From NCBI RefSeq assembly GCF_001307035.1, contig NZ_LKIU01000002.1:417088-481087 (forward strand): a stretch of 64,000 nucleotides of DNA, read 5' to 3'. The DNA is from Arthrobacter sp. Edens01 (lineage in GTDB: Bacteria; Actinomycetota; Actinomycetes; Actinomycetales; Micrococcaceae). The notes beneath the pieces were generated by a model. That model had not been told where the DNA came from. It saw nothing but the letters and a program-made list of their open reading frames with translations, and searched no databases. Every line of letters begins with the position of its first letter. Within the stretch, counting starts at the first letter, position 1. Made by a program: the position numbers and the translations under genes. Positions 1-64,000 of this stretch are shown here, piece by piece.

Positions 1-215
1 GTGTCCGCCTCAACGGCGGCGTGGAAGTTACTGCCTACATCCCCGGTGTGGGTCACAACCTGCAGGAACACTCCATCGTGCTGGTCCGCGGTGGCCGTGT
101 GAAGGACCTGCCCGGTGTCCGTTACAAGATCGTTCGCGGCGCACTGGACACCCAGGGTGTCAAGAACCGCAAGCAGGCTCGCAGCCGCTACGGCGCGAAG
201 ATGGAGAAGAAGTAA
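1..215 (+). CDS. rpsL: 30S ribosomal protein S12, C-terminal part (5' end outside window)
   Basis: The reading frame is open from position 3 and gives the last 70 residues of S12, starting [15 protein letters not shown] and ending [10 protein letters not shown]12 lies at the decoding centre of the 30S subunit and is the classic streptomycin-resistance target. Full-length S12 is about 124 residues, so roughly the first 54 are missing beyond the window edge. The stop codon is 1 nt before the rpsG start, so the two are co-transcribed and probably translationally coupled in the str operon. The identification is certain; only the 5' end is unseen. Confidence 0.98.
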
Positions 216-216
216 T

Positions 217-687
217 ATGCCCCGCAAGGGTCCGGCCCCCAAGCGGCCGCTCGCAGTCGATCCCGTCTACGGCTCCCCGCTGGTCACGCAGCTGATCAAC
301 AAGGTCCTCGTCGACGGCAAGAAGTCCACCGCAGAGCGCATCGTTTACGGTGCACTTGCAGGCGCACAGGAGAAGACCGGCCAGGATCCGGTTGCAGCCC
401 TGAAGAAGGCCATGGACAACATCAAGCCGAGCCTTGAGGTCAAGTCCCGCCGTGTTGGTGGCGCCACCTACCAGGTTCCGGTTGAGGTCAAGCCGGGCCG
501 TGCAACCGCACTGGCCCTGCGCTGGCTGGTTGGCTACTCCAAGGCCCGCCGCGAGAAGACGATGACTGAGCGTCTGCGCAACGAAATCCTGGACGCCTCA
601 AACGGTCTTGGTGCTGCTGTGAAGCGTCGCGAAGACACCCACAAGATGGCCGAGTCCAACAAGGCCTTCGCCCACTACCGCTGGTAA
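217..687 (+). CDS. rpsG: 30S ribosomal protein S7
   Basis: A 156-residue protein beginning [10 protein letters not shown] and ending HYRW, the normal length and ends for S7. S7 nucleates assembly of the 3' domain of 16S rRNA and contacts tRNA at the E site. The open frame extends upstream to 115, but ATG 217 follows the rpsL stop by 1 nt and gives the conserved MPRKG N-terminus, so the longer form is rejected. It is second in the str cluster rpsL-rpsG-fusA-tuf. A GC-rich hairpin follows it before fusA. Confidence 0.98.
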
Positions 688-715
688 TAAGCACCACGTA
701 CATCTTTTCAGCCAA

Positions 716-748
716 GGCCCTGCGGCCCGCTTCGGCGGGCCCAGGGCC
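716..748 (+). other. GC-rich hairpin between rpsG and fusA
   Basis: Arms GGCCCTG-c-GGCCCGC and GCGGGCCCAGGGCC enclose a TTCG tetraloop; the left arm has one unpaired C. No U-tract follows, so a strong intrinsic terminator is unlikely. A role as an mRNA processing or stability element, or a weak attenuator that sets the fusA:rpsG ratio, is inferred only. Confidence 0.6.
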
Positions 749-799
749 GAAGGCCGAATAGGTGACCGGCGGGGCCAGAACCAAAACTAGGGAGTAACC

Positions 800-2914
800 G
801 TGGCACTGGACGTGCTTACCGACCTCAACAAGGTCCGCAACATCGGCATCATGGCGCACATTGATGCCGGCAAGACCACCACCACCGAGCGCATCCTGTT
901 CTACACCGGTGTCAACCACAAGATTGGCGAAACGCACGACGGCGCTTCGACCATGGACTGGATGGCACAGGAGCAGGAGCGGGGTATCACCATTACCTCC
1001 GCAGCTACCACGTGCTACTGGGACAACAACCAGATCAACATCATCGACACGCCGGGTCACGTTGACTTCACTGTCGAGGTTGAGCGGTCCCTGCGCGTGC
1101 TTGACGGCGCCGTAGCCGTATTCGACGGCAAGGAAGGCGTGGAGCCGCAGTCTGAGACTGTCTGGCGCCAGGCTGACAAGTACAACGTTCCGCGTATCTG
1201 CTTCGTCAACAAGATGGACAAGCTGGGCGCCGACTTCTACTTCACCGTCGACACCATCATCAACCGCCTTGGCGCCAAGCCGCTGGTCCTCCAGCTGCCG
1301 ATCGGTGCTGAAAGCGAATTCGAGGGCGTTGTTGACCTCCTCGAAATGCGTGCACTGACCTGGCGCGGCGACGCCAAGGGCGACGTGACCATGGGCGCCA
1401 AGTACGAAGTTGAGCCGATCCCCGCAGACCTGCAGGAAAAGGCCGAAGAGTACCGCGCCAAGCTCGTTGAAACCGTTGCCGAAGCCAGCGAAGAGCTGAT
1501 GGAAAAGTACCTCGAAGGTGAAGAACTCACCGTTGAGGAACTGAAGGCCGGTATCCGCAAGCTGACCGTCAACTCCGAGGTCTACCCGGTGCTGTGCGGT
1601 TCCGCGTTCAAGAACCGCGGCGTTCAGCCGATGCTTGACGCCGTCGTCGCCTTCCTGCCGTCCCCGCTCGATGTCCCGAACATCAAGGGCCACGACATCC
1701 GCGACGAAGAGGTCATCCTCGAACGCGCCGCTGACGCTGATGCTCCGTTCTCCGCACTGGCATTCAAGGTTGTGACGCACCCGTTCTTCGGCCGTCTGAC
1801 CTACATCCGCGTTTACTCCGGCAAGGCTGCTTCCGGCGCCCAGGTCATGAACTCGACCAAGCAGAAGAAGGAGCGCATCGGAAAGCTCTTCCAGATGCAC
1901 GCCAACAAGGAGAACCCGGTGGATGAAATCACCACCGGCCACATCTATGCAGCCATCGGCCTGAAGGATACGACCACGGGCGACACCCTGTGCGACCTTC
2001 AGAACCCGATCGTCCTGGAATCGATGAGCTTCCCCGAGCCCGTCATCTCCGTGGCAATCGAGCCGAAGACCAAGGGTGACCAGGAGAAGCTCTCCACGGC
2101 CATCCAGAAGCTCTCCGAAGAGGACCCGACCTTCCAGGTCTCCCTCGACGAAGACACCGGCCAGACGATCATCGCCGGCATGGGCGAGCTCCACCTGGAC
2201 ATCCTGGTGGACCGCATGCGCCGCGAGTTCAAGGTTGAGGCAAACGTGGGCAAGCCCCAGGTTGCCTACCGCGAAACGATTCGCCGTACGGTCGAGCGCT
2301 ACGACTACACGCACAAGAAGCAGACGGGTGGCTCCGGCCAGTTCGCAAAGATCCAGATTGCCATCGAGCCGCTGGATACTGCAGAAGGTGCGCTGTACGA
2401 GTTCGACAACAAGGTCACCGGTGGCCGTGTTCCGCGCGAGTACATCCCCTCCGTTGACCAGGGCATCCAGAGCGCCCTGAACGACGGCATCCTCGCCGGC
2501 TACCCGGTGGTGGGCATCAAGGCAACGCTGATTGACGGCGCTTACCACGATGTTGACTCCTCCGAAATGGCGTTCAAGATCGCCGGCCGCCAGGCTTTCA
2601 AGGAAGCTGCGAAGATGGCCAGCCCGGTTCTTCTGGAACCGATCATGGATGTCGAAGTCCGCACCCCTGAGGAATACATGGGTGAAGTCATCGGTGACAT
2701 CAACTCGCGCCGCGGGCAGATGCAGTCGATGGAAGACGCCAGCGGCGTGAAGGTCATTCGTGCCCTCGTTCCGCTGTCCGGCATGTTCGGGTACATCGGT
2801 GACCTGCGGTCCAAGACCCAGGGCCGCGCCGTTTACTCGATGCAGTTCAACAGCTACGCAGAGGTCCCGAAGGCAGTAGCCGACGAGATCATCCAGAAGA
2901 CGCGCGGCGAGTAA
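800..2914 (+). CDS. fusA: Elongation factor G
   Basis: A 704-residue translational GTPase that drives tRNA-mRNA translocation and, with RRF, ribosome recycling. The G1 loop [14 protein letters not shown] is near residue 20, G3 is DTPGHVD and G4 is NKMD. The domain IV/V stretches typical of EF-G follow, such as GGSGQFAKI and [15 protein letters not shown]. The GTG start at 800 is preceded by GGAG in 'agggagtaaccgtg' and matches the usual [10 protein letters not shown]-terminus of actinobacteria. It is the third gene of the str operon, 112 nt after rpsG. Length and motifs are full, so it is functional. An 810-codon antisense open frame across it is a codon-bias shadow. Confidence 0.99.
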
Positions 2915-2920
2915 GACCAA

Positions 2921-2950
2921 GCCGGCGTTCCGGACATCCGGAACGCCGGC
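2921..2950 (+). other. Perfect 14-bp hairpin after fusA
   Basis: GCCGGCGTTCCGGA, a CA loop, then TCCGGAACGCCGGC, beginning 7 nt after the fusA stop. The stem is perfect and very stable but has no U-tract. It may be a stability/processing element or a partial terminator separating fusA from the promoter of tuf. Confidence 0.65.
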
Positions 2951-3040
2951 CGTGTGTGGCCCGTCCTAAGGGGAAACCCGGACGGACGGGCCGCACGGCC
3001 AGACTGGGCGGGACCTGCGGGAACCGTGGCACAAGGCAAT

Positions 3041-3069
3041 TTCATCAAATAAACAGCCCCCAGTAGACT
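3041..3069 (+). promoter_or_regulatory. Candidate tuf promoter
   Basis: TTCATC (3041-3046), 17-nt spacer, TAGACT (3064-3069). The -10 fits the actinobacterial housekeeping consensus TANNNT well and the -35 is partial. It lies 66 nt before tuf, giving a plausible 5' UTR. An independent tuf promoter within the str operon is common. Confidence 0.5.
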
Positions 3070-3135
3070 TGTATCGGATCAGTTGCGAGAAGCGCGGCTG
3101 GTGATTGAGTCTTCTAACCTTTCTAGGAGGAACCC

Positions 3136-4326
3136 GTGGCGAAGGCAAAGTTCGAGCGGACTAAGCCGCACGTCAACATCGGCACCATTGGTCACGTTGA
3201 CCATGGAAAGACCACGTTGACCGCTGCCATTTCGAAGGTGCTTGCTGACAAGTACCCTGACCTGAACGAGCAGCGCGACTTCGCTGCTATTGACTCCGCG
3301 CCGGAAGAGCGCCAGCGCGGTATCACCATCAACATCTCGCACATTGAGTACCAGACCGAGAAGCGTCACTACGCACACGTTGACGCCCCGGGCCACGCTG
3401 ACTACATCAAGAACATGATCACCGGTGCTGCTCAGATGGACGGCGCAATCCTCGTGGTTGCCGCTACTGACGGCCCGATGGCTCAGACCCGCGAGCACGT
3501 TCTGCTGGCCCGCCAGGTTGGTGTTCCCTACCTGCTGGTCGCACTGAACAAGTCCGACATGGTTGAGGACGAAGAACTCCTCGACCTCGTGGAAATGGAA
3601 GTTCGCGAACTGCTGAGCTCCCAGGAGTTCGACGGCGACAACGCTCCCGTCGTTCGCGTTTCCGGCCTGAAGGCACTGGAAGGCGACCCCAAGTGGGTTG
3701 CGTCCGTCGAAGAACTGATGGAAGCCGTTGACAACAACGTTCCTGACCCCGTTCGCGACAAGGACAAGCCGTTCCTGATGCCGATCGAGGACGTCTTCAC
3801 CATCACCGGTCGTGGCACCGTTGTTACGGGCCGCGCCGAGCGCGGTACCCTCGCTATCAACTCCGAGGTCGAGATCGTTGGCATCCGCCCGATCCAGAAG
3901 ACCACGGTTACCGGTATCGAGATGTTCCACAAGCAGCTTGACGAAGCATGGGCCGGCGAGAACTGTGGCCTGCTGCTCCGCGGCATCAAGCGCGAAGACG
4001 TAGAGCGTGGCCAGGTTGTCGTGAAGCCGGGTTCCATCACCCCGCACACCGACTTCGAGGCCAACGTCTACATCCTGTCCAAGGATGAAGGCGGCCGCCA
4101 CAACCCGTTCTACTCGAACTACCGCCCGCAGTTCTACTTCCGCACCACCGACGTCACGGGTGTCATCACCCTGCCCGAGGGTACGGAAATGGTTATGCCC
4201 GGTGACAACACCGAAATGACCGTTGAACTGATCCAGCCGATCGCAATGGAAGAGGGCCTCGGCTTCGCTATCCGCGAAGGCGGCCGCACCGTTGGATCCG
4301 GCCGCGTCACCAAGATCATCAAGTAA
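3136..4326 (+). CDS. tuf: Elongation factor Tu
   Basis: A 396-residue GTPase that brings aminoacyl-tRNA to the ribosomal A site. G1 is [11 protein letters not shown]3 is DAPGHADY and G4 is NKSD; domain II carries [13 protein letters not shown] and the C-terminus is GRVTKIIK. The GTG start at 3136 has a near-perfect Shine-Dalgarno (AGGAGG, 5-6 nt spacing), in keeping with very high expression. It is the last gene of the str cluster. In many actinobacteria rpsJ follows closely, but here a minus-strand metabolic operon intervenes. Confidence 0.99.
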
Positions 4327-4367
4327 TTTGATCTATTGACGCTCGGACCATCCGGTTCAGCATTAAA

Positions 4368-4399
4368 GGGTCCCGCTGCTACGGCAGCGGGGCCCTTTT
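4368..4399 (+). terminator. Rho-independent terminator of tuf, shared with the convergent reductase gene
   Basis: Arms GGGTCCCGCTGC and GCAGCGGGGCCC around a TACG loop (one G-U-type mismatch), followed by TTTT. The stop codon of the minus-strand reductase gene (4379-4381) sits at the stem/loop boundary, so the convergent gene ends inside the terminator. The minus-strand side reads CCCTTTAAT after the stem, so it may work in both directions. Confidence 0.85.
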
Positions 4400-6490
4400 G
4401 CGTTCCCGGGTGACGCCGGCCAGCTGCTGCGCGACAGCTGTGCCGGCTTCCAGCCCCTGGGCGAAGGCGCGGACGGCGTTGAGTCCCGCGGCGGAGGCAG
4501 CACCGCCGATCACGGTGTGGGGCACGCCGGCGCGGCGAAGATCCCGCTGCAGGCGGGTGTTCTCCACCTGTCCCGCAGCGACAATGACCGCCTCCGCGGG
4601 GATGAGTTCCTCAGTGCCGCCGGCAGCGGTGATTTCAAGGCCGCCGGGAGCCAGCCCCCGGTAGCTCACGCCGGTGTACAGGCGGACCCCGGCGCTGCGC
4701 AGGGCCTGCAGTGCCGCCCAGCGCGTCGACGGTCCGATTCCTTCGCCGATGCGTCCGCCGCGGCGAAGCAGGGTGACGCACCGGCCGCCCGGCTGCGCGG
4801 TTCCGTCCCGCAGGTGTTCCCGCGCGAAACGTGCCCTTGCGGCATCCGTTGATTCCGGCCCGGAGCGGGGGAGTGCATGGGGCTGCAGGAGCAGGTGCGC
4901 CAGGTCCACGGCTATGCCTCCGGCGCCGACGACAGCGACCCGCCCGGGAAGAGCATCCGGGTCGGCGAACGCCTGGTGGTAGTCCAAAACGGGCACACCG
5001 CCGGAACCGGCCAGCCGGACTGCGCGGGGCAGGACACCGGTGGCGTCCAGCACGTGGTCGAAGCCGGCCAGGTGCACCGCACCGGCACGGAATCCGGTGC
5101 GGATCTTCACGCCCAGGCGGGGCAGTTCCACACTGAAATAACGGATTGTCTCGTCGAAGTCGGCTTTGCCGGGCACCAAACGGGCTAGGCGGAACTGCCC
5201 TCCCAGCTCCGCTTCGGCTTCGAAAAGGACTACTTGAATACCCGCGGCGGCCAGCGTGGCAGCAGCCTGCATTCCGGCAGGTCCACCACCGACTACAGCG
5301 GCACGTGCTCTGTCTCCGGAAATGCGCCCGGTTAAACGGAGGGCAGGATAGTCCAGTTCACGCCCGGCACGCGGATTCACCAGGCAGGAAACAGGTTCAG
5401 TTCCCAGCGACCTGTCGATGCACGCCTCATTGCAGGCAATACAGGTATTCACCAGATCCATCCGTCCGGCCTCGGTCTTCGCCAGGATCCGGGGATCCGC
5501 CAGAAACGGCCGCGCCATCGACACGAAGTCCACGGTTCCGTCCGTGAGCACAGCCTCCGCCTGGGCCACGGAGTTTATCCGGTTGGAACCAATCACCGGG
5601 ACGCTGAGTCCCTGCCCGCGCAGGTTCCTGCGGATCCGGCCGGCGACCGGCAGCCAGCTGCCGTGGGGTACCAGCGCCTGGACCGTTGGTGTCCGTGATT
5701 CATGCCAGCCGATGCCAATATTGAGTGCGTCGGCACCTGCGCGTGCCAGGGCCGCTGCCAGTGCCAGATGTTCCCTGGGCGGGCCGCTGCCTTCAACCAG
5801 GTCATCGCCGGACATCCGGAAGATTACCGGAAAGCCGGAGCCCGCTCCCTCACGGACTGCAGCCAGCACCGCCAGCGGAAATGCCTGACGGCGCTCCGCG
5901 TCTCCGCCCCATTCATCGTCCCGCAGGTTTGTCAGCGGGGAAGCGAACTGGTTGACCAGATAACCTTCGGAGCCCATGATTTCGACCGCATCAAAGCCCA
6001 GTTCACGGGCCAGCGACGCCGCGGCGGCGAAGTCCTGGACGGTGCGCGCGATGTCGGACTCGTTCATGGCACGCGGCAGGACGCTGGAATAGGCGGACCA
6101 CACAGCCGATGGCGCCAGTGGCTGCAGCCCGTAGGTGTCCTGGAAGCCGTAGCGCCCGGCGTGGAACAGCTGCAGGGCGAGCCGCCCGCCGGCGTCGTGC
6201 ACTGCCTCCAGCGCTGAGCGAGCGGCTTTGAGGAAAGGCTTTTCGGCGCTGACAAGGTAGGTACTGCCGCCGGAACCCTCCCGGTTGACGGCAGCACCTC
6301 CCGTGACGATCAGTGCCGCTCCGGCAGCAGCGCGCTCCCCGTAGAAGGCGGCGAGAGCCTGGGGATTGGACTCGAAGTTCAGATGCATGGAGCCCATGAT
6401 GATCCGGTGCGGCAGGGCGAGCCCGCCTATGCCGCCGGGTGAGAACACGTGCGGAAAGCTGCGGACTCCCAGCCGCGGATCATCGGGCAC
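4379..6490 (-). CDS. FadH-type 2,4-dienoyl-CoA reductase / NADH:flavin oxidoreductase
   Basis: A 703-residue three-domain flavo-iron-sulfur enzyme like E. coli FadH. The N-terminal old-yellow-enzyme barrel has MGSEGYLVNQF (Tyr177) and GIGWHESRTP (His263), matching the FadH catalytic Tyr and His. The 4Fe-4S cysteines are C350, C353, C357 and C369, with the same 2-3-11 spacing as FadH. An FAD/NAD(P) domain follows (VVGGGPAGMQAA). The GTG start at 6490 is chosen because GGAG lies about 10 nt upstream and the acyl-CoA dehydrogenase stop is only 10 nt away; an upstream open extension to 6607 overlaps that gene. Last gene of the operon. Given the EPSP-synthase-like partner, its substrate is inferred to be a cyclohexadienyl-carbonyl-CoA intermediate (AnsM-like role) rather than a fatty dienoyl-CoA. 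Confidence 0.85.
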   Translation of the reverse strand: MPDDPRLGVRSFPHVFSPGGIGGLALPHRIIMGSMHLNFESNPQALAAFYGERAAAGAALIVTGGAAVNREGSGGSTYLVSAEKPFLKAARSALEAVHDAGGRLALQLFHAGRYGFQDTYGLQPLAPSAVWSAYSSVLPRAMNESDIARTVQDFAAAASLARELGFDAVEIMGSEGYLVNQFASPLTNLRDDEWGGDAERRQAFPLAVLAAVREGAGSGFPVIFRMSGDDLVEGSGPPREHLALAAALARAGADALNIGIGWHESRTPTVQALVPHGSWLPVAGRIRRNLRGQGLSVPVIGSNRINSVAQAEAVLTDGTVDFVSMARPFLADPRILAKTEAGRMDLVNTCIACNEACIDRSLGTEPVSCLVNPRAGRELDYPALRLTGRISGDRARAAVVGGGPAGMQAAATLAAAGIQVVLFEAEAELGGQFRLARLVPGKADFDETIRYFSVELPRLGVKIRTGFRAGAVHLAGFDHVLDATGVLPRAVRLAGSGGVPVLDYHQAFADPDALPGRVAVVGAGGIAVDLAHLLLQPHALPRSGPESTDAARARFAREHLRDGTAQPGGRCVTLLRRGGRIGEGIGPSTRWAALQALRSAGVRLYTGVSYRGLAPGGLEITAAGGTEELIPAEAVIVAAGQVENTRLQRDLRRAGVPHTVIGGAASAAGLNAVRAFAQGLEAGTAVAQQLAGVTRERKRAPLP

Positions 6491-6500
6491 CGGGCTGCTC

Positions 6501-7715
6501 CTAACCCAGGTCCCCGCCCAGCAGGTCCCTGGCGATGACCGCCTTCTGGATCTCATTGGTGCCCTCTTCGAAGCGCTGCGCACGGGCGTCGCGGTAGACG
6601 CGCTCAATGGGCTGGGTCTGCCAGTAACCGATTCCGCCGTGCACCTGCAGGGCTTTGTCCGTGACCCGGGTGAGCATGTCCACGGCAGTCAGCTTGGCCA
6701 TGGAAGACAACGCCGCGGCACCCGGATCCGCGTCCTGCCATGCCGACGCTGCCGTGAGGGTGAGTGCCCGCGCAGCAGCGATGTCCGCCGCATTCTCCGC
6801 AAGACTGAAGGCTATTGCCTGCCGCGAAGTCAGCGGCTTGCCAAACGTGGTGCGCTGCCGGGCATAGTCAACGGCGAGCTGCTGGGCACGCTGCGCCAGG
6901 CCCACACAGCTCATGGCCACGGAGATGCGGCTTGGGGTGAGGAAACCGCCCAGGGCTACCGCCAATCCGTCCCCTTCGGCGCCAAGCCGGTTGGCCACAG
7001 GAACCGGGGCATCGGTAAAAGTCAGTGATGCATGGTCGGTGCCGTGCACTCCCATGGTCCGGGACGTATCCTCCACGACCGTGCCCGGCGTGTTCCGGTC
7101 CACGAGCAGGGCAACAGTGCCCCCGCGTCCCGTACTTCCCTCCAACCGGGCGAAGAGCAGCCAGTAGTCGCAGCGGACTCCGAATGTGATGAGGTGCTTG
7201 CGCCCGGTGAGGTAGTAGGTGTCGCCGTCACGGCGGACCGAAGAGGTAATGTCCACGCCGCTGCCGTTCGCCGGTTCGGTCAGCGTGAACGCCACCACGG
7301 ATTCCCCGGCCACCGCCGGAATAATGAACTTCTGCCGCTGCGTTTCGTCTGCGAACGGGTTCATGGCGCGCCACGTTCCGTTAAGCACGTGCACGATCAT
7401 CCGCACGGAGGCATGGGATCTGGAAAAGACTTCCATGAGGCCCATCCACTGCAGGAAACTAAGCCCCGCCCCGCCTAGGCTGCGCGGCGCGGCCAGGGAC
7501 AGGAAGCCTTCCCTTCGCAGCTCCTTCCACAGGTCATCGGAGACGCTTCCGGAGGACTCGATTTCCTCTGCCCAGGCCTCACCGGGCCCCTGGACCCAGT
7601 CCGTCACCCGGGCCAGCAGTTCCCGGTACTCGCCCTCCGGGATTGAACTTCCGCGTCCGTCTGCGGTCACGGTGCTGGAGATGACGCTGCTGGGGTTGAC
7701 GCTGCTGGTCTTCAC
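6501..7715 (-). CDS. Acyl-CoA dehydrogenase family protein
   Basis: A 404-residue FAD-dependent acyl-CoA dehydrogenase. It shows the usual order: N-terminal helices, a middle beta domain (FTLTEPANGSGVDI, GRKHLITFG) and a C-terminal four-helix domain (RTTFGKPLTSRQAI, QVHGGIGYW, RFEEGTNEIQKAVIARDLLG). The Glu of the EEGT motif is at the usual catalytic-base position. The GTG start at 7715 overlaps the fusion gene's stop as GTGA and has AGGAG 6 nt upstream, strong evidence for coupled translation; the open frame upstream to 7868 is discarded. In chc-type pathways a homologue acts on the ring-bearing CoA thioester during stepwise dehydration and reduction of shikimate. That role is inferred from context here. 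Confidence 0.88.
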   Translation of the reverse strand: MKTSSVNPSSVISSTVTADGRGSSIPEGEYRELLARVTDWVQGPGEAWAEEIESSGSVSDDLWKELRREGFLSLAAPRSLGGAGLSFLQWMGLMEVFSRSHASVRMIVHVLNGTWRAMNPFADETQRQKFIIPAVAGESVVAFTLTEPANGSGVDITSSVRRDGDTYYLTGRKHLITFGVRCDYWLLFARLEGSTGRGGTVALLVDRNTPGTVVEDTSRTMGVHGTDHASLTFTDAPVPVANRLGAEGDGLAVALGGFLTPSRISVAMSCVGLAQRAQQLAVDYARQRTTFGKPLTSRQAIAFSLAENAADIAAARALTLTAASAWQDADPGAAALSSMAKLTAVDMLTRVTDKALQVHGGIGYWQTQPIERVYRDARAQRFEEGTNEIQKAVIARDLLGGDLG

Positions 7716-10700
7716 GACTGGCTCCTGTCTGTTCCGGCAGAGGGATTCCCCGCTGCCTGCCGTGCCCGCTCCCGCAGCAGGAACTTCTGTACCTTTCCGA
7801 CCGGGTTGCGGGGAATGGCCTCGAGCAGTTCCAGCCGTTCCGGCCAATAGTGCTTGGACACCTGGCAACTGTCCAGATAGTCCGTGAGTTCCGCCAGGGT
7901 CGGTGCAGGGGTGCCCGGAGCCGGGACAACAAACGCGCAGGCACGCTCACCGAGCCGGGGGTCGGGCATGGCTGCCAGTGCGACGTCGTCCACGGACGGG
8001 TGCCGGTACAGCAGCTGTTCGATTTCGGCCACCGGGATCTTCTCCCCGCCGCGGTTGATTACGTCCCGAACCCGCCCCGTGATGCGCAGGTAGCCGGCGT
8101 CGTCGAGCGCGGCCAGGTCTCCCGTCCGGTACCAGCCGTCTTCGGTAAAGGCTTCCTTGGTGAGGTCCGGCCGGTCCAGGTAACCCTCGAACATGGTGGG
8201 GCTCAGCAGCTCGAAGTTGCCTTCCGTCCCCGGCGGCAGGAGCTGTCCGTTGTCGCTGACGATCCGGGCCCGCACACCGGGCAGCAGCTGTCCGTCCGTT
8301 CCCCAGACCAGGGCCGGGTCGCCCCCGGGGGAGGAGACCGCGCCAAGACAGGTTTCTGTGGTGCCGAACGCTCCGCAGACCCAGGCGCCGAGGACCCGGG
8401 TGGCCCGCTCGGCCAGATGGCGCGGGACGGCTGCACCGGTATTGACGAAAATCCGCAGGCTGGCAGGTGCCGGTGCCCCGGCTTCCACGGCCTTCACCAG
8501 GTCGCTGAGGAAGGGGGTGGCTGCCTGGACAAAGCTGCCTTTCCAACCCTGCAGCAGGTTCAGTGCCCGGTTCGGATCCCAGACCGGCTGCAGGATCTGG
8601 GGAATTCCCAGTACGAAGGAAAGCCACATTCCGTAGAGAAAGCCCGTCTGGTGAGCCAGTGGCGAAGGCACGAACACGGCGTCCTGCGGCTGCAGCCCAA
8701 GATGCCGGGCCTGCAGGGCGGCAGCCATGGAGAGGGTGGAATGCCGGTGCAGTACCCCTTTGGGTTCGCCTGTGGTGCCCGAGGTGAACAGCAGCTGGGC
8801 CGGGGCATCGGACGCCGGGGCCGCTGCATCGATTCGGGTACGGTCCACGAATGTCTCAGCGAGTGCCTGCTCCCAGGCGTGCCAGGTGAGGCCGCCGTCG
8901 GCCGGCGGCAGGGCGGGAGCGGCTGCGCCTATGACCACTGCATGGCGTACCGCGAGTTCATAGGCCGGATCCGCGCCGGTCCCGGAGGAAAGGATTCCGC
9001 GCAGTTCCTCCGCGTAGCGCCGGCCGCGGAATTCCTCCGGAACCACTACGACGGCGGCACGCGAGCGGTGGAGGGCAAAGGCGACTTCCCGTTCCCTGAA
9101 GATTGGCATAACGGGTGCAGCGACCGCTCCAATCCGCAGCACCGCTGCGGAGAGCAGGACGAACTCGGACCAGTTGGGCAACTGGAAAGCCACCCGGTCT
9201 CCGGGACGGACCCCCAGGTTCAGCAGAAGGGCCGCGGCCTGGTCGGCACCGGCGTCGAGCTCGGCCCAGGTAAGGTGCCCGTCCTCCCTCCCGTCTGTGA
9301 CCGCAGTCTGGTCCGGCCGTTCCGCCGCCCAGCGGCGGACCCAGTCCGCGCCGGTAACCGAGGCTGCCTCGTCCGGTGACAGGACCTGTTGCCGGTTCGC
9401 CTGGGCGCTGGCCGTGCGGCTGGTTTTCTGCCGCGGTACCGGGCCTTCCTGGACCTTCATGGGGAGCCCGAAGGAGTTCATCGCGTCCAGGAACTCCGGG
9501 TAGGAAATGCGGTAGGCGTTCGGATAGCTCAAGGTGCTGCGCCCCACTGCTCCGGAGGCAGCCACGGCCAGGGACATCAGGACCCGGTGATCGTTGAAGG
9601 AGGACAAATCTGCTGCAGTGAGCTGTTCCGTGCCGCTGACCAGCAGGTCGGTGCCTGAAATCCGGACCCCCGCGCCCATGGAGTTCAGCTGCAGCATGGC
9701 CGCTACCCGGTCCGATTCCTTCAGCCTCACGTGGCCCACGTTGCGGAAGATGCTTTCGCCGTCCGCGCAGGCAGCCATCGCGGACAGGACCGGCAGCATG
9801 TCAGGGACCGTCCGGCAGTCGATCTCCGCCGGCTGAAGCCTCAGCCCGTTGTGGCGAACGCGCACGCCGTCAGCCCCGGCGTCGTACTCCATGGGAAGCC
9901 CCATGGCCCCGGCAATATCCAGGAAGTCCGACTCGGGATGGTCGGCACCTCCTGCAGTGACGGACCGCAGTCCCTTCAACAGCAGGTCGGCGGGATGCAG
10001 GGCCGCCGCCGCGAGGCCAAAGGCGGCTGAACCAATGTCTTCCGGCATGCGCATGTCCGTGGGGAGTGCCTCCTGCTGCGGAGGTACTTCAAAGCGGTGC
10101 CAGTCATCGCGAACCTCTACCTCCAGGCCGAAGCGCCGCATCATGTTGACGGTCAGCTCCAGATACGTCCTCTCGTTGAGGGTTCCGTCCACCACCACAG
10201 AAGTGGGCCGGTCGGCAAACGGGGCAAGCAGGAGCAGGCCGGAGATCCACTGGGACAGCGTCCCGGCGATGTGGACCTCTCCACCTGAGGGGCGGCGGGC
10301 ACGGACCCGAATCGGCGGACAGCCGGTTGGTGAATCGACGTCGAGGCCCATATCCGTCAGCGCTGCCAGCAGCGGGCCGACTGGGCGCCGCTGGAAGTAC
10401 TTCTGGCCCGTTACGGTGACGTCGCTGGAGCCAAGGGCAGCCAGTCCCACCATGAAATACAGCGTGGTTCCGGAGCTCCCGGCCGAAACCTCGTTCCGGA
10501 CGGGACGGTAAGGCCCGCCGTGCACCACATAAGTGCCGCCGTCTATATCGATCCGGGTGCCGAGCAGGCGCAGCATGGCCACGGTGTAGTGGACGTGCCG
10601 GGCGTCCGTAAGACCGGTGATGCGGCTGATGCCGGGCGCCAGGGAAGCCAGGATCAGCGCCCGGTGGGCATGGTATTTCGAGTTGGGCACCTGTGCTTCA

Positions 10701-10741
10701 CCAAAGATGCGCTGCTGTGTTCCCAGGACTGAAAGATACAT
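7712..10741 (-). CDS. EPSP-synthase-like / cyclohexanecarboxylate-type acyl-CoA ligase fusion
   Basis: A 1009-residue two-domain protein. Residues 1-428 are an EPSP synthase (AroA) fold: SK at 21-22, R27, RRPVG 118-122, SQ 163-164, D314, LKESDR 340-345 and DHR 384-386 are kept. The lysine of the usual AK(S/T)(F/Y)P motif (E. coli K411, near PEP) is Ile412 here, and the GNAGT(A/T)MR segment reads GSSGTTLY. Residues about 429-465 form a linker. Residues about 466-1000 are an adenylate-forming CoA ligase with TSGTTGEPKG (653-662), FGTTE (792-796), YRTGD (871-875) and K983 in the C-terminal catalytic motif; it most resembles AliA-type cyclohexanecarboxylate ligases. Known chc pathways use an AroA homologue and a CoA ligase on shikimate, so this protein probably activates shikimate or a derivative and removes an oxygen function. 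First gene of its operon; GAAGG precedes the ATG. Confidence 0.85.
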   Translation of the reverse strand: MYLSVLGTQQRIFGEAQVPNSKYHAHRALILASLAPGISRITGLTDARHVHYTVAMLRLLGTRIDIDGGTYVVHGGPYRPVRNEVSAGSSGTTLYFMVGLAALGSSDVTVTGQKYFQRRPVGPLLAALTDMGLDVDSPTGCPPIRVRARRPSGGEVHIAGTLSQWISGLLLLAPFADRPTSVVVDGTLNERTYLELTVNMMRRFGLEVEVRDDWHRFEVPPQQEALPTDMRMPEDIGSAAFGLAAAALHPADLLLKGLRSVTAGGADHPESDFLDIAGAMGLPMEYDAGADGVRVRHNGLRLQPAEIDCRTVPDMLPVLSAMAACADGESIFRNVGHVRLKESDRVAAMLQLNSMGAGVRISGTDLLVSGTEQLTAADLSSFNDHRVLMSLAVAASGAVGRSTLSYPNAYRISYPEFLDAMNSFGLPMKVQEGPVPRQKTSRTASAQANRQQVLSPDEAASVTGADWVRRWAAERPDQTAVTDGREDGHLTWAELDAGADQAAALLLNLGVRPGDRVAFQLPNWSEFVLLSAAVLRIGAVAAPVMPIFREREVAFALHRSRAAVVVVPEEFRGRRYAEELRGILSSGTGADPAYELAVRHAVVIGAAAPALPPADGGLTWHAWEQALAETFVDRTRIDAAAPASDAPAQLLFTSGTTGEPKGVLHRHSTLSMAAALQARHLGLQPQDAVFVPSPLAHQTGFLYGMWLSFVLGIPQILQPVWDPNRALNLLQGWKGSFVQAATPFLSDLVKAVEAGAPAPASLRIFVNTGAAVPRHLAERATRVLGAWVCGAFGTTETCLGAVSSPGGDPALVWGTDGQLLPGVRARIVSDNGQLLPPGTEGNFELLSPTMFEGYLDRPDLTKEAFTEDGWYRTGDLAALDDAGYLRITGRVRDVINRGGEKIPVAEIEQLLYRHPSVDDVALAAMPDPRLGERACAFVVPAPGTPAPTLAELTDYLDSCQVSKHYWPERLELLEAIPRNPVGKVQKFLLRERARQAAGNPSAGTDRSQS

Positions 10742-10926
10742 GGCACCGATGCCCTTCGAACAGCTGTCCTTTTCAGGCGGCCACCCCGCTTGCCGACGCT
10801 ACCAGCTGGGTTCCGGAGCCGGAACAGACCAGCCTCCCGGCACGCTGGGGACCGGCCAATCCGCCCGGCCCTTTTCGGTGCGGGGGAGGACCGGGGAGGG
10901 CGGGGAGAAGAGAGTCCGGGAGTGCG

Positions 10927-10956
10927 CTGACACACTGCAGCCCGCTCCGTTAGGCT
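10927..10956 (+). promoter_or_regulatory. Candidate leaderless promoter
   Basis: CTGACA (10927-10932), 18-nt spacer, TAGGCT (10951-10956), then 6 nt to an ATG at 10963. This spacing puts the transcription start at or next to the ATG, the usual arrangement of leaderless actinobacterial genes. Confidence 0.55.
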
Positions 10957-10962
10957 CGGGAG

Positions 10963-11091
10963 ATGGAACTTCTTATCTTCTTGGTCATCGCGGTGGTTGT
11001 TATTGGCGGCGTAGCGTGGGGCAAGCGGCACTTCTCCCATGAGATTGACCGGGCCAAGCGGATCCGCCGGGCAAACCGCCGCGACACGTAG
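10963..11091 (+). CDS. Small single-pass membrane protein (42 aa)
   Basis: A 42-residue frame: an N-terminal hydrophobic helix (MELLIFLVIAVVVIGGVAWG) followed by a strongly basic tail rich in Arg and Lys that would stay in the cytoplasm. A GGGAG lies directly against the ATG, too close for a normal ribosome site, while a -35/-10 pair sits exactly where a leaderless message would need it. It lies alone between the divergent metabolic operon and the rpsJ leader. I do not recognise the family. Short helix-plus-basic-tail proteins of this kind are common in actinobacteria; the function is unknown. Confidence 0.55.
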   Translation: MELLIFLVIAVVVIGGVAWGKRHFSHEIDRAKRIRRANRRDT

Positions 11092-11632
11092 GCCATTCCC
11101 GGAGAGCCCCCACCGGGCCGCGGAATGTTCAGCATGGCCCGGCGGCTGATTTTAGCCGTGAACAGTGCTGGGCTAGACTGATAGAAAATGACGCGCCATG
11201 AATCGGGCAATCCCGGTTCGCGGCAACTCCATATGCTAAAAGCCACAAACAGAAGGTGGACGCTGATTCGCGTTCTGCCGGAAGATCTGGCAGACTAGAG
11301 AAGTTGTTCAAGCGCTTTTGTGCCCGCACGCGCTTCAGCAGGCCGCTAACGCGGCACTGTGTGCGTGATGAGATTGCGTCCCGGTCAGGATAATGCCTGG
11401 CGCAGGGTCGGATCCTTCAGGGGAAAAGCCCATATATAACCCGCCCCCATTCTTGAACGGGTGTTGCCAGTTTCGAATCTGCGACACGCCCGAGCGCGGG
11501 GGTCGGAGCCTCGGCAGGTTGAGGAACCCGGAGCTTCCGGATTCAGCTTGTTGGAGGAGCGCCGGGGCCAACATGGCCGCCAGGGGCAAAAACTGTACAG
11601 AGAGCAATACTCGAAGAAAGAGGCACGACGCC
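11092..11632 (+). other. Long non-coding leader/intergenic region upstream of rpsJ
   Basis: These 541 nt hold no convincing gene. A candidate -10 TAGACT lies at 11173-11178 with a poor -35 (TTTAGC/TTAGCC) 16-17 nt upstream. An AT-rich stretch with TATATAA near 11431 breaks the otherwise GC-rich leader. The region ends in a purine-rich ribosome-binding area before rpsJ. It probably contains the S10 operon promoter(s) and a long 5' UTR, but no known r-protein leader fold could be assigned by eye. Confidence 0.5.
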
Positions 11633-11941
11633 ATGGCGGGACAAAAAATCCGCATCCGGCTGAAGTCGTATGACCACGAGGTCATCGACGTATCAGCACG
11701 GAAGATCGTTGAGACGGTCACGCGTGCAGGCGCAACGGTAGTAGGCCCCGTGCCGCTGCCCACGGAAAAGAACGTGTACTGCGTTATCCGTTCGCCGCAC
11801 AAGTACAAGGACAGCCGCGAGCACTTTGAAATGCGCACGCACAAGCGTCTGATCGACATCATTGACCCCACGCCTAAGGCCGTTGACTCGCTGATGCGTC
11901 TTGACCTGCCTGCAGACGTGAACATCGAAATCAAGCTGTAG
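11633..11941 (+). CDS. rpsJ: 30S ribosomal protein S10
   Basis: A 102-residue protein, [19 protein letters not shown] to DVNIEIKL, of standard S10 length. S10 is in the head of the 30S subunit and also serves as NusE in transcription antitermination. The open frame reaches back to 11393, but ATG 11633 gives the conserved N-terminus. First gene of the S10 operon, 17 nt before rplC. Confidence 0.98.
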
Positions 11942-11957
11942 GGGGGAGCAGATAATT

Positions 11958-12614
11958 ATGTCTTCTTCACTTACCCGCCAGGTTAAGGGCCTCCTGGGCA
12001 CCAAGCTGGGCATGACCCAGGTCTGGGACGAGAACAACAAGCTCATCCCCGTCACCGTGGTCCAGGCTGATTCCAACGTCATCACCCAGCTGCGCAATGC
12101 GGAGAAGGACGGCTACACCGCCGTTCAGATCGGCTACGGCCAGATCGATCCCCGCAAGGTAACCAAGCCGCTGGCCGGCCACTTCGAGAAGGCCGGCGTT
12201 ACGCCTCGCCGTCACGTTGTTGAGCTGCGCACCGCTGACGCTGACACCTACGAGCTCGGCCAGGAACTCTCTGTTGAGATGTTCGAAGCCGGCCAGAAGG
12301 TCGACGTCGTCGGTACCTCCAAGGGCAAGGGCTTCGCCGGTGTCATGAAGCGTCATGGCTTCCACGGCGTTGGCGCTTCCCACGGTGCCCACAAGAACCA
12401 CCGCAAGCCCGGTTCCATCGGTGGCGCATCCACCCCCGGCCGCGTCTTCAAGGGTCTCCGGATGGCCGGCCGCATGGGCGCCGTCCGCCACACCACGATG
12501 AACCTCACCGTCCACGCTGTGGATACCGAGAAGTCGCTGCTGCTGATCAAGGGTGCCGTTCCCGGCGCCCGCGGCCAGGTCGTCCTCGTACGCACCGCCG
12601 TGAAGGGAGCTTAG
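11958..12614 (+). CDS. rplC: 50S ribosomal protein L3
   Basis: A 218-residue L3 with the [18 protein letters not shown]-terminus and the central loop [22 protein letters not shown], which reaches toward the peptidyl-transferase centre. L3 is an early 50S assembly initiator. A GGGGGGAG ribosome site precedes ATG 11958. Second in the S10 operon, 4 nt before rplD. Confidence 0.98.
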
Positions 12615-12618
12615 TCTC

Positions 12619-13233
12619 ATGGCTAACAAAGCAACTGTTGAATTCCCCGCAGCAATCTTCGACGTTCAGACGAACGTTCCGCTGCTGCACCAGGTAGTTG
12701 TGGCTCAGCTTGCTGCCGCCCGCCAGGGCACGCACAAGACGAAGACCCGCGCCGAGGTTTCCGGTGCAGGCCGCAAGCCGTTCAAGCAGAAGGGCACCGG
12801 CCGCGCCCGTCAGGGTTCCATCCGTGCTCCTCACATGACCGGTGGCGGCGTTGTCCACGGACCGACGCCCCGCGACTACAGCCAGCGCACCCCCAAGAAG
12901 ATGATTGCCGCCGCACTTCGCGGAGCTCTCTCTGACCGGGCACGCAACGGCCGCATCCACGTGCTGGAAACCCTGGTAGCCGGCGAAACGCCGTCCACCA
13001 AGGCTGCACGCGAAGCGCTGCGTTCACTTACCGACCGCAAGAACATGCTCGTTGTTATCGAGCGCGCCAACGATATTGCTGCACTCTCCGTGCGCAACCT
13101 CACCGATGTTCACGTGATCTACGTAGATCAGCTGAACACCTACGACGTGCTCGTTGCTGACGACGTGGTCTTCACCCAGGCTGCCTACGACGAGTTCGTC
13201 GGCAAGAACACTGTCAAGGAGGACGCCAAGTGA
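12619..13233 (+). CDS. rplD: 50S ribosomal protein L4
   Basis: A 204-residue L4. The internal loop carries [38 protein letters not shown], the extension lining the peptide exit tunnel where macrolide-resistance changes arise in other bacteria. The stop overlaps the rplW start by 4 nt (GTGA), implying coupled translation. In proteobacteria L4 autoregulates the S10 operon; no such leader is recognised here. Confidence 0.98.
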
Positions 13234-13535
13234 GCGCGACCACCGCAAAGGACCCTCGCGACGTGGTGCTTGCACCCGTCGTCTCGGAAAAGAGCTACGG
13301 CCTGATCGACGAAGGTAAGTACACCTTCCTGGTCGACCCCCGCTCGAACAAGACCGAGATCAAGCTGGCCGTGGAGAAGATTTTCTCCGTCAAGGTCGAC
13401 TCGATCAACACCATCAACCGTGCCGGTAAGCGCAAGCGCACCAAATTCGGATGGGGACAGCGCAAGAGCACCAAGCGTGCGATTGTCACCCTGAAGGAAG
13501 GCACAATCGACATCTTCGGCGGTCCGCTCAGCTAG
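13230..13535 (+). CDS. rplW: 50S ribosomal protein L23
   Basis: A 101-residue L23 from a GTG start overlapping the rplD stop. It contains [24 protein letters not shown] and ends in the typical basic then acidic tail. L23 sits at the tunnel exit and docks trigger factor and SRP. Length is normal for actinobacteria. Confidence 0.97.
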
Positions 13536-13565
13536 GGCGGAGACCACTTTAACGAGGAATAAATA

Positions 13566-14405
<840 letters not shown>

Positions 14406-14417
14406 GAGCCTGGAAAC

Positions 14418-14699
14418 ATGCCACGCAGCCTGAAGAAAGGCCCCTTCGTCGACCAGCACCTCTTCCTTAAGGTGCAGGCCGAAAACGAGAAGGGCACCAA
14501 GAACGTCATCAAGACGTGGTCCCGCCGCTCGATGATCATCCCCGACATGCTCGGGCACACGATCGCCGTGCACGACGGACGCAAGCACATTCCGGTGTTT
14601 GTCACCGAGTCGATGGTCGGGCACAAGCTCGGCGAATTCGCTCTGACGCGTACATTCCGCGGCCATGTGAAGGACGACCGCAAGGGCAAGCGCCGCTAG
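14418..14699 (+). CDS. rpsS: 30S ribosomal protein S19
   Basis: A 93-residue S19, [15 protein letters not shown] to RKGKRR, with [29 protein letters not shown]. It binds the head of 16S rRNA with S13. It lies 12 nt after rplB, with AGGAG upstream. Confidence 0.98.
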
Positions 14700-14737
14700 G
14701 CGCTGCTCTTTCGGCAGAAGACGAGAGAAGGAAAGCA

Positions 14738-15103
14738 ATGGAAGCCAAGGCAATTGCGCGTCATATCCGCGTAACGCCTATGAAGGCCCGGCGCGTCGTC
14801 AACCTTGTTCGTGGCAAGCAAGCGAATGAGGCATTGGCAATTCTGAAGTTTGCCCCCCAGGCAGCTTCGGAGCCGGTATTCAAGGTAGTTCAGTCGGCAA
14901 TGGCCAACGCACGTGTCCTCGCGGACCGTGACGGCGTGGCCTTCGACGAAGGTGACCTCTACATCAGCGAAGCATTCGTTGACGAAGGACCCACCATGAA
15001 GCGGTTCCAGCCGCGGGCCCAGGGCCGCGCCTACCGCATCAACAAGCGGACCAGCCACGTCACCGTGGTTGTCGCAACCCCCGAGAACGAGGAGGACCGT
15101 TAA
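14738..15103 (+). CDS. rplV: 50S ribosomal protein L22
   Basis: A 121-residue L22 beginning [27 protein letters not shown], with the beta-hairpin region [24 protein letters not shown] that lines the exit tunnel. An upstream extension of the frame to 14516 overlaps rpsS and is rejected; GAAGGAAAGCA before ATG 14738 is the ribosome site. The stop directly abuts the rpsC GTG start. Confidence 0.98.
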
Positions 15104-15931
15104 GTGGGACAGAAGGTAAACCCGCACGGGTTCCGACTCGGCATCACCACTGATCACGTTTCGCACTGGTTTGCTGACAGCAACAAGCCGGGCCAGCGTT
15201 ACAAGGACTTCGTCCGCGAGGACATCAAGATCCGTCAGCTGATGTCCACCGGCATGGACCGCGCCGGCATCGCCAAGGTTGAGATCGAGCGCACCCGCGA
15301 CCGTGTCCGTGTGGATATCCACACTGCACGTCCGGGCATCGTGATCGGCCGCCGCGGCGCCGAAGCAGACCGCATCCGCGGCGAGCTCGAAAAGCTCACC
15401 GGCAAGCAGGTCCAGCTGAACATCCTCGAGGTCAAGAACCCCGAGATGGAAGCACAGCTGGTTGCCCAGGGTGTTGCAGAGCAGCTCTCTTCCCGCGTGG
15501 CTTTCCGCCGTGCGATGAAGAAGGCAATTCAGTCCGCACAGCGTGCAGGCGCAAAGGGTATCCGTATCCAGTGCTCCGGCCGCCTGGGTGGCGCTGAAAT
15601 GAGCCGCTCGGAGTTCTACCGCGAAGGCCGTGTGCCCCTGCATACCCTCCGCGCGAACATCGACTACGGCTTCTTCGAAGCCAAGACCACCTTCGGCCGC
15701 ATTGGCGTGAAGGTCTGGATCTACAAGGGCGACGTCACTTCCAAGGAACTGGCTGCACAGCAGGCTGCTGCACCGTCCCGCGGACGTTCCAACGACCGTC
15801 CGGGCCGCGGCCCGGCCGACCGTGGGGACCGTCGTCGTCGTAACGACCGCGGCGACAAGGCCGCCGCGCCTGCTGCAGAGGCTCCGGCCGCTGAGGCAGC
15901 TGCCCCCGCAGCAGAAGGAGGACAGGCTTAA
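15104..15931 (+). CDS. rpsC: 30S ribosomal protein S3 with a long C-terminal tail
   Basis: A 275-residue S3. The N-terminal part [14 protein letters not shown], the KH domain ([16 protein letters not shown]) and the C-terminal domain ([11 protein letters not shown]) are standard and end near residue 215. About 55 further residues are Arg/Gly/Asp-rich ([21 protein letters not shown]) and then Ala/Glu/Pro-rich, clearly disordered. Such tails are usual in Micrococcaceae S3. S3 forms the mRNA entry channel and has helicase activity with S4 and S5. GTG start immediately after the rplV stop. Confidence 0.98.
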
Positions 15932-16348
15932 ATGCTTATCCCACGTCGAGTCAAGTACCGCAAGCAGCACCACCCGGGTCGTTCCGGCGCTGCAACCGGT
16001 GGCACCGCTGTCAGCTTCGGTGAATGGGGTATCCAGGCTCTTACGCCTGCATACGTAACCAACCGCCAGATTGAAGCTGCACGTATTGCCATGACGCGCC
16101 ACATCAAGCGCGGCGGCAAGGTCTGGATCAACATCTACCCGGACCGTCCGCTGACGAAGAAGCCTGCTGAAACCCGTATGGGTTCCGGTAAGGGTTCGCC
16201 GGAGTGGTGGGTTGCAAACGTCAAGCCGGGGCGGGTTCTGTTCGAACTCTCCGGTGTTTCCGAAGAGGTAGCTCGCGAGGCACTGCGCCTGGCGATCCAT
16301 AAGCTGCCGTTGAAGGCACGCATTGTGCGTCGCGAGGGTGGTGAATAG
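15932..16348 (+). CDS. rplP: 50S ribosomal protein L16
   Basis: A 138-residue L16 beginning [19 protein letters not shown], with [41 protein letters not shown]16 binds near the A site and organises 23S rRNA around it. ATG 15932 directly follows the rpsC stop, so coupling is likely. Confidence 0.98.
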
Positions 16349-16350
16349 CA

Positions 16351-16671
16351 ATGGCTATCGGTTCAAAGGAACTTGCAACTGATCAGCTGGACGGGTTCGA
16401 CAACGAGCGTCTCGTTGAAGAACTGCGCAAGGCCAAGGAGGAGCTGTTCAACCTCCGTTTCCAGTCGGCCACCGGCCAGCTGGAAAACAACGGACGGCTC
16501 CGTGCCGTAAAGCGCGACATCGCCCGCATCTACACGGTGCTGCGTGAGCGTGAACTGGGAATTCGTCCCGAGGCAGTTGCTCCCGTCGAGGAAGCAGCCC
16601 CCGAGAAGAAGAAGTCCAAGAAGAAGGCTGCGGAGTCCGAAGCTGCGGTTGCCGAGGATGATGCCAAATGA
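16351..16671 (+). CDS. rpmC: 50S ribosomal protein L29 with a Lys/Ala-rich tail
   Basis: A 106-residue L29. The core [50 protein letters not shown] is the two-helix L29 fold at the tunnel exit. About 35 extra residues follow ([22 protein letters not shown]), so the protein is longer than the usual 65-80 residues. It overlaps rpsQ by 4 nt (ATGA). Confidence 0.96.
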
Positions 16672-16973
16672 GCGAAAACAAGAATGAGGCAGCAGTGACA
16701 ACTGACGCAAACGGAGCCGATGCCCGCGGGTACCGGAAGACCGCTCGCGGCTACGTGGTCTCCGACAAGATGGACAAGACCATTGTCGTCGAGGTTGAAG
16801 ACCGCGTGAAGCACGCGCTGTACGGCAAGGTTCTTCGCCGCACCGAGAAGCGCAAGGCACATGACGAGCAGAACGCTGCCGGCATTGGTGACCTCGTGCT
16901 GATCGCCGAGACCCGCCCGCTCTCCGCTACCAAGCGGTGGCGCCTGGTCGAGATCATCGAAAAGGCCAAGTAG
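16668..16973 (+). CDS. rpsQ: 30S ribosomal protein S17
   Basis: A 101-residue S17: a flexible N-terminal extension to about residue 22, then the OB-fold core [36 protein letters not shown], ending in VEIIEKAK. It binds the 5' domain of 16S rRNA. The ATG overlaps the rpmC stop (ATGA). Last gene before a hairpin and a new promoter region. Confidence 0.97.
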
Positions 16974-17083
16974 CCAAACGCCGAAAGGCACAGTAGCTGC
17001 AAAGCACATAACAGGCCGGAGCGTGTGCCGGGGGAGAGGCTGAGAAGCAGCTCCTTCGGCACGCAGGCGCCGTCCAAAGCGTC

Positions 17084-17130
17084 AGGGCCCCGGCGGCGGA
17101 ATCATTCGATTTCGTTTCCGGGGCCCTTTC
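17084..17130 (+). terminator. Hairpin downstream of rpsQ
   Basis: Arms AGGGCCCCGG and CCGGGGCCCT enclose a loop of about 24 nt; TTC follows. The U-tract is short, so it may be an attenuator rather than a full stop. Confidence 0.6.
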
Positions 17131-17140
17131 GCGGTAAACT
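17111..17140 (+). promoter_or_regulatory. Candidate spc-operon promoter
   Basis: TTCGTT (17111-17116), 18-nt spacer, TAAACT (17135-17140). The -10 is good and the -35 is weak and lies in the loop of the preceding hairpin. Confidence 0.4.
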
Positions 17141-17365
17141 TGAAATCTTGTCTGTGTGGTGCGGAAGCATGTCCTCTTTTGGACACCCATCCTCACCGCC
17201 GAATAAGACAAAAGCCCGATAATCTTGTTCAGCATGGTGCTGCGGCTTGCGCTGCAGAGCGGCCCGTAGGGGCCGGTGCTGAGTACCAGTATTACGGGGT
17301 CCACCCATATCCGTTCCGCAAGGCTCAGGAAACACTGAGAACCGGCGCGACGACAGGAGTAATAA

Positions 17366-17734
17366 GTGATTCAGCAGGAGTCGCGACTGAAGGTCGCCGA
17401 CAACACGGGTGCCAAGGAAATCTTGACCATCCGCGTTCTCGGTGGATCCGGCCGTCGCTACGCAGGCATTGGCGACACCATTGTTGCCACCGTCAAGGAT
17501 GCAATTCCCGGCGGCAACGTCAAGAAGGGCGATGTGGTCAAGGCCGTCATCGTCCGTACCAAGAAGGAACGCCGCCGCCAGGACGGTTCCTACATCAAGT
17601 TCGATGAGAACGCTGCAGTGATCTTGAAGAATGACGGCGACCCCCGCGGTACCCGTATCTTCGGCCCGGTCGGCCGCGAACTTCGCGACAAGAAGTTCAT
17701 GAAGATCATTTCGCTGGCTCCGGAGGTGCTGTAG
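17366..17734 (+). CDS. rplN: 50S ribosomal protein L14
   Basis: A 122-residue L14, [27 protein letters not shown] to [14 protein letters not shown], with [23 protein letters not shown]. It forms an intersubunit bridge to the 30S and binds L19. GTG start at 17366; the ribosome site is the GGAGTAATAA stretch. First gene of the spc group. Confidence 0.98.
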
Positions 17735-17737
17735 ATC

Positions 17738-18097
17738 ATGGCAAAGATCAAGAAGGGTGACCTGGTTCAGGTCATCACCGGTGCCAAGGCTGAGCGCGGC
17801 GGAGACCGCGGCAAGCAGGGCAAGGTACTGAAGGTTTTCCCGGAGACCAACCGCGTGCTCGTAGAGGGCATCAACCGCGTCACCAAGCACACCAAGGTTG
17901 GCCAGTCCTCCCGTGGTTCCAAGACCGGCGGCATCGAGGTTGTTGAAGCCCCGATCCACGTTTCCAACGTGGCCGTTGTGGATCCCGAGACGAAGAAGCC
18001 CACCCGCGTTGGCTACCGCACCGAAATCGTCGAAAAAGACGGCCGGACCCGCACCGTGCGCATCCGCGTCGCCAAGGGCTCTGGGAAGGACCTCTAA
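17738..18097 (+). CDS. rplX: 50S ribosomal protein L24
   Basis: A 119-residue L24 with a KOW motif near the N-terminus ([44 protein letters not shown]). It initiates 50S assembly with L3. The stop shares one base with the rplE ATG (TAATG), indicating coupling. Confidence 0.97.
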
Positions 18098-18666
18098 TGA
18101 CTGAGACTGTCACCAAGATCGTTCCCCGTCTGAAGACCCGCTACGCAGCGGAAATCAAGCAGACTCTGCAGGACGAATTCAACTACGCAAACGTCAACCA
18201 GGTTCCGCGCCTCGTCAAGGTCGTTGTGAACATGGGTGTTGGAGATGCCGCTAAGGACTCCAAGCTCATTGACGGTGCTGTACGCGACCTGACGGCCATC
18301 ACCGGCCAGAAGCCGCAGATCACCAAGGCACGCAAGTCGATCGCACAGTTCAAGCTGCGCGAAGGCATGCCGATCGGTGCGCACGCTACGCTGCGCGGCG
18401 ACCGCATGTGGGAATTCGTGGACCGCCTGGTCACCCTGGCGCTCCCGCGTATCCGCGACTTCCGCGGCCTGAGCGGCAAACAGTTCGACGGCAACGGCAA
18501 CTACACGTTCGGTCTGACCGAGCAGTCGATGTTCCACGAAATCGATCAGGACAAGATCGACCGCGTACGCGGCATGGACATCACCGTGGTTACCACCGCC
18601 AAGACCGATGACGAGGGACGCGCGCTGCTGAAGGCGCTCGGCTTCCCGTTCAAATCCGAAGATTAA
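18097..18666 (+). CDS. rplE: 50S ribosomal protein L5
   Basis: A 189-residue L5 with [55 protein letters not shown] and [26 protein letters not shown]. It binds 5S rRNA and contacts the P-site tRNA. Normally rpsN (S14) would follow in many bacteria, but here only 86 non-coding nt lie before rpsH. Confidence 0.98.
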
Positions 18667-18752
18667 TTACTACGTAAAAGGTCTGTTGCTTAACGCAGGG
18701 CACGCTTTGCGCCGAGCAGCAGAAACCGTTACGAGGGAGGGCTAGAGCCCAC

Positions 18753-19151
18753 ATGACAATGACAGATCCTGTCGCAGACATGCTCACGCGTCTGCGCAAT
18801 GCAAACTCGGCATACCACGACACCGTGTCCATGCCGTACAGCAAGCTGAAGGCACGCGTTGCCGACATCCTGAAGGCCGAAGGCTACATCGCCGGCTGGA
18901 AGGAAGAAGAGGCACAGGTTGGCAAGACGCTGACCCTGGACCTCAAGTTCGGTCCGAACCGCGAGCGTTCGATTGCTGGCGTCCGCCGCATCTCCAAGCC
19001 GGGCCTGCGTGTATACGCAAAGTCCACCAACCTGCCGCGCGTTCTGGGCGGGCTGGGTATCGCCATCCTGTCGACGTCGTCAGGTCTGCTGACCGACCGC
19101 CAGGCCGCCAAGAAGGGTGTGGGTGGGGAAGTCCTCGCCTACGTCTGGTAG
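18753..19151 (+). CDS. rpsH: 30S ribosomal protein S8
   Basis: A 132-residue S8, [41 protein letters not shown] to GGEVLAYVW, with [21 protein letters not shown]8 binds the central domain of 16S rRNA and represses the spc operon in E. coli; a matching mRNA site was not identified here. It follows rplE after an 86-nt gap lacking rpsN. Confidence 0.98.
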
Positions 19152-19169
19152 CAGGGAAGGGAAAGAATA

Positions 19170-19706
19170 ATGTCACGTATTGGACGTCTGCCCATCTCTG
19201 TCCCCGCCGGTGTCGACGTTGCCATTGATGGCAACACCGTCACGGTCAAGGGTTCCAAGGGCGAGCTGAGCCACGTTGTGCCCAGCCCGATCTCGGTTTC
19301 CATGGACGAGAACACCATCACCGTCGCCCGCCCCAATGACGAGCGCGAATCCCGTTCCCTCCACGGCCTGACCCGCACCCTGATCTCCAACATGATCACC
19401 GGTGTGACCGAAGGCTACAAGAAGGACCTGGAAATCGTTGGCACCGGTTACCGTGTGCAGGCCAAGGGCTCGGACCTCGAGTTCGCCCTGGGCTACAGCC
19501 ACCCGGTATCCGTGAAGGCTCCGGAGGGCATCACGCTCACCGTTACGGGCCCGACCAAGCTCACCGTTTCCGGCATTGACAAGCAGCAGGTCGGCGAGGT
19601 TTCCGCCAACATCCGCAAGCTGCGCAAGCCTGACCCCTACAAGGGCAAGGGCATTCGTTACGCCGGCGAGATTGTCCGCCGCAAGGTCGGAAAGGCTGGT
19701 AAGTAA
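19170..19706 (+). CDS. rplF: 50S ribosomal protein L6
   Basis: A 178-residue L6, [35 protein letters not shown]. It is a duplicated alpha/beta fold ending [27 protein letters not shown]. It sits near the sarcin-ricin loop and GTPase centre. Two nt separate it from rplR. Confidence 0.98.
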
Positions 19707-19708
19707 TC

Positions 19709-20092
19709 ATGGCCATCAGCATCAATAAGAAGCGCAATTCCAAGAGCAAGGCCGCTTCCCGGAGCCGCCGTCAGCTGCGGATCCGCAAGCGCATTGCCGG
19801 CACCGCGGCCCGTCCGCGCCTGGTCGTCAACCGCTCTTCGCGCCACGTGTTCGTCCAGGTTGTCGATGACAGCCGCGGCGTAACCGTTGCATCCGCGTCC
19901 ACCATGGAAGCAGATCTGCGTTCCATGGAGGGCGACAAGACTGCCAAGTCGAAGCGCGTCGGCGAGCTCGTTGCCGAACGTGCCAAGGCTGCCGGCGTCG
20001 AAGCCGTGGTGTTTGACCGCGGCGGCAACCGCTACCACGGCCGCATCGCGGCTGTTGCAGACGGCGCACGCGAAGGTGGGCTGGCACTGTGA
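19709..20092 (+). CDS. rplR: 50S ribosomal protein L18
   Basis: A 127-residue L18 with a basic N-terminus ([58 protein letters not shown]) and the C-terminal [24 protein letters not shown]. It binds 5S rRNA with L5. The stop overlaps the rpsE GTG by 4 nt. Confidence 0.98.
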
Positions 20093-20796
20093 CCGAGGCA
20101 AACAAGGAAAAGGAAAATCAGGTGACTGAAGCTACATCTGCTGAGGCAACTGAGACCAAGGAAACCGCTGCCGCAGGCACCGACGACCGCCGCGGCGGCC
20201 GCCGGGGCGAGCAGCGCTCTGACCGTGGAGGCCGTGACCGCGGCGGACGCGGCGGACGCGACGGCGGACGCAACGATGACAAGGACAAGTTCATTGAACG
20301 CGTCGTTACCATCAACCGCGTCGCCAAGGTGGTCAAGGGTGGTCGTCGCTTCAGCTTCACCGCTCTGGTAGTTGTCGGTGACGGCAACGGCATGGTCGGC
20401 GTTGGCTACGGCAAGGCAAAGGAAGTTCCTTCGGCTATCGCCAAGGCAGTCGAGGAAGCGAAGAAGTCCTTCTTCCGCGTTCCCCGCATTGCCGGCACCG
20501 TCCCGCACCTGGTGCAGGGCGAGGCAGCCGCAGGCGTTGTCCTGCTCCGTCCGGCTTCCCCGGGTACCGGCGTTATCGCCGGTGGTCCGGTCCGAGCCAT
20601 CCTCGAGTGCGCCGGTATCCACGACGTGCTGTCCAAGTCGCTGGGTTCCTCCAACGCGATCAACATCGTGCACGCCACGGTTGACGCGCTGAAGCGCCTC
20701 GAAGAGCCCCAGGCTGTGGCTGCCCGCCGTGGCCTGCCGCTGGACGAAGTTGCTCCCGCAGCGATGATCCGCAACATGCAGAAGGCTGGTGCATGA
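20089..20796 (+). CDS. rpsE: 30S ribosomal protein S5 with an Arg/Gly-rich N-terminus
   Basis: A 235-residue S5 when read from GTG 20089. The core starts near residue 62 ([51 protein letters not shown]). The first ~60 residues are disordered and rich in Arg and Gly ([26 protein letters not shown]). A second in-frame GTG at 20122 has a better-placed AAGGAAAA ribosome site and gives a 224-residue protein, so the exact start is uncertain. S5 maintains decoding fidelity. Four-nt overlaps link it to rplR and rpmD. Confidence 0.96.
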
Positions 20797-21008
20797 TGAC
20801 TACTCCGAAGCGCGTTGCCGTCAGCTCGGCACAGCTGGAAATCACCCAGATTAAGTCCACCATCGGTGGTAAGCAGAATCAGCGCGACACGCTGCGTTCA
20901 CTCGGCCTGAAGCACATCGGCGACTCCGTCGTCCGCAGTGCAGATGCCGTGACCGTTGGCATGATCAACACGGTTCCGCACCTCGTGAAGGTTGAGGAGG
21001 CGAAGTAA
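20793..21008 (+). CDS. rpmD: 50S ribosomal protein L30
   Basis: A 71-residue L30 (or 70 if the second of two tandem ATGs is used): [60 protein letters not shown]. The first ATG overlaps the rpsE stop (ATGA). Slightly longer than the common ~60 residues, within the actinobacterial range. Confidence 0.97.
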
Positions 21009-21009
21009 C

Positions 21010-21465
21010 ATGGCCGAAGATAACAAAGCTCTGAAGGTCCACCACCTGCGTCCTGCTCCGGGTGCCAAGACGGCTAAAACCCGTGTTGGCCGCGGTGAAG
21101 GTTCCAAGGGTAAGACCGCAGGCCGCGGTACCAAGGGTACGGCTGCCCGCTACCAGGTCAAGGCCGGTTTCGCAGGCGGGCAGCTGCCGCTGCACATGCG
21201 CCTGCCGAAGCTGCGCGGCTTCAAGAACCCGTTCAAGGTCGAGTTCCAGGTTGTAAACCTGGACAAGATCTCTGAGCTGTTCCCCGAAGGAGGCGAGGTC
21301 ACCGTTGAGGCCCTCGTTGCCAAGGGTGCCGTGCGCAAGAACCAGCCCGTCAAGGTGCTGGGCACCGGCGACATCACCGTCAAGGTTGATGTGAAGGCAG
21401 ATGCATTCTCTGCCAGCGCCGCTGAAAAGATCGCTGCAGCAGGCGGATCGACCACGGCGCTCTAA
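21010..21465 (+). CDS. rplO: 50S ribosomal protein L15
   Basis: A 151-residue L15, [74 protein letters not shown] 21010 immediately follows the rpmD stop; an upstream ATG at 20992 overlaps rpmD and is rejected. It is the last r-protein gene before a strong hairpin and secY. Confidence 0.98.
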
Positions 21466-21492
21466 GCTCCGTGACTTTCCGTGCACTTCTCC

Positions 21493-21527
21493 GCTGCCGG
21501 CCCCGGGTTTTCCCGGGTGCCGGCAGC
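21493..21527 (+). terminator. Strong GC hairpin after rplO
   Basis: GCTGCCGGCCCCGGG, TTTT loop, then CCCGGGTGCCGGCAGC with one bulged T. Very stable but followed by GGGTTGTG rather than a U-tract, so it may act as an attenuator or 3'-end stabiliser between rplO and secY. Confidence 0.6.
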
Positions 21528-21653
21528 GGGTTGTGCGCACACCTGCGTGCTACTAAGCTCCCGGAAGGCCTTTAAACGGCCAGCCGGGGGCTTGGTGCCT
21601 TTAACGCTCCCGCCGCTGCCATGTTCGATAACGCAACAGCGGCCCTGAGCGGA

Positions 21654-21659
21654 TAGACT
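21654..21659 (+). promoter_or_regulatory. Candidate -10 box of a secY promoter
   Basis: TAGACT at 21654-21659, 56 nt before the secY start, with no good -35 at 17-18 nt. Together with the preceding hairpin it suggests separate transcription of secY-adk-map. Confidence 0.4.
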
Positions 21660-21715
21660 CAGGTTTTGTTCAAGTCCCGCCGGGACTCATTTCCACACTT
21701 TCTTCAGGAGGACGC

Positions 21716-23029
21716 TTGCTTAGCGCTATTGGCCGGGCTTTCCGGACGCCAGACCTGCGACGCAAGCTGTTGTTTACGCTGGGAATCATCACTATCTTCC
21801 GCATGGGTGCTTTTATCCCGGCCCCGGGTGTTGACTACGGCAATGTGCAGCAGTGCTTGGCTCTTGGTGCCACTTCCGGTGGCCTCTACGAGTTCGTAAA
21901 CCTCTTCAGCGGCGGCGCCCTGCTGCAGGTCTCAGTCTTCGCCCTCGGCATCATGCCGTACATCACCGCCAGCATCATCGTGCAGCTGCTGCGCGTGGTG
22001 ATCCCTCACTTCCAGGCACTGTATGAGGAAGGCCAGCAGGGTCAGTCCACGCTCACGCAGTACACCCGCTACCTGACCATCGCACTGGGCCTGCTGAATG
22101 CAACCACCGTGGTCTCGCTGGCCCGTTCGGGCGCACTGTTCAACAACATGTGCTCCGTGCCGATCATCCCGGACGACAACATCATCACCATCCTGCTGCT
22201 GATCATCACGCTGACGGCCGGCACCGGCCTGATCATGTGGATGGGTGAGCTTGTCACCGAAAAGGGCGTCGGCAACGGCATGTCCCTGCTGATCTTCACC
22301 TCGATCGTTGCCAGCTTCCCGAGCGCGCTCGGAGCTATCCTGTCCGCACAGGGCTGGACCATCTTCCTGGGCGTAATCGCGATCGGTATCGTGACGGTTG
22401 CGCTGGTGATCTTCGTGGAACAGTCCCAGCGCCGTGTCCCGGTCCAGTACGCCAAGCGTATGGTTGGGCGCCGCACGGTCGGCGGCACGAACACCTACAT
22501 CCCCATCAAGGTCAACATGGCCGGCGTGATCCCCGTGATCTTTGCGTCCTCCATGCTGTACCTGCCCTCCCTGCTGGCTCAGTTCAACACCCCTTCGGAC
22601 GGCTCTGCTCCGCCGGAATGGGTTGTCTGGATCAACAACTACCTGACCAGCGGAGACCACCCGCTGTACATGGCCGTGTACTTCCTGATGATCGTGTTCT
22701 TCACGTACTTCTACGTGTCGATCACCTTCAATCCGGAGGAAGTATCGGAAAACATGAAGAAGTACGGCGGTTTCATTCCCGGCATCCGTGCCGGCCGCCC
22801 CACCGCCGAATACCTGCAGTACGTGCTTTCCCGCATTACCCTGCCCGGCGCCATGTATTTGGGCATTGTTGCCCTTATTCCGCTGATTGCCCTGGTGCTG
22901 GTCGGGGCAAACCAGAACTTCCCGTTCGGCGGAACCTCGATCCTCATCATGGTTGGTGTGGGACTCGAGACGGTCAAACAAATTGACGCGCAGCTCCAGC
23001 AGCGTCACTACGAAGGGTTATTGCGATGA
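21716..23029 (+). CDS. secY: Preprotein translocase subunit SecY
   Basis: A 437-residue integral membrane protein with about ten hydrophobic helices, forming the SecYEG channel. It starts MLSAIGRAFRTPDLRRKLLFTLGIITIFRMGAFIPAPGVDY and contains GIMPYITASIIVQLL and the cytoplasmic loops SQRRVPVQYAKR and NPEEVSENMKKYGGFIPGIRAG. The start is TTG with an excellent AGGAGG 5 nt upstream. The stop overlaps the adk ATG (ATGA). Normal length. Confidence 0.99.
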   Translation: MLSAIGRAFRTPDLRRKLLFTLGIITIFRMGAFIPAPGVDYGNVQQCLALGATSGGLYEFVNLFSGGALLQVSVFALGIMPYITASIIVQLLRVVIPHFQALYEEGQQGQSTLTQYTRYLTIALGLLNATTVVSLARSGALFNNMCSVPIIPDDNIITILLLIITLTAGTGLIMWMGELVTEKGVGNGMSLLIFTSIVASFPSALGAILSAQGWTIFLGVIAIGIVTVALVIFVEQSQRRVPVQYAKRMVGRRTVGGTNTYIPIKVNMAGVIPVIFASSMLYLPSLLAQFNTPSDGSAPPEWVVWINNYLTSGDHPLYMAVYFLMIVFFTYFYVSITFNPEEVSENMKKYGGFIPGIRAGRPTAEYLQYVLSRITLPGAMYLGIVALIPLIALVLVGANQNFPFGGTSILIMVGVGLETVKQIDAQLQQRHYEGLLR

Positions 23030-23598
23030 CACGTCTGCTCATTATTGGGCCTCCCGGTGCCGGCAAGGGAACACAGGCTTCCCGCATCTCCGAACGCCTT
23101 GGTGTCAGCGCGATTTCAACGGGAGACATCTTCCGCTCCAATGTGAAGAACCTGACCCCGCTCGGCATCGAAGCCAAGAAGTACATCGACGCCGGAAACT
23201 TCGTGCCGGACGAGGTCACCAACAACATGGTCCGTGCCCGGCTCCTGGAAGAAGACGTTACGGAGGGCTTCCTGCTCGACGGCTACCCGCGCACTGTTGC
23301 GCAGGTCGAAGAGCTCGATGACATCCTTGCAGCCGGCGGCGACAGCCTTGACGCCGTGCTGCTGCTGACGGCCGACGACGAGGAACTGGTTTCCCGCCTG
23401 CTCCGCCGTGCGGAGATCGAGGGCCGGACCGACGACAACGAAGAAGTCATCCGGCACCGCCTCGAGCTGTACAAGCAGCAGACAGCCGACGTCGTCGACG
23501 CCTACGAGAAGCGCGGAATCGTTACCCGCGTTGACGGCCTGGGCGACATCGACGAGGTTACCGAGCGCGTCATGCAGGCACTCAAGCAGACCAGCTAG
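23026..23598 (+). CDS. adk: Adenylate kinase
   Basis: A 190-residue short-type adenylate kinase (AMP + ATP to 2 ADP). P-loop GPPGAGKGTQ at 8-17, AMP-binding ISTGDIFRSNV, DGYPRT, and LRRAEIEGRTDDNEEVIRHRLE in the ATP side. The long zinc-type LID is absent, as in other actinobacteria. It lies between secY and map, the conserved order, with 4-nt overlap to secY. Confidence 0.99.
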   Translation: MTRLLIIGPPGAGKGTQASRISERLGVSAISTGDIFRSNVKNLTPLGIEAKKYIDAGNFVPDEVTNNMVRARLLEEDVTEGFLLDGYPRTVAQVEELDDILAAGGDSLDAVLLLTADDEELVSRLLRRAEIEGRTDDNEEVIRHRLELYKQQTADVVDAYEKRGIVTRVDGLGDIDEVTERVMQALKQTS

Positions 23599-23618
23599 AA
23601 CAGACAGAAGGCGAGACG

Positions 23619-24440
23619 TTGGCCCAGCCACGGATCCAGTACAAAACCAATGCGCAGATGCGCACCATGCGCGAGGCAGGCCTGGTGCTGATCAAGGCAC
23701 TGGACGCGGCGGTTGCAGCCGCCCGCCCCGGCATCACCACGGCAGAGATCGACCAGGTCTTCGCCGGAGTGCTCGCCGAGGCGGGGGCGACGTCGAACTT
23801 CCTCGGGTATTACGATTTCCCGGCCACCATCTGCACCTCGGTGAATGAGGAAGTCGTTCACGGCATCCCCGGGAACCGGGTACTGGCCGACGGCGACATT
23901 ATCTCCATCGACGGCGGTGCCATCGTGGACGGCTGGCACTCCGACTCGGCACGCACCGTCATTGTCGGTACAGCTGATCCGGAGGACCAGCGGCTCTCCG
24001 ACGTCACCGAGAACGCCATGTGGCACGGCATCGCGGCTGCAGCCAAGGGCCGGTTTGTCGGGGACATCGGTGCCGCCATCGATGACTACGTCAGTTCCGT
24101 TCCGGGGAAACCGCTGGGAATCCTCGAGGACTACGTCGGACACGGCATCGGCTCGGAAATGCATCAGGCTCCGGATGTGCTCAATTACCGCACGAGCCAC
24201 CGGGGACCGAAGCTGAAGGCCGGGATGTGCCTGGCGATCGAGCCCATGCTCGTTCGCGGCGGCATTGAAACGGCCACGCTGGATGATGACTGGACCGTCG
24301 TTACCACCGACGGCGCCCGTTCCTGCCAGTGGGAGCATTCAGTTGCGATCCACGAAAAGGGGATCTGGGTGCTTACGTCGCCCGACGGCGGTGCGTCGCG
24401 GCTTGCGCCCCTGGGCGTGACCCCCGTGCCGATTCCGTAA
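23619..24440 (+). CDS. map: Methionine aminopeptidase, type I
   Basis: A 273-residue metallo-aminopeptidase that removes N-terminal Met. Metal ligands are visible in DGGAIVDGWHSDSARTV (two Asp), GHGIGSEMH (His), AIEPM (Glu) and QWEHSVAI (Glu). The TTG start at 23619 has GAAGGCGAG upstream. It follows adk by 20 nt and is terminated by a bidirectional hairpin shared with the convergent ctaG-like gene. Confidence 0.97.
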   Translation: MAQPRIQYKTNAQMRTMREAGLVLIKALDAAVAAARPGITTAEIDQVFAGVLAEAGATSNFLGYYDFPATICTSVNEEVVHGIPGNRVLADGDIISIDGGAIVDGWHSDSARTVIVGTADPEDQRLSDVTENAMWHGIAAAAKGRFVGDIGAAIDDYVSSVPGKPLGILEDYVGHGIGSEMHQAPDVLNYRTSHRGPKLKAGMCLAIEPMLVRGGIETATLDDDWTVVTTDGARSCQWEHSVAIHEKGIWVLTSPDGGASRLAPLGVTPVPIP

Positions 24441-24449
24441 GGCAGCTCT

Positions 24450-24492
24450 GCAGAAGGGCCTGTTCCGCTTTTAGCGGGACAGGCCCTTCTGC
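24450..24492 (+). terminator. Bidirectional terminator between map and the ctaG-like gene
   Basis: A long inverted repeat: GCAGAAGGGCCTGTTCCGC, a short T-rich loop, then GCGGGACAGGCCCTTCTGC, followed by GTTTCC. The TAA stop of the minus-strand gene (24471-24473) lies in the loop, so both convergent messages end in the same structure. Confidence 0.85.
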
Positions 24493-25280
24493 GTTTCCCG
24501 GTACGGCGGTGCGGCGGCGGCCGCGGAATCGTCCCTTGGGGCGGACCGCCGGTACCACTGAAGACAGAAGACGACCATGACGGCCAGCTCGACGGCTCCG
24601 CCGGCGTAGTACATTGCCATGGCCCCTGTCTCGGCTTCACCCGCAGGAATACCTGCGGGTGGCTGGGCGTACAGCGACTTGGCCAGGATGTTGTGCGCCG
24701 CAGCAGTGAACACCAGGACACCGGCCCGCAGCCGCAGGCCTGCCCGGTGGGGATTAGGGTCACGTCCGATCAGCGCCGCGGTCCACAGGTAGCCCGCTGC
24801 CACCAGATGGAACGTGACGATCCAGTGCACCGGTGCGTAAGCGCGCATCGCATCAAAGAGCGGAGTCCGGAACATCAGGTACATGCCGCCGAGGTTCAGC
24901 ACCGTCGCAGTGAGCGGGTTGGCGAGTATCCGGGCCGGAGCGCTGCGCAGGATCCTTACGGTCCGGAGCGCCGGCATCCGGTCCATGGACCGCAGAGCGA
25001 GGGTCACGGGCCGGGAAAACACCAGCAGCAGGGGTACAAGCATGCCGGCAATGACGTGGGAAAGTGCCAGCAGAGTGAAGTTGCCGTGGGCCAGGCCGGG
25101 CAGCGGACCAAGGACCGTCAGCAGCGCCAGGACCACGCCCAGAATGAACAGGACAGTACGGTGCAGCGGCCACCCCCTGGCCCTGGGCGAACAGGCGCCG
25201 GCCACATAGGCGGCGGCAGCTGCGCAGGCCGGGACCAGGAAGAGAACTTCGACCGGAAAGGCGCCCGAAGGATGCTGCAT
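24471..25280 (-). CDS. CtaG-like cytochrome c oxidase assembly membrane protein
   Basis: A 269-residue protein with about seven hydrophobic helices. It has the features of the caa3-type CtaG family: ALSHVIAGMLVPLLLVFSRPVTLALR, a conserved His-rich helix set (APVHWIVTFHLVAAGYLW) and FTAAAHNILAKSLYAQPP. Relatives help assemble the copper centres of cytochrome oxidase. The ATG shares one base with the stop of the upstream DUF2243 gene (TAATG), so the two form an operon. Location between map and infA is unusual for this cluster. Family is fairly clear; the exact partner oxidase is unknown. Confidence 0.8.
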   Translation of the reverse strand: MQHPSGAFPVEVLFLVPACAAAAAYVAGACSPRARGWPLHRTVLFILGVVLALLTVLGPLPGLAHGNFTLLALSHVIAGMLVPLLLVFSRPVTLALRSMDRMPALRTVRILRSAPARILANPLTATVLNLGGMYLMFRTPLFDAMRAYAPVHWIVTFHLVAAGYLWTAALIGRDPNPHRAGLRLRAGVLVFTAAAHNILAKSLYAQPPAGIPAGEAETGAMAMYYAGGAVELAVMVVFCLQWYRRSAPRDDSAAAAAPPYRETQKGLSR

Positions 25281-25756
25281 TAGCGTCCAGGTTCGCCTGC
25301 GGCCGCTGCCCGCGTCCGCAGCAGCAGGAATATCCCCGCCGCAATCATGACCACAGCAGCAATATTCCAGGCCAGGTCGTAGGGCAGAAGCTCAACGTCA
25401 TAGCGGATCTGGTGCAGGGTCAGCAGCTTGTGCTGGATAGTGCCGTCATAAAACTGGAAGGCACCGGTGCCCAGAAGCACTGCGCCGGCCCAGCGCGCCG
25501 GGTTCAGGACGTTGTGGCGTCGAAGGTCAGCGAACAGGAACAGGCCGGCGACTATGGCAAACCAGCCAAACGCGTGGAACAGGCCGTCAGAGAACAGGCC
25601 AACGGAAGCGGTGGACTTGTCATAGAAGTGATGCCACTGCAGCAGCTGGTGGAATACCACCTCGTCGACGAACGCTGCGACGCCAATACCCACCAGGACT
25701 CCGGAAAGCACGTTCCTGCGGGCCGGCCTGAGTACTTCGGTGCGTGGGGAATTCAT
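25280..25756 (-). CDS. DUF2243 family membrane protein
   Basis: A 158-residue protein with four predicted helices: VLSGVLVGIGVAAFVDEVVFHQLLQWHHFYD, LFHAFGWFAIVAGLFLFADL, AGAVLLGTGAFQFYDGTIQHKLLTLHQIR and LAWNIAAVVMIAAGIFLLL. Several His/Asp in the membrane (DEVVFHQLLQWHH, FYDGTIQHKLLTLHQ) suggest metal or haem contact, by inference. The frame is open to 25828, but ATG 25756 gives the family-like N-terminus. DUF2243 and CtaG-like genes are commonly adjacent and probably act together. Confidence 0.78.
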   Translation of the reverse strand: MNSPRTEVLRPARRNVLSGVLVGIGVAAFVDEVVFHQLLQWHHFYDKSTASVGLFSDGLFHAFGWFAIVAGLFLFADLRRHNVLNPARWAGAVLLGTGAFQFYDGTIQHKLLTLHQIRYDVELLPYDLAWNIAAVVMIAAGIFLLLRTRAAAAGEPGR

Positions 25757-26016
25757 GGCCCCGACCCTAGCAAGAGTGTTCCGGCATGGCAGCAGGACGG
25801 ACGCGCAGGACCCGCCGGCGGGGAACACGGACCAAGACCCGCAGTGGAGACGAGCGGTGGCCGCGTCACTAAATGAACGCCCTGTTAACTCCGGCTGAAA
25901 GCACTTCCAACGGACGCTGAAGTCTTCTTCAAATGCCCTGGTTCCGGCCGTTTGCCGCGGGGCTGAAACCTACGCTGAAGGCGTCAATCATCTCCCGACG
26001 AAGGTTCGCACCTGTT
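25757..26016. other. Divergent intergenic region upstream of the sugar/phosphodiester importer
   Basis: These 260 nt separate the minus-strand DUF2243 gene from the plus-strand importer genes. They contain a GTTAAC near 25883 and an imperfect TGAAG..CTTCA palindrome near 25919-25933. A PHO-box-like regulation would fit a Ugp system, but no clear tandem box is visible, and no convincing -35/-10 pair was found. Confidence 0.4.
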
Positions 26017-27012
26017 ATGTCATCTTCCACTTTGTCCCCACCCGGCCAGGCCGCCGCCAGCGGTCCGGGAAACGGGTCCGCGCGGGCCGGCATGCCGCCC
26101 CGCCGCGCCGAAGCACGGCGGCCGGACGCGCGGCGCCGGAACAAACCCTCAAACTGGCTCCTGTTCGCGCTGCTGGCCGGCCCGAACATCGTGCTCCTGC
26201 TGGTCTTCACCTTCAAGCCGCTGCTTCAGTCCCTGTATTACTCCACGCTCCAGTGGAACATCGGTTCGGCAATCGCCCGTCCAGTCGGTTTCCGGAACTA
26301 CACCGACTGGCTGACCGCACCCGGCACCCCGCAGGTCATCACCGTAACCCTCATCTTCACCCTGGCTACCGTGGGCGGAGGGATGGTCATCGGACTTGCC
26401 CTTGCCCTGCTCCTGAACAGCAGGCTCAAGCTCAGGGGAGCAGCCCGAACCATCGTCGTCGCGCCGTACGTGCTCTCCGGCGTCGCCGTCGGACTGCTTT
26501 GGCTCTTTGTCTTTGACCCGAACTTTGGTGTCACGTCCGCGCTGCTGCAGGCCTTTGGCCTGTCCTCGCCGGACTGGTACAACGATCCCGGCTACGCACT
26601 GGCCATGGTCATCATCGTCTACCTCTGGAAAAACGTGGGCTACGTGGCCCTCATTTATCTGGCGGGCCTGCAGGCAATTCCCAGGGACCTGCTGGAAGCC
26701 GCGTCCCTGGACGGGGCGGGACGGCTGAGGACGCTGGCGGGAATAACCCTTCCGCTGCTGGGGCCAACCACTTTCTTCCTCTCGGTGACGACCCTGCTCA
26801 GCTCACTGCAGTCCTTCGACATCATTCAGGCCATGACCAGGGGCGGACCGCTGGAAGGCACCACCACCATGATGTACCAGATCTACCAGCAGGGCTTCGT
26901 AGCCGGGACCGCCGGCTACTCGTCGGCGATCGCGACCATCCTGTTCCTGGTGCTCCTCGCCGTAACCCTGCTGCAGCTGAAGTTCGTTGAACGGAAGGTG
27001 CATTACTCGTGA
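26017..27012 (+). CDS. ABC transporter permease, UgpA/MalF type
   Basis: A 331-residue inner-membrane permease. A disordered, Arg/Pro-rich N-terminus (to about residue 45) precedes six hydrophobic helices and the EAA loop LEAASLDGAGRLRTLAGITLPLLGPT, which docks the ATPase. ATG 26017 is chosen over the open extension to 25933 because it follows GAAGG and lacks unlikely N-terminal sequence; spacing is long, so the start is not certain. It is coupled to the next permease by a 4-nt GTGA overlap. With the binding protein and phosphodiesterase downstream, the importer probably takes glycerol-3-phosphate or glycerophosphodiesters. Confidence 0.85.
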   Translation: MSSSTLSPPGQAAASGPGNGSARAGMPPRRAEARRPDARRRNKPSNWLLFALLAGPNIVLLLVFTFKPLLQSLYYSTLQWNIGSAIARPVGFRNYTDWLTAPGTPQVITVTLIFTLATVGGGMVIGLALALLLNSRLKLRGAARTIVVAPYVLSGVAVGLLWLFVFDPNFGVTSALLQAFGLSSPDWYNDPGYALAMVIIVYLWKNVGYVALIYLAGLQAIPRDLLEAASLDGAGRLRTLAGITLPLLGPTTFFLSVTTLLSSLQSFDIIQAMTRGGPLEGTTTMMYQIYQQGFVAGTAGYSSAIATILFLVLLAVTLLQLKFVERKVHYS

Positions 27013-27878
27013 GCAACGCTGTGCGCCCCGCCCTGACCGCCCGGCGGCCCGGTGGTCCCGGAACCCGGAGACGTCCGGCCGGCTACGCTGCCCTGGCGGC
27101 CGCCGTCGCCGTCATGATCCTGCCGCTGGTCTGGATGATGCTGGCCAGCTTCAAGGAACCGGATGAGATCTACACAGTGCCAATTCAGTGGCTGCCCGCC
27201 GGATGGGACCTGTCCAACTATGCGGCAGCACTTGAACGCGTCCCGTTCGGAGCCTTCTTTGCCAATTCGCTGCTGGTAACCGTGATCGGTGCCGGGCTCA
27301 AGATTCTCCTGGGCCTCACCACTGCCTATGCCCTGGTCTTCCTGGATGTGCCGTTCAAGAAGGTGTTCTTCGCCGTCGTCATCTTCGCCCTGCTCGTTCC
27401 GCAGCAGATTGTGATCATCCCGAACTACACGCTGGTGGCGGAACTGGGCTGGCTCAATACCTACCAGGGCATCATCCTTCCGGGGCTGGCCAGTGCCTTC
27501 GGAACCTTCCTGTTCCGCCAGCACTTCCTCTCCCTGCCGCAGTCGGTCATGGAAGCCGCGGTGCTTGACGGCGCCGGCCACCTGCGCAGGCTGTTCCAGT
27601 TTGTGGTTCCCATGTCAGCGCCCACGATCGCGGCAGTTGCCCTGGTCTCCGTGGTCAACGAATGGAACGAGTACCTCTGGCCGCTGCTGGTAGTGGACCG
27701 CGCGGAGATGATGACGCTGCCCGTAGGGCTGACGCTGCTGCAGAACAACGACGGCGTTACCAACTGGGGCGTGCTGATGGCTGGAACTGTGCTCATTACG
27801 GTTCCCGTCCTGGCCCTGTTCTTCGTTCTCCAGCGCCGGATCGTTTCCGGCCTGACCGCAGGTGCCGTGACCGGCTGA
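27009..27878 (+). CDS. ABC transporter permease, UgpE/MalG type
   Basis: A 289-residue second permease with six helices and the EAA motif MEAAVLDGAGHLRRLFQFVVPMSAPTIAAV. GTG start overlapping the first permease's stop. It heterodimerises with the upstream permease. No ATPase gene is present in the operon, so a shared MsmK/UgpC-type ATPase encoded elsewhere is expected. Confidence 0.87.
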   Translation: MSNAVRPALTARRPGGPGTRRRPAGYAALAAAVAVMILPLVWMMLASFKEPDEIYTVPIQWLPAGWDLSNYAAALERVPFGAFFANSLLVTVIGAGLKILLGLTTAYALVFLDVPFKKVFFAVVIFALLVPQQIVIIPNYTLVAELGWLNTYQGIILPGLASAFGTFLFRQHFLSLPQSVMEAAVLDGAGHLRRLFQFVVPMSAPTIAAVALVSVVNEWNEYLWPLLVVDRAEMMTLPVGLTLLQNNDGVTNWGVLMAGTVLITVPVLALFFVLQRRIVSGLTAGAVTG

Positions 27879-27967
27879 CCCCGTCCGTATACCCGCCCCC
27901 GTATCCCACCTGTCCCGATCTCCTTTCTTTCATTGCCCCGCTTTCCGCTACATAACCGAAGGAAACC

Positions 27968-29347
27968 ATGAACAAGCGTCTTGCCCCCGCCGTCGCCGCA
28001 GCAGCTCCCGCCGGCGGGCTGACCCGCCGCAGCATGCTGGCCCTTGCCGGGCTCCTGGGCGGGACCGCCGCCCTGGCAGCCTGCGGCGGACCGTCCACTG
28101 CCGGCACCGGAGGAGCAATGGAAACTGCCGGAACCGACTGGGCGTCCATCAACGCCGCCGGCAAAATCACCTGGTGGTCCAACCACCCCGGTGCCTCGAA
28201 GCCGATCGAGGAGGAACTCATCCGCCGGTTCACAGCCAAGACCGGCATTGAGGTGGAGCTGGTGACCGCCGGCGCCGATTACGACGAAGTTGCCCAGCGC
28301 TTCCAGGCATCGGCCGGCACAAACAACGTTCCGGACCTCGTAGGCGCCAGCGATGTCTGGTGGTTCCGCTACATGATCAACGGGCAGATCCTGCCCGTCG
28401 ACGACGTAGCCGCACACCTGGGGATCGAAACGGCCGACTACAACACCGGCCTGTACAACGACTACGAGTTCAACGGGAACCACTGGGCCTTCCCATACGC
28501 CCGGTCCACCCCGCTGTTCTATTACAACCGCGACCTGTTCGCGGCGGCGGGACTGCCCGACCGTGCGCCGAAAACCTGGGAAGAGTACAACTCCTGGGCG
28601 CCGGCCCTGGCAGAGGCCAACGGCGGTGCCGTCCCCATGGCCCTCGGATCGGACACCTCCTGGTCTGCCTGGTGGTTCTGCAACATCATGTGGGGCATGG
28701 GCGGGCAGTACTCCAAGGACTGGACCCTCACCCTGGACGATCCCAGGACACTCGAAGCAGGAGAGTTCCTGCGTGGGATGATCCACGAGCGCAGGAGCGT
28801 GGCGGTTTCGGCCGCTGACTACGTAGCGGACTTCACCGCCGGAGTGAGCGCCTGCACCATCGCTTCCACCGGATCGCTGAGCGGGATTATGGAAGCGGCG
28901 AAGTTCGACGTCGGTACGGGCTTCCTTCCCGAAGGTCCTGCGGGGCCCGCGTGTCCTACGGGTGGAACAGGCATTGCCATCGCCGCGGAGAAGTCTCCCG
29001 AGCAGCAGCTGGCAGCGGCCATGTTCCTGCAGTTCATCGGCGAGCCGGAGCAGACCGCCTACTTCTCCGCGAACACCGGGTACATGCCGGTGCGGACCTC
29101 TGCCGCGGACGGCGCCGAGATGCAGGCGGTCTATGCCAAGGCACCGCAGTTCCGTACCGCCGTCGACCAGCTGGGCACAACCCGGGTACAGGACTGGGCA
29201 CGCTCCTTCGTGCCATCCGGCGACCAGCACTTGACCACCGCCCTGGAGAAGATCATGCTTCAGGACACTCCGGCGGCCGAAGCCTTCGCGGCGGCATCGG
29301 ATGCCATTGCCAAGTCCTTCGAGCAGAACGTTGAGCCGTACCTGTGA
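27968..29347 (+). CDS. ABC transporter substrate-binding lipoprotein, UgpB-like
   Basis: A 459-residue extracytoplasmic binding protein. The N-terminus has a twin-arginine motif (TRRSML, 19-24), a hydrophobic stretch and a lipobox LAAC with Cys39, so it is probably a Tat-exported lipoprotein. The mature part begins with ITWWSNHPGASKPIEEELIRRFTAKTGIEVELV, typical of the solute-binding family 1 fold. It lies 89 nt after the permeases with GGAAACC before ATG, and its stop overlaps the phosphodiesterase GTG. The neighbour argues for glycerophosphodiester or glycerol-3-phosphate as ligand, but sugar is possible. Confidence 0.87.
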   Translation: MNKRLAPAVAAAAPAGGLTRRSMLALAGLLGGTAALAACGGPSTAGTGGAMETAGTDWASINAAGKITWWSNHPGASKPIEEELIRRFTAKTGIEVELVTAGADYDEVAQRFQASAGTNNVPDLVGASDVWWFRYMINGQILPVDDVAAHLGIETADYNTGLYNDYEFNGNHWAFPYARSTPLFYYNRDLFAAAGLPDRAPKTWEEYNSWAPALAEANGGAVPMALGSDTSWSAWWFCNIMWGMGGQYSKDWTLTLDDPRTLEAGEFLRGMIHERRSVAVSAADYVADFTAGVSACTIASTGSLSGIMEAAKFDVGTGFLPEGPAGPACPTGGTGIAIAAEKSPEQQLAAAMFLQFIGEPEQTAYFSANTGYMPVRTSAADGAEMQAVYAKAPQFRTAVDQLGTTRVQDWARSFVPSGDQHLTTALEKIMLQDTPAAEAFAAASDAIAKSFEQNVEPYL

Positions 29348-30102
29348 ACCTGCTGAACATTGCCCATCGCGGCAACTCTGCACAGGCACCGGAAAACACC
29401 CTGGCTGCCTTCGCCTCGGCTGCGGCTGCAGGGGCGGGGATGATCGAGACCGATCTGCAGCTCAGCGCGGACGGAGCCGTCGTGCTGATCCACGACCAGA
29501 CCCTTGACCGCACGGGTGGCCGGGCCGGCCGGGTTGACGAGCTGACTGCCCCGGAACTGGGCCAGGCAGACGCGGGAAGCTGGTTCTCGCCGATCTTCGC
29601 CGGGGAACCCATTCCCAGGCTCGAAGACCTGGTGGACTTTGCCGCCCGGAACACCGGGCTGCGCTGGCTGCTCGAGTTCAAGGGCGATTGGACACCGGAC
29701 CAGGCCGCACCCGCGGCCGGCATGCTGCGGGATGCAGGTCTCGGCGGACGCTGCGTGCTGCAGGGTTTTTCTCCGCGCACTCTCCGCAGCCTTCAGGCGG
29801 CGGCACCGGACATTGACCGCGGGCTGCTCATCACGCTGCCCCCCGCTCCGGGGGAGGAGCAGCACCTCCTTGGCTTCCTGGCAGAAACCGGTGCCGGCTA
29901 CTGCAACCCCCACGGGGGTGTCCTGGAAGCATCGCCGCAGCTGGTTTCAGCCCTCCAGGCTGCGGGCGTGAAAGTCTGCACCTGGACACTGAACCTGCCG
30001 GAGCAGTGGGCGGCAGCAGCAGCCGCGGGAGTCGACGGGATCATTACTGACCGGCCCGCCGAGCTTGCCGCCTGGATCGCGGGCATCCCGGATACCCCTT
30101 GA
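29344..30102 (+). CDS. Glycerophosphodiester phosphodiesterase
   Basis: A 252-residue GDPD TIM-barrel enzyme, hydrolysing glycerophosphodiesters to glycerol-3-phosphate and an alcohol. Catalytic motifs: IAHRGNSAQAPENTLAAF (HR..PENT), GAGMIETDLQLSADGAVVLIHDQTLDRTG (E.D and HD) and LLEFKGDW. No signal peptide, so it acts in the cytoplasm like UgpQ. GTG start overlaps the binding-protein stop by 4 nt. The arrangement permease-permease-binding protein-GDPD matches Ugp operons. Confidence 0.92.
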   Translation: MNLLNIAHRGNSAQAPENTLAAFASAAAAGAGMIETDLQLSADGAVVLIHDQTLDRTGGRAGRVDELTAPELGQADAGSWFSPIFAGEPIPRLEDLVDFAARNTGLRWLLEFKGDWTPDQAAPAAGMLRDAGLGGRCVLQGFSPRTLRSLQAAAPDIDRGLLITLPPAPGEEQHLLGFLAETGAGYCNPHGGVLEASPQLVSALQAAGVKVCTWTLNLPEQWAAAAAAGVDGIITDRPAELAAWIAGIPDTP

Positions 30103-30126
30103 CGGACGCGGCAGCGGCGGCAGGAT

Positions 30127-30155
30127 TTAACTTATCCGGCCCTGTGCCGTAGAGT
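30127..30155 (+). promoter_or_regulatory. Candidate infA promoter
   Basis: TTAACT (30127-30132), 17-nt spacer, TAGAGT (30150-30155), about 130 nt before infA. The intervening leader contains short inverted repeats (CCAACCGG/CCGGCTGG). Confidence 0.5.
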
Positions 30156-30290
30156 TATCTGTTGGTTGTCTCTACATTCGTGCCCTTTTCCAACCGGTTT
30201 CGACCGGCTGGATGGGCTTGGGGAGAGACCATCTAACACCAAAAACCGCTGCCCCTGCAATTAAGGGCGGCACAGACGTTAGCGGAGGAT

Positions 30291-30512
30291 ATGGCCAAGA
30301 AAGACGGCGTCATAGAGATTGAGGGCTCGGTCAACGAAGCCCTGCCCAATGCGATGTTCCGCGTTGAGCTGGCCAACGGCCACATTGTGCTCGCACACAT
30401 CTCGGGAAAGATGCGTCAACACTACATTCGCATCCTCCCCGGAGACCGCGTTGTGGTGGAACTTAGCCCGTACGACCTCACCCGGGGCCGTATCGTCTAC
30501 CGCTACAAGTAA
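30291..30512 (+). CDS. infA: Translation initiation factor IF-1
   Basis: A 73-residue OB-fold protein, [73 protein letters not shown], of standard size. It blocks the A site during initiation. CGGAGGAT precedes the ATG. Beginning of the alpha part of the ribosomal cluster; normally adjacent to map, but here separated from it by about 5.8 kb of accessory genes. Confidence 0.99.
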
Positions 30513-30581
30513 CAACCAAGGCTCCGGCTTCCTCCCAGGAGGGGACCGGAGTTCAACCCTGCAACCACGCAAAGGAAAACC

Positions 30582-30695
30582 ATGAAGGTCCAGCCGAGCG
30601 TCAAGCAGATCTGCGATAAGTGCAAGGTGATTCGCCGTAACGGCCGAGTCATGGTGATCTGCGAGAACCCGCGCCACAAGCAGCGCCAGGGCTAA
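30582..30695 (+). CDS. rpmJ: 50S ribosomal protein L36
   Basis: A 37-residue protein, [21 protein letters not shown] and onward to HKQRQG. It has the zinc-type ligands C11, C14, C27 and H32 (CxxC...C....H). AAAGGAAA precedes the ATG. L36 helps organise 23S rRNA near the GTPase centre. It sits in the conserved infA-rpmJ-rpsM order. Confidence 0.98.
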
Positions 30696-30876
30696 CAAGC
30701 GCTCTTTGTTCCGGCCCCAGGCCGCGGACGCGCCCAAGCCCACGCGTAGTAGTAATTGAATATGGCAGTACAGCGTCTGATACGCGTGACGCACACCCCC
30801 GGTACGGAGGCCGGGGACCTGGAAACAGGGACGTACTGCTTCAGACCTCCGGTAACACCAAAGGAGAACCGCCAAT

Positions 30877-31254
30877 ATGGCACGTCTCGCCGGCGTAGAC
30901 ATTCCCCGCGAAAAGCGGGTTGTCATTGCGCTTACCTACATCTACGGCGTGGGCAAGACCCGTGCAGAGCAGACCCTTGCCGAGACCGGCATTAGCCCGG
31001 ATACTCGCGTCAAGGACCTCACCGATGCTGAACTCGTTCAGCTGCGTGACTACATCGAGGGCAACTTCAAGGTTGAGGGTGACCTCCGCCGCGAGGTAGC
31101 AGCCGACATCCGCCGCAAGGTTGAGATCGGCAGCTACCAGGGCATTCGCCACCGCCGCGGTATGCCTGTCCATGGCCAGCGCACCAAGACCAACGCTCGT
31201 ACCCGCAAGGGCCCGAAGCGCACCGTTGCCGGTAAGAAGAAGGCCGGCCGCTAA
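30877..31254 (+). CDS. rpsM: 30S ribosomal protein S13
   Basis: A 125-residue S13, [34 protein letters not shown], with the helix-hairpin-helix segment and basic tail [35 protein letters not shown]. It forms the head bridge to the 50S and contacts P-site tRNA. AAAGGAGAA lies upstream. A gap of 181 nt separates it from rpmJ, with a weak promoter-like pair (TTGAAT at 30756) inside. Confidence 0.98.
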
Positions 31255-31323
31255 ATCTAGCGGTCTCCAGGCCAACGGCCTGCACAGCAGGTCACCTATT
31301 CCAAACTCTTTGTAGGAGAAGTA

Positions 31324-31725
31324 ATGCCCCCCAAGACTCGTGGAGCGGTACGCAAGCCGCGTCGCAAGGATAAGAAGAATATCGCGCTGGGCCAGGCGCA
31401 TATCAAGAGCACTTTTAACAACACCATCGTCTCCATCACGGACCCGACCGGTGCTGTTATCTCATGGGCTTCCGCCGGTGAGGTTGGCTTCAAGGGCTCC
31501 CGTAAGTCCACTCCCTTCGCTGCACAGATGGCTGCCGAAGCTGCTGCCAAGCGTGCACAGGAGCACGGCGTCCGCAAGGTCGACGTCTTCGTGAAGGGTC
31601 CGGGATCCGGCCGCGAAACCGCGATCCGTTCGCTGCAGGCCACCGGCCTGGAAGTTGGCACCATTCAGGATGTCACCCCGAGCGCACACAACGGCTGCCG
31701 TCCCCCGAAGCGCCGCCGCGTATAA
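31324..31725 (+). CDS. rpsK: 30S ribosomal protein S11
   Basis: A 133-residue S11, ending [18 protein letters not shown], with [44 protein letters not shown]. It lies on the platform near the mRNA exit. GTAGGAGAAGTA precedes ATG 31324. Confidence 0.98.
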
Positions 31726-31749
31726 GCAGCACTGCGGTTCCGGTTTCCT

Positions 31750-31790
31750 TCCGGCGGGCATTTCGCTTTTCGAAGCGGGTGTCCGCCGGA
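31750..31790 (+). other. Hairpin between rpsK and rpoA
   Basis: Outer arms TCCGGCGG/CCGCCGGA and inner arms CGCTT/AAGCG with a TTCG loop form a long interrupted stem. No U-tract. Likely an RNA stability or regulatory element in the 175-nt rpsK-rpoA spacer. Confidence 0.5.
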
Positions 31791-31906
31791 GGAGCCGGTC
31801 CAGGGCTGGCTGTTAGCCGTCCAAGACGCCCGCGGAAGACCCGTCGTCGTCGTTTCCACCATTTGTGTTGCGTCATATAGCGGACGCTCGCTGAAAGGAA
31901 ATGCAA

Positions 31907-32917
31907 GTGCTCATTGCACAGCGCCCCACCCTCACTGAAGAAGTAGTAGCCGACAACCGGTCACGGTTCATCATCGAACCGCTGGAACCCGGCTTCGGTT
32001 ACACGCTTGGCAACTCGCTTCGCCGTACGCTCCTTTCCTCCATCCCCGGTGCAGCTGTAACCAGCATCCGGATCGACGGAGTTCTGCATGAGTTCACCAC
32101 CGTTCCGGGTGTTAAGGAGGATGTCACTGAGATCATCCTTAACGTCAAGAACCTCTCGGTGTCCTCCGAGCACGACGAGCCCGTCGTGGCCTACCTGCGC
32201 AAGCAGGGCCCCGGCGTCGTCACCGCCGCGGACATTGCTCCGCCGGCCGGTGTGGAGTTCCACAACCCGGATCTGCACATTGCCACCCTGAACTCGAAGG
32301 GCAAGTTCGAGCTCGAACTGACCATCGAGCGTGGACGTGGCTACGTTTCCGCTAGCCAGAACAAGTCCGGCGACCAGGAGATCGGCCGTATTCCGGTTGA
32401 CTCCATCTACTCGCCGGTCCTGAAGGTGACCTTCCGCGTGGAAGCCACCCGTGTCGAGCAGCGCACCGACTTCGACCGCCTGATCGTCGACGTCGAAACC
32501 AAGGACGCCATTGCACCGCGCGACGCTGTCGCCTCTGCAGGCACCACCCTGGTTGAGCTTTTCGGCCTGGCACGTGAACTGAACACCGCAGCTGAAGGCA
32601 TCGAAATTGGCCCGAGCCCGACGGATGCCGCACTGGCAGCCGACATGGCCCTGCCGATCGAGGACCTTGAGCTGACCGTGCGCTCCTACAACTGCCTCAA
32701 GCGCGAAGGCATCCACACCGTGGGTGAACTCGTTGCCCGCTCCGAGGCTGACCTGATGGACATTCGTAACTTCGGTGCGAAGTCCATCGACGAGGTGAAG
32801 GCAAAGCTGGTCGAACTGGGTCTGTCCCTGAAGGATTCCCCTCCCGGGTTTGATCTGGCCGCCCGCGCCGCAGCCATCGAAGAGGACGAGTCCGAGTTCT
32901 CGGACGACGAGCTCTAA
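31907..32917 (+). CDS. rpoA: RNA polymerase subunit alpha
   Basis: A 336-residue alpha subunit. The N-terminal dimerisation domain includes [34 protein letters not shown]. After an acidic linker, the C-terminal domain ([53 protein letters not shown]) contacts UP elements and activators. GTG 31907 is preferred over ATG 31901: AAGGA is 7 nt from the GTG but only about 1 nt from the ATG, and actinobacterial alpha usually starts (M)LIAQRP. Standard neighbours rpsK and rplQ. Confidence 0.98.
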
Positions 32918-32982
32918 ACACGCAAAATCTTGCCGTAAGTGCCATGAGGTACTTCAGCGGCACCGTTTGAGGAGAAAAAGTA

Positions 32983-33537
32983 ATGCCTACACCCACCAAG
33001 GGTAAGCGCCTCGGAGGCAGCCCGGCTCACCAGCGCCTGATGCTGGCGAACCTGGCAGCCCAGCTGTTCGAGCACAAGCAGATCACCACCACGGTGACCA
33101 AGGCCAAGCGCCTGCGCCCGTACGCCGAGCGCCTGATCACCTTCGCAAAGCGTGGAGACCTGTCTTCCCGCCGCCGCGTCCTGGCCCTGATCTCTGACAA
33201 GGGACTCGTTCACGAGCTCTTCACCGAGATCGCACCGGCTGTCGCCCAGCGCGACGGCGGTTACACCCGCATCACCAAGATCGGCAACCGCAAGGGCGAC
33301 AACGCTCCCATGGCTGTCATCGAACTGGTGCTGGAACCGCTTTCCGCCAAGCAGTCTGTCGTAGCAGAAGCATCCACCGCTGCTGCTGCCGCAGCTCCGG
33401 CTCCGGTTGCCGAGTCCGCTGATTCTGCCGAGTCCGCTGACTCCGCAGAGTCTGCCGAGTCTGCTGACTCCGCCGATTCGGCCGAGTCCGCTGAGTCTGC
33501 TGACGAAGCTGCTGAGGAAACCGAAGAGAAGAAGTAA
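32983..33537 (+). CDS. rplQ: 50S ribosomal protein L17 with an acidic repeat tail
   Basis: A 184-residue L17. The core [67 protein letters not shown] and the downstream fold end near residue 125. The rest is a low-complexity tail: Ala/Pro-rich, then eleven Ala-(Glu/Asp)-Ser/Glu triplets, then AAEETEEKK. Bacterial L17 is normally about 120-130 residues. GGAGAAAAAG precedes the ATG. Confidence 0.97.
33409..33507 (+). repeat. Tandem 9-nt coding repeats in the L17 tail
   Basis: Codons 143-175 of rplQ read as AES/ADS triplets in the order [33 protein letters not shown]. The 9-nt units vary at synonymous sites (gct/gcc/gca, tct/tcc/tcg), so the repeat is not a fresh slippage product but an older, selected or drifting array. 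Confidence 0.85.
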
Positions 33538-33562
33538 TTCTCTGATTAGCCCGCTGTGCCCT

Positions 33563-33568
33563 TAATAT
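33563..33568 (+). promoter_or_regulatory. Candidate -10 of a leaderless truA promoter
   Basis: TAATAT at 33563-33568, then 6 nt (TGGGGT) to ATG 33575. This is the spacing expected for a leaderless start; the -35 is weak. Confidence 0.5.
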
Positions 33569-33574
33569 TGGGGT

Positions 33575-34504
33575 ATGACGATCGAGAGGCCCGCTGTCCC
33601 TAACCCGGACGGCGGGCCTCTTCGTATTCGCCTGGACCTTTCCTACGACGGCGGGCCGTTTGCAGGGTGGGCAACCCAGCCCGGGCTGCTGACTGTCCAG
33701 GGAACGCTGGAGACCGCCCTTGCCGTCTTGTTCCGGCGTCCGGTCCGTGTCACTGTGGCCGGCCGAACCGATGCGGGCGTCCACGCCCGTGGACAGGTGG
33801 TCCACTTCGATACCCCGGAAGACCAGTGGATAGCGCAGGCCCGCAGTACCGACCTCGAACCCGCCGAAGCCTTCCGGCGCAGGCTCCGGGGAGTCCTGAA
33901 CCGCGAGCTGACGGTTCCGCTGAAGGAAGCCGGTCTCTCCAAGCGCACGGTTGAGGCCATGGCAGGGGCGATCGAGGTGCATCAGGCGTCCATAGCGCCC
34001 CGCGGTTTCGATGCCCGCTTCTCCGCCTTGTGGCGCCGCTACAGCTACCGCATTGCGGACCGGCAGCAGACCTGGGACCCGCTTCAGCGCAACGTCACCC
34101 TGTGGCACAAAACGACGCTGGATGAGGATGCGATGAATGAGGCAGCGCAGAGCGTGCTGGGCGTCCAGGATTTCCTGTCCTTCTGCAAACCCCGCATGGG
34201 TGCCACCACTATCCGGGAATTGCAGGAGTTCAACTTCTCCCGGCGCCCGGACGGGATCCTGGAAGCGCACCTGAAGGCGGATGCCTTTTGCCACAACATG
34301 GTCCGGTCCCTGATTGGAGGCGCCCTCCTGGTTGGAACGGGGGAGCGGAAGCCGGCCTGGCTGGCCGAGCGGATGTTTGCCCGGATTCGGGATTCAAACT
34401 CCAAGCTGGCCCCGCCGCATCCGCTGGTACTTGAAGAGGTGAAGTATCCCAGCGGTGCTGAGCTGGCCGCCCGAGCGGAAACGACACGGGCACTCAGAGG
34501 GTAG
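33575..34504 (+). CDS. truA: tRNA pseudouridine(38-40) synthase
   Basis: A 309-residue TruA. The catalytic Asp lies in VAGRTDAGVHARGQVVHFDT, and the N-terminal RLDLSYDGGPFAGWATQPGLLTVQGTLE and C-terminal FCHNMVRSLIGGALLVG are characteristic. It isomerises uridines 38-40 in the anticodon arm. It follows rplQ by 37 nt, a conserved position, and may have its own leaderless transcript. Confidence 0.97.
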   Translation: MTIERPAVPNPDGGPLRIRLDLSYDGGPFAGWATQPGLLTVQGTLETALAVLFRRPVRVTVAGRTDAGVHARGQVVHFDTPEDQWIAQARSTDLEPAEAFRRRLRGVLNRELTVPLKEAGLSKRTVEAMAGAIEVHQASIAPRGFDARFSALWRRYSYRIADRQQTWDPLQRNVTLWHKTTLDEDAMNEAAQSVLGVQDFLSFCKPRMGATTIRELQEFNFSRRPDGILEAHLKADAFCHNMVRSLIGGALLVGTGERKPAWLAERMFARIRDSNSKLAPPHPLVLEEVKYPSGAELAARAETTRALRG

Positions 34505-34539
34505 AATGGACTCCAGCAGCAGCGTGCCTGCCGGGACTT

Positions 34540-34568
34540 TTGACCTGACCCGGCAAGCAGGCTATTGT
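34540..34568 (+). promoter_or_regulatory. Candidate rplM-rpsI promoter
   Basis: TTGACC (34540-34545), 17-nt spacer, TATTGT (34563-34568). This is the best housekeeping-type promoter in the window. It leaves a leader of about 208 nt before rplM that contains short inverted repeats (for example GGCTC/GAGCC near 34618) and could carry an r-protein control site; no known leader class was recognised in 34505-34783. Confidence 0.65.
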
Positions 34569-34783
34569 TTATAGTCGTTGTGCGTGTCCTACCTCGATAG
34601 GCCTATGCCCACGGGAGCGGCTCAGTTGCAGAGCCACCTGGCCCCGGGGAAATAGCCGAGATCTCAGGACCACTGGTTAATTCAGTCCTCACCTGACCAT
34701 CCGGTAACGCATAGAGAAGCTGCACTGCGTATGGCATCCATGCGCGGCGCGCCACCTAAGAAGAAGAAACGAAGGCAAAAACC

Positions 34784-35227
34784 GTGCGTACGTACACCCC
34801 GAAGCCCGGCGACATCAACCGCCAGTGGCACGTCATTGACGCCACCGACGTTGTCCTAGGCCGTCTTGCCAGCCAGACCGCAACACTGCTGCGCGGAAAG
34901 CACAAGCCGACCTTTGCTCCCCACATGGACATGGGCGATTTCGTCATCATCATCAACGCTGAGAAGGTTGCCCTGACCGGCGCCAAGCTCGAACAGAAGC
35001 GTGCCTACCGCCACTCCGGTTTCCCGGGCGGCCTGTCCTCTGTCAACTATGCCGAACTGCTGGAAAAGAACCCGGTGCGTGCAGTTGAGAAGGCCATCCG
35101 CGGCATGCTGCCCAAGAACTCCCTCGCTGCACAGCAGATGGGCAAGCTGAAGGTATACAAGGGTGCCGAGCACCCGCATGCAGCCCAGCAGCCCAAGACC
35201 TTCGAAATCACCCAGGTCGCCCAGTAG
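34784..35227 (+). CDS. rplM: 50S ribosomal protein L13
   Basis: A 147-residue L13, [66 protein letters not shown] to [10 protein letters not shown], normal length. An early 50S assembly protein. GTG start at 34784. Co-transcribed with rpsI 39 nt downstream. Confidence 0.98.
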
Positions 35228-35266
35228 TTCTGGCCCGCCAACTAAGAAATTAATTCAAGGAGAATC

Positions 35267-35764
35267 GTGGCTCAGAACACTGAAGAGCTCAATGAAAACA
35301 CCGAGGAGCTCACCAGCTACACCTCGGAAACCCCTGACGCTGCCGAATCGGCAGTCAAGGAGCGCCCGGCACTGACCGTCGCAGGTTCGGCTGTTGGCCG
35401 CCGCAAGGAAGCAATCGCCCGCGTGCGTGTTGTCCCCGGCACCGGCAAGTGGATCGTCAACGGCCGCGAGCTGTCTGACTACTTCCCGAACAAGCTGCAC
35501 CAGCAGGAAGTCAACGAGCCGTTCAAGCTCCTCGACCTGGACGGCGCATACGACGTCATCGCCCGTATCCACGGCGGCGGCGCTTCCGGCCAGGCCGGCG
35601 CACTGCGTCTCGGCGTTGCCCGCTCGCTGAACGAGATCGACCGCGAGAACAACCGCCCGGCCCTGAAGAAGGCCGGCTTCCTGACTCGTGACGCCCGCGT
35701 CATCGAGCGCAAGAAGGCAGGTCTCAAGAAGGCCCGCAAGGCACCTCAGTACTCCAAGCGCTAA
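35267..35764 (+). CDS. rpsI: 30S ribosomal protein S9
   Basis: A 165-residue S9. An acidic N-terminal extension of about 40 residues ([31 protein letters not shown]) precedes the core [37 protein letters not shown]. The C-terminal RKAPQYSKR reaches the P-site tRNA. Start GTG 35267, with AAGGAGAA upstream. Confidence 0.98.
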
Positions 35765-35825
35765 AAAGCGCCTTCCCTTTGTGCTGCCGCTGGCGCGTCA
35801 GCACAAAGGGGCCCGCGGCGCTTTT
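35764..35825 (+). terminator. Terminator of rplM-rpsI
   Basis: Outer arms AAAAGCGC/GCGCTTTT and inner arms CCCTTTGTGCTG/CAGCACAAAGGG form a long interrupted stem that begins at the rpsI stop codon and ends in TTTT. Confidence 0.85.
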
Positions 35826-35831
35826 CAGTGC

Positions 35832-35967
35832 TTGGCTCCACAAGCGCTGATCCAGCGTGGCTCGCAAACCCCCGGTCCTGCCGGGGGTTTTTGCGTATGG
35901 GTTGGCTCCACAAGCGCTAATCCAGGCACGGACGCTCAAAGCCCCCGGTTCTTACCGGGGGCTTTTT
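35832..35967 (+). repeat. Tandem 70-bp repeat, each copy an element plus a terminator hairpin
   Basis: A 24-nt element at 35832-35855 recurs at 35902-35925 with a single G/A difference, exactly 70 nt apart, both containing TTGGCTCC and AGCGCT. Each copy is followed by a hairpin with a U-tract: 35866-35892 (AAACCCCCGG, TCCTG, CCGGGGGTTTTT) and 35938-35967 (GCCCCCGG, TTCTTA, CCGGGGGC, TTTTT). The spacer sequences and loops differ more than the 24-nt element, so the element itself is the conserved part. No function is assigned. Confidence 0.8.
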
Positions 35968-36343
35968 GCTTGCCAGGATTCGGTTGGGCGTGATTTAGAC
36001 CGCCAGACTAGGCCATATTGCTCACAGCCGTATTCACGCCGGGATAGCGGTGTATCCCCTGGTTGTCACGTGCCAAGGGCCGCCGGGGAGCGTGTCCGAT
36101 GACGCGCTTGCGGAGTTGGAAAACCCGGCACCAGCTCGAACGGAGGGAGCAGTAAACCCCCTAGCCAATGCCGGGTTCGATCATTGGAGCCCGAAAATGA
36201 TCGGGAAACCGGGCTGCGTTCTGCCGCACCACGTTTCGCCGCAGGCGATACTGAGGTGGCAGAATAGGCCCGGGGGATGCGCCTGTGCACCCTGAACCGG
36301 GCTACTCATTCCCCGGCGACCACATGCTGTAAGGATTTTTTCT
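35968..36343 (+). other. Intergenic region upstream of glmM
   Basis: These 376 nt show no convincing gene; an open frame at 36050-36295 has no recognisable protein features. A short inverted repeat GGGATAGCGGTGTATCCC lies near 36041-36058. No clear promoter for glmM was found, and there is no strong ribosome-binding match directly before its ATG. Confidence 0.4.
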
Positions 36344-37714
36344 ATGACACGACTGTTTGGTACCGACGGGGTTCGGGGCCTGGCCAACGGACTGATCACG
36401 GCTGAGGTTGCCCTGGGACTGGCGCAGGCCGCAGCAGTGGTTCTGGGACATCGGCAGGTGCCGGCCGGAAAGCGCCCGGTCGCAGTCGTGGCACGGGATC
36501 CGCGCATCAGCGGTGATTTCATTTCCGCGGCCATAGAAGCTGGACTCGCCAGCTCCGGCGTCGATGTTTATGACGCCGGGATCCTCCCGACACCAGCCGC
36601 CGCATACCTGGTCGCTGACCTTGAAGCAGACTTCGGCGTCATGATCTCTGCCTCCCACAACGCGGCGCCGGATAACGGGATCAAGTTCCTTGCCCGCGGC
36701 GGCCAGAAGCTCGACGACGCGCTTGAAGACGCCATTGAGGCTGAAATGGATGCCCCGAGCCTGCGCCCGACCGGTGCCGGAGTCGGCCGGATCAAACGCT
36801 TCGCCGATGCTGAAGACCGCTACGTTGTGCACCTTCTGCAGACACTGCCCAACCGGCTTGACGGCCTCAAAGTGGTGCTGGACTGCGCACACGGCGCAGC
36901 CAGCGGCTGCTCGCCGCAGGTATTCGCTGACGCCGGTGCGGAGGTCGTTGTCATTGGCGCCGAACCGGACGGAATCAACATCAATGACGGGTACGGCTCC
37001 ACGCATCTGGCGCCGCTGCAGGCCGCAGTCCTGGAGCACGGCGCGGACCTCGGTATAGCGCACGACGGCGATGCTGACCGCTGCCTCGCTGTGGACGCCG
37101 AAGGCGGCATCGTGGACGGTGACCAGATCATGGCCATCATGGCCGTAGCCATGAAAGCGTCCGGAGAACTCAAGGATGACGCTCTCGTAGCCACTGTCAT
37201 GAGCAACCTCGGTCTCAAGCTGGCGCTCCGGGAAGCCGGCATCAGCATCCGCGAAACCGGTGTGGGTGACCGTTACGTGCTGGAAGCCATGCGCGAGGGA
37301 GGCTACAGCCTCGGCGGGGAGCAGTCCGGCCACGTGATTTTCTCCCAGTACGCCACTACCGGCGACGGCGTCCTGACCGGACTCCAGCTCGCCGCCCAGG
37401 TGGCACGTACCGGCCGCAGCCTCAAACAGCTGGCCAGCATCATGGAGAAGCTGCCCCAGGTCCTTATCAACGTCAAGAACGTAGACAAGAACGCGGCAGC
37501 CAGCAACGAAGCCGTCCGCCAGGCAGTCATCGATGCCCAGGAGAAGCTTGGTGAAACCGGCCGGGTCCTGCTGCGTCCCTCGGGGACCGAACCCCTGGTG
37601 CGCGTGATGGTTGAAGCCGCAGACATGGACACCGCACAGAGTGTTGCAGCCAAGCTCGCGGCCGTGGTCGAAGCGAACCTCTCGCTGAAAGCCTCCGAAG
37701 GCGCAGGAGTCTAA
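36344..37714 (+). CDS. glmM: Phosphoglucosamine mutase
   Basis: A 456-residue phosphohexomutase converting glucosamine-6-P to glucosamine-1-P for peptidoglycan. It has [10 protein letters not shown] at the N-terminus, the catalytic phosphoserine loop [16 protein letters not shown], the metal loop DGDADRC, the sugar-binding [10 protein letters not shown] and the phosphate-binding [14 protein letters not shown]. It works with glmS about 1.6 kb downstream. Standard length. Confidence 0.97.
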
Positions 37715-37736
37715 CTCCGCCGGGCCCCCGGCGGAG
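37715..37736. terminator. Perfect hairpin filling the glmM-mscL gap
   Basis: CTCCGCCGGG, CC, CCCGGCGGAG occupies exactly the 22 nt between the glmM TAA and the mscL TAG (read on the other strand). It is symmetric and can serve both convergent transcripts, though no U-tract is present. Confidence 0.6.
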
Positions 37737-38165
37737 CTAGTGTTTGGGTCCGCCCGGTGCCTGCGCTGCTCCGTTCGGGGGCTGTGCAGTGAGCGCGTCC
37801 CGGATCTCAGTCAGCAGCATGACCTGGGGATCCGCGCTCTGTTCCGGGGTGATCCCCAGCCGGCGGTTCCGGCGTTCAATCATCTTGTTCATCGGCAGCA
37901 CGATCGCGAAGTACACGGCCGCTGCCACGAGCAGGAAATTGACGACGGCGGTCAGCAGCACGCCGAACTGAATCTGGTTCCCGTTGAAGGTAACCACCGC
38001 AAAACTGTCGAAATTCGGCGAACCGACGAGTCCGGAGATGAACGGCATAAGCACTGAATTGACCAGGGCGTTCACAACAGTCGTAAACGCAGCGCCGATG
38101 ATTACGGCGACCGCCAGGTCCAGGACGTTGCCCTTCATGATGAAGTCTTTGAATCCCTTTAGCAT
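37737..38165 (-). CDS. mscL: Large-conductance mechanosensitive channel
   Basis: A 142-residue MscL: N-terminal amphipathic MLKGFKDFIMKGNVLDLAVAVIIGAAFTTVVNALVNSVLMPFISGL (TM1), a periplasmic loop, TM2 VLLTAVVNFLLVAAAVYFAIVLPMNKM and a cytoplasmic helix. It opens on membrane tension to release osmolytes after hypo-osmotic shock. Its position close to trehalose genes is suggestive but not shown to be functional. Monocistronic. Confidence 0.96.
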   Translation of the reverse strand: MLKGFKDFIMKGNVLDLAVAVIIGAAFTTVVNALVNSVLMPFISGLVGSPNFDSFAVVTFNGNQIQFGVLLTAVVNFLLVAAAVYFAIVLPMNKMIERRNRRLGITPEQSADPQVMLLTEIRDALTAQPPNGAAQAPGGPKH

Positions 38166-38216
38166 CTCGCCAGAGTAACCGCCCAGGGGTCCGCGGCGCC
38201 TCTCTCACCGAAGATT

Positions 38217-39197
38217 TCAGGTCTTGCGCAGCAACATGCGACGAACCGAGTGGTCCGCGTCCTTGGTGAGCACCAGCTGGGCACGGCCACGGGTGGGCAG
38301 GACGTTGGTAACGAGGTTCGGTTCGTTGATCCGCTTCCAGATGTCCAGGGCTGTCTGGCGTGCCTCGTGGTCCGTCAGCCCCGCGTAGCGGTGGAAGTAG
38401 GACGCAGGGTTGGCGAATGCGCCGCTGCGAAGCGACTGGAAACGCTGGACGTACCACTCCTCTATGTAGGAGGTCCGTGCGTCCACGTAAATCGAGAAGT
38501 CGAAGAAATCACTCAGTGCCAGGCCTGAGCGGCCGTCAGGGCGCGTCCGTGCCGGTGCGAGCACATTCAGGCCTTCCACAATCAGGACGTCGGGGCGGCG
38601 GACGACGATTTCCGAATCCGGAACAATGTCGTAAGTCAGGTGGGAGTAACGCGGCGCCCGGACTTCCTCGGCTCCGCTTTTCACCGCGCTGACGAAACGC
38701 AGCAGCCGGCGGCGGTCGTAGCTTTCCGGGAAACCCTTGCGTTCCATCAGTCCGCGGCGCTTCAGCTCGGCGTTCGGGTAGAGGAACCCGTCCGTTGTGA
38801 TCAGCTCTACGTTGGGCGTGTCCGGCCAGCGGCGAAGCATTTCCCGCAGCACGCGCGCTGTGGTCGATTTCCCCACGGCGACCGATCCGGCGACGCCGAT
38901 CACGAAGGGCGTGCGGGTGGTCTGTTCCCCGAGGAAGGTTGTGGTGGCACTGTGCAGCTTGCCCGCCGCTGCGACGTAAAGGTTCAGCAGCCGGGAGAGA
39001 GGCAGATAGACCTCACGCACCTCATCGAGGTTCAGCTGGTCGCCGAGACCGCGAAGCCGGGTGATGTCCTCCTGGTTGAGCGGGGACTCAATCTCATGGG
39101 ACAGACGTGACCAGGTTTGCCGGTCCAGCTCAACGAAGGGAGTGAAGTTGGTCTCTTGGCCGTTGCCGGAAGATAGCTTCGGAGTTGGTTCGGTCAC
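38217..39197 (-). CDS. coaA: Pantothenate kinase, type I
   Basis: A 326-residue CoaA, first step of CoA synthesis. Walker [18 protein letters not shown], then [31 protein letters not shown], and [15 protein letters not shown] 39197 (VTEPTPK) is chosen over the open extension to 39368, which would run into the divergent glmS promoter and gene. A TTGGAT/CACAAT pair with a 17-nt spacer ends 7 nt before this GTG, so the transcript may be leaderless. Confidence 0.95.
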
Positions 39198-39277
39198 TCT
39201 AGGAATTGTGCACTGCCCGGGCAGGCAATCCAAACGCAGAAGAAGTTTGGACGGGAGGAGCGGTGGATGGCGTTTAG

Positions 39278-39299
39278 ACCGGCAGCGACTGCTGCCGGT
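39278..39299 (+). promoter_or_regulatory. Perfect 9-bp palindrome in the glmS promoter region
   Basis: ACCGGCAGC, GACT, GCTGCCGGT at 39278-39299. It lies just upstream of, and touches, the candidate -10 box and would overlap the -10/-35 spacer. This is a classic operator position, though a hairpin role in RNA is also possible if transcription starts further upstream. Confidence 0.55.
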
Positions 39300-39304
39300 A
39301 CGCT
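39299..39304 (+). promoter_or_regulatory. Candidate -10 of a leaderless glmS promoter
   Basis: TACGCT at 39299-39304, followed by 7 nt to ATG 39312. A poor -35 (TTAGAC at 39274-39279) is 19 nt away. No Shine-Dalgarno precedes the ATG, supporting a leaderless start. Confidence 0.5.
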
Positions 39305-39311
39305 TAGGACC

Positions 39312-41189
39312 ATGTGTGGAATCGTAGGTTATACCGGCCGCCCGGGCGCAGCCGCAGCAGTAGGCCACAGTGCCCTGGACGTTGTCATGGAAGGCCTCAA
39401 GCGGCTTGAATACCGCGGCTATGATTCAGCCGGCGTCGCCGTGCTTACTTCAGGACGTGTCGAGTCCCGCAAGAAGTCGGGCAAGCTGGCCAACCTCGTG
39501 GCTGTGCTGGAGGAAACGCCCCTGCCTGTGGCGACTACCGGCATCGGGCACACTCGCTGGGCGACCCATGGTGGACCGACCGACGGCAACGCACACCCGC
39601 ACCTCGCAGATGGGGACAGGCTCGCTCTGATCCACAACGGGATCATCGAGAACTTCGCCGAGCTCAAGGAAGAGCTCCTGGCAGACGGAACAGTGTTCCG
39701 TTCAGAAACGGATACTGAAGTTGCTGCAGCGCTTCTGGGCCGTATCTACGCCGGCGACGGCGGCCAGGACCTGGCCCGCAGCATGCAGCTTGCCTGCCAG
39801 CGGCTCGAAGGTGCCTTCACCCTGCTGGCAGTCCATGCAGACTCTCCGGACACCGTTGTGGCCGCGCGCCGGAACTCCCCGCTCGTCGTCGGCCTTGGTG
39901 ACGGGGAAAACTTCCTGGGCTCCGACGTGTCCGGGTTCATCGATTTCACCCGCCGCGCGGTGGAGCTCGGCCAGGACCAGATCGTCACCATCACCCCCGA
40001 CACCGTCCAGATCACGGACTTCCAGGGCAACCCCGCCGAGGGTACCGAGTTTGAGGTGGACTGGGACGCCGCCGCTGCTGAAAAGGGCGGCTACGACTCC
40101 TTCATGGAAAAGGAGATCAACGACCAGCCCCAGGCCGTCGCCGATACCCTGCTGGGACGGTCGGACGCCGATGGACGGCTGACGCTGGATGAACTGCGCG
40201 TCAGCCCGGAAGAGCTGAAGTCCATCAACAAGATCATGGTGCTGGCCTGCGGAACCTCCGCCTACGCCGGCCAGGTGGCCAAGTACGCAATCGAACACTG
40301 GTGCCGGATCCCGGTTGAGGTGGAACTCAGCCACGAGTTCCGGTACCGCGATCCCATCGTTGATGCCAACACGCTGATCGTGGCAATCTCCCAGTCCGGT
40401 GAGACCATGGACACGCTGATGGCTGTCCGGTACGCCAAGGAGCAGGGCGCCAAGGTCATGGCGATCTGCAACACCAACGGATCCACGATCCCGCGCGAAG
40501 CAGACGCAGTCCTGTACACGCACGCCGGCCCCGAAATCGCTGTTGCGTCCACCAAGGCATTCCTGGCCCAGATCACTGCCACGTACCTGCTTGGCCTCTA
40601 CCTGGCGCAGATCCGCGGCAACAAGTTCCAGGGTGAGATCAAGGACATCCTGGCGGACCTGGCCAAGGTTCCGGCCAAGATCCAGCAGGTCCTGGACAGC
40701 TCCGGGTCCATCAAGGAACTCGGCAACCTCATGGCAGGGACGTCCTCGGTTCTCTTCCTGGGCCGCCACGTGGGCTTCCCCGTTGCCATGGAGGGTGCGC
40801 TGAAGCTCAAGGAACTGGCGTACATCCACGCTGAAGGCTTCGCTGCCGGCGAGCTGAAGCACGGACCGATCGCCCTGATCGAAGAGGGCCAGCCCGTCTT
40901 CGTGGTGGTTCCTTCTCCCCGCGGCCGCGATTCACTGCACGCGAAGGTTGTTTCCAACATCCAGGAGATCCGCGCCCGCGGTGCCAAGACAATCGTCATC
41001 GCCGAAGAAGGCGACGACGCCGTCAAGGCCTACGCTGAGCACGTCTTCTATGTCCCGGAGTCGCCCACGCTGCTGGCTCCGCTGCTGACCACGGTTCCGC
41101 TGCAGATCTTCGCGTGCGCACTGGCTACGGCCAAGGGCTACGACGTCGATCAGCCGCGTAACCTGGCAAAGTCCGTAACCGTCGAATAA
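39312..41189 (+). CDS. glmS: Glutamine-fructose-6-phosphate aminotransferase (isomerising)
   Basis: A 625-residue GlmS making glucosamine-6-P from fructose-6-P and glutamine, the entry to amino-sugar synthesis. It begins [12 protein letters not shown]; Cys2 is the N-terminal nucleophile once Met is removed, which fixes the start at 39312 and rejects an open extension to 39267. The glutaminase part has [19 protein letters not shown]. Two SIS domains follow with [20 protein letters not shown] and the C-terminal [12 protein letters not shown] perfect palindrome lies in its promoter. Confidence 0.98.
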
Positions 41190-41217
41190 GCAGCAGCCAG
41201 AGACCTGGGGGAACACC

Positions 41218-41568
41218 GTGATTGTTGGTATTGGCGTGGACGTGGTGGACGTTCCGAGGTTTGGACGCCAGCTTGAACGCACCCCGGGCCTGCGGTCACG
41301 GCTGTTCGTCCCGGCCGAGCGCGAACTGAACCTGCGGTCGCTGGCCGCCCGGTTCGCTGCAAAGGAAGCTGTGGCCAAGGCACTCGGTGCTCCCGCCGGC
41401 ATGAACTGGCAGCACTGCCAGATTGAACTCGACTCCGCCGGAGCGCCGCGGATTCGGGTAGAGGGCACAGTCGCGGCTGCCGCGGAAGCCCGCGGTGTCC
41501 GTACCTGGCACCTGTCCCTGAGCCATGACGGGGACCTGGCCACTGCCATGGTGGTCGCAGAGGGCTAG
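41218..41568 (+). CDS. acpS: Holo-[acyl-carrier-protein] synthase
   Basis: A 116-residue AcpS that transfers 4'-phosphopantetheine from CoA to ACP. Mg-binding motifs are [12 protein letters not shown] (Asp) and [12 protein letters not shown] (Glu), with [18 protein letters not shown] at the end. GTG start at 41218 with GGGGGAAC upstream. It follows glmS by 28 nt, a frequent order in Micrococcaceae. Confidence 0.95.
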
Positions 41569-41578
41569 TCTGGTACGC

Positions 41579-43117
41579 ATGATCAGTGCGTACTCCGGGA
41601 CCACGGTCCGGGCTGCCGAGCGTCCGCTGCTGGATGCAGGGGCCGGCAGCGAACTCATGCAGCTGGCTGCCCACGGGCTCTACGCCGCCGCTGCACGGCT
41701 TCTGAAGGAACGCCGCGGACGGATTTACGGAGCCTCCACGGTGGTCCTGGCCGGTGCCGGCAACAATGGCGGCGATGCGCTGTATGCAGCGGCCCGCCTG
41801 CTTCGGCGGGGATCGTCGGCAACTGCCGTCCTCACGGCTTCTTCGGCCCATGAACAGGGACTTGAGGCCTTCAGGCGCCTGGGCGGTAGGGTCTTGGAGC
41901 TCAGTGCGGAGAACGCGTCTGAAACGGTGCGGCTGTGCCGCAGCGCGGACCTGGTACTCGACGGAATCCTGGGCACCGGAGGCAGGGGCGGCCTGCGGGG
42001 ACCCGCCGCGGAATTGGCGGCGCTCCTTCCCGCACGCCTTCGGCGCGGGCAGTCTCCCGCCGTCGTCGCCTGCGACCTGCCCAGCGGCATTGATGCCGAC
42101 ACCGGCCAGACACCGGGGAAGCACTTACGGGCGGATGTGACCGTGACGTTCGGGGCGCTGAAAACCGGTCTGGCCGCTGGTCCCGGAGCAGAGGCAGCCG
42201 GGCGGATCGAACTCATAGACATTGGTATCACTGAGTATCTTGGCGCGCCCGAGGTGCAGCGCCTTGAGCTGCAGGACATAGCCGCACTGCTGGCCGAGCC
42301 GGTCCCCGGCGACCAGAAATACAGCAGGGGAGTGCTGGGCATCGCTGCGGGCTCAGAGACCTACCCGGGAGCAGCCGTGCTGGCTACCGGAGCTGCGCTG
42401 GCCACGGGCACCGGCATGGTGCGGTACCTCGGGGCCGAACCCGTTCGACGTTTGATCAACCAGGCACACCCTGAAGCCGTATGCGCGGACAGCACCGTCT
42501 CCCTGACGCACGTGCAGGCCTGGGTTGCCGGCCCCGGTGCGGGAACAGATGAGACCCAGCGGCGCCGGGCCGTGGACGCGATGGCTTCCGGACTCCCTTG
42601 CGTGATCGACGCCGATGCTCTCTCTGCTGTCGAACCCGGCCTTGGGCCACAGGTCATCCTGACCCCGCATGCCGGGGAAATGACCGCACTCCTGAACAGG
42701 CTGGGAGAAAGCGCGGACCGTGCGGGAATCGAGGCAGATCCCCTGAACTGGGTGCGCAGGACCGCCGCGCTTACCGGGGCCACGGTGTTGTTGAAAGGCT
42801 GGGCGACCCTGGTCGCGGCCCCCGGCGGCCCGGTCTACAGCCAGGCCGAAGCAACCCCCTGGCTGGCTACGGCCGGCAGCGGAGATACCCTTTCCGGCAT
42901 CCTGGGGGCGCTCCTTTCCACGGCCCGAACGCAGTCTCCGGAGCCTGGGTACTACGCCCGGCTGGCCGCTGCGGCAGCCAGCATCCACGGGAGGGCCGGA
43001 GCCCTGGCTGCCAGCGACGGACCGGTGCAGCCCTCCCAGCTGCCGGCTGCGGTCCGGACAGTGGTGGCAGGCCTCGAAAGGTGGCGTCCCGGTTCCGTTG
43101 AAGCTGACATACTGTAG
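41579..43117 (+). CDS. nnr: Bifunctional NAD(P)H-hydrate epimerase/dehydratase
   Basis: A 512-residue repair enzyme. The N-terminal YjeF_N epimerase domain has VVLAGAGNNGGDALYAAARLL and ACDLPSGIDADTG. The C-terminal ADP-dependent dehydratase (ribokinase-like) has VAGPGAGTDE, VIDADAL, LTPHAGEM, VLLKGWATLVA and WLATAGSGDTLSGILGALL. It repairs hydrated NAD(P)H. ATG 41579 is chosen; a TAGTCT box lies 7 nt upstream (41566-41571, overlapping the acpS stop), so it may be leaderless. Confidence 0.94.
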   Translation: MISAYSGTTVRAAERPLLDAGAGSELMQLAAHGLYAAAARLLKERRGRIYGASTVVLAGAGNNGGDALYAAARLLRRGSSATAVLTASSAHEQGLEAFRRLGGRVLELSAENASETVRLCRSADLVLDGILGTGGRGGLRGPAAELAALLPARLRRGQSPAVVACDLPSGIDADTGQTPGKHLRADVTVTFGALKTGLAAGPGAEAAGRIELIDIGITEYLGAPEVQRLELQDIAALLAEPVPGDQKYSRGVLGIAAGSETYPGAAVLATGAALATGTGMVRYLGAEPVRRLINQAHPEAVCADSTVSLTHVQAWVAGPGAGTDETQRRRAVDAMASGLPCVIDADALSAVEPGLGPQVILTPHAGEMTALLNRLGESADRAGIEADPLNWVRRTAALTGATVLLKGWATLVAAPGGPVYSQAEATPWLATAGSGDTLSGILGALLSTARTQSPEPGYYARLAAAAASIHGRAGALAASDGPVQPSQLPAAVRTVVAGLERWRPGSVEADIL

Positions 43118-43125
43118 AAAAGTAA

Positions 43126-43147
43126 GCAGGCATAGTATTTTGCCTGC
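43126..43147 (+). promoter_or_regulatory. Inverted repeat upstream of glgX
   Basis: GCAGGCA, 8 nt, TGCCTGC at 43126-43147 in the 56-nt nnr-glgX gap. It contains the AT-rich TAGTATTT centre. It could be an operator for the trehalose operon or a small RNA hairpin. Confidence 0.4.
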
Positions 43148-43173
43148 CACCCACAGCAGTCAGGAGCTTTTGA

Positions 43174-45356
<2,183 letters not shown>

Positions 45357-45360
<4 letters not shown>

Positions 45361-47684
45361 GGACACCGCGCTCGACTTACAGGCTGCAGATCCATTCCGG
45401 CTTCACCCTGTATGACGCGGCAGCGCTGGTGCCGTACCTGCAGGACCTCGGAGTGGACTGGATCTACCTCTCCCCGCTGCTCACGGCGGAAGAAGGATCA
45501 ACCCACGGCTACGACGTGACGGATCCCTCCTCCATTGATCCTGCACGCGGCGGCCCGGACGGTTTCCGTGCCCTGGCGGACGCTGCACATGCAGCGGGGA
45601 TGGGCGTCCTCGTAGACATTGTTCCCAACCACATGGGCGTCGCCACGCCGCGCGCCAACCGCTGGTGGTGGTCCGTGCTGAAGGAGGGCCGCGGCTCACG
45701 TTACGCGGAGGCCTTCGATATTGACTGGGCCGCGGGCGGCGGCAGGCTTCGGCTGCCCGTGCTGGGGGACAACGCGGATGCCCTGGACGAGCTGCGCATC
45801 GAGGACGGTGAGCTTCGGTACTACGAGCAGGCGTTCCCCATCGCTGAAGGAACCGCCGGCCCCGGTGATACGGCCCGGGATGTACACGCCCGCCAGCACT
45901 ACGAGCTGGTGAATTGGCGGCGCGCGGACAGCGAACTCAACTACCGCCGTTTCTTCGGGGTGAATACCCTGGCAGGAATCCGGGTGGAGGTGCCATGGGT
46001 GTTCGAGGAATCCCACGCCGAGATCCGCCGCTGGTTCGGCGAAGGCCTGGCCGACGGACTGAGGATTGACCATCCCGACGGGCTGGCAGACCCCGAAGGT
46101 TACCTGGAACAGCTCAGTGAGCTGACCGGCGGGGCCTACGTCCTTGTGGAGAAAATCCTGGAACCGGGAGAAAAGCTGCCCGGCAGCTGGCCAGTAGCCG
46201 GGACCACCGGGTATGACGCGCTCGCCGAGGTTGACCGGTTGTTCGTGGATCAGGCCGCGGCCGGGCTGCTCACCGAAGCTTCCGATGCAGAGCCCTACCG
46301 GCACATGATCCATGACACCAAGCGCGCGGTCGCCGACGGGCTGCTGCATTCGGAAGTCCAGCGCCTGGTGCGGCTGCTGCCCGCCGGGTCCGGTCTGGAT
46401 ACCGGCACAGCTGCAGACGCCCTCGCGGAGCTGCTGGCCTGTTTCCCGGTGTACCGCAGCTATCTTCCCGAAGGCGCCGGCTACCTTGAGGAAGCAGCCC
46501 TGAACGCCCGCGTTCGTCGTCCTGACCTGGACTCTGTCTTCGACGTGCTGGTGCCCCTGCTGCGTGGAAACACGCCGGACAGCCGGGACGGGCTCGGTGA
46601 ACTTGCCGTGCGGTTCCAGCAGACCTCCGGGATGGTTATGGCCAAGGGCGTCGAGGACACCGCCTTCTACCGCTACACCAGGCTGACATCCCTGAACGAG
46701 GTTGGCGCGGACCCTTCCCTGTTTGCCCTGGAACCGCACGACCTGCACCTGGGGATGCTGGTCCGCCAGCAGGAAGCCCCGGATGCCATGACCACGCTCA
46801 GCACCCATGACACCAAGCGGAGTGAAGACACCCGGGCACGAATAAGTGTCCTGTCCGAGATGCCGCAGGAATGGACCGAGGCTGTTCTCCGGCTTGAGGA
46901 ACTGCTGCCGCTGGGAGACCGCCCACTGGCCGACCTGATGTGGCAGGCGCTTTCCGGGACGTGGCCGCTGGACCGGGAAAGAGCCCATGCCTACGCCGAG
47001 AAAGCGGCGCGGGAAGCCGGGCAGAGCACCACATGGACAGCGCCGGACGAGGCTTTCGAGAAGCAGCTTCACTCTCTGGTGGACGGTGCCTTCGACCACC
47101 CGGAGGCAAACGCGATTCTGGAAACAATCGCAGAACGTATCAGCAGCGCCGGATTCTCCAACTCCCTTGGCGCCAAACTGGTTCAGCTGACCATGCCGGG
47201 TGTCCCGGACGTATACCAGGGGACCGAACTCTGGGACTATTCCCTTGTGGACCCGGATAACCGACGGCCGGTGGACTTTCAAACCCGTACGGCCCTTTCT
47301 GCCGCCTCGCCAGACTGGGCGGGGACCGGCAAGCTGCCCGGGATTGACCGGGCAGGTGAGGCAAAGTTCCTGGTGACCAGGGAAGCGCTGCGGCTGCGCC
47401 GGGACAGACCGGATCTCTTTTCCGGCTACTCGGCGCTGATAGCCAGCGGCCCGGCGGCTGGTCACTTCTTTGGCTTTGACCGAGGGGGCGCGATGACGCT
47501 GGTGACCCGGCTTCCGCTGGGGCTCGCCCGCGACGGCGGATGGCGGGGAACAACTGTGGCGCTGCCGCCCGGTTCCTACCGGGACAGGCTGACCGGCCGC
47601 ACTTTCAGCGGCGGCGCTGCCCACGCTGATGAGCTTTTCGCTGTGTATCCCGTTGCCCTGCTGTCCCTCGAGGAGGAACGATGA
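45357..47684 (+). CDS. treY: Malto-oligosyltrehalose synthase
   Basis: A 775-residue GH13 enzyme that isomerises the reducing-end glucose of maltodextrins into a trehalosyl unit. It starts [61 protein letters not shown]; catalytic regions include [10 protein letters not shown]-type text ([18 protein letters not shown]), [12 protein letters not shown] and [17 protein letters not shown]. Coupled to glgX and treZ by 4-nt overlaps. Confidence 0.95.
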
Positions 47685-49423
47685 GCACCAACTTTGATGT
47701 GTGGGCTCCGAACGCCGGCAACATGCGGCTTGTTGCCAACGGGCAGCAGCAGCAGATGACGCAGGGGACCGGCGGGTGGTGGCATGCGTCGGAGGCGGTG
47801 CCGGGTGACGTTGACTACGGCTACCTCCTCGACGACGCGACTGATCCAGTTCCCGACCCGCGCTCGAGGCGCCAGCCCGGAGGCGTGCACGGGCTGTCCC
47901 GGACTTTTGACGCCGCGGCCTTCCCCTGGACGGATTCGGCCTGGATCTCACCCGGGCTGACCGGAGGCGCGATCTACGAACTGCACATTGGCACCTTCAC
48001 GCCCGAAGGAACGCTGGACTCCGCGGCGCAGAAACTGACGTACCTGGCGGACCTCGGTATCCAGTACATCGAGCTGATGCCGGTCAACGCCTTCAACGGC
48101 ACCCATAACTGGGGCTACGACGGCGTGCTTTGGTACGCCGTGCAGGAATCCTACGGGGGACCGGCCGCCTATCAGCGGTTCGTTGACGCAGCGCATTCGC
48201 ACGGAATCGGAGTCATCCAGGACGTCGTCTACAACCACCTGGGTCCCAGCGGCAATTACCTGAACCTTTTTGGTCCCTACCTTCATTCGGGGCGCGGCAC
48301 CGGCTGGGGCGATGCGGTGAACCTGGATGGTCCGGACTCGGACGAGGTCCGCGCATATATCCTGGGCAACCTTGAAATGTGGTTCCGCGACTATCATGTG
48401 GACGGACTGAGGCTGGATGCGGTGCACGCACTGCAGGATGAGCGGGCCCTCCACATCCTCGAAGAAATGGCTGCGCTCACGGACGACCTCTCCGCAGACC
48501 TCGGCGGTGCACTGTTCCTGATAGCTGAATCCGACCTGAACAATCCGCGGCTGATAACTCCCCGAGACCTCAACGGCTACGGCCTTGCAGCGCAGTGGTC
48601 TGACGACTTCCACCACGCGGCCCACAGTAACCTGACCGGCGAAACTGACGGGTACTACGCGGACTTCGACTCCCTCGCTGCCGTGGCCAAGGTGCTGCAG
48701 GGCGGGTATTTCCACGACGGCGGGTTCTCGTCTTTCCGGGGCCGCAGCCACGGCCGGCCGCTGGACACAGCACTGCACTCGGCGCGACAGCTGGTGGTAG
48801 CCACACAAAACCACGACCAAGTGGGCAATCGTGCTGCCGGGGACAGGAATACTGCCACCCTGGGGAACCAGCAGCTGGCGCTCGCCGCGGTCCTGAACCT
48901 CGCGTCGTCCTGCACTCCCATGATCTTTATGGGCGAGGAATTCGGGGCGTCTACACCCTGGCAGTTCTTCACCTCCCATCCCGAGGAAGACCTGGGCAGG
49001 GCCACCGCTGAGGGCAGGCTTCAGGAGTTCGCGCGGATGGGATGGGACCCTGCAGCTGTCCCGGATCCCCAGGACACGGCCACCTTCCAGAATTCGAAAC
49101 TCGACTGGTCAGAACTCACTGATGACCATCACGGAGAGCTGCTGCGGCTTTACCGCGATCTGCTGGCCCTGCGGAAATCCATGCCGGAGCTCACCGAGCC
49201 CGATTTCCGGAAGATCGACGTTGATTTTGACGAAGTCTCCCGCTGGCTCAGCATCCAGCGAGGGAAGGTGGTCGTGGCCCTGAACTTTGCCGACTCGCCG
49301 AGGGAACTGCCGCTTCCACTGCAGGGACCGGTCAAGGTCGCGCTCGAGACGGCGCCCTCGGTAATGTACGACGGCGCGATCCAGCTCCCCGGGTTTGGTG
49401 CGGCGATTGTCTCCGGTTCCTGA
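47681..49423 (+). CDS. treZ: Malto-oligosyltrehalose trehalohydrolase
   Basis: A 580-residue GH13 enzyme that releases trehalose from malto-oligosyltrehalose. N-terminal CBM48-like domain ([17 protein letters not shown]), then [29 protein letters not shown] (nucleophile Asp), [13 protein letters not shown] (acid Glu) and [16 protein letters not shown] (Asp). With GlgX and TreY it completes the TreXYZ route from glycogen, a common osmo- and desiccation-protection pathway in Arthrobacter relatives. Confidence 0.95.
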
Positions 49424-49483
49424 GCGCGCGGACACCCCGCCCGCATCCTCGATTCACCGCAGTACCGATGGCAGGATGGTGTC

Positions 49484-50527
49484 ATGACTTACACCCCTGC
49501 TCCGGACCGCTATGACTCCATGCCCTACCGCCGCGTTGGACGCAGCGGACTGCAGCTGCCGGCTGTGTCGCTGGGCCTGTGGCACAACTTCGGTGATGAC
49601 GTGCCGTTCGACAGGCAGCGCGCCATCCTGCGCCGGGCCTTCGACATGGGGGTGACCCACTTTGACCTGGCCAACAACTATGGTCCGCCGTTCGGAAGCG
49701 CTGAAACCAACTTCGGCCGGCACCTGAAGGACGACTTCCGGCCATTCCGGGATGAACTGATTATCTCGAGCAAGGCCGGCTATGACATGTGGCCCGGTCC
49801 TTACGGCAACTGGGGTTCGCGGAAGTACCTGCTGGCCAGCCTGGACCAGTCGCTGGAGCGGATGGGCCTGGACTACGTGGACATCTTCTACAGCCACCGG
49901 CCGGACCCCGAGACGCCGCTGGAAGAGACCATGGGAGCCCTGGATACGGCGGTCCGTTCCGGCAAAGCCCTTTACGCAGGCATTTCCTCCTACTCGGCCG
50001 AAAAGACGCTGGAGGCGGCGCGGATCCTGGGAGAGATGGGAACACCACTGCTGATCCACCAGCCGTCCTACTCCATGCTGAACCGGTGGGTGGAGCAGGG
50101 CGAACCGAACCTCCTCCAGGCGCTGGCCGAGACCGGCACCGGTTCAATCGCGTTCTCGCCGCTGGCCCAGGGCCTGCTCACGAACAAGTACCTGGGCGGG
50201 GTCCCGGAGAATTCACGTGCGGCTGCGGGCAAGTCGCTTGACCCCGCGCAGCTCTCGGAGGAGAACCTGGAACGGGTACGTGGACTCAACCGCATAGCGG
50301 AGGCCCGGAACCAGACCCTGGCCCAGATGGCCATCGCGTGGGTGCTGCGCCCGCAGCGGAACAGCTCGGTGACCTCGGCGCTGGTCGGCGCTTCCAGCGT
50401 CCGCCAGCTTGAAGACAGCGTCGGCGCGGTACAAAACCTTTCCTTCACGGACCAGGAACTTACGGACATCGACACGTTCGCCCAGGACTCGGACATCAAT
50501 CTCTGGGCTGCTGCCCTGAAGGCCTGA
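49484..50527 (+). CDS. Aldo/keto reductase, YghZ (glyceraldehyde-3-phosphate reductase) type
   Basis: A 347-residue NADPH-dependent reductase. Catalytic tetrad residues are seen in THFDLANNYG (Asp, Tyr), IISSKAGYDMW (Lys) and DIFYSHRPDP (His). The long loop GPYGNWGSRKYLLASLDQSLERMGLDYVDIFYSHRPD is typical of the Kv-beta/YghZ branch, which reduces L-glyceraldehyde-3-phosphate and toxic aldehydes such as methylglyoxal. Probably co-transcribed with the GNAT gene 8 nt downstream. Confidence 0.88.
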   Translation: MTYTPAPDRYDSMPYRRVGRSGLQLPAVSLGLWHNFGDDVPFDRQRAILRRAFDMGVTHFDLANNYGPPFGSAETNFGRHLKDDFRPFRDELIISSKAGYDMWPGPYGNWGSRKYLLASLDQSLERMGLDYVDIFYSHRPDPETPLEETMGALDTAVRSGKALYAGISSYSAEKTLEAARILGEMGTPLLIHQPSYSMLNRWVEQGEPNLLQALAETGTGSIAFSPLAQGLLTNKYLGGVPENSRAAAGKSLDPAQLSEENLERVRGLNRIAEARNQTLAQMAIAWVLRPQRNSSVTSALVGASSVRQLEDSVGAVQNLSFTDQELTDIDTFAQDSDINLWAAALKA

Positions 50528-50535
50528 GGAAATCC

Positions 50536-51042
50536 TTGGGGCTGAACATCCGCGAAGCGGAGCCCGGGGACTGGCCCGGGCTCTGGGAACTGATGGAACC
50601 AACTGTCCGCGCGGGCGAGACCTACTGCTGGGACCGGGACATGGAACAGGACGGGGCTCGGGAAACCTGGCTTGAGCCCCGTCCCGCCTATGTCTACGTC
50701 GCGGAGGAAGCCGGCAGGATCTTCGGCACCGCCCAGCTTCACCCAAACCGGGGCGGAGGCGGCAGCCATGTGGCGAACGCGTCCTTCATGACCGCTGCGG
50801 CTGCCACCGGACGCGGCGTTGCCCGGGCCCTGGCAGCTCATGTCCTGGAACAGGCTGCTGCCCAGGGCTACCTCGCCATGCAGTTCAACGCGGTGGTGGA
50901 GACCAATACCCGGGCGGTCGCCCTCTGGCAGTCACTGGGCTTCCAGATCCTGGCGACCGTTCCGCGTTCCTTTCGGCATCCTGTGCACGGCCTTACCGGC
51001 CTGCACATCATGCACAAGGACCTCGTCGACGGCGGCCGGTGA
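50536..51042 (+). CDS. GNAT family N-acetyltransferase
   Basis: A 168-residue GNAT fold: beta-strand start LNIREAEPGDWPGLWELMEPTVRAGETYCWD, acetyl-CoA-binding motif A FMTAAAATGRGVARALAAHVLEQA, and C-terminal NTRAVALWQSLGFQILATVPRSFRHP. It resembles phosphinothricin/aminoacyl-type acetyltransferases; the substrate cannot be told. TTG start at 50536 with GAGGAA in good position. It lies between the reductase and alr. Confidence 0.85.
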   Translation: MGLNIREAEPGDWPGLWELMEPTVRAGETYCWDRDMEQDGARETWLEPRPAYVYVAEEAGRIFGTAQLHPNRGGGGSHVANASFMTAAAATGRGVARALAAHVLEQAAAQGYLAMQFNAVVETNTRAVALWQSLGFQILATVPRSFRHPVHGLTGLHIMHKDLVDGGR

Positions 51043-51076
51043 TTCGTTGCCGGGCCGTCAGTGAAAGAATGGACCC

Positions 51077-52282
51077 GTGAATTACCTCGAAACTGTCCCT
51101 GCGGCGGAACGCAGCGCCGTCGTTGATCTTGCTGCTATCCGCCACAACGTCCGCCACCTCGCAGAAATCGCTAAGCCGGCCCGGCTCATGGCCGTCGTGA
51201 AAGCCGATGCCTACGGGCACGGTGCACTGGAGGTGGCCCGAGCAGCGCTCGACGCCGGTGCGGCATGGCTGGGAACTGCCCATATTTCCGAGGCACTGGC
51301 GCTGCGGACAGCAGGAATCACTGCTCCTATCGTGGCCTGGCTCCACACCGCGGACAGCGACTTCTCCGCCGCGGTAGCCGCGAACATAGACATTGGGGTG
51401 TCCGGCTGGGAACTTGACGCTGTAGTTGCCGCTGCCCGGGAACTCGAAGTCCCGGCCCGGGTCCATTTGAAGATTGATACCGGGCTCGGGCGCAACGGCT
51501 GCCCCGAAGAACTGTGGGAGTCCTTCGTGGGAGAGGCGCTGGCCTGGCAGGAAGAGGGACTGCTGCGCGTCGTCGGAATCTTCTCCCACCTGGCCGTGGC
51601 AGATGAGCCGCGCCGGACGGAAACCGACCAGCAGCTGCGGAAGTTCCGTGATGCCGTGGCCGTGGCGGAGGACGCCGGAGTCGACCACGAGGTCCGGCAC
51701 ATCGCCAACACCCCTGCCGTACTCTCACGGCCGGATTCGCACTTTGACCTGGTGCGGGTGGGGCTGGGCATGTACGGACTCTCCCCGTTCCCAGGACAGA
51801 GCGCGGCAGAGCTGGGGCTGATCCCGGCCATGACACTGAAGACAAGAATCGCCAACTGCAAGGAAGTACCAGCCGGACAGGGCGTGTCCTACGGGCTGCA
51901 CTACCGGACAGCGGCACCAACGACCCTGGCACTGGTGCCTGTCGGCTATGCCGACGGCATCCCGCGGGTTGCCACCGGAGGCCCCGTGATGGTGAACGGG
52001 GAAGTGTTCCCGGTAGTCGGGCGCATTGCCATGGACCAGATGGTCATTGATCTGGGCCGCACCGGGATTGCAGGAACGGCTGAGTCTTTCCTGGGGAAGG
52101 AAGCGGTGCTTTTCGGAGCTGCCGGCGCACCCAGCGTGGACGAATGGGCGCAGGCCGCGGGTTCCATCAACTACGAGATCATTACCAGGATCAGCGGCCG
52201 GGTGACCCGCAGCTATGTGGACTCGGAGGCCGGCAGTGCTGACGTTTCCCTCGACGCGGACTCCGAGGCAGTACTGCCGTGA
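51077..52282 (+). CDS. alr: Alanine racemase
   Basis: A 401-residue PLP enzyme making D-alanine for peptidoglycan. The PLP lysine is K42 in MAVVKADAYGHGALEVARAAL, the catalytic Tyr is in QGVSYGLHYRTA, and VGRIAMDQMVIDLG is the C-terminal signature. GTG start at 51077. The stop overlaps the tsaE GTG by 4 nt. The alr-tsaE pairing is widely conserved. Confidence 0.96.
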   Translation: MNYLETVPAAERSAVVDLAAIRHNVRHLAEIAKPARLMAVVKADAYGHGALEVARAALDAGAAWLGTAHISEALALRTAGITAPIVAWLHTADSDFSAAVAANIDIGVSGWELDAVVAAARELEVPARVHLKIDTGLGRNGCPEELWESFVGEALAWQEEGLLRVVGIFSHLAVADEPRRTETDQQLRKFRDAVAVAEDAGVDHEVRHIANTPAVLSRPDSHFDLVRVGLGMYGLSPFPGQSAAELGLIPAMTLKTRIANCKEVPAGQGVSYGLHYRTAAPTTLALVPVGYADGIPRVATGGPVMVNGEVFPVVGRIAMDQMVIDLGRTGIAGTAESFLGKEAVLFGAAGAPSVDEWAQAAGSINYEIITRISGRVTRSYVDSEAGSADVSLDADSEAVLP

Positions 52283-52824
52283 GTGCTGACGCCGCAGCTC
52301 CGGCCTGGGAGCACGAATACCGTACCTCCAGCGCTGCGCAGACCCGGGAACTGGCCCGCACACTCGGCGGTGCGCTGCGGGCAGGAGACCTGCTGCTCCT
52401 GACGGGAGAGCTGGGTGCTGGGAAGACCACTTTCACCCAGGGTCTGGGCGAAGGCCTGGGTGTACGGGCAGGGATCATTTCCCCCACATTTGTCCTGGTG
52501 CGCATTCATCCAGCGCTGGGCACCGGACCGGACCTGGTACACGTAGACGCCTATCGGCTGGGTTCACCGGCGGAAATCGACGACATCGATCTGGAGAACA
52601 CCATGGACACAGCCGTAACGGTGGTGGAGTGGGGACACGGACTCGTTGAGCATCTCTCTGAGAGCCGGCTTGAAATCACCCTGCTGCGTGCCACCGGGGG
52701 AGCATCGGGTGCAACCGGTGAACTGGTCACGGACTTCTCAGCGGAGGACGACGACGAGGAGCGGACCATCCGGATCGCCGGGTATGGTCCGCGCTGGGCT
52801 GAGGCGCCCGTGCCGGCTCCCTAA
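52279..52824 (+). CDS. tsaE: tRNA t6A biosynthesis ATPase TsaE
   Basis: A 181-residue P-loop protein. Walker A LLTGELGAGKTTFTQGLGEGLGV, then ISPTFVLVRIH and VHVDAYRLGSPAEIDDIDLE, and the WGH motif (VVEWGHGLVEHL). It partners TsaB and TsaD to make threonylcarbamoyladenosine in ANN-reading tRNAs. GTG start overlapping alr. Normally followed by tsaB; here about 3.2 kb of other genes intervene. Confidence 0.95.
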   Translation: MSADAAAPAWEHEYRTSSAAQTRELARTLGGALRAGDLLLLTGELGAGKTTFTQGLGEGLGVRAGIISPTFVLVRIHPALGTGPDLVHVDAYRLGSPAEIDDIDLENTMDTAVTVVEWGHGLVEHLSESRLEITLLRATGGASGATGELVTDFSAEDDDEERTIRIAGYGPRWAEAPVPAP

Positions 52825-52916
52825 CCCGGGCATGGGCAATGGGGAGTTCTCCCCATCGCGGGTGCAGCCGGGCGCAGATACGATAACCGGAACCGGACAG
52901 CGCTTTGGGGGAGGGT

Positions 52917-53231
52917 ATGGTCAGCTGGGACATTGACCTGGCAGCAGCACGATCGGTGGTGAACCGCACCGCCGACGAGGCCGCCAGCTTAGCCGATGCG
53001 GCGAGAAGCCTTCAGGAGGCGGCGGAGGGGGCGCAGGCTGCTGCAAGAAGCGCTGTGGTCGGGGATGCACTGAAGGCGGCGTACGAGGAATACGCCGGAC
53101 TGTTGATCGCTAACGCCAGGAAGCGGGCCGAGACCTCCTGCACGTCTCTTCACCAGGCACTGGACGCCTACCAGAATGCAGACTTTGATATGGCGGCGCG
53201 CGCCCAGGCAAACGCTGCGGCGGCGGGATGA
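52917..53231 (+). CDS. Small WXG100-like protein with a YxxxD motif
   Basis: A 104-residue, mostly helical, Ala-rich protein, MVSWDIDLAAARSVVNRTADEAASL onward. It is similar in build to DUF6507-type and WXG100 proteins encoded beside polymorphic toxins. A YxxxD sequence (Tyr85-Asp89, YQNAD) sits near the C-terminus, like the type VII secretion signal. ATG 52917 follows GGGGGAGGG; an upstream TTG at 52905 is less likely. It overlaps the next gene by 4 nt. Possibly a co-secreted partner or targeting factor of the downstream WXG protein. Confidence 0.65.
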   Translation: MVSWDIDLAAARSVVNRTADEAASLADAARSLQEAAEGAQAAARSAVVGDALKAAYEEYAGLLIANARKRAETSCTSLHQALDAYQNADFDMAARAQANAAAAG

Positions 53232-54397
53232 AGACGGTGGATTTTTCCTCACTTCCGGATTTTGCGGAGGCCGGGGAACTTGAACGCCAGGCAGAGCTGC
53301 TGGCCGCTGCCGGGACAGATGCCTCCGGCACCACCACGGCCTGCCGTGAAATATGGCAGGGTCTGGGCGCGGTGTACCGTGCCCCGGAAGCGCAGACCGC
53401 ATACGGTGCCTTCGACAAGGTCGAGGCATACGGTGACGAAGCCGGAACCGTCACGGGCTTGATCCGCACAGCCTTGGTGGAATTTGCCCGGGAGGCCAGG
53501 ACACTGAGGCGGCAGGCCGATGACCTGATTTCCCTTTCGGGCCAGTGCACTGCCCAGGCGGGAGCGGATGCAGACCCCGAAAGCCGTGCAGCCCAGATCG
53601 CATCGCTGCAGTTGCAGGTTCAGGAGATCTGCCGGAGCTACGCCGCAGCAGAGGCCCGGTGCGCTGACTCAATCCGGGCGGCAACCGGCTTGCTGCCGGA
53701 CAGCGGCATCCTTGGCAGCAGCGGATTCGGCACCACCACGTCCCTGGCAGACACCGTCCTGGAACATGTCCATCAGTCACAGCTGCACATTCGCCAAACC
53801 GTCGATGTCAGCGGTGATCTGGCCGCGGAGCTGCGTCTGGACAACATTCCGTACGAAGTCATGGACGGCGGCGTGCGCTACACCCGGTCTCCCTCCGGCA
53901 TCTTGATTCCCGTGGAACGGTCCGTGGACCTGACCCGGGTCCCGTTCCCGGCAGACGACTTTGCACGTCCGGGGCCTGAGCTGCGGCTCAATCCTGAGGC
54001 AGCGACTCCTCCTGCCTGGGCGCGTTGGGGCGGACGGGGTCTTTTTGTGCTGGATGCGGGTATAACCGCCTGGGACCAGGGCAGCGAACAGTACAACGCA
54101 GACAGGACCGAACATCCCGACTGGACTCCCGGGCAGCGGGCCCTGTCCGTCACCGAGAACGTGGCGATTGTTGGAGGCGCTTCCCTGGCAGGCGGTGCCG
54201 GAGGTGCCTGGGCCGGAGCAAAGGCCGGAGCCGTCGTCGGTGGTGTTGTTGGCAGCTGGTTCCCGGTGGTGGGAACGGCAGCCGGCGCGGTCGCAGGCGG
54301 TATCGTGGGTGGCATTGCCGGCGGCATCATAGGCAGCGGCGTCGGAGAAAAGATCGGAAAGAAGGCCAAGGACCTATGGGATTCATTCTGGGGCTGA
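53228..54397 (+). CDS. WXG-domain protein with glycine-zipper C-terminus (putative type VII effector)
   Basis: A 389-residue protein. Residues 1-150 are helical with a WxG turn (EIWQGLGAVYRAPEA, W43-G45) typical of WXG100/polymorphic-toxin leaders. A middle domain (about 190-265, LRLDNIPYEVMDGGVRYTRSPSGILIP) follows, then GRGLFVLDAGITAWDQGSEQYNADRTEHPDW. Residues about 316-377 are a dense glycine zipper (GGAWAGAKAGAVVGGVVG, then GGIVGGIAGGIIGSGVG). A basic tail ends WDSFWG. Such zippers insert into membranes, so a membrane-permeabilising effector is inferred. The C-terminal 22 nt overlap the next gene. No ESX core machinery is in the window. Confidence 0.65.
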   Translation: MKTVDFSSLPDFAEAGELERQAELLAAAGTDASGTTTACREIWQGLGAVYRAPEAQTAYGAFDKVEAYGDEAGTVTGLIRTALVEFAREARTLRRQADDLISLSGQCTAQAGADADPESRAAQIASLQLQVQEICRSYAAAEARCADSIRAATGLLPDSGILGSSGFGTTTSLADTVLEHVHQSQLHIRQTVDVSGDLAAELRLDNIPYEVMDGGVRYTRSPSGILIPVERSVDLTRVPFPADDFARPGPELRLNPEAATPPAWARWGGRGLFVLDAGITAWDQGSEQYNADRTEHPDWTPGQRALSVTENVAIVGGASLAGGAGGAWAGAKAGAVVGGVVGSWFPVVGTAAGAVAGGIVGGIAGGIIGSGVGEKIGKKAKDLWDSFWG

Positions 54398-54717
54398 TCC
54401 TGAGCCTTGTGGTGCTCACCATGGGGTGGCGCGCCTACACCGGCCGCTGGCGTACCTGGGTAGGCCACCCCGGCCTTCTGCCGAAGGTGAAGGCCTATCC
54501 CGCCCTGGGCATGCTCTACGGCGGCGTGGGGCTGCTGACCGGAACGCTGCTGTGGGATGTGGACGGCGACTCCCTGCCCAGGCCTCTCCTAGGAGTGCTG
54601 CTGGTACTCATGCTTGGCGGAATCTGGACCTTCCTCATGAGCCTGGTCTGGCTACCGCGCTTCATGCTTCCCCGGTGGGTCAAAATGGCCGAGAACGCTA
54701 TGGAACGGACAGCGTGA
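54376..54717 (+). CDS. Small integral membrane protein, candidate immunity protein
   Basis: A 113-residue protein with three hydrophobic segments: GFILGLILSLVVLTMGW, ALGMLYGGVGLLTGTLLW and LLGVLLVLMLGGIWTFLMSLVWLP, with a basic amphipathic end. ATG 54376 lies inside the last codons of the glycine-zipper gene, read in another frame. Short length, membrane location and immediate overlap with the putative pore-forming effector make an immunity role plausible, by inference only. I do not recognise the family. Confidence 0.6.
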   Translation: MGFILGLILSLVVLTMGWRAYTGRWRTWVGHPGLLPKVKAYPALGMLYGGVGLLTGTLLWDVDGDSLPRPLLGVLLVLMLGGIWTFLMSLVWLPRFMLPRWVKMAENAMERTA

Positions 54718-55163
54718 AACAAGCGGACGTCATCACCACAGATTCTGTGTGCATGCAGGTTCCGCCTGGTTGGGAAGCCAGCCGCGAGGGAACCGAGGCC
54801 CTGGTCCTGGCACCCCCAACCGGTGGCTTCCGCGCCAACCTGACCCTCCGAACGCGTCCGTTTGAGGGCACGGCGGGCCGGGCTGCAACCCAGGAGATCG
54901 CCGGTGTCCTTGCCGCGCTTGGATGCCCCCAGGTGCTCAGCTGGAACCTGTGGCCGTACGGCCAAGGCGCAGAGGGCCGCTGGATTGAGTACACCTATGA
55001 AACCTCGGAAGCGGTTCTGCACGTCCAGCAGTGGTTCCACCTCCGGGACGGTTTGCTTACCACCTGCACCGCCACATGCCGGACGTCTCAGCTTCCGGCC
55101 TATGACAACGACTTTTCAGCCATGGCCGGCAGCATCGAGGTAACGGACGGAAACAGGGGATGA
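54714..55163 (+). CDS. PsbP/LpqN-like protein of unknown role
   Basis: A 149-residue protein without signal peptide. The pattern VCMQVPPGWEASREGTEALVLAPPTGGFRANLTLRTRPFEG, then a helix and WIEYTYETSEAVLHVQQWFHLRDGLLTTCTATC, resembles the Mog1/PsbP-like fold of LpqN/DcrB proteins that often accompany type VII secretion loci. GTG 54714 overlaps the membrane protein's stop; the frame is open upstream but overlaps it. Its role may be as a chaperone or adaptor for the effector. The assignment is by fold impression. Confidence 0.5.
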   Translation: MKQADVITTDSVCMQVPPGWEASREGTEALVLAPPTGGFRANLTLRTRPFEGTAGRAATQEIAGVLAALGCPQVLSWNLWPYGQGAEGRWIEYTYETSEAVLHVQQWFHLRDGLLTTCTATCRTSQLPAYDNDFSAMAGSIEVTDGNRG

Positions 55164-55975
55164 GTGACTTTACCGCGGCAGAGCCGCGCCTTGAGCCTTT
55201 TGCCTCAGAGCAGGCAGCTGAACCGCTCGAAGCCCTTTCCGGGCTGGCGGCGAGCCAGGATTTCCGCTCTGAGGGCCCGTGGCTTTCACCGGGTGCCCAG
55301 GATGTGCTTCTCCTGCTGGGCAGGGGCGGCAGGCTGGGACGCTTCGGATTAGGCAGTGCGCAGGAGGGCTTGGCTGAGCTAGAGGCAGCAGGGTTGGCAA
55401 CGGGCAGGGGCCGGCTGACCGCCGAAGGAAGGCTTGTGGCTTCCCCGCTCGGCGGCACATCAGGCAGCGTGCAGTTCACCGCGGGCTGCGGCGGCGAAAA
55501 GTCGGCGTTCTACGGTGCGCTGGGCAGCGAAGGTGTCCTGGTGCTGGCCGGACCGTCATGTACCAGGCTGCGGATGGGGGGCCAAACAGAAACGGGTCGG
55601 CGTCAGGTCGATTTTCTGTCCCTCGACCAGTTTTTTCCCGCGCTCGCAGCATGGCTCGGCCTTGGACCTTCCTGGCTCCTGGATGCTGAGGCAAACATCT
55701 CCCCGGACGCAGTCCAGGCACGCATGTCCGGCGCATCCGGCACAGAGGTTCCCCTTCCCGAAGATGCGGGCGCGGCCGTGCGGAACATGTGGGAGCAGGA
55801 GTGGTTCGTCTGGCAGCAGGTTGGGGGTAGCACCGGCCTGCAAACCGGTATCCAGGCGGGGTCCGCGGGAACCTGGCAGCTGGTGAACAGCCCCGGGGGT
55901 CTGCTGCTGAAGCCCTGGCCCGCAGCGCAGGCCTACCGACGCCTGCTGCAGGCGGTCGGCGCCGAGCTGGCCTGA
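55160..55975 (+). CDS. Hypothetical protein, possible EspG- or winged-helix-like
   Basis: A 271-residue protein I cannot assign. Residues about 42-100 (LSPGAQDVLLLLGRGGRLGRFGLGSAQEGLAELEAAGLATGRGRLTAEGRLVASPL) have the helix-turn-wing look of a winged-helix domain. The rest is alpha/beta with FLSLDQFFPALAAWLGLGP and EQEWFVWQQVGG. Size and position at the end of a WXG cassette recall EspG-type chaperones. ATGA overlap with the previous gene. No signal peptide or membrane helix. Confidence 0.5.
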   Translation: MSDFTAAEPRLEPFASEQAAEPLEALSGLAASQDFRSEGPWLSPGAQDVLLLLGRGGRLGRFGLGSAQEGLAELEAAGLATGRGRLTAEGRLVASPLGGTSGSVQFTAGCGGEKSAFYGALGSEGVLVLAGPSCTRLRMGGQTETGRRQVDFLSLDQFFPALAAWLGLGPSWLLDAEANISPDAVQARMSGASGTEVPLPEDAGAAVRNMWEQEWFVWQQVGGSTGLQTGIQAGSAGTWQLVNSPGGLLLKPWPAAQAYRRLLQAVGAELA

Positions 55976-56025
55976 CCGTTTGTCCGGTCGTTGCCCTCCC
56001 GCACCAGGAACTGCGGGCAACGGCG

Positions 56026-56031
56026 TAAACT
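56026..56031 (+). promoter_or_regulatory. Candidate -10 of a leaderless tsaB promoter
   Basis: TAAACT at 56026-56031, 7 nt before GTG 56039. A new promoter here would let tsaB-rimI-tsaD be transcribed independently of the upstream cassette. -35 is weak. Confidence 0.5.
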
Positions 56032-56038
56032 GAACACC

Positions 56039-56707
56039 GTGCTTATCCTCGCCATCGACACCTCTGCCATAGCCAGTGCGGCACTACTCAACGGTGAGGG
56101 TGAAACGCTTGCGGCCTTCGCCACCGAGGACACCAAGTCCCATGCCGAGGTGCTGGCGCCGGGTATCCAGAAACTGCTGGCTGATGCCGGTGTTTCCGGG
56201 GGACAGATCGATGCGATAGTCACCGGGGTGGGTCCCGGGCCGTTCACAGGGCTGCGGTCGGGCATTGCGACCGCCCGGACACTGGCCTTTGCCTGGAACA
56301 AACCGCTGCACGGCCTCATGAGCCTGGATGCCATCGCCGTGGACGCGGCCCTGGATGCCTGGCGGGCCGGGGTGGATGAGTTCATTGTGGCCACAGACGC
56401 CCGGCGCAAAGAGGTCTACTGGGCCCGCTACCGCAGTACCGGCGGGACTGCGGAACTCCTCGATGGCCCGCATGTCAGCTCTCCGGCTGAGGTTCCGGGG
56501 CTGCCCGCCTACGGTGCAGGTGCAGGCCTCTACCCGGACGTGCTGCGCACGGTGCAGGACTTTGCCGGCGCCCAGCCGACGGCTGAAGCGCTGGGGCGCA
56601 CCGCCGTCGTACGCCTGGTTCGTGGTTTGGAGCTGCTTCCGGACCTGCCGCTCTACCTGCGCGAATCCGATGCGAAGGTGCCTGGCCCGCGGAAGCGCGC
56701 ACTGTGA
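56039..56707 (+). CDS. tsaB: tRNA t6A biosynthesis protein TsaB
   Basis: A 222-residue inactive ASKHA-fold partner of TsaD. It begins (M)LILAIDTSAIASAALLNG and contains SHAEVLAPGIQKLL, VTGVGPGPFTGLRSGIATARTLAF and TDARRKEVYWARY. The GTG at 56039 gives the family N-terminus; the open extension to 55991 is rejected. It overlaps rimI by 4 nt. Separated from its usual neighbour tsaE by the WXG cassette. Confidence 0.94.
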   Translation: MLILAIDTSAIASAALLNGEGETLAAFATEDTKSHAEVLAPGIQKLLADAGVSGGQIDAIVTGVGPGPFTGLRSGIATARTLAFAWNKPLHGLMSLDAIAVDAALDAWRAGVDEFIVATDARRKEVYWARYRSTGGTAELLDGPHVSSPAEVPGLPAYGAGAGLYPDVLRTVQDFAGAQPTAEALGRTAVVRLVRGLELLPDLPLYLRESDAKVPGPRKRAL

Positions 56708-57213
56708 GCGGGCAGCCCGCCGTGATCCGGGCGATGACCGAGGACGATATTCCTGCTGTGGACGCGCTGGAGAAGGCGATGTTCCCCGTCGATGCCTGGC
56801 CAACCGAAATGTTCTACGACGAACTGCACCAGCGGGATACCCGTTCCTACTATGTGGCCGAGGGGTCCGACGGCACAGTCATCGGATATGCCGGGCTGAT
56901 GTGTGTGCTGCCCATCGCCGATGTGCAGACCATTGCTGTGGACAGCGCCCATGAAGGTGCCGGCACAGGCTCCAGGCTTCTGGCTACCCTCCTTGATGAG
57001 GCAAAGCAGCGAGGTGCAGATGATGTGCTGCTCGAAGTGCGTGCCGACAATCCCCGGGCGCAGCGGCTTTACCGCTGGTTCGGCTTTGAACAGATCCATG
57101 TCCGTCCGCGCTATTACCGCGATGGAGCGGATGCTCTCATTATGCGGCTGGAGCTTTCCTCCTGGCACGGTGCTCCGGTGCGCGAATCCAACCCTGTGAA
57201 GGACGTCCAATGA
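56704..57213 (+). CDS. rimI: Ribosomal-protein-alanine N-acetyltransferase RimI
   Basis: A 169-residue [38 protein letters not shown], motif [26 protein letters not shown] and [23 protein letters not shown]. RimI acetylates the N-terminus of S18. It lies between tsaB and tsaD, the standard actinobacterial arrangement, with 4-nt overlaps on both sides. Confidence 0.93.
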
Positions 57214-58286
57214 ACCGCACCGCTCCCTTGGTGCTTGGCATCGAATCCTCCTGTGACGAGACCGGCGTCGGTATTGTCCGCGGCGATACCCTGCTGACAA
57301 ATGCCGTGTCATCTTCCATGGAGGAGCATGTCCGCTTTGGTGGAGTCATTCCGGAGATCGCCTCCCGTGCCCATCTGGATGCCTTTGTCCCCACGCTGCG
57401 TCAGGCCCTGGACGAGGCCGGTGTGACGCTGGACGAGGTCGATGCGATTGCCGTGACTTCCGGTCCCGGTCTGGCCGGGGCATTGATGGTTGGTGTTTGC
57501 GCGGCGAAGGCTTTGGCTGTGGCCACGGGCAAACCGCTGTATGCCATCAATCATCTGGTGGCCCATGTGGGCGTTGGCGTTCTTGATGGTGGCGAACTTC
57601 CGGAGAACCTTGGTGCGTTGCTTGTTTCCGGCGGGCATACCGAGATCCTGCGGGTTGGGTCTTTGACCTCGGACGTTCAGCTGCTTGGTTCCACTATTGA
57701 TGATGCTGCCGGTGAGGCCTATGACAAGGTTGCCCGCATTCTGGGCCTGGGGTATCCAGGCGGCCCGGCTATCGACAAGCTTGCCCGGCAGGGGAATCCG
57801 AAGGCTATCCGTTTCCCCCGCGGACTGACACAGCCGAAGTACATGGGTACTGCCGAGGCTCCGGGTCCGCACCGGTATGACTGGTCCTTCTCCGGCTTGA
57901 AGACTGCTGTTGCCCGTTGTGTGGAGCAGTATGAGGCTGCCGGGCAGGAGCTTCCGGTTGCGGATATTGCTGCCTCGTTCCAGGACGCTGTTGTGGACGT
58001 GATTACTTCCAAGGCTGTTCTTGCGTGTACTGAGCAGGGGATTACGAACCTTCTGCTTGGCGGTGGTGTTGCTGCCAATTCCCGGCTTCGCGAGCTCACT
58101 GCGGAGCGTTGTGCTGCTGCCGGGATTTCGCTTCGTGTTCCTCCTATTCGTTTGTGTACTGACAACGGTGCGATGGTTGCTGCTTTGGGTGCGCAGATTG
58201 TCATGGCTGGTGGGCAGCCTTCCGGTGTGGACTTCACTCCGGATCCTTCGCAGCCTGTGACCAGCATTCACCTTCCTGCCGCCTAG
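57210..58286 (+). CDS. tsaD: tRNA N6-adenosine threonylcarbamoyltransferase TsaD
   Basis: A 358-residue ASKHA enzyme. [16 protein letters not shown] at the N-terminus, the metal-binding HLVAH ([12 protein letters not shown]), [38 protein letters not shown] and [13 protein letters not shown]. It transfers threonylcarbamoyl to A37. From about 57480 the codon use shifts to T-ending codons (GTT, GCT, CTT, GGT), unlike its neighbours. The protein is otherwise complete. Confidence 0.97.
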
Positions 58287-58517
58287 CTGGAGGCCGGCGC
58301 TCAGGTTGCGGCGTCCTTCGGGCTGAAGGGGTTGCCTAGTCCGGGAGCCGGGAGCCGGGAGCCGGGAATCCCGGCAGCCCGGACGCCTCGCAGCCCGGAA
58401 GCCCTGAAGCCTCGCAGCCCGGTATCCCCGCCAGCCCTGCTGTGCTGTAGTCCAGTCTCGGTGCCGGTGCGTTTGCCGCCTTGCTGATGCAGCCCACGCT
58501 CTTGGCTGGTGACGGGC
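58287..58517. other. Intergenic region with short repeats between convergent tsaD and the HNH gene
   Basis: These 231 nt carry no gene. The centre (58341-58422) is a set of GC-rich direct repeats described separately. No U-tract terminator is visible for either gene. Confidence 0.5.
58341..58422. repeat. Short tandem and direct repeats
   Basis: Three perfect CCGGGAG heptamers plus a partial fourth occupy 58341-58367, ending in a CCGGGAATCCCGG palindrome. GCCTCGCAGCCCGG occurs at 58385-58398 and again at 58409-58422. Units are too short and uneven for a CRISPR array. Confidence 0.7.
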
Positions 58518-60506
58518 CTAGAAGGGCGGAGGGTCGTCCCCTGGACCTTTCGTAACCGGGCCCTGCCCTGGAGCTTTCGCAACCGAACTCCGCGACGCCG
58601 CGAACCGGTTGCTGCCGGTGTTCCCGTCTAGTAAGGAGTCCAGTGCGGGGTCTGTAGTGTAGGTGCGGCCGGTCGGTGAGTTCCATTCGATGGTTCCGGC
58701 CCTAGGCTGGCGTGCTTTCCAGTGCCCGAGGGTTTTGAAGCGGTGGTGCTTGGGGCAGAGGTGTTCCAAGTTCGCGTGATCGGTTGGCCCGCCGTGCGAG
58801 TAGGGCGTGGTGTGGTCGATCTCTGCGTTTGTGACTGCAACTGAGCACCCGGGAAAGCGGCAGGTGCCGTCCCTCGCCTGAAGCCAGCGTTTGAGCCCGG
58901 CAGGGATCCGCCGTGTCCGTCCCACGTTGAGAATTTCGCCGGTAGTGGGGTCTTGGAGCAGGGGTGTCCAGTGCAGGGCGTCAAGGATCATTGAGCGTGC
59001 GGTCTCGGGGGTGATGGGACCGTAGCCGCTGAGCTCCGCGCGGTTTTCATTTAGCCCGGCGAGGGTGTCTGCGCTGATCAGGACCATGACTTCGGTGCGG
59101 ACTTTGGAGCGGTACTGGTCCCGGTGCCTTTCGGCCCGTCGTGGACGCTTCCGTACCCGGCTGACATGAGAGCTGGAAGCATGGAGGTCTCCGGGAACGG
59201 AAGCCGCCCTAGGCCCGATGGCGGAATCGGAACCGGAGATCTGCGGACCGCCGGAAAGGGAAGTGGTTTCCAGCCCGGTGGGGAGGTCGGGACGGATGCC
59301 GGATGTCTCCGGAGCTCCGGGCGGGGTGGCAGACGGTTCGCCTTCGAGGAGGAGCTCGGCAAGGGTGTCGGCGCGGAGCTGGTCCATGGTCCGCGGATCA
59401 CCGGCTCGTTTCCCTGCTTTGGCAGCATCGGTAAGGGCAGCGAACATGGCCTGGCCCTTCTCCGCGGCGATGATCGCACTGAGGCAGGACATGCCGTCAG
59501 GCAGGGGCTGGAACGTCACCCGGCGCTTGTCCCTGGCTTGACGATGCCGGACAGGAATCAGATCCGGAAACCGGGATTCACGCAACCGCCGGGCACGGCG
59601 CCCGAACCCGGCGGCAGTCCGTCCCTCGGCAGCGGCCAGCAGATCCCGTTCAAACGCACCGCGCACACTCAGGACCGCGCCGGCATGAACATTGCCTGCT
59701 GTGGCCGCTTCGCCAGGCCCGTCCGATCCCGCTGCCGTGCCTGCCGGCGCTCCATCTGCCCCGCACGGTGCGTCTGCTCCGCCCGGGCCGTCCGGCCCGG
59801 ACTGCCCGGACCGTGCATTCGAGTCCTCGAGGCCAAGGTCCAGCTGACCGGACTCCCCATCAGACGGTGTACCGGCGCCAGTTGGTGCGGCAGCGTCTTC
59901 GGCATCTGCGTCGACCTCCGGTAACTCGGGGAAGTCGGTGGGCAGGTTCTGGGTTTCCTCCAGAATGATCCGGGCGTGCTGGAGCGCTATCCGTCCTTCG
60001 GCCAGCTGGGCCAGAGTCTGCGGCGCATCGGAGCAGAGGCGGGAAGATTCACTGATGAGTTGCATAGCGGTCATGTGCGGAATGTTCAGAACTGTGGATG
60101 CCTCGGCCGCGGCAAGGCTCATGGCCAGGGCGGGTTCTTCGCGTCCGGAGGCGTCGGCGATGTCGCGAGCGAAGAGCACTTCCAACCGGGCAGCAACCCG
60201 GGCCTGCTGGGCCTGCGCCCACGAGACCAACATGCCCAGACGCTGCAGAGCCGACACGGTCTCCTCATAGCTCAGCGACTCGGCCCCACGCAGCGACAAC
60301 CGACCGGAAAACCCCTCCGGCAGCGCCGGCACGGGGGTGTCATCGACCAGCGCCGGATCGGCGCAGAATACGGCGCCACCAGAAGCCGCAAACCTGGTGG
60401 CTGAACAGCTTGAGGATGAGGAGTCCGCACCCGGCACCCCGCCCGCGGCACCATCCTGTTCCCGGTCAATAGACCGGAAATCAGTGGTGTCCGAGGAGCG
60501 GTTCAT
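58518..60506 (-). CDS. DUF222/HNH endonuclease-domain protein
   Basis: A 662-residue protein of the actinobacterial 13E12-type family. The N-terminal DUF222 part (about 75-400) has long helices (QRLGMLVSWAQAQQARVAARLEVLFARDIADA) broken by a Gly/Ala/Pro-rich insert. The C-terminal HNH domain reads RDGTCRFPGCSVAVTNAEIDHTTPYSHGGPTDHANLEHLCPKHHRFKTLGHW, with all Cys and His of a zinc-stabilised HNH site. Members occur in many copies per genome; their function is not established. Complete frame, ATG 60506. Confidence 0.88.
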   Translation of the reverse strand: MNRSSDTTDFRSIDREQDGAAGGVPGADSSSSSCSATRFAASGGAVFCADPALVDDTPVPALPEGFSGRLSLRGAESLSYEETVSALQRLGMLVSWAQAQQARVAARLEVLFARDIADASGREEPALAMSLAAAEASTVLNIPHMTAMQLISESSRLCSDAPQTLAQLAEGRIALQHARIILEETQNLPTDFPELPEVDADAEDAAAPTGAGTPSDGESGQLDLGLEDSNARSGQSGPDGPGGADAPCGADGAPAGTAAGSDGPGEAATAGNVHAGAVLSVRGAFERDLLAAAEGRTAAGFGRRARRLRESRFPDLIPVRHRQARDKRRVTFQPLPDGMSCLSAIIAAEKGQAMFAALTDAAKAGKRAGDPRTMDQLRADTLAELLLEGEPSATPPGAPETSGIRPDLPTGLETTSLSGGPQISGSDSAIGPRAASVPGDLHASSSHVSRVRKRPRRAERHRDQYRSKVRTEVMVLISADTLAGLNENRAELSGYGPITPETARSMILDALHWTPLLQDPTTGEILNVGRTRRIPAGLKRWLQARDGTCRFPGCSVAVTNAEIDHTTPYSHGGPTDHANLEHLCPKHHRFKTLGHWKARQPRAGTIEWNSPTGRTYTTDPALDSLLDGNTGSNRFAASRSSVAKAPGQGPVTKGPGDDPPPF

Positions 60507-60781
60507 ACCCCAACACTCTCAGCTGCCACTGACATTTCAGGGCCCTAGATGGCCCTTTTCGGAGTCCTCGATTACGGGTCTCTCACCCGCTTTTCGCGGC
60601 CGGTATTCAGACGAATACGGGCAGACAGCCGCTACGTGCTGAGGAAGCGGAACGGCGGTACCAAGCTGTTTTGCTGGCACCGAACCCCTAAGCTCACAGC
60701 CAGGAAACGCGGAAAAGCGGGGAAAGGAACTGCCCCGGCCCCGGAGTTGAGCCGCGCCACCGACGCGGCCAAAACGGAAGG
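60507..60781. other. Intergenic region between two minus-strand genes
   Basis: These 275 nt hold no convincing gene; a plus-strand open frame at 60549-60785 has no protein-like features. It should contain the promoter of the HNH gene and the 3' end of the ligase transcript; neither a clear -10 nor a terminator was found. Confidence 0.4.
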
Positions 60782-61930
60782 CTAGCCCTCGCCGCGCAAC
60801 TGGGCGACGCCGTCGTGCACCACTGCACGCAGGTCGCCGCCGTTAGCCTCGGCCACACGGCGCTGGCGCTGGTAGCCCGCACCGCGTTCGATAATGCCCG
60901 CAACATCAGCGAGCTCGGCACTGCAGCCAAGCTTCTCGGCGACCGGAGCCAGACGCGGAAGCACGTCCTCCAGGAGGTGCTCGGTGACCAGCTTCTCGTT
61001 GCCGGCAGCATCGAGAATGATGATGGCATCGAGACCGTAGCGGGCAGCACGCCACTTGTTCTCCTGCACATGCCACGGGGGCATGGTCGGAATCGTTCCG
61101 CCATTGTCCAGAATGGTGGAGAACTCGTCGACCAGGCACTGGGTCAGCGCAGCGATGGCTCCGATATCGGTAGCGGTAGAGAGTCCGTCGCAGACGCGAA
61201 GCTCAATGGTTCCAAGCGCAGGAACCGGACGGATGTCCCACCGGATCTCACTGATCGAATCAATCACGCCGGTGGTGAACATGTCCTGTACATACGACTC
61301 GTACTCGGCCCAGGAACGGAACTGGAAAGGCAGTCCGGCAGTGGGAAGCTGCTGGAACATCAGCGCACGCTGGGATGCATAACCGGTATCGTCACCGGAC
61401 CAGAACGGAGAAGACGCGGACAAGGCCTGGAAATGCGGGAAGTAGTTCACCAGGCCATCCAGTACCGGCAGGACCTTGTCCCTGGAATCCAGACCGACAT
61501 GAACGTGAACACCGTAAATCAGCATCTGCTGGCCCCACCACTGGGTGCGGTCAATGAGCTTGGCGTAACGCTCCTTGTCCGTCACCGGCTGGGAACGCGG
61601 CACGGCAAAGGGATGGGTGCCGGCGCAGAACAGCTCCACACCCATCTCATCTGTGACCGCCCGGACGGCAGCCATGGAACGGGCAAGGTCAGCTTTCGCC
61701 TCAGCGACGGTAGAACAGATTCCGGTCACCAGTTCAACGGTGTTTTCAAGCAGTTCCTGCTTAATGTGCGGGTGCTCGTCGTCCGGGCTGAGATTCGGAT
61801 CATTGGCGTTCACTGCCCGCAGGACTTCGTCGGCTACCGAGAGCAGTTCACCGGACTCCCGGTCTACCAGGGCCAGTTCCCACTCGACCCCCAGGGTCGA
61901 CTGCGGTGAAGCTGCGAACTCAATATCCAA
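60782..61930 (-). CDS. YbdK-type carboxylate-amine ligase (glutamate-cysteine ligase 2 family)
   Basis: A 382-residue ATP-dependent ligase. TLGVEWELALVDRESGELL near the N-terminus, ENTVELVTGICSTVAEA, GTHPFAVP, VHVHVGLDSRDKVLPVLDGL, WDIRPVPALGTIELRVCDG and HVQENKWRAARYGLDA are family marks. Relatives join glutamate to cysteine weakly or other amines. The TTG at 61930 is chosen because AGGAG lies 5-6 nt upstream; the open extension to 62155 covers the divergent gene. Its true substrate in a mycothiol-using organism is uncertain. Confidence 0.85.
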   Translation of the reverse strand: MDIEFAASPQSTLGVEWELALVDRESGELLSVADEVLRAVNANDPNLSPDDEHPHIKQELLENTVELVTGICSTVAEAKADLARSMAAVRAVTDEMGVELFCAGTHPFAVPRSQPVTDKERYAKLIDRTQWWGQQMLIYGVHVHVGLDSRDKVLPVLDGLVNYFPHFQALSASSPFWSGDDTGYASQRALMFQQLPTAGLPFQFRSWAEYESYVQDMFTTGVIDSISEIRWDIRPVPALGTIELRVCDGLSTATDIGAIAALTQCLVDEFSTILDNGGTIPTMPPWHVQENKWRAARYGLDAIIILDAAGNEKLVTEHLLEDVLPRLAPVAEKLGCSAELADVAGIIERGAGYQRQRRVAEANGGDLRAVVHDGVAQLRGEG

Positions 61931-62065
61931 TACGTCTCCTGCTGTGCGCTTCGAAAGGTGTCTCCGGTTCCGCACCATTGCGTTCTTAGAGCTGACTTCA
62001 ATCGTAGCCCGGCTGTCAGCCTGCTCAGTCCCGCTGCGAAAGCTCCGTCGGAGGGTGCCGCACGC

Positions 62066-62071
62066 CATAAT
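62066..62071 (+). promoter_or_regulatory. Candidate -10 of a leaderless promoter
   Basis: CATAAT at 62066-62071, then 6 nt (GGAGCA) to ATG 62078. The GGAG is too close to the ATG to act as a ribosome site, favouring a leaderless start. Confidence 0.45.
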
Positions 62072-62077
62072 GGAGCA

Positions 62078-62890
62078 ATGCCGATCCTGAACAAAGACAT
62101 GACCCTGTGCATCTCCCTGGCAGCCCGCCCGAGCAACATCGGCACGCGGTTCCACAACTACCTGTACGAACAGCTGGGATTGAACTTTATCTACAAGGCC
62201 TTCGCACCCGCAGATCTGGCCCAGGCCGTGGCAGGCATCCGTGGCCTGCCTATCCGCGGAGCCGCCGTCTCGATGCCGTACAAGGAAGACGTCATTGCCT
62301 TCGTGGACCGCATGGATCCCTCCGCCGCGGCGATCGATTCAGTGAACACAATCGTCAATGACGACGGCGTCCTCACTGCCTACAACACCGACTACCTCGC
62401 GATCGCACGGCTGCTCGCGGACCACGAGGTCTCCCCGGCCGGCTCGGTGCTGCTGCGCGGTTCCGGCGGCATGGCCAAGGCCGTGGCCGCGGCACTGCGC
62501 GACGCCGGTTTTGGCGGTGTCACGATCGTGGCGCGCAATGAAGGCACGGGCAGGGCATTGGCGGACCTGTACGGGTTCAACTGGATCCCGGAACCCGGCG
62601 ATGCAACCGCGGACCTGCTCATCAACGTCACACCGCTGGGCATGGCAGGAGCCGACGAGGACATTCAGTCCTACGAAAACGAAACCATTGCCGCCGCGCA
62701 GACGGTGTTCGACGTCGTCGCCCTTCCCTCGGAGACGCCGCTGATCCGTGCCGCCCGTGCTGCCGGGAAGAAAGTCATTACCGGTGCTGAGGTCATCGCG
62801 ATCCAGGCCGAGGAACAGTTTGTGCTTTACACCGGAGTCCGCCCAGCGCCCGAGCAGGTGCGCGAAGCCAGCGAGTTTTCGCGCAGCTAG
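62078..62890 (+). CDS. Shikimate dehydrogenase-like protein (HI0607/SdhL type)
   Basis: A 270-residue NAD(P)-binding protein. It matches the divergent HI0607 group: NKDMTLCISLAARPSNIGTRFHNYLYEQLGLNFIYKAF, then RGAAVSMPYKEDVIAF (catalytic-type Lys), SVNTIVNDDG, AYNTD (Asp) and RGSGGMAKAVAAALRDAG (nucleotide loop). The paired Ser of the SxS shikimate-carboxylate site in AroE (PxxHSxSP) is replaced by ARPSN, so the substrate may be a shikimate relative and activity may be low. ATG 62078 is preferred over the open extension to 61958. Its stop shares CTAG with the convergent methyltransferase stop. Confidence 0.87.
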   Translation: MPILNKDMTLCISLAARPSNIGTRFHNYLYEQLGLNFIYKAFAPADLAQAVAGIRGLPIRGAAVSMPYKEDVIAFVDRMDPSAAAIDSVNTIVNDDGVLTAYNTDYLAIARLLADHEVSPAGSVLLRGSGGMAKAVAAALRDAGFGGVTIVARNEGTGRALADLYGFNWIPEPGDATADLLINVTPLGMAGADEDIQSYENETIAAAQTVFDVVALPSETPLIRAARAAGKKVITGAEVIAIQAEEQFVLYTGVRPAPEQVREASEFSRS

Positions 62891-64000
62891 CTTTCCACGG
62901 GGAAGGAAACGGGTTCGACGACGATCGCCACGCGGTCCTCACCAATCCGGGTGAGGACCAGGGTGGCTTTGTTCGGGCCCTTGCCTGAGCCGGTGAGCAG
63001 CTGCTTGCGCAGTTCTTCGGGAGTGACGGCCATACCGCGCTTCTTGATATCCAGGACCCCGATGTCGTTCGCACGGACCCAGGCCTTCAGCGCCTTGACG
63101 TTGTAGGGCCGGACTTCGAGGATCCGGTAGGCACGGGCGAACGGGGTCTCCATCAGTTCCGGTGCGGCAATGTAGGCGATGTGCGGATCCAGCAGGTGCC
63201 CGCCCAGGGAACGCGCGACGTCGGCCACCAGACCCGCGCGGATCACCGCGCCGTCGGGCTCATAAAGATAGCCTTCAGCCGGGCCGGTCCGTACGTCCTG
63301 TGCGCCTGGAACGTAGTCATCGTGCGAGGTCAGCTCCGCGGCACCATTGGGGCCGATGACCAATGCCGCGCGGCGAATGCCAGGACGGCGGAGTTCGTTG
63401 AACCACAGGGTGGCTTCGATGACGTCGCCGCCCACGGATACCCACTGGACTTCGCAGTTCGCCGGGACCGATTCATGCGGAATTCCCGGGCCAAGCTTCA
63501 CTCCAACGGGCATCCCGCGATCGGCGAGGGACTCCACAAAGGACAGGGGAGGGGAGAAGGCCTCCGGGTCAAAGATGCGGGAGGTGCCCGACGTCGACGT
63601 GGTACGCCGTGCGGGATCCAGCCACACGCCGTCGAATCCCGTCAGGTCGAAGGACTCCGCGTCCCCCTGCACTACCTTTGCTTCCGGCCAGGGCATGAGG
63701 TTGATGGTGGCCACGGCGGCAGTGATTTCATCAAGCTCGACGGCGGTGACCTGGCGGTCCAGCGTGGCCAGGGCCAGCGAGTCGGCGCCGATGCCGCAAC
63801 CCAGGTCGGCCACCTTTTCCAGACCCGCTTCCTGGTAGCGCTGGGCATGCAGGGCAGCGACGTTGAGGCGGGTGGCCTGTTCGAGGCCGGCCGGAGTGAA
63901 CAGCATGTGCTCGGCGAAGGGCCCGAACTTGGCGCGGGCCTTCATCCGCAGCTTGGCCTGGGTGAGGACGGCGGCAACGAGCTCGGGTGAGTGCCCGGCC
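62887..64000 (-). CDS. SAM-dependent methyltransferase with THUMP-like domain (5' end outside window)
   Basis: A partial gene of at least 371 codons. The frame stays open to the window edge (…GHSPELVAAVLTQAKLR), so ATG 63945 is internal. The methyltransferase core has VADLGCGIGADSLALATLDRQVTAVELDE (SAM loop) and GFDGVWLDPARRT; the C-terminal part (EVRPYNVKALKAWVRANDIGVLDIKKRGMAVTPEELRKQL) is the THUMP-like domain found on RNA-methylase relatives. Probably modifies RNA; the target is unknown. Tail-to-tail overlap with the shikimate-dehydrogenase-like gene. Confidence 0.88.
   Translation of the reverse strand, partial: AGHSPELVAAVLTQAKLRMKARAKFGPFAEHMLFTPAGLEQATRLNVAALHAQRYQEAGLEKVADLGCGIGADSLALATLDRQVTAVELDEITAAVATINLMPWPEAKVVQGDAESFDLTGFDGVWLDPARRTTSTSGTSRIFDPEAFSPPLSFVESLADRGMPVGVKLGPGIPHESVPANCEVQWVSVGGDVIEATLWFNELRRPGIRRAALVIGPNGAAELTSHDDYVPGAQDVRTGPAEGYLYEPDGAVIRAGLVADVARSLGGHLLDPHIAYIAAPELMETPFARAYRILEVRPYNVKALKAWVRANDIGVLDIKKRGMAVTPEELRKQLLTGSGKGPNKATLVLTRIGEDRVAIVVEPVSFPVES

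What the first reader, a model, noticed from the sequence alone, without database searches (positions are those of the whole stretch)
4379..10741. Compact shikimate-to-cyclic-carboxyl-CoA operon inserted between tuf and rpsJ
Three coupled minus-strand genes encode an EPSP-synthase-like/CoA-ligase fusion, an acyl-CoA dehydrogenase and a FadH-type dienoyl-CoA reductase. Seen directly: the domains, GTGA overlap and 10-nt gap. Known: Streptomyces chc/ans/plm loci make cyclohexanecarboxyl-CoA from shikimate with an AroA homologue, CoA ligase, acyl-CoA dehydrogenase, a dienoyl-CoA-reductase-like enzyme and ChcA. Inferred: this operon makes a related alicyclic (or cyclohexenyl/dienyl) carboxyl-CoA in an Arthrobacter-like host, perhaps for omega-alicyclic lipids or as a free acid, with no polyketide synthase nearby.
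Basis: partly seen in the sequence, partly recalled or inferred. Interest (0 to 1): 0.85.

Follow-up and report, generated by a model that had tools for sequence, protein, structure and literature searches.

The report
Split shikimate-to-cyclohexyl-CoA pathway in Arthrobacter
Three genes beside the ribosomal-protein genes of an Arthrobacter-type bacterium look like half of the known route that turns shikimate into a cyclohexane-ring building block; the other half lies elsewhere in the same genome beside a chain-lengthening enzyme, which suggests the ring may be used for unusual lipids and not for an antibiotic.

Summary
On the minus strand between tuf and rpsJ lie an EPSP-synthase-like/CoA-ligase fusion (JK), an acyl-CoA dehydrogenase (L) and a FadH-type flavoenzyme (M). 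They match in kind and order plmJK, plmL and plmM of phoslactomycin-type clusters, listed as plmJK-plmL-chcA-plmM (PMC5852498). chcA is missing here, but a 65%-identical ChcA lies elsewhere in the genome, followed by a CoA ligase and a FabF-type ketosynthase (KAS). The two loci co-occur in the genus: ChcA is in 19 of 19 JK-positive and 1 of 9 JK-negative relatives. Seven of 80 named loci, all Streptomyces, hold one run JK-L-ChcA-M-KAS-ligase, so the Arthrobacter layout looks like a split version of one gene set. The AroA-like domain forms its own clade and lacks five residues found in all nine true AroA examined; the genome keeps a separate true AroA. No polyketide synthase was found in the window or around ChcA. 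Best reading: a cyclohexanecarboxyl-CoA pathway feeding a dedicated ketosynthase, perhaps for omega-cyclohexyl fatty acids. Chemistry and product are inferred, not shown; KAS is absent from 18 of 49 JK-positive named genomes. New variant of a known kind.

The parts
7712..10741 (-). JK: EPSP-synthase-like domain fused to an acyl-CoA ligase (plmJK type)
   Evidence: both domains in one open frame in 74 of the 79 named loci where both are seen
9452..10741 (-). AroA-like domain (residues 1-430) of JK
   Evidence: Pfam EPSP_synthase; AlphaFold2 model pLDDT 90.8; ten best PDB matches are EPSP synthases, TM 0.82-0.87; at E. coli positions 23, 49, 100, 169, 197 it has Y, H, Y, L, E, as in 81 of 81 JK rows
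7715..9346 (-). CoA-ligase domain (residues 466-1009) of JK
   Evidence: Best NCBIfam hit cyclohexanecarboxylate-CoA ligase, 446 bits, below its cut-off of 792.3
6501..7715 (-). L: acyl-CoA dehydrogenase-family protein (plmL type)
   Evidence: motif with the putative catalytic Glu (role recalled) in 70 of 70 linked L proteins and in own
4379..6490 (-). M: old-yellow-enzyme/FadH-type flavoprotein with a 4Fe-4S-type cysteine pattern (plmM type)
   Evidence: pattern in 59 of 60 linked M hits (the exception is one of two pieces in L142) and in own
3136..4326 (+). tuf (EF-Tu), flanking gene
11633..11941 (+). rpsJ (ribosomal protein S10), flanking gene
10963..11091 (+). 42-aa membrane-type ORF between JK and rpsJ, where most relatives have a ~1750-aa membrane protein
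   Evidence: no Pfam family; relation to the large protein not tested

Best explanation
The operon is half of a complete-looking shikimate-to-cyclohexanecarboxyl-CoA (CHC-CoA) pathway. Inferred roles: the AroA-like domain of JK binds shikimate and removes water from it (a conjugate elimination, not enolpyruvyl transfer); the fused ligase makes the CoA thioester; M (dienoyl-CoA-reductase type), L (acyl-CoA-dehydrogenase family) and ChcA (enoyl-reductase type, encoded at another place in the genome) alternate ring reductions with dehydrations until CHC-CoA or a near relative is formed. The FabF-type ketosynthase encoded with ChcA and a second ligase then may extend the ring as a starter for omega-cyclohexyl fatty acids. 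Shown here: gene content, order, orthology, co-occurrence, active-site divergence. Inferred: the chemistry of each step, the product and its fate (the lipid fate on its own about 0.45).
For: Published phoslactomycin-type clusters list plmJK, plmL, ChcA, plmM in this order (PMC5852498 table 2, passage seen). JK-L-ChcA-M lies beside a giant PKS in unnamed G303 and in named L165 and L193; L166 has PKS and JK-L-ChcA, no M seen. Own genome has one ChcA at 65% identity, E 2e-115; every other hit has E 2e-32 or weaker. ChcA in 19 of 19 JK+ and 1 of 9 JK- genus relatives. ChcA-ligase-KAS order in 20 of 20 loci read. One run JK-L-ChcA-M-KAS-Lig2 in 7 of 80 named loci; KAS linked in 18 of 80. KAS is 58-81% identical to its counterpart in 31 of 49 JK+ named genomes but 42% to the own genome's other FabF. 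JK is a clade of its own, 100/100. The 12 named loci with JK-L-M and no ChcA between all have ChcA elsewhere in the genome.
Against: No product data. ChcA-Lig2-KAS also occurs without JK in G010 and G032, so the second operon may have a use of its own. KAS orthologues are absent from 18 of 49 JK+ named genomes, two Sinomonas among them. KAS and PKS do not exclude each other: Streptosporangium saharense and Sinosporangium album have the linked KAS and a PKS-type KS about 1.1 kb further on. The AroA domain keeps the equivalents of K22, R27, R124, E341, R344 and R386, so PEP binding is not excluded. Co-occurrence is within one genus and uncorrected for relatedness. The KAS group has 73/98 support. 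JK was not compared with the deposited plm or ans sequences.
Confidence: 0.77

Rival explanations
1. The enzymes make a different shikimate-derived ring acid (cyclohexenyl, cyclohexadienyl or benzoyl-type CoA) that is released or used in a small molecule, not CHC-CoA for lipids.
For: ChcA is not in the operon of this genus, so the three-gene unit could run alone; M is the least conserved of the three (59-73% in the genus); in two Streptosporangiaceae the KAS-bearing operon lies by a PKS-type KS.
Against: ChcA is kept elsewhere in 19 of 19 JK+ genus relatives and in both Cellulomonas with the same layout.
Confidence: 0.16
2. It is a catabolic operon for imported shikimate or cyclohexane carboxylic acids.
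For: The ligase domain scores best against cyclohexanecarboxylate-CoA ligase and L has similarity to cyclohexane-carbonyl-CoA dehydrogenases, enzyme types of the bad-ali degradation route (PMC9795900, passages seen).
Against: All those scores are below the curated cut-offs. No BadK/H/I-type gene was recognised by eye among the direct neighbours (tuf, rpsJ), though none was searched for by family. Orthologues with the same order sit beside polyketide synthases.
Confidence: 0.05
3. The AroA domain is a spare EPSP synthase fused by accident to a fatty-acid ligase in an ordinary beta-oxidation operon.
For: It passes the NCBIfam aroA cut-off (295.8 against 287.25 bits) and keeps several PEP-site residues (roles recalled).
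Against: A separate true AroA is present; JK forms its own 100/100 clade; five residues invariant in nine AroA are replaced in 81 of 81 JK rows; the fusion followed by L recurs in Actinomycetota and Eremiobacterota.
Confidence: 0.02

Closest known systems
plmJK-plmL-chcA-plmM of phoslactomycin-type clusters (Streptomyces; PMC5852498 table 2, passage seen)
   Same: Fused AroA-like/ligase (plmJK), acyl-CoA dehydrogenase, ChcA and FMN oxidoreductase types; same order apart from ChcA
   Different: Here ChcA sits at a second locus with a ligase and a FabF-type KAS, and no PKS is near. Sequences were compared with other Streptomyces and actinobacterial loci, not with the deposited plm genes
ansJKLM-chcA of the ansatrienin cluster (recalled, from no call)
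   Same: Recalled as the same set of enzyme types
   Different: Recalled as separate J and K genes beside a PKS; not compared here
Omega-cyclohexyl fatty acid synthesis of Alicyclobacillus, Curtobacterium pusillum and Propionibacterium cyclohexanicum (PMC3035248, PMC5023266, passages seen)
   Same: A shikimate-derived cyclohexyl ring in fatty acids is the fate proposed here
bad-ali degradation of cyclohexane carboxylate (PMC9795900, passages seen)
   Same: CoA ligase and acyl-CoA dehydrogenase families
   Different: Runs in the degrading direction; the passages name no AroA-like protein and no ChcA

Membership tests
Shikimate-derived CHC-CoA (plm/ans/chc) pathway | AroA-like protein with acyl-CoA ligase, fused or adjacent | tested here: met
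Shikimate-derived CHC-CoA (plm/ans/chc) pathway | L and M homologues linked to it in that order | tested here: met
Shikimate-derived CHC-CoA (plm/ans/chc) pathway | ChcA-type reductase present | tested here: met
   In the genome at 65% identity to the ChcA of a PKS-linked operon, but not in this operon
Shikimate-derived CHC-CoA (plm/ans/chc) pathway | CHC-CoA produced from shikimate | not testable with these tools
   needs labelling or metabolite analysis
Shikimate-derived CHC-CoA (plm/ans/chc) pathway | Direct sequence match to the deposited plm or ans genes | not tested
   those records were not addressed by name
Polyketide starter-unit cluster | PKS next to the genes | tested here: not met
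   A PKS query gives no hit in the 64-kb window and only the KAS itself in 38 kb around ChcA
EPSP synthase (AroA) | Substrate-site residues kept | tested here: not met
   S23, D49, R100, S169, S197 are in 9 of 9 AroA and in 0 of 81 JK rows; other site residues are kept; roles recalled
EPSP synthase (AroA) | Groups with true AroA in a tree | tested here: not met
   JK clade of 22 rows, 100/100; the E. coli AroA row is a long branch of unsure place
EPSP synthase (AroA) | Enolpyruvyl transfer activity | not testable with these tools
   assay needed
Omega-cyclohexyl fatty acid system | Condensing enzyme dedicated to the pathway | tested here: inconclusive
   A distinct FabF-type KAS co-occurs in the genus and in 31 of 49 JK+ named genomes; its substrate is unknown

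The most novel reading that the evidence does not exclude
A six-gene system without a PKS (JK, L, ChcA, M, FabF-type KAS, second ligase) in mesophilic actinobacteria, with JK relatives in Eremiobacterota and in MAGs binned as Gammaproteobacteria, channels shikimate into cyclohexyl-primed lipids through a dedicated ketosynthase; in Arthrobacter and Cellulomonas it is split over two loci. This would give a genetic basis for omega-cyclohexyl lipids in organisms for which nothing read here reports them.
Probability: 0.45. Interest if true: 0.75.

Novelty: new variant of a known kind. Interest (0 to 1): 0.6.

Why it matters
The route from shikimate to cyclohexanecarboxyl-CoA is known as the maker of antibiotic starter units and, by labelling, of omega-cyclohexyl lipids in a few bacteria. 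Here it appears with no polyketide synthase nearby, in culturable mesophilic actinobacteria, with a recurrent ketosynthase and ligase. That makes the old question of which genes make omega-cyclohexyl lipids in mesophiles directly testable by gene deletion in Arthrobacter. It also warns that automatic annotation can take the AroA-like domain for a true EPSP synthase, since it passes the aroA cut-off.

Tried and rejected
Rejected: chance ORFs (conserved in the genus); plain beta-oxidation operon (order and fusion); true EPSP synthase; ChcA lost from the genome (found at a second place). A first idea, that KAS and PKS exclude each other, is not borne out: of 5 named loci with a PKS-type KS in the DNA held, 3 have no KAS but 2 have it; the odds for the lipid fate were lowered from 0.5 to 0.45 for that.

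Led nowhere: viral-contig scan with L (no relative); plasmid collection with the AroA domain (no match at 1e-60); Rfam on 2900-12500 (none); sigma-70/terminator scan of 10600-11700 (none); paper searches pairing cyclohexyl lipids with Curtobacterium, Arthrobacter or Streptomyces terms (0 papers each). The first KAS tree is discarded because, by their printed beginnings, at least six of its 12 control rows were in a wrong frame; one search uses frames from the match tables. Only the best 80 of 186 relatives were kept by the tool, so counts over named loci are counts of those 80, many cut by contig ends. Known omega-cyclohexyl producers could not be addressed by name, so that link was not tested.
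Full report
OBSERVATION. The three minus-strand genes exist at the stated coordinates. The first (JK, 1009 aa) has an EPSP-synthase domain and an AMP-binding ligase; the second (L, 404 aa) is an acyl-CoA dehydrogenase; the third (M, 703 aa) is an old-yellow-enzyme/FadH-type flavoprotein. The GTGA overlap and the 10-nt gap are as described. tuf and rpsJ flank them on the plus strand.

WHAT THE OPERON MATCHES. A published table for lactomycin/phoslactomycin clusters lists plmJK, plmL, ChcA and plmM in this order (PMC5852498, passages seen). The window's JK is 61-62% identical to that JK over nearly its whole length. Curated scores of the ligase, L and M against catabolic families are all below their cut-offs.

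THE MISSING GENE. ChcA is absent between L and M here. A search of the own genome with the G303 ChcA found one protein at 65% identity, E 2e-115; the other 30 hits have E 2e-32 or weaker. It starts a run ChcA - acyl-CoA ligase (Lig2) - FabF-type ketosynthase (KAS) at about G000:C5:705,408-709,189, with a TetR-like and a cupin gene divergent from it.

CO-OCCURRENCE. Of 28 genus relatives 19 have full-length JK; of 30 other relatives none has. ChcA (E at most 1e-60) is in all 19 and in 1 of the 9 others, G010; outside the genus in 1 of 30, G032. Fisher p within the genus is 2.9e-6, uncorrected for relatedness. The order ChcA-Lig2-KAS holds in 20 of 20 loci read (18 of the 19 JK+ relatives, G010 and G032; the nineteenth, G026, was not fetched). 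tuf-M-L-JK-rpsJ holds in 17 of 17 genus loci read at full length, 16 of them with a roughly 1750-aa membrane protein between JK and rpsJ. In the 9 JK-negative genus relatives the tuf-rpsJ interval holds that membrane protein in 8 (interval 5.1-6.8 kb) and none of the queried genes in 1 (G021, 742 bp). So JK-L-M was gained or lost as a block beside tuf. Sinomonas susongensis has JK-L-ChcA-M 1.8 kb from tuf, so ChcA may once have been in this place too.

WIDER DISTRIBUTION. A scan of named genomes with the AroA-domain alignment gave 186 relatives, of which the tool kept the best 80: Arthrobacter, Cellulomonas, Sinomonas, Specibacter, Paenarthrobacter, Microbacterium, Homoserinimonas, Streptomyces, Kitasatospora, Actinoplanes, Lentzea and others, and MAGs labelled Eremiobacterota, Gammaproteobacteria and Solirubrobacterales among others. 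In evenly drawn samples it is rare: full length in 3 of 394 genomes of the class, own included, and in 5 of 396 of the order, own and two congeners included. The other two of the order have JK-L-ChcA-M (G818) and JK-L-ChcA-M-KAS (G707). Among the 80 named loci, JK is in one frame in 74 of the 79 with both domains in view (five have a frame change or stop); L is found in 70, ChcA in 55, M in 59, KAS in 18 (14 downstream of M, 4 divergent upstream), and 7 carry JK-L-ChcA-M-KAS-Lig2. The 12 loci with JK-L-M and no ChcA (10 Arthrobacter, 2 Cellulomonas) all have ChcA elsewhere; of the 5 further genomes asked in the same one search have it. In both Cellulomonas the second locus has ChcA, a Lig2 relative (73%) and KAS together.

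KETOSYNTHASE. KAS is 42% identical to the own genome's other FabF but 58-81% to its counterpart in 31 of 49 JK-positive named genomes; 18 have none. Of the 50 loci in those 49 genomes, KAS is linked in 17, unlinked in 15 and absent in 18. The 18 include 3 loci beside a PKS (L165, L166, L193) and 4 with a different KS-like gene nearby (3 Eremiobacterota, 1 Lentzea); 11 have no KS-like gene in view. Against a clean either-or, two linked-KAS loci, Streptosporangium saharense and Sinosporangium album, also have a PKS-type KS (39-41%, 294-299 bits) about 1.1 kb beyond KAS. Over all 80 loci, 35 have some KS-like gene in the DNA held: 18 with KAS, 3 with a strong PKS match, 14 with another KS. KAS rows fall on one side of a branch with 73/98 support. 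Reading: a condensing enzyme is often attached to this pathway, and in Arthrobacter it is a FabF-type KAS. That it takes CHC-CoA or CHC-ACP is inference.

AROA DOMAIN. The own genome has a true AroA and two MurA besides. JK domains form a 100/100 clade apart from true AroA (the E. coli AroA row is a long branch, because of which the AroA rows do not form one group). At E. coli positions 23, 49, 100, 169 and 197 all 9 AroA have S, D, R, S, S and all 81 JK rows have Y, H, Y, L, E. K22, R27, G96, R124, S170, Q171, E341, R344, D384, H385 and R386 are shared by both sets. That S169 and S197 contact the phosphate of S3P is recalled; Glu341 as acid/base in E. coli is in PMC7144000 (passage seen). An acidic residue at 197 would disfavour a phosphorylated substrate, in line with shikimate itself as substrate (inference). 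The AlphaFold2 model of the domain (pLDDT 90.8) matches EPSPS structures best, which tells the fold, not the function. The domain passes the NCBIfam aroA cut-off, so it can be misnamed.

OTHER MOTIFS. L has (F/Y)EEG(T/P)NE in 70 of 70; M has C-x2-C-x3-C-x(10-13)-C in 59 of 60 hits; ChcA has a Y-x6-K pattern in 47 of 55 by a strict expression; KAS has C-H-H in 14 of 18 by a strict expression; the own copies have all four. The best NCBIfam model of the own ChcA is enoyl-ACP reductase FabL, below cut-off.

LITERATURE. Omega-cyclohexyl fatty acids occur in Alicyclobacillus (about 51% C17:0 and 33% C19:0 in the type strain, PMC3035248, passages), Curtobacterium pusillum and Propionibacterium cyclohexanicum (PMC5023266, passages); a 1972 title in the reference list of PMC3035248 states their formation from shikimate. 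No title or abstract tying these genes to Arthrobacter was among the rows listed (some lists were cut: 20 of 40, 20 of 26, 15 of 49); the library holds open-licence papers only, so this is weak evidence of novelty. The ans gene roles and the order of chemical steps are recalled.

VERDICT. A real, complete-looking CHC-CoA pathway in two loci with an associated ketosynthase; the chemistry is by homology and the lipid fate a testable proposal.

Noticed in passing
window 9452-10741: The AroA-like domain exceeds the NCBIfam aroA cut-off (295.8 vs 287.25 bits), so genomes with it may be annotated with two EPSP synthases.
   Followed up: partly
L059-L074 between JK and rpsJ; L317-L324: A ~1750-aa multi-pass membrane protein lies in the tuf-rpsJ interval of most genus relatives; two copies tested match no NCBIfam or Pfam family (one each). 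The window genome has only a 42-aa membrane-type ORF there.
   Followed up: partly
L126 (G010) and L125 (G032): ChcA-Lig2-KAS without JK: the second operon may work on an acid from outside or be a remnant.
   Followed up: no
L137-L141, L143: In Arthrobacter wenxiniae, Specibacter, Paenarthrobacter and relatives the locus is JK-L-ChcA with no M detected beside it.
   Followed up: partly
L170:1520-2686, L178:5419-6606, L179:8723-9931: Three Eremiobacterota MAGs carry a different KS-like gene (33-35% to KAS) just upstream of JK; weaker KS-like hits lie in further Eremiobacterota and Gammaproteobacteria-labelled loci.
   Followed up: no
L184, L190, L195, L200: Contigs binned as gammaproteobacterial MAGs carry JK relatives (58-61%), with the two domains in different frames in three of them; transfer or binning error not resolved.
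   Followed up: no
L180:19351-20691, L194:19302-20708: Two Streptosporangiaceae have a PKS-type ketosynthase right after the JK-L-ChcA-M-KAS run, a possible natural-product cluster.
   Followed up: no
L084:14100-15150: TetR-like and small cupin genes lie divergent from ChcA in the own genome and in 4 of 20 relatives read.
   Followed up: no
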